12,371 nucleotides of DNA from an uncultured Lachnospiraceae bacterium (GTDB lineage: Bacteria; Bacillota; Clostridia; Lachnospirales; Lachnospiraceae), in the NCBI GenBank assembly GCA_946627575.1, contig CAMOVS010000013.1:1-12371 (forward strand). Reading direction: 5' to 3'. Under the pieces are notes generated by a model. The model worked only from the letters and a program-made list of their open reading frames with translations. It was not told where the DNA came from and made no database searches. Below are positions 1 through 12,371 of the stretch, in pieces. A program made the translations under genes and the position numbers. How positions within the stretch are numbered: position 1 is the first letter of the stretch; each line of letters opens with the position of its first letter.

Positions 1-1
1 T

Positions 2-409
2 GGCGGGCAGAGCAATTATCCCCGCATGATGGCCAGGAAGGATTATGTGACCGCTTCCCTCTGTGTCAACCAGACGGTGATCGCAGCCATGACCATCGCC
101 TATATGCTGGCCAGAAAGTATACCCCATATTATAAGTGGATGCGGAAAGGCCTTGAGGAGCTGGGTATTCTGCAGGGATTATCTCCTCTTCTTGAGAAGC
201 TGATAGCTCTGCCGGTACAGGCTGAAGCCTGGGAGGATTATACTTACAGTTCTCAATCCATCAATGAAAATGACCAGGTGATTGCCGTGGTAGAGGAGAT
301 CGCAGGCCTCCTTTTAAATGAACTGAACAAGCAGGGGATCGTCTGTGGCAGGCAGCCTTTCCTGGAGAGCTATGTGGGTCAGATTGCCCAGAGAGCCGGG
401 AAGATGTAG
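2..409 (+). CDS. DUF4037 domain protein, C-terminal part (5' end outside window)
   Basis: The frame is open from base 2 to a TAG at 407-409, giving the last 135 residues of a longer protein. The visible start reads GQSNYPRMMARKDYVTA, followed by a helical stretch and RKYTPYYKWMRKGLEELG. A G-Q-x-N-Y-P-R segment and a later Y-x-P-Y/F-Y-K-W segment are, as I recall the family, typical of DUF4037, which is often associated with nucleotidyltransferase-like domains. Its biochemical function is not established. The first ATG in view (base 26) lies inside this conserved block, so it is internal and not the true start. The TPR gene begins 15 bases after the stop, which suggests co-transcription. The family call is fairly secure; the function is open because any N-terminal catalytic region is not visible. 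Confidence 0.8.
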   Translation, partial: GGQSNYPRMMARKDYVTASLCVNQTVIAAMTIAYMLARKYTPYYKWMRKGLEELGILQGLSPLLEKLIALPVQAEAWEDYTYSSQSINENDQVIAVVEEIAGLLLNELNKQGIVCGRQPFLESYVGQIAQRAGKM

Positions 410-424
410 CAGAGGAGAAGAGAT

Positions 425-1222
425 ATGACGCTGGAAGGTAAATTAGCTCATTTGGATTCTCTCTATGAGCAGAATAAAATCGATGAAGCGGAGAAGTTCC
501 TGCTGGATGAGGTGAATGACGAGACCAATTCAAGAATGATCCGAATCTCTCTTAATAATGAATTGATGGGCATTTTCCGCAATAAGGGCAATAAGGATGC
601 CTGCATGAAGCAGCTTACCCAACAGCTGATCTGGATCGCCGATGCCGGAGAGATGCTGGATCCTGTATCGGAGGCCACCCTCTACCTGAATATTGCCAAT
701 GCCTATCAGGCCTTTGACATGGCGGAGGAGTCCTATGACATCCTTTGTAAGGTGGAGGACCGGTACAAGAGCAATTCCGGGACCGAACCTTACCATATGG
801 CCAGCCTTTACAATAACAAGGCTGTGGTTCTGATGAAGCTGAAGGATCTGGATCAGGCGGAAGTTTATTTTAAGATGGCGCTGAAGATTCTTGAGACTCT
901 GCGGGAGTCTGAGGATGAGATAGCGGTCACCTACCAGAATCTGTCCAGCATCTACAGTGCCAAGGGCAGGTATCAGCTGGCCCTGGATATGACCCGCAGG
1001 GGAGAGGAACTTCTGCAGGCGGCAGGCTGGGGAGTGTCCTACCATGCCGGAGCCATCGCCAACAGCACGGCTATGATTTACCATGCCATGGGAGACTATG
1101 AGAATGCCCTGGCATATTTTAAGAAATCAGCGAACATCATTCTTCAGGTCTACGGAGACTGCGGCCTTTACCGCAGCATCTTAGAGAGCATGGAAGCCGT
1201 CAAGGCAAAGATGGGCAAATAA
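425..1222 (+). CDS. Tetratricopeptide (TPR) repeat protein
   Basis: This 265-residue, probably cytoplasmic protein has no signal peptide or membrane segment. The ATG follows an AGAGGAGA ribosome site (411-418) with good spacing. At least four TPR-like helix pairs are visible, at about residues 83-116, 125-160, 166-198 and 210-243. They carry the usual A/G-x-x-Y and A-L-x-Y/F pattern, for example YNNKAVVLMKLKDLDQAEVY and MIYHAMGDYENALAYFKKS. Residues 1-75 are helical and may hold a degenerate repeat. TPRs are protein-protein interaction scaffolds and no catalytic domain is attached. Close linkage to the DUF4037 gene suggests the two proteins act together, but this is inference. The partner and pathway cannot be read from the sequence. 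Confidence 0.85.
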   Translation: MTLEGKLAHLDSLYEQNKIDEAEKFLLDEVNDETNSRMIRISLNNELMGIFRNKGNKDACMKQLTQQLIWIADAGEMLDPVSEATLYLNIANAYQAFDMAEESYDILCKVEDRYKSNSGTEPYHMASLYNNKAVVLMKLKDLDQAEVYFKMALKILETLRESEDEIAVTYQNLSSIYSAKGRYQLALDMTRRGEELLQAAGWGVSYHAGAIANSTAMIYHAMGDYENALAYFKKSANIILQVYGDCGLYRSILESMEAVKAKMGK

Positions 1223-1260
1223 ATCAGGAGAATAACAAATAAATCATATAAGTATGTATT

Positions 1261-1298
1261 TCCCCGGGATGAGCAGGACGCTTGTTTCGGGGATTTTT
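1261..1298 (+). terminator. Likely intrinsic terminator after the TPR gene
   Basis: TCCCCG (1261-1266) pairs with CGGGGA (1288-1293) and is followed by TTTTTAT. The 21-base interior can add a small inner stem, GAGC with GCTT including one G-T pair. The outer stem is only 6 bp, so this is weaker than the other terminators here. Its place 38 bases after the TPR stop and before rsmI fits the end of the DUF4037-TPR transcript. No convincing promoter for rsmI was found between here and 1372. Confidence 0.55.
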
Positions 1299-1371
1299 AT
1301 AGAAACATTTTGCTATAGCCTGCCTTAAAAAAATGTGATAGAGTAGGGAAAGAAATGGATGGAGGCAAGTA

Positions 1372-2250
1372 ATGATGGAGATAAAAGAGCCTAGAGGCAT
1401 GCTCTACCTGGTTGCGACCCCCATTGGAAATCTGGAGGATATGACCTTCCGGGCCGTCCGGATCCTGAAGGAGGCAGACCTGATCGCAGCAGAGGATACC
1501 CGCAACAGCATCCGTCTGCTCAATCACTTTAACATTGAAACCAGGATGACCAGCTACCACGAATACAATCGTTATGATAAGGCAGTATACCTGGTCAACC
1601 GGATGCTTCGGGGAGAAAAGGTAGCCCTTATCACCGATGCCGGAACTCCGGGGATATCCGATCCTGGAGAAGAGCTGGTTCGGCAGTGCATGGATGCCGG
1701 GATTCCGGTAACGGGTCTCCCGGGAGCATGTGCCTGCATCGATGCCCTGGCCCTTTCCGGCCAGTCGACTCGGCGGTTTGTGTTCGAAGCCTTTCTGCCC
1801 CATGATAAAAAAGAGAGGGAAAGGGTCCTGCAATCTTTGGAAAGGGAAACCCGGACGATCGTTCTCTATGAAGCGCCCCATAGACTGAAAAAGACGCTGG
1901 CAGAGCTGGAGGAAAGGCTGGGAGACCGGGATATTACCCTATGCAGAGAGCTGACCAAGAAATACGAGACAGTCGTGAAATCAAGCCTGTCCCAGCTTCG
2001 GACCTGGCATGAAGAGAATGAGCCCCGGGGAGAGTACGTGCTGGTCCTGGCCGGCAGAGATCCTGAAGACCTGGAGAAGGAAAGACAGGATCAATGGAAA
2101 GCCCTGTCCCTGGAAGATCATATGGATCGGTATCTCAAGGCCGGTATGAACCGAAAGGAAGCCATGAAAAAGGTTGCCGGGGATCGGGGAATGAAGAAAA
2201 GAGAAGTATATCAGGCCCTGCTGGACCAGAATGATAGAGAAGACGGATAG
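1372..2250 (+). CDS. rsmI: 16S rRNA (cytidine-1402 2'-O)-methyltransferase RsmI
   Basis: This enzyme of the tetrapyrrole-methylase fold uses SAM to 2'-O-methylate C1402 of 16S rRNA, in the P-site region of the small subunit. The 292-residue length is normal for the family. Diagnostic motifs are GMLYLVATPIGNLEDMT (about residues 9-25), AEDTR (40-44), the SAM-binding stretch LITDAGTPGISDPG (86-99) and GLPGACA (115-121). The last 50 or so residues hold the usual small helical C-terminal domain (RYLKAGMNRKEAMKKVAGDR region). The start has two consecutive ATGs at 1372 and 1375; GGAGG at 1361-1365 is well placed for either. alr follows 44 bases after the stop with no terminator between, so co-transcription is likely. 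Confidence 0.95.
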   Translation: MMEIKEPRGMLYLVATPIGNLEDMTFRAVRILKEADLIAAEDTRNSIRLLNHFNIETRMTSYHEYNRYDKAVYLVNRMLRGEKVALITDAGTPGISDPGEELVRQCMDAGIPVTGLPGACACIDALALSGQSTRRFVFEAFLPHDKKERERVLQSLERETRTIVLYEAPHRLKKTLAELEERLGDRDITLCRELTKKYETVVKSSLSQLRTWHEENEPRGEYVLVLAGRDPEDLEKERQDQWKALSLEDHMDRYLKAGMNRKEAMKKVAGDRGMKKREVYQALLDQNDREDG

Positions 2251-2294
2251 CAGGGATTACCATAATCATTAAAGAAGTGAAAGAAGCGGTTAGA

Positions 2295-3485
2295 ATGAAT
2301 AATAGACTTGTAAAGGACAGCAAAGGGGAATACAGGAGGACCTATTGCCTGATAGATCTTGATGCCATCCGCCACAACCTGCTTCAGGTGCGGAGGATCA
2401 TCGGTGATGCCAAATTGCTGGCTGTGATTAAGGCGGACGGCTATGGACATGGGGCGTCGGAGATTGCCTGCGCCGTAGAGGATATAGCAGATTACTTTGC
2501 GGTGGCTACCATTGATGAAGGCATCCGGCTGCGCCGGAAGGGCGTCCGCCGGCCCATCATGATCCTGGGTTACAATTCCCCTTCTCTCTATGACGAGAAT
2601 CTTGCCTACGATATAGAACAAACCATATATTCTTTGGATACGGCCCGGGCTATGTCCAAGGCAGCGATGAAAGCAGGAAAACAGGCCCCCATTCATGTTG
2701 CCTTGGATACAGGGATGACCCGGATCGGCCTTCCGGCCAACGAAGAAGGCCTGAGAGATCTTATGGCCATGAAAGATCTGCCGGGTATTGAGATCAAAGG
2801 CCTCTTTACCCATCTGGCCTGCGCCGATATGGAAGACAAGGCCTACACATATGAGCAGATGGATCGTTATGATCATTTCCTCGAGATGCTTGAGGGCAAG
2901 GGGATCCGGATACCGCTCCGCCATATCTGCAACAGTGCCGGCATTATGGATTTCGATCACCATCGTTATGACATGGTCCGGTCCGGCATCATCACCTACG
3001 GTCTCTATCCGTCGGATGAAGTGATGAAGGAGAGACTGGACCTCAAACCGGCTCTGGCCTGGACAGCCCATGTGGTCCATGTTCAGGAACCGGAATTGAA
3101 CCGGGGGGTAAGCTACGGGGCGACCTACCTAGTAGATAAACCCATGAAGATTGCGACCATCTCCATCGGATATGCCGACGGTTATCCCAGACTCCTGTCC
3201 GGCAAAGGATGGGTCCTGATTCATGGGAGGAAGGCTCCTATACTGGGCCGGGTCTGCATGGACCAGATGATGGTCGATGTCACCGGCATCCCGGATGTGA
3301 AGGTGGAAGACCCGGTAACCCTAATCGGGAAAGACGGTGAGGAAGAGATCAGGGTGGAAGACCTGTCCGACCTGATCGGCACCATCAATTATGAATTCGT
3401 CTGTGATATCAGTCCCAGAGTTCCCAGATTGTACAAGGCGGCGGAATCAATAACAGAGGTCTATCCTGCAGATGTCCCTGACTGA
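2295..3485 (+). CDS. alr: Alanine racemase (PLP-dependent)
   Basis: Interconverts L- and D-alanine in the cytoplasm, supplying D-Ala for peptidoglycan precursors. With the ATG at 2295 the protein has 396 residues, usual for the family. The PLP lysine is K46 in AVIKADGYGHGA; the opposite-face catalytic tyrosine is Y274 in GVSYGATY. The (beta/alpha)8 barrel motifs HVALDTGMTRIG (134-145) and FTHLACAD (171-178), and the C-terminal CMDQMMVDVT (321-330), are also intact. An in-frame GTG at 2277 would add six residues. I prefer the ATG because AGAAG sits about 8 bases before it, whereas the purine run before the GTG is too close. The gene lies between rsmI and the C39-like gene and probably shares their transcript. 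Its C-terminal tail (about 381-396) is short and not conserved. Confidence 0.96.
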   Translation: MNNRLVKDSKGEYRRTYCLIDLDAIRHNLLQVRRIIGDAKLLAVIKADGYGHGASEIACAVEDIADYFAVATIDEGIRLRRKGVRRPIMILGYNSPSLYDENLAYDIEQTIYSLDTARAMSKAAMKAGKQAPIHVALDTGMTRIGLPANEEGLRDLMAMKDLPGIEIKGLFTHLACADMEDKAYTYEQMDRYDHFLEMLEGKGIRIPLRHICNSAGIMDFDHHRYDMVRSGIITYGLYPSDEVMKERLDLKPALAWTAHVVHVQEPELNRGVSYGATYLVDKPMKIATISIGYADGYPRLLSGKGWVLIHGRKAPILGRVCMDQMMVDVTGIPDVKVEDPVTLIGKDGEEEIRVEDLSDLIGTINYEFVCDISPRVPRLYKAAESITEVYPADVPD

Positions 3486-3543
3486 TTCCGGGAATCATCC
3501 GCTTGCTCTGGCAGCGAAAGAAACACCATCAGAAGGAAAAACT

Positions 3544-4158
3544 ATGAATAAGAAATATGAGATCGATTATTATAAGGTGGATGGAAGACCCGGGGGCAAC
3601 CAGGACTGGTGCAAGGACTTCTGGATGAACCTGGGCGGCTGCGCAGCCCTGGCAGCGGGAGATATGGCCATATGCCTGTCTAAGAATAAAGGGATGGAAT
3701 CCTGCTGTCCCCTGGATCCTGACCATATAAGCCGGGACGACTATAACAGCTATGCTATGATTCTCAAACCCTACATCCGTCCCCGTTTTAATGGTGTAAC
3801 CCGCCTGTCCATTTTTACCTACGGCTTCCGCCGCTATCTGGAAGACCGGGGATACGAACCGGAGTATGCCCTCTGTCCCGGAGGCAATTCTTATGAGGAA
3901 GCGGAGGGGTTTGTCAGGGATAGAATTGTGAACAACCTCCCTATCGCCTGCCTGATCCTGTCCCACAAAAATCCTGCCATGAAGGATCTCAACTGGCATT
4001 GGTTCTCCCTGACCGGCTACGAGGAGAAGGATGGGCGTTTTCATGTGTATTATCACACTTACGGGGAGAAGGTTTTGGTTGATTTCAGAGAACTCTGGGA
4101 TACCGGCTCCTGTATCAAAGGGGGGATGATCGCCCTGCAGGATGTCAAAAAAATATAA
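3544..4158 (+). CDS. Uncharacterised papain/C39-like protein
   Basis: This is a 204-residue protein without signal peptide or membrane segment. An upstream in-frame ATG at 3472 overlaps alr, but AGAAGGAAA lies just before the ATG at 3544, so I use that start. The layout suggests a C39-like cysteine peptidase fold: GGNQDW with Q20 as possible oxyanion-hole residue, a helix-capping GGCAALAAGD with C33 as possible nucleophile, and NWHWFSLTGYE with H152 followed by strands. An acidic third residue is not obvious; D180 is one candidate. I recall similar uncharacterised proteins in other Clostridia, but could not verify this. It follows alr by 58 bases and ends just before a strong terminator, so it is probably last in the rsmI-alr operon. 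Substrate and activity are unknown. The gene is near certain; the fold is inferred. Confidence 0.75.
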   Translation: MNKKYEIDYYKVDGRPGGNQDWCKDFWMNLGGCAALAAGDMAICLSKNKGMESCCPLDPDHISRDDYNSYAMILKPYIRPRFNGVTRLSIFTYGFRRYLEDRGYEPEYALCPGGNSYEEAEGFVRDRIVNNLPIACLILSHKNPAMKDLNWHWFSLTGYEEKDGRFHVYYHTYGEKVLVDFRELWDTGSCIKGGMIALQDVKKI

Positions 4159-4161
4159 GAA

Positions 4162-4186
4162 AAAAGAGCCCTGTCAGGGCTCTTTT
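4162..4186. terminator. Strong bidirectional intrinsic terminator
   Basis: AGAGCCCT (4165-4172) and AGGGCTCT (4176-4183) form a perfect 8-bp stem around a 3-base loop. An A-run lies on the left and TTTT on the right, so both strands carry a U-tract after the hairpin. It lies 3 bases after the stop of the C39-like gene (plus strand) and 13 bases after the stop of the 35-codon gene (minus strand). It can therefore end both convergent transcripts. Confidence 0.92.
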
Positions 4187-4199
4187 GCTTAAAGGGTAA

Positions 4200-4307
4200 T
4201 TACAAAAGGTATACCGGTAATTCAACACCAAAGGGATGATGAACGAATCCGATATGCTCGATGGAAATGTGCTCAATAGCGATTTTTGTTAAACCCATAT
4301 GCTTCAT
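4200..4307 (-). CDS. Small 35-residue protein or peptide, new mini-gene
   Basis: The minus-strand ORF starts with ATG at 4307-4305 and ends with TAA at 4202-4200. The peptide begins MKHMGLTKIAIEHISIEH and ends IGFVHHPFGVELPVYLL. I do not recognise the family. It holds two copies of IEHI five residues apart, five histidines, an alternating hydrophobic pattern suggesting beta structure, and no clear signal or membrane segment. Support for expression is strong: GGGAGGG (4321-4315) lies 7 bases before the ATG, a TTGTTT-17-TATAAT promoter lies about 40 bases upstream, and a perfect terminator follows the stop. The predicted transcript is only about 180 bases. It could be a regulatory or signalling peptide, a small protein, or a dual-function RNA; the sequence does not decide. 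Confidence 0.68.
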   Translation of the reverse strand: MKHMGLTKIAIEHISIEHIGFVHHPFGVELPVYLL

Positions 4308-4345
4308 GTTTCTTCCCTCCCGATATGATAGTATGATTTTTTACT

Positions 4346-4374
4346 ATTATAGCAAAGGATATTAAAAAAAACAA
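4346..4374 (-). promoter_or_regulatory. Promoter of the 35-codon gene
   Basis: Read on the minus strand, TTGTTT (4374-4369) is separated by exactly 17 bases from a perfect TATAAT (4351-4346). This is a housekeeping sigma-A/70-type promoter. Transcription should start near 4339, giving a leader of about 32 bases that contains the GGGAGGG ribosome site. The rest of the 4308-4461 gap to the Nudix gene shows no convincing plus-strand promoter. Confidence 0.8.
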
Positions 4375-4461
4375 GGGTGCGGCGGCAGACTCATGAGCGA
4401 ATCTTGAATGTTGTAATTTACACCGGGATTTTCGGTTTAGCTGAACCAGGGGAGGAAATGA

Positions 4462-5097
4462 ATGGAATACATCGACATCAGAGATGAGACGGGACAAAAG
4501 ACAGGTCTCGTGAAGGAAAGGGAAGAAGTTCATAGGGATGGGGATCTTCACGCTAGCAGCCATGTCTGGATCGTTGCAGCCGAAAGAGAGACAGGAACTG
4601 CCGGTTCAGATCAGGTGGAGCCGGCCCTTTGCTGCCCGGGGGAAACCGGGAAGCTAACATGCCGGATCCTCCTGCAGAAAAGGAGCATGAACAAGGATGC
4701 TTATCCCGGCTGTTATGACATTTCCTCGGCAGGCCATATCCCGGCTGGGGAGGATTACCTTCCCTCTGCCCTGAGAGAGCTATATGAAGAGCTTGGGATT
4801 CATGCAGGGCCTGAGGACCTGACGCCCATTGGGGCCTTCACCTATGAATTTTTACGGACATTTCATGGGAAGCCCTTTCATAACAGAGAGATCAGCCGGG
4901 TCTATCTATACCAGAAGCCGGTGAACCTTTCTGATCTGGTTCTCCAGGAAGAAGAGGTGGAGTCGGTTGCCTGGATGGATTTGTCAGAATGTGCCCGGAG
5001 AGTCCGGGCCGGGGATCCTCATTTTTGCGTCATGGAGGAAGAGCTGCAGATGATTGCGGACTATTTTGGGATCCCCCTTCTATCAGATGAGGGATGA
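4462..5097 (+). CDS. Nudix hydrolase
   Basis: The Nudix box is complete: G91-x5-E97-x7-R105-E106-L107-x-E109-E110-x-G112-I113, within GHIPAGEDYLPSALRELYEE. These enzymes hydrolyse nucleoside diphosphates linked to another group, with metal held by the box glutamates. The N-terminus (IDIRDETGQKTGLVKEREEVHRDGDLHAS, quoted in part as EYIDIRDETG and HRDGDLH) followed by a central beta strand resembles the branch that includes YfcD and IPP isomerase-like proteins. The substrate cannot be assigned. Residues about 41-66 form a long, low-complexity insertion between two core strands. The ATG at 4462 has GGGGAGG at 4449-4455; a second ATG at 4458 is out of frame. No plus-strand promoter was clear. Confidence 0.9.
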   Translation: MEYIDIRDETGQKTGLVKEREEVHRDGDLHASSHVWIVAAERETGTAGSDQVEPALCCPGETGKLTCRILLQKRSMNKDAYPGCYDISSAGHIPAGEDYLPSALRELYEELGIHAGPEDLTPIGAFTYEFLRTFHGKPFHNREISRVYLYQKPVNLSDLVLQEEEVESVAWMDLSECARRVRAGDPHFCVMEEELQMIADYFGIPLLSDEG

Positions 5098-5158
5098 AAG
5101 ACTCTGCTATATGAGGGGTGATCCTGAAAGATTGACGGATCCCGCTTATACAGGAAGA

Positions 5159-5192
5159 AGAAAAAGGGAAGCGCCGCTGCGGTGCTTCCCTT
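5159..5192 (-). terminator. Terminator of the minus-strand metallopeptidase-like gene
   Basis: Bases 5166-5190 form an 11-bp hairpin, GGGAAGC...GCTTCCC outside with GCCG/CGGT inside (one G-T pair), and a 3-base loop. On the minus strand it is followed by TTTTTCTTCTT, a good U-tract, and it lies about 45 bases after the stop at 5235. On the plus strand the trailing bases (TTAAATG) are poor. It may still help end the Nudix transcript. Confidence 0.85.
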
Positions 5193-5234
5193 AAATGACA
5201 TATGATATAAAACTTTACTGCCCATCCGGAATTC

Positions 5235-6056
5235 CTATACTCTCTCCCAAAGCTGTTCTTTGGTCAGTGCCAGATTCTCGGCTACGATGCGGGCGATATC
5301 CATGAAATGATCGTTCATCTGATCAATGTTGGGATACTTGGCAAAGAGGGCCATCAGCTTCTTAATCCAGTTCATACCCCGGTAGTCAAAGGGTTCCTTG
5401 CTGAGGATCTCGCCTACCTGAACCGGCAGCATCTGCATCCATATGCTCATTCTGGCCAGCAAATGCATGGTAAAGTAGATCTGTCTGCAGGACCCGTACT
5501 CGGCAGTGTTGGTATAATGCTCACCGTAGTACATGATATTGCTCACGGTCTCCTTGCGCATGATCTCCTGCTTCTGCTTGCTGGTATCATAGTCCATCTT
5601 GACGCCGTAACGGTGCTTGAGCCAGGCAGCATATCCCCGGCGTTCCGCATGGTATTCTGACCAGTTTTGGAAGAGAACCGTCTCCTGATTGCGGAAGAGC
5701 TCCTCATAGGAGCGGAGATGGTTCAGTCTGGCATAATCCATGTAATCCACGATGTGGGTGAGCTCATGGAACACCAGCCGGTAGCGCTCGTAGACCGGCG
5801 ACCGGCGCAGATAAGGATCCTTGAAAATGAGGGTGAAGGGCTCGTCCATTTTCTTAGGGTACTTCATGCAAGCCGCCACATGCTTCCAGTTCTTCCGGGC
5901 TGTCGCAGAGTCCAGACTCTTGATGTCTTCATCGTTGAAGCCGTATTTCTTTTGTGTTGTATACATATCGTCCGTCAGTACGATCTGCAGATTCAGATTC
6001 TTAATCTTGAAGAATCGCACATAGGACTTCATTATTCTATTAATCTGATCTCTCAT
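5235..6056 (-). CDS. Putative zinc metallopeptidase (HExxH), function unknown
   Basis: With the ATG at 6056 the protein has 273 residues. The motif FHELTHIVDYMD contains HExxH, at residues 97 and 101 of this start: two histidine zinc ligands and a general-base glutamate. It is followed about 33-37 residues later by WSEYHAERRGY, whose glutamates are candidates for the third ligand, a gluzincin-like arrangement. No signal peptide or membrane segment is visible, so it is probably cytoplasmic. An alternative TTG start at 6062 has AGGA six bases upstream and would add two residues; I cannot exclude it. I do not recognise a named family. ImmA/IrrE-type proteases also use HExxH, but no helix-turn-helix repressor gene is adjacent. 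The gene has its own promoter and terminator. Activity is inferred from the motif only. Confidence 0.75.
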   Translation of the reverse strand: MRDQINRIMKSYVRFFKIKNLNLQIVLTDDMYTTQKKYGFNDEDIKSLDSATARKNWKHVAACMKYPKKMDEPFTLIFKDPYLRRSPVYERYRLVFHELTHIVDYMDYARLNHLRSYEELFRNQETVLFQNWSEYHAERRGYAAWLKHRYGVKMDYDTSKQKQEIMRKETVSNIMYYGEHYTNTAEYGSCRQIYFTMHLLARMSIWMQMLPVQVGEILSKEPFDYRGMNWIKKLMALFAKYPNIDQMNDHFMDIARIVAENLALTKEQLWERV

Positions 6057-6091
6057 AAGCAATTCCCGTCCTGATAATTTTCCTTATGCAA

Positions 6092-6120
6092 AGTATAGCA
6101 TGTTTTGTCCATCATTTCAA
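6092..6120 (-). promoter_or_regulatory. Promoter of the metallopeptidase-like gene
   Basis: On the minus strand TTGAAA (6120-6115) is followed by exactly 17 bases and TATACT (6097-6092). A TGC before the -10 makes it an extended -10 element as well. The predicted start is near 6085, leaving a leader of about 30 bases before the ATG. Confidence 0.85.
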
Positions 6121-6220
6121 CGAATTCCAAGGGCAAATAGTTGTAAACAACAGATAAAAGAGACCTGTTTTTAGGTGAAGATTTCCGTGTATGAATGGAA
6201 ATAAAATGGTGATTAATGCT

Positions 6221-6249
6221 TTTTAATTAAAATGCAACACATATATAAA
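6221..6249 (+). promoter_or_regulatory. Candidate promoter for the L,D-transpeptidase
   Basis: The 6121-6381 gap is AT-rich with no gene. The best plus-strand promoter is TTTTAA (6221-6226), 17 bases, TATAAA (6244-6249); the -35 match is weak. The -35 lies inside the palindrome TTTTAATTAAAA (6221-6232). This would leave a leader of about 125 bases. Small dyads are also present: GTTGTAAACAAC (6140-6151) and GATATG...CATATC across about 6305-6340. None can be assigned a function. Confidence 0.35.
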
Positions 6250-6381
6250 ACAGCTGTCACCTCTTATAAGAAATTTTAAGTTATGATTAGACATATGCCA
6301 CGATATGTATAAGATAGCGTCCTTTGACTACCATATCATGGATAATCAGTAAGCGAACAAGTATAAGACAGAGGCACAGAT

Positions 6382-7809
6382 ATGGCAGAAAAGAATTATT
6401 ATGAAAGAAAAAGTAAACATAAGCACGCCAGACCCTTTGGGAAGATGAAGGTTCTGGTGATATTTATTGCCCTTTTTGCTGTTTTCTATGCAGGTGTGGC
6501 CCTGTACTATACGGACCATTATTTTATGGGGACCAGGATTAATGGCTATGACTGCTCCAACCGTCCCATCGGGGAGGTAAAAGAAATGCTGACCAAGGCG
6601 GTGGCCGGCTATGAGATGACCATTAAGGAACGCTATTATGTCGAGGAAAAAAGAAGTGGATCCGAGATGGGTCTTTCTTTTAAGGATGACGGAACCCTGC
6701 AGAAGGTCATGCGGATCCAGCACCCCCTCCTGTGGATCACCGCCCTCTTTAAGGATTACGATTATGGAGACGGTCAGGTGGCGGTGTCTCTCAATGAAGC
6801 CAGATTCCGTGACACTTTTGAAGGGCTGGATGCCCTGAACGACAAGTATTATATAAAAACAAGGGATGCATATTCCAACTATAATGCTAAAACGGGCAAG
6901 TATGATATTATTAAAGAAGTCAACGGGAACGGACTTGAGAAGAATAAATTCTATGAATACATGAAAAGGGCGGCTCTTAAGCTGACCCCTGAAATCAATA
7001 TCGGGGAGGCGGATGTCTACCGACAGCCCAAATACTTTGAGAATTCGGATAAAATCGTCAAGTCCAACAAGAATCTAAACAAGTATGCCTCCACGAAGGT
7101 GACCTATGATTTTGATGATAGGAAATTTGTGGTGGATGGGGACGTGGTTAACCAGTGGCTGAGTCTTGACAAGAAGTTCCGAGTTCACCTGGATAAAGAG
7201 AAGGTAAGAGAATACATAGAAAACATGGCCGATGAAACAGATACACTGGGAGCCACCAGGACATTCAAGTCCATCTCAGGCAACCGTGTTACTGTCAGCG
7301 GCGGAACCTACGGCTGGCAGATGGACAGGGAGACCGAGTACGATCATCTGGTCTCTGCGATCAAGAAAGCCAAGCAGGAGAAAAGGACGCCTTCTTATTT
7401 CCACAAGGCGAAGAGCCGGAAGACCAATGATCTGGGGGATACCTATGTGGAGGTTGACCTGGGGTCCCAGCACCTATGGTTCTATAAAGATGGCAAAACT
7501 TTGGTTTCCACGGATGTCGTGACCGGCTGCGTAGCCAAGGGAAGATCAACACCCCAGGGAACCTATTACATACTTTACAAGCAGACCAACCATACCATGG
7601 TCGGACCCGGTTACCGATCCTTTGTCAATTACTGGATGCCCTATATGGATCGGGGAATCGGCCTGCATGACTCCTCCTGGAGGGGAAGCTATGGAGGATC
7701 GATCTATATGTACAGCGGATCCCATGGCTGTGTTAACATGCCTTATTCGGCTGTGCGGGCAGTTTTCAACAATATAGATCCCGGATATCCGGTTTGCGTA
7801 CACTACTAA
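6382..7809 (+). CDS. Membrane-anchored L,D-transpeptidase (YkuD) with peptidoglycan-binding region
   Basis: This 475-residue cell-wall enzyme has a basic cytoplasmic tail (1-22), one membrane segment (about 23-43) and an extracellular remainder. The middle matches the PG_binding_4 type that precedes YkuD domains in Firmicutes, with two likely copies near 150-215 and 270-340 (the second includes GGTYGWQMDRE). The YkuD domain runs from about 354 (TYVEVDLGSQHLWFYKDGK) to the end. The catalytic motif SHGCVNMP holds H448 and nucleophile C450, and H429 lies in IGLHDSSW. Such enzymes form 3-3 cross-links between meso-DAP stems or attach proteins to peptidoglycan; which applies is not visible. AGAGG at 6370-6374 is 7 bases before the ATG. 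It is a single-gene unit, convergent with the AAA+ gene. Confidence 0.94.
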   Translation: MAEKNYYERKSKHKHARPFGKMKVLVIFIALFAVFYAGVALYYTDHYFMGTRINGYDCSNRPIGEVKEMLTKAVAGYEMTIKERYYVEEKRSGSEMGLSFKDDGTLQKVMRIQHPLLWITALFKDYDYGDGQVAVSLNEARFRDTFEGLDALNDKYYIKTRDAYSNYNAKTGKYDIIKEVNGNGLEKNKFYEYMKRAALKLTPEINIGEADVYRQPKYFENSDKIVKSNKNLNKYASTKVTYDFDDRKFVVDGDVVNQWLSLDKKFRVHLDKEKVREYIENMADETDTLGATRTFKSISGNRVTVSGGTYGWQMDRETEYDHLVSAIKKAKQEKRTPSYFHKAKSRKTNDLGDTYVEVDLGSQHLWFYKDGKTLVSTDVVTGCVAKGRSTPQGTYYILYKQTNHTMVGPGYRSFVNYWMPYMDRGIGLHDSSWRGSYGGSIYMYSGSHGCVNMPYSAVRAVFNNIDPGYPVCVHY

Positions 7810-7914
7810 TTAAGAGGACGAAGGATTGCTGTATGGAATCCGGGCCGGATGCCCGGCAGGATCTGACAGCACAAGCGCCAAGAGTGATTATTATATAAGA
7901 AGTATATTAGATAA

Positions 7915-7949
7915 CAGAAGACCCTCTGCTTTGAGCAGGGGGTCTTCTG
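7915..7949. terminator. Long hairpin between convergent genes, probable terminator
   Basis: Bases 7915-7949 form a stem of about 16 bp around a TTG loop (CAGAAGACCCTCTGC with GCAGGGGGTCTTCTG, one G-T pair). It lies between the transpeptidase stop (7809) and the AAA+ stop (7986), so it can serve both. Neither side has a clean U-tract; the minus-strand side (TTATCTAATATAC) is the better. A second small hairpin, CCGGGC/GCCCGG at 7840-7856, lies closer to the transpeptidase. The rest of this 176-base gap holds no supported gene. Confidence 0.65.
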
Positions 7950-7985
7950 CGCGTATAGGATCTTGCTTGATTATGTCATTCCGCC

Positions 7986-9704
7986 TTATTCGGACCAGGA
8001 GATCTGTGCCTGGTCCCGGGCCTTTCGGCTGAGCCGGTTGCTGTGGTATACGGCCTGCTGCAGGTCTCCGCTTTCCAGAACAGGACTGTTGCGGAGGGCG
8101 GAGAAGGAAAAGGCCATCTCCAGGATGGAGAGGGGCAGTTCCGGCAGTCGGGTAAGCTGGTCCCGGGGTTGGTTTTCCGGGGCACATAGGGATATAAGAG
8201 CTCTTAGCAGGCTTTCCGTCCGTTCTTTAGAAAAGGGATTGCGGACCCGGGTCCGGTATTCGATGGCGGGGATGGATTCCATCAGGATCTGCAGGCAGAG
8301 GTCCGGATCCGGCTCATCCACCACGATGGGGTAGAATCTTCTGGCCAGGGCCCGGTCCGGCAGGAGAAAGCGCTCATATTCCTCCCGTGTGGTTGCGCCG
8401 ATGATCTTGATATCTCCCCGGTCAATAAAGGGCTTGATCATATTGGCGATGTCGTTGTTGGAACTTTCCGTGGAACCGGCTCCGACAATGGTGTGAATCT
8501 CATCGATAAAGAGGATAATCTCCGGATGCCTGTGAAGCTCGTCGGTGAGGGTCCGGATTCTTTCCTCCATCTCGCCTACGTACTTGGCCCCTCCCAGGAG
8601 GGAAGTGGTCGTGAGTTTGTAGATGATCCGGTCTTTGAGAAGGTCGGGAACCTCCCCGCGGGAGAGGCGATAGGCCAGCCCTTCCACAAGGGCTGTTTTT
8701 CCCACGCCCGCCTCTCCGGTGATCACCGGAGACTTCTTGGGAGAGATCAGGATCAGTTCCAGATCCCGGATCTCCTTATCCCTGCCTACGGCGGGGTCTG
8801 TCACATAGGAAGCGGTATTCATATTGTAAGCATAGGTGTTGAGGAATTCACCTGCCGGTACGGTTCCGGAGGAAGACCTGTGGAGGGAGAAAATAACATC
8901 GGCAGCTCCCTGATCAGAGGAATCCTGGTGGGCGGTCATCCATGCAGTCCTTTTGGCGACATAGGAAGGCAAGGTCAGAGAGTTGGGCTGGCTGCCCCCT
9001 TTGAAAAGAACTTCCAGAAACTGATCTTCTTTATTAAGCCAGGCCTTGAGAAGCCTTCCCATGTGGATCTCATCCAGAGACCGGGTGGGGATGCCATATA
9101 GGAGGCTGGTTGCCGAAGCAGCCCAGTAGTTCTTATCCTGGCCGAACAGAGACAGGGCATCCTTCAGGATCCCTGCCAGAAGATTGTCATCGATCCCGGG
9201 ATAACGGCGATAGGAGGGGGCGTGGAGCACGATGGTCCTTATCAGCTCCTGCCTGTCGGGGCCTGCCTTGATCAGGAAAGAATAGACATCAGCGATCGCC
9301 TGGGAAGACCGGCCGGAATCATGGAAGCAGGCCCGCAGGGTGCGGATGGTATCCGCATAGATGTTGTAATAAGGTGTTTTGATATTTTCAAATAGCTGGT
9401 AAACAAATGTTAGCCATTCTTCCTGAACGAAAGGTTTAGGCTCTTTCTGCATCTGGTCAGCCAGAGCGCTGATATCGGCGATGAAGTGATCATAGGAGAG
9501 GGGATCCTCCGGAAAGGATAGATTGAAACGCTCTCTTACCAGCTTTTTTATCATGGCAAGGAAAAGGTCTTTTCCTTTAAAAGCCCGGATGTGTTCGGGA
9601 GTGATTAAAAGACAGCGGATAGCGGCGGTTTCCGGGGAAGGCTGAACGCCCGCCTCGTCAACGATGGTATATGCTTTGGTCAAAATCATTTCAAGATAAT
9701 CCAT
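7986..9704 (-). CDS. Clp-like AAA+ ATPase with a single ATPase module and novel N-terminal half
   Basis: This 572-residue protein is probably cytoplasmic. Residues about 300-490 match the first AAA+ module of ClpA/ClpB/ClpC. The linker DPAVGRDKEIRDLELIL (303-319) leads to Walker A GEAGVGKT (330-337), a pore-loop-like AKYVGEMEERI (Y375), Walker B IILFIDEIH (396-404), sensor GATT (436-439) and arginine-finger candidates R455/R456. The second AAA+ module, which carries the ClpP-docking IGF/L loop in true Clp unfoldases, is absent, and so are Clp N-domain repeats. Residues 1-295 are mostly helical and unrecognised. It may be a stand-alone remodelling ATPase; a ClpP partnership is unlikely. AAAGG lies 6 bases before the ATG at 9704. 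Any partner is not next to it. Confidence 0.9.
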   Translation of the reverse strand: MDYLEMILTKAYTIVDEAGVQPSPETAAIRCLLITPEHIRAFKGKDLFLAMIKKLVRERFNLSFPEDPLSYDHFIADISALADQMQKEPKPFVQEEWLTFVYQLFENIKTPYYNIYADTIRTLRACFHDSGRSSQAIADVYSFLIKAGPDRQELIRTIVLHAPSYRRYPGIDDNLLAGILKDALSLFGQDKNYWAASATSLLYGIPTRSLDEIHMGRLLKAWLNKEDQFLEVLFKGGSQPNSLTLPSYVAKRTAWMTAHQDSSDQGAADVIFSLHRSSSGTVPAGEFLNTYAYNMNTASYVTDPAVGRDKEIRDLELILISPKKSPVITGEAGVGKTALVEGLAYRLSRGEVPDLLKDRIIYKLTTTSLLGGAKYVGEMEERIRTLTDELHRHPEIILFIDEIHTIVGAGSTESSNNDIANMIKPFIDRGDIKIIGATTREEYERFLLPDRALARRFYPIVVDEPDPDLCLQILMESIPAIEYRTRVRNPFSKERTESLLRALISLCAPENQPRDQLTRLPELPLSILEMAFSFSALRNSPVLESGDLQQAVYHSNRLSRKARDQAQISWSE

Positions 9705-9806
9705 AAAGAACCTTTCATTTGTTAATAATTAATCCCTGAAAATCGTAGAGATGGTAGTTTTTCTGATATATCTATACGGAAGAATATGAGAGACCTTCCG
9801 CTCTTG

Positions 9807-9815
9807 ATTATAGCA
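9807..9815 (-). promoter_or_regulatory. Extended -10 promoter of the AAA+ gene
   Basis: On the minus strand TGC precedes a perfect TATAAT (9812-9807). The -35 region is poor, which extended -10 promoters tolerate. The start near 9800 gives a leader of about 95 bases. Its first bases can fold as CGGAAG/CTTCCG (9777-9782 with 9795-9800). An 8-bp inverted repeat, TCCCTGAA (9733-9740) and TTCAGGGA (9818-9825), flanks the promoter and leader. Confidence 0.6.
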
Positions 9816-9881
9816 GATTCAGGGACGATTTGCCCTGTTATGGAAGAAGAATCTGAAGAAAGATGTGAAAAAAAGGTTGAT

Positions 9882-9910
9882 TTATTGGAAAGAATTATGT
9901 AAGATATAGT
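9882..9910 (+). promoter_or_regulatory. Weak candidate promoter for the amidase gene
   Basis: TTATTG (9882-9887), 17 bases, then TATAGT (9905-9910). The -10 is good and the -35 weak. An overlapping alternative is TTGATT-17-TAAGAT just upstream. Either would give a leader of about 130 bases containing the hairpin at 9959-9998. Confidence 0.35.
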
Positions 9911-9958
9911 TTATAGAAATTTAATAATTTGCCCATGCTTACCGAAAGGGCGCCGGTG

Positions 9959-9998
9959 TACCATAATAGATATCTTTTGTTCTTGATATCATATGGTA
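9959..9998 (+). other. Imperfect hairpin or dyad in the amidase leader
   Basis: TACCATA (9959-9965) pairs with TATGGTA (9992-9998), and GATATC (9969-9974) pairs with GATATC (9985-9990). This gives 13 bp with a 3/1 internal loop and a 10-base apical loop. No U-tract follows, so it is not a terminator. It could be an operator or a leader RNA structure. It lies about 40 bases before the ribosome site at 10036. Confidence 0.4.
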
Positions 9999-10049
9999 AA
10001 TCAGAAGTTTCAAGGAAATCGCTTTTCATTATACCGGAGGAACCAAGTC

Positions 10050-11237
10050 ATGAACAGTATCAGGAAAGATAGGATAGGAAAACTGCTGCTGCTTTTCTTT
10101 GCAATCGGCATGCTGCTGGTACCATCGACAGTGAAGGCCCAGACAGTCAAGGTCCGCTACGGAGGTGCTGACCATACCTATTATAAGACCATCGAAACCG
10201 TTTATGTGGACGGAAAGGAGATCAGTCTTGCCGGCAAGCCGATCTACCTGAAGTCGGGATGCTATGTCGGACCGGCTAATATTATTTTCAAGACGGGCTT
10301 GAAGCTTTCTTATAAGAGCAGCAAAAGTGGTTCAACAAGGAAGCTGACCCTCAAGCATGAGGGAAAGAAGCTTGTGATGAAGAACGGGAAGAAGAAGGCC
10401 AGCCTGAATGGTAAAACAACCAGTCTTGGCGTTGCTCCCTGGAGGGTGCGTTATAAAGCTACCAACAAGGTATACTGGGTTGTGCCTTTAAAGAGCGTGT
10501 GCAAGCGGCTTGGTCTTCATTATAAGCTGGAGGATGGCGCCATCTATATTGATACGAAAGAAGAAGAGGATGAGGATGAAGGGACTGTCTCCAAGGCAGC
10601 TGCTACCGGTTCAAGTGCCTCAGCTTCCACATCAACTTCGAATTCCTCCGGAAAGAAGATCGTCCTTGTGATTGATGCGGGTCATGGCGGGAAAGACAGC
10701 GGAGCCACAGCCAAGTGGGATAAGCCCAACAGTGTCGAAAAGAATATGACCCTTAGAATTGTCAAGGAAGCTAAGAAGTATTTCGATAAGGATGCTCATT
10801 TTAAGGTTTATTATACCAGGATCACGGATTGTTATCCCAGTCTGGCTGCCAGGTACCAGCTGGCCAACAGCAAGAATGCCGATCTCTTTATCAGCGTGCA
10901 TATTAATTCTTACAAGAGCACATCCGCCGGGACGGAAACCCTCTACAGCGCGGAGCGAAGTCCCAAAACCAAGAAGAACGGCATTACTTCCAAGGAGCTG
11001 GCCACCTGTATGCAGAATTACACCCGGGCGGCTACAGGCTTTCCTAACCGAGGGATTGTGAACCGGCCTAATCTCCAGGTGCTCAAATATACCAAGATGC
11101 CCTCCTGCCTTATTGAGTATGGTTTTATATCCAACAAGGCGGAGTACAGGAAGATGAGTACCAGCTATGCAGCCTACGGAAGATCTCTCTATAACGGGGT
11201 TGTCCGGATTGCAAGAAACCATGGACTATATAAATAA
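10050..11237 (+). CDS. Secreted N-acetylmuramoyl-L-alanine amidase (Amidase_3)
   Basis: Cleaves the amide bond between N-acetylmuramic acid and the stem peptide L-Ala in peptidoglycan. The ATG at 10050 is chosen because GGAGG (10036-10040) precedes it and it opens a signal peptide: basic MNSIRKDRIGK, a hydrophobic run to about residue 27, then STVKAQ. An ATG at 9993 would put 19 residues before this and lacks a ribosome site. Residues about 35-168 resemble the copper amine oxidase N-terminal-like stalk domain found in Firmicute wall enzymes (KPIYLKSGCYVGPANI, YWVVPLKSVCKRLG). An acidic and Ser/Thr-rich linker (170-201) follows. The catalytic domain (203-395) has the zinc ligands H212 (DAGHGG), E230 and H284 (SVHINS), and catalytic E356 (LIEYGFISN). 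All key residues are present. It is a single-gene unit with its own terminator. Confidence 0.94.
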   Translation: MNSIRKDRIGKLLLLFFAIGMLLVPSTVKAQTVKVRYGGADHTYYKTIETVYVDGKEISLAGKPIYLKSGCYVGPANIIFKTGLKLSYKSSKSGSTRKLTLKHEGKKLVMKNGKKKASLNGKTTSLGVAPWRVRYKATNKVYWVVPLKSVCKRLGLHYKLEDGAIYIDTKEEEDEDEGTVSKAAATGSSASASTSTSNSSGKKIVLVIDAGHGGKDSGATAKWDKPNSVEKNMTLRIVKEAKKYFDKDAHFKVYYTRITDCYPSLAARYQLANSKNADLFISVHINSYKSTSAGTETLYSAERSPKTKKNGITSKELATCMQNYTRAATGFPNRGIVNRPNLQVLKYTKMPSCLIEYGFISNKAEYRKMSTSYAAYGRSLYNGVVRIARNHGLYK

Positions 11238-11251
11238 AGAAGACCATCACT

Positions 11252-11280
11252 GGCAGGGAATATTTCCCTGCCGTTTTCTT
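11252..11280 (+). terminator. Intrinsic terminator of the amidase gene
   Basis: GGCAGGGAA (11252-11260) and TTCCCTGCC (11264-11272) form a perfect 9-bp stem with a TAT loop, followed by GTTTTCTTT. It starts 15 bases after the amidase stop. Confidence 0.92.
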
Positions 11281-11298
11281 TGCCCCATGTATTCACGA

Positions 11299-11334
11299 AC
11301 AGTCTTACTCTTGCGGACAGTCTTACTCTTACGG
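11299..11334. repeat. Tandem 18-bp direct repeat upstream of nrdD
   Basis: ACAGTCTTACTCTTGCGG (11299-11316) is followed at once by ACAGTCTTACTCTTACGG (11317-11334), with one mismatch. AAGACTGT at 11381-11388 is the exact complement of the ACAGTCTT that starts each unit. The repeat lies in the 11238-11506 gap, upstream of the nrdD promoter. It could be paired operator sites or part of an untranslated RNA. A 16-codon ATG frame (11287-11337) runs through it but has no ribosome site. A TATAAT at 11364-11369 lacks a matching -35. Confidence 0.7.
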
Positions 11335-11417
11335 TAGATATGGCCTTCTTGCATATAAGCAAATATAATCTGATTAAGACAAGACTGTAAAACCCCAAGA
11401 TATTGTAGTAAATGATC

Positions 11418-11446
11418 TTGCATACCCCAATAAAATGTGTTACAAT
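11418..11446 (+). promoter_or_regulatory. Probable nrdD promoter
   Basis: TTGCAT (11418-11423), exactly 17 bases, then TACAAT (11441-11446), with TGT before the -10 as an extended element. Transcription would start near 11453, giving a leader of about 120 bases that carries the 23-codon leader ORF. No convincing pair of NrdR boxes (a 16-bp palindrome related to ACACWATATATWGTGT) was found by eye. Confidence 0.65.
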
Positions 11447-11481
11447 ACTCGAGGTTTTGGAAGAAGCTATTTGCAGATAAG

Positions 11482-11582
11482 CATTTATCATAATCCGGGG
11501 AATAGCATGAAGATCCCAAAAGAGCCAGGAGACCATAAGCAGAATGAGTCGTTTATCATGAATCGGAGGATAGCATGAAGAT
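11482..11582 (+). repeat. Duplicated translation-initiation region before nrdD
   Basis: Bases 11482-11514 and 11550-11582 are imperfect direct copies, 27 of 33 positions identical and offset by 68 bases. Each contains TTTATCAT, a GG-rich ribosome site and ATAGCATGAAGAT with the start codon. The second copy is the real start of nrdD; the first starts a short leader ORF. The similarity is strongest exactly over the ATG and fades just beyond it. Confidence 0.75.
11507..11578 (+). CDS. 23-codon leader ORF overlapping the nrdD start
   Basis: The ATG at 11507 follows CCGGGGAA and opens a 23-codon frame (MKIPKEPGDHKQNES, then FIMNRRIA). Its TGA stop at 11576-11578 overlaps the nrdD ATG at 11575-11577 as ATGA. 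This geometry is typical of translational coupling: a ribosome ending the leader can restart on nrdD. The first codons (ATG AAG ATC) mirror those of nrdD (ATG AAG ATT) because the region is duplicated. It may be a regulatory leader or a decayed copy of the nrdD start. Translation is plausible but unproven. Confidence 0.45.
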   Translation: MKIPKEPGDHKQNESFIMNRRIA

Positions 11583-12371
11583 TATAAAGAGAAGCGGCAT
11601 GGAGGTAGAGTTTGATCTGTCCAAGATTACCAATGCGGTCCGCAAGGCTAATGCCAGTGTGGTGGACAGTGAGAAGATTAGTGAAGAGCAGATCCAGGAG
11701 ATCTCCAGGAACGTTGAGATTATCTGCTCCGGGATGAACCGGGCTCTTAATGTGGAAGAGATCCAGGATCTGGTTGAGAATCAGATCATGAACCAGAGAG
11801 CCTTCCGTCTGGCCAGCAATTACATTACTTATCGTTATAAGAGGGCGCTGGTCCGCAAGTCCAATTCCACGGACAAGCAGATACTGAGCCTGCTTGATTG
11901 TAATAACGAAGAAGTGATTCAGGAGAATTCCAATAAGAATCCTACGGTTAACAGTGTCCAAAGAGACTATATGGCGGGAGAAGTCAGCAAGGACATCACC
12001 AGGCGTTTTCTGCTTCCGCCCAATATCGTTGAAGCCCATGAGAAGGGTTTGATTCATTTTCATGATGCGGATTACTTTGCCCAGCATATGCATAATTGCT
12101 GCCTGGTGAATCTGGAAGATATGCTGATGAACGGCACGGTGATCAGCGATGTCATGATTGAGCAGCCCAAGAGTTTTTCCACAGCCTGTAATATTGCCAC
12201 CCAGAGTGTGGCCCAGATCGCCAGCTCCCAGTACGGAGGGCAGAGCATTACCCTGTCCCACCTGGTTCCCTTTGTTCAGATCAGCCGGGATAAGTACCGC
12301 AAGGAAGTCCGGGAAGAGCTGAAGACAGAGGGCATGATCGTCTCCGATGAAAAAATCAATGAGATTGCAGA
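11575..12371 (+). CDS. nrdD: Anaerobic (class III) ribonucleoside-triphosphate reductase, N-terminal part
   Basis: Reduces ribonucleoside triphosphates to deoxynucleotides without oxygen, using a glycyl radical installed by the activase NrdG. The frame is open from ATG 11575 to the window edge (265 codons), so the glycyl-radical C-terminus and any nrdG lie outside. GGAGG at 11565-11569 precedes the start. Residues 1 to about 93 form an ATP-cone (KIIKRSGMEVEFDLSKITNA, later NQRAFRLASNYITYRYKR) that senses ATP/dATP. The catalytic barrel follows, with GLIHFHDADYFAQHMHNCCL (158-177) holding the conserved active-site cysteine near C175, and CNIATQSVAQIASSQYGGQS (205-224), typical of NrdD. Expression is probably influenced by the leader ORF and duplicated initiation site just upstream. 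The identity is secure. Confidence 0.96.
   Translation, partial: MKIIKRSGMEVEFDLSKITNAVRKANASVVDSEKISEEQIQEISRNVEIICSGMNRALNVEEIQDLVENQIMNQRAFRLASNYITYRYKRALVRKSNSTDKQILSLLDCNNEEVIQENSNKNPTVNSVQRDYMAGEVSKDITRRFLLPPNIVEAHEKGLIHFHDADYFAQHMHNCCLVNLEDMLMNGTVISDVMIEQPKSFSTACNIATQSVAQIASSQYGGQSITLSHLVPFVQISRDKYRKEVREELKTEGMIVSDEKINEIA

Follow-up and report, generated by a model that had tools for sequence, protein, structure and literature searches.

Genes as short as the one described here often escape annotation. Among the short peptides with described roles, PapR, SHP and ComS are pheromones processed at the C-terminus, and many small pheromones have their conserved part at the very C-terminus. 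In addition, CapP and CapH are a known pair of protease and repressor. The gene described here, which also encodes a peptide whose conserved part lies at the very C-terminus, was found in a stretch of 12,371 nucleotides from an uncultured Lachnospiraceae bacterium (GenBank assembly GCA_946627575.1, contig CAMOVS010000013.1), hereafter the window. It is a real, self-contained gene for a protein of 34 to 35 residues without a match to the families searched.

The gene and its product in the window

A first-pass annotation read this part of the window as a complete mini-gene for an unrecognized peptide, and direct reading of the sequence found all of the elements it named on the minus strand between positions 4374 and 4152 (Table 1). 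Besides the promoter these are the Shine-Dalgarno sequence, the open reading frame (ORF) and the hairpin. Its description of the elements as near consensus is too strong for the -35 hexamer, which lies 17 nt from TATAAT and is weak, and the promoter was not listed in a consensus scan of positions 4100 to 4520, in which the lone promoter-like match lay elsewhere (1 found versus 1.0 expected). The same scan listed the terminator (1 found versus 0.2 expected from shuffles), which is followed by a T-rich tail, TTCTTATATT, and which, sitting between two convergent genes, may serve both. These promoter, Shine-Dalgarno and terminator elements do not exclude chance by themselves; conservation in the genomes compared does. 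The window contains no tRNA and no match to Rfam 15 at the gathering score.

Table 1. Features of the window at and around the peptide gene
Feature	Position	Strand	Remarks
TPR protein, 265 aa	425-1222	+	Pfam scan; 3 kb from the peptide gene
228-aa protein	3472..4158	+	Convergent with the peptide gene; found in 12 of 24 genus genomes
Hairpin AAAAGAGCCCTGACAGGGCTCTTTT	4186-4162	-	11 bp, loop of 3; intrinsic terminator
35-codon ORF (stop included)	4200..4307	-	ATG at 4307, TAA at 4202-4200
Shine-Dalgarno GGGAGGG	4321-4315	-	7 nt before ATG
Extended -10 TGCTATAAT	4346..4354	-	TATAAT 4351-4346 plus TG 4354-4353, perfect
-35-like hexamer TTGTTT	4374-4369	-	3 of 6 positions match TTGACA
NUDIX hydrolase	4462..5097	+	Divergent neighbour; Pfam scan
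Metallopeptidase-like protein, 275 aa	5235..6062	-	Conserved HExTH and W.E.HA.R.GY (orthologs L140-L158)

The window peptide is MKHMGLTKIAIEHISIEHIGFVHHPFGVELPVYLL, in which the five histidines and the doubled IEHI reported earlier were borne out by direct reading. Hydrophobic pentads of the form [TS]-[IL]-E-H-I follow one another along its N-terminal half, and its C-terminal half is a near-invariant tail, HHGFGVxLPxYLL, which ends exactly at the C-terminus. In the 18 sequences aligned from the genus, residues E12, H23, H24, L30, P31, L34 and L35 never change, and the strongest constraint, as judged from this alignment, is in the tail. In six peptides examined, the hydrophobic residues show a periodicity of about five, the net charge ranges from -3 to +1 (histidine not counted), and the highest mean hydropathy over 15 residues is 1.30, which is below the usual need of a membrane span. 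No export signal, strongly hydrophobic N-terminus or membrane-like stretch was found in these six peptides, and the protein is probably cytosolic because it lacks any signal-like or membrane-spanning stretch. AlphaFold2 gave no confident fold for the peptide alone (pLDDT, 56.8; pTM, 0.17; alignment of 13 rows). The low score is compatible with folding on a partner, and the small alignment rather than disorder may also account for it.

The gene is short and stands alone behind a strong-looking promoter, and its product carries hydrophobic pentads, features that a small toxin, an antimicrobial peptide or a RiPP precursor would also have. The charge range and the absence of a membrane-like stretch in the six peptides argue against such a product, as does the absence of a modification enzyme among the nine window neighbours by Pfam, two of which had no match. 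The peptide also had no match in phage or plasmid records, and a role of this kind is very unlikely.

Conservation and distribution of the peptide

With the 35-residue peptide as the query, a search of 61 genomes (E <= 1) gave matches in 24, of which 18 were strong (E 1.3e-4 or better) and all belonged to the window's own genus, the window's genome included. The other six were weak (E 0.05 to 0.96), and two of them contain a stop. A profile of 13 sequences recovered the peptide in the identical 18 of 24 genus genomes, and among the genus genomes with a completeness of 90% or more and a contamination of 5% or less it is present in 10 of 11. When one genome per species (84,980 species) was scanned with a degenerate DNA pattern of the tail, 17 records were obtained. 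By sequence, 15 of them fit genus members, including Anaerobutyricum hallii DSM 3353, Candidatus Anaerobutyricum avicola and Eubacterium sp. An11; a form as divergent as the one in G015 would escape the pattern. The names borne by these records suggest that the genus is Anaerobutyricum.

None of the six negative genus genomes is a demonstrated loss, because rsmI, together with the metallopeptidase-like gene, was likewise not found in four of them (G008, G016, G020 and G022), the contig of G012 ends, on the relevant side, roughly 1 kb past rsmI, and a contig of G014 starts at a hairpin of the type that follows the peptide elsewhere in the genus. These negatives may be assembly gaps. In an rsmI tree of 20 genomes the genus was partly resolved, with 3 of 17 inner branches well supported.

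The first-pass annotation had singled out a broken frame in relatives, or a lack of codon bias, as the outcomes telling against a coding gene, and the comparison was run over the 18 orthologs of the genus. None of them contains a stop, and the frame is intact in all 18. In pairwise Nei-Gojobori counts (153 pairs), the median pS was 0.65 and the median pN was 0.13, with pN below pS in 152 pairs; the pairs are not independent, since the 18 rows represent 13 distinct proteins and G013 and G017 have identical DNA over the compared codons. Averaged by codon position, heterozygosity was 0.162 for first, 0.156 for second and 0.447 for third positions, so that third positions are the most variable, almost threefold above the others. 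The intact frame, the excess of pS over pN and the codon-position bias together indicate that the reading frame is under purifying selection at the protein level across the genus, which excludes a chance ORF. The interpretation of the locus as RNA only was rejected.

The remaining 2 of the 17 tail-pattern records (L049 and L057) encode a 31-residue peptide, M[KR]RLG[CF]G[KR]MVFVGIAGFEHHGFGVELPAYLL, and both belong to one second genus, in which 2 of 3 genomes examined carry the peptide and the third gave no match. Each of the two genes is preceded by a perfect TTGACA-17-TATAAT and has AGGAGG ahead of its ATG. The gene lies directly upstream of sigG (named by sequence), and it also looks independent because a hairpin, read by eye, separates it from sigG. 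The tail HHGFGVELPxYLL is common to the two genera, with H, H, L, P, L and L as the invariant columns across both, and the front is shorter and different in the second genus. In the sigG leader of these two loci (L057, positions 1831-1885, plus strand; L049, positions 4786-4732, minus strand), an inverted repeat, TAAATCATTACC / GGTAATGATTTA, covers the Shine-Dalgarno sequence. This repeat possibly resembles the leader hairpin of sigG that has been studied in Bacillus subtilis (PMC5942855).

The second genus bears on the suggestion that the peptide is a histidine-rich metal binder for the storage or transfer of zinc, copper or nickel. The five histidines of the window copy and the invariant HH pair (positions 23 and 24) are in line with it. 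Histidine content as such is not conserved, however: Arg takes the place of His13 in 3 of the 18 sequences and of His18 in 1 of 18, the second-genus peptides have only two histidines, the HH pair, and the window copy has no cysteine. Metal handling is thus very unlikely. Of the roles guessed in the first-pass annotation, metal binding is accordingly weakened and a small RNA alone is rejected, while signalling peptide and small regulator are kept as candidate roles.

Beyond these two genera, a first profile (A1) searched against 299 family genomes (E <= 0.01) matched only its own genome and, weakly, one other (G100; E 0.0027), in which the match contains a stop. A looser profile (A3; 397 genomes, E <= 0.3) gave matches in 43 genomes, two of them genus members (G000 and G005). 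Among the 44 A3 rows from outside the genus, 22 were read in frame, and none of these proved to be a short ORF with LPx[YH]LL at its end; the other 22 (L082, L084, L087, L089, L092, L094 and 16 without loci) are counted as chance by assumption, and on that assumption all 44 are chance matches. The peptide is, to judge by the genomes sampled, dispensable for most relatives because one of the three second-genus genomes gave no match and because it is nearly absent from the 298 other family genomes.

The peptide matched no family in Pfam, NCBIfam, PHROG or PADLOC, and its profile gave one match against the PDB (E 0.68), nothing at a meaningful level. In the literature searched, no paper contained any of six peptide fragments, and among papers on small proteins of Anaerobutyricum or of the gut none named the peptide in its title or in the opening of its abstract. 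Phage or plasmid cargo was ruled out: the pattern was absent from the viral contigs scanned, and tblastn at E <= 1 matched nothing in the phage or plasmid records. The initial call of a complete mini-gene for an unrecognized peptide has thus been upheld, with the frame kept in relatives and no match to known families, and the comparisons characterize a well-supported new orphan small-protein family that is conserved and of very narrow distribution.

Genomic neighbourhood and constraint on the DNA

Loci were drawn for 17 of the 18 genus carriers (all except G013). The usual order is the metallopeptidase-like gene, the divergent NUDIX hydrolase and the peptide, followed by the convergent 228-aa protein, alr and rsmI, and it is largely kept in the genus, with extra or missing genes in several species. 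The 228-aa protein had no match in Pfam, NCBIfam or PHROG; by impression only, it recalls a cysteine-peptidase-like fold. In 15 of the 17 loci the metallopeptidase-like gene is found upstream of the peptide, no more than about 3 kb away. In the other two (G004 and G006) it is on another contig, with other genes upstream of the peptide. Its product had no Pfam match above the cut-off, and at E <= 10 two sub-threshold matches were of metallopeptidase type (a phage metallopeptidase family and the ATLF domain). The AlphaFold2 model of this protein has a pLDDT of 86.5. A Foldseek search of the model against the PDB gave no match at E <= 0.001, the plausible ones being small metallopeptidases at E 1 or worse (probability, 0.5 to 0.8), and a PDB sequence search gave one match (E 0.36). 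G017 has a second copy of the gene on another contig (C235; L141) that is 95% identical to that of the window and is possibly a contaminant from an organism related to the window's species.

An HTH_3 (XRE-type) regulator of 106 aa follows the peptide gene on the same strand in 10 of the 18 carriers (L112-L117, L119-L121 and L009) and also at the G014 contig edge (L180:81-398), where the copy is 76 to 99% identical to the others; it was not found in the window or the 7 other carriers within the stretch fetched around the gene. A leader peptide or attenuator of neighbouring genes was rejected as an explanation for the window, where the next gene is convergent. A same-strand gene after the terminator, as an attenuator would have, is present as this regulator in the 10 carriers, and none was seen in the other 8 within the fetched stretch.

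The regulator is also relevant to the possibility that the peptide is a secreted or re-imported signal, from which a C-terminal piece (about ELPVYLL or longer) would be released and sensed by a receptor, perhaps the regulator itself. The position of the conserved part and the presence of the regulator in many carriers and at the G014 edge are consistent with such a signal. It is nevertheless unlikely, as the peptide has no export signal or strongly hydrophobic N-terminus, the tail is near-invariant instead of strain-variable, eight carriers, the window among them, have no regulator in the stretch fetched, and the Pfam matches of the regulator are limited to its HTH region. The window's TPR protein lies at a distance and has no relative in the other loci drawn. 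The same features tell against an RRNPP-type signalling peptide: no hydrophobic export signal, an adjacent regulator that matches HTH models only, and a TPR protein that is remote and unshared.

Alternatively, the peptide may be an output or cofactor of a protease-repressor module, in which the metallopeptidase-like protein and the HTH_3 regulator would behave like the CapP/CapH pair and would control it or be controlled by it. The metallopeptidase-like gene and the peptide gene occur in the identical 18 of 24 genus genomes, and G004 and G006 keep both genes although these lie on different contigs; outside the genus the protein was found in 2 of 298 family genomes sampled, as 27 to 28% relatives. 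Such co-occurrence is weak evidence, however, since the two belong to the core of a single locus and assembly gaps may account for the negatives, and the metallopeptidase-like protein is absent from the second-genus peptide carriers (0 of 2 genomes). Among the PADLOC models, capH is matched by the regulator along its length (E 1.7e-9), but this is the second best of 15 PADLOC matches (the best being HTH_VI, 5.8e-11) and may be due to a shared HTH alone, and the metallopeptidase-like protein has no PADLOC match. A module of this kind is rather unlikely.

The promoter is conserved in the orthologs. The extended -10 matches at 8 of 8 positions in 13 of 18 orthologs (window included), at 7 of 8 in four and at 6 of 8 in one. 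The -35 region reads CT[AT]T[TCA]CAAA, by eye, in 15 of 18; the window, G002 and G015 lack it. The combination of this box with the extended -10 was matched 13 times at peptide promoters and nowhere else in 455 kb of loci. The box would fit the protease-repressor module, except that it is present in carriers without a nearby regulator and absent in the window. The conserved promoter suggests that the gene is independently transcribed. Under strict search criteria, a terminator hairpin was detected in 12 of 18 orthologs. The hairpin AGAGTTTG..CAAACTCT lies 3' of the stop in 11 loci and was seen only twice more in 457 kb, once at the G014 contig edge; in the window species and in six further ones the hairpin is different.

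Three codons near the 3' end, those of Leu30 (0.00), Leu34 (0.11) and Leu35 (0.25), show low synonymous variation compared with the median pS of 0.65 over the 18 orthologs, in which synonymous change elsewhere is close to saturation. Leu30 is TTA in 18 of 18, and TTA makes up 18% of the leucine codons in neighbouring genes; part of this bias may be codon preference or shared descent, because Leu6 is likewise mostly TTA. The low synonymous variation near the 3' end hints at an additional role at the nucleotide level. Such a role would be expected if the transcript were a dual-function RNA that also base-pairs, or folds on itself to limit translation, and the short transcript with its own terminator, the recurrent hairpin after the stop and several folds in which the 3' codons pair with the Shine-Dalgarno sequence are in keeping with this idea. 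In contrast, this pairing did not exceed that of synonymous resamples (1,000 per species; mean z -0.36; lowest fraction among the 18, 0.082), and sequestration of the Shine-Dalgarno sequence by the last codons was not supported and does not account for the low synonymous variation. The hairpin also differs in seven species, and no Rfam family is present in the window, which leaves a dual-function RNA highly improbable.

Proposed role and comparison with known systems

The explanation preferred here, with a probability of about one half, is that the product of the gene is a small cytosolic protein whose invariant C-terminal tail serves to bind a partner. The peptide would lack a stable fold of its own, the tail would dock onto a specific cellular protein with the pentad part packed alongside, and the docking would adjust the activity or stability of the bound protein. 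The tail is taken as the putative recognition segment because the strongest constraint sits there. The low synonymous variation near the 3' end goes beyond this explanation. The metallopeptidase-like neighbour is a candidate partner, yet the two second-genus carriers are without it.

A broader proposal treats the peptides as a two-genus family with the fixed tail HHGFGVxLPxYLL as its functional unit. In Anaerobutyricum, the dedicated promoter box, the near genus-specific metallopeptidase and, often, the HTH_3 repressor would then join the peptide in a peptide-protease-repressor circuit. This proposal is quite improbable; if true, the circuit would be of a kind not described.

The fixed tail offers a defined bait with which to search for the partner, which makes a function directly testable. 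The gene is under high constraint across Anaerobutyricum, a butyrate-producing genus of the gut. One of its species, A. soehngenii, is under test in people as a beneficial microbe (PMC12087665). The unannotated proteins of a gut microbiome survey of small ORFs (PMC13376575) are likewise short, and Anaerobutyricum is not named in the main text of that article. Even if its function is modest, the peptide gene is a small gene shown to be real by comparison and absent from the family libraries searched here.

Like PapR, SHP and ComS, the peptide comes from a short ORF and has a conserved hydrophobic C-terminus with a proline. It differs from them in having no export signal and no conserved adjacent TPR receptor, and its tail is near-invariant between species. 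SR1P of Bacillus subtilis works by binding a larger protein, a mode of action that is the proposed parallel with the peptide. What the two have in common is that a very short protein is made from a small gene (PMC8152036).
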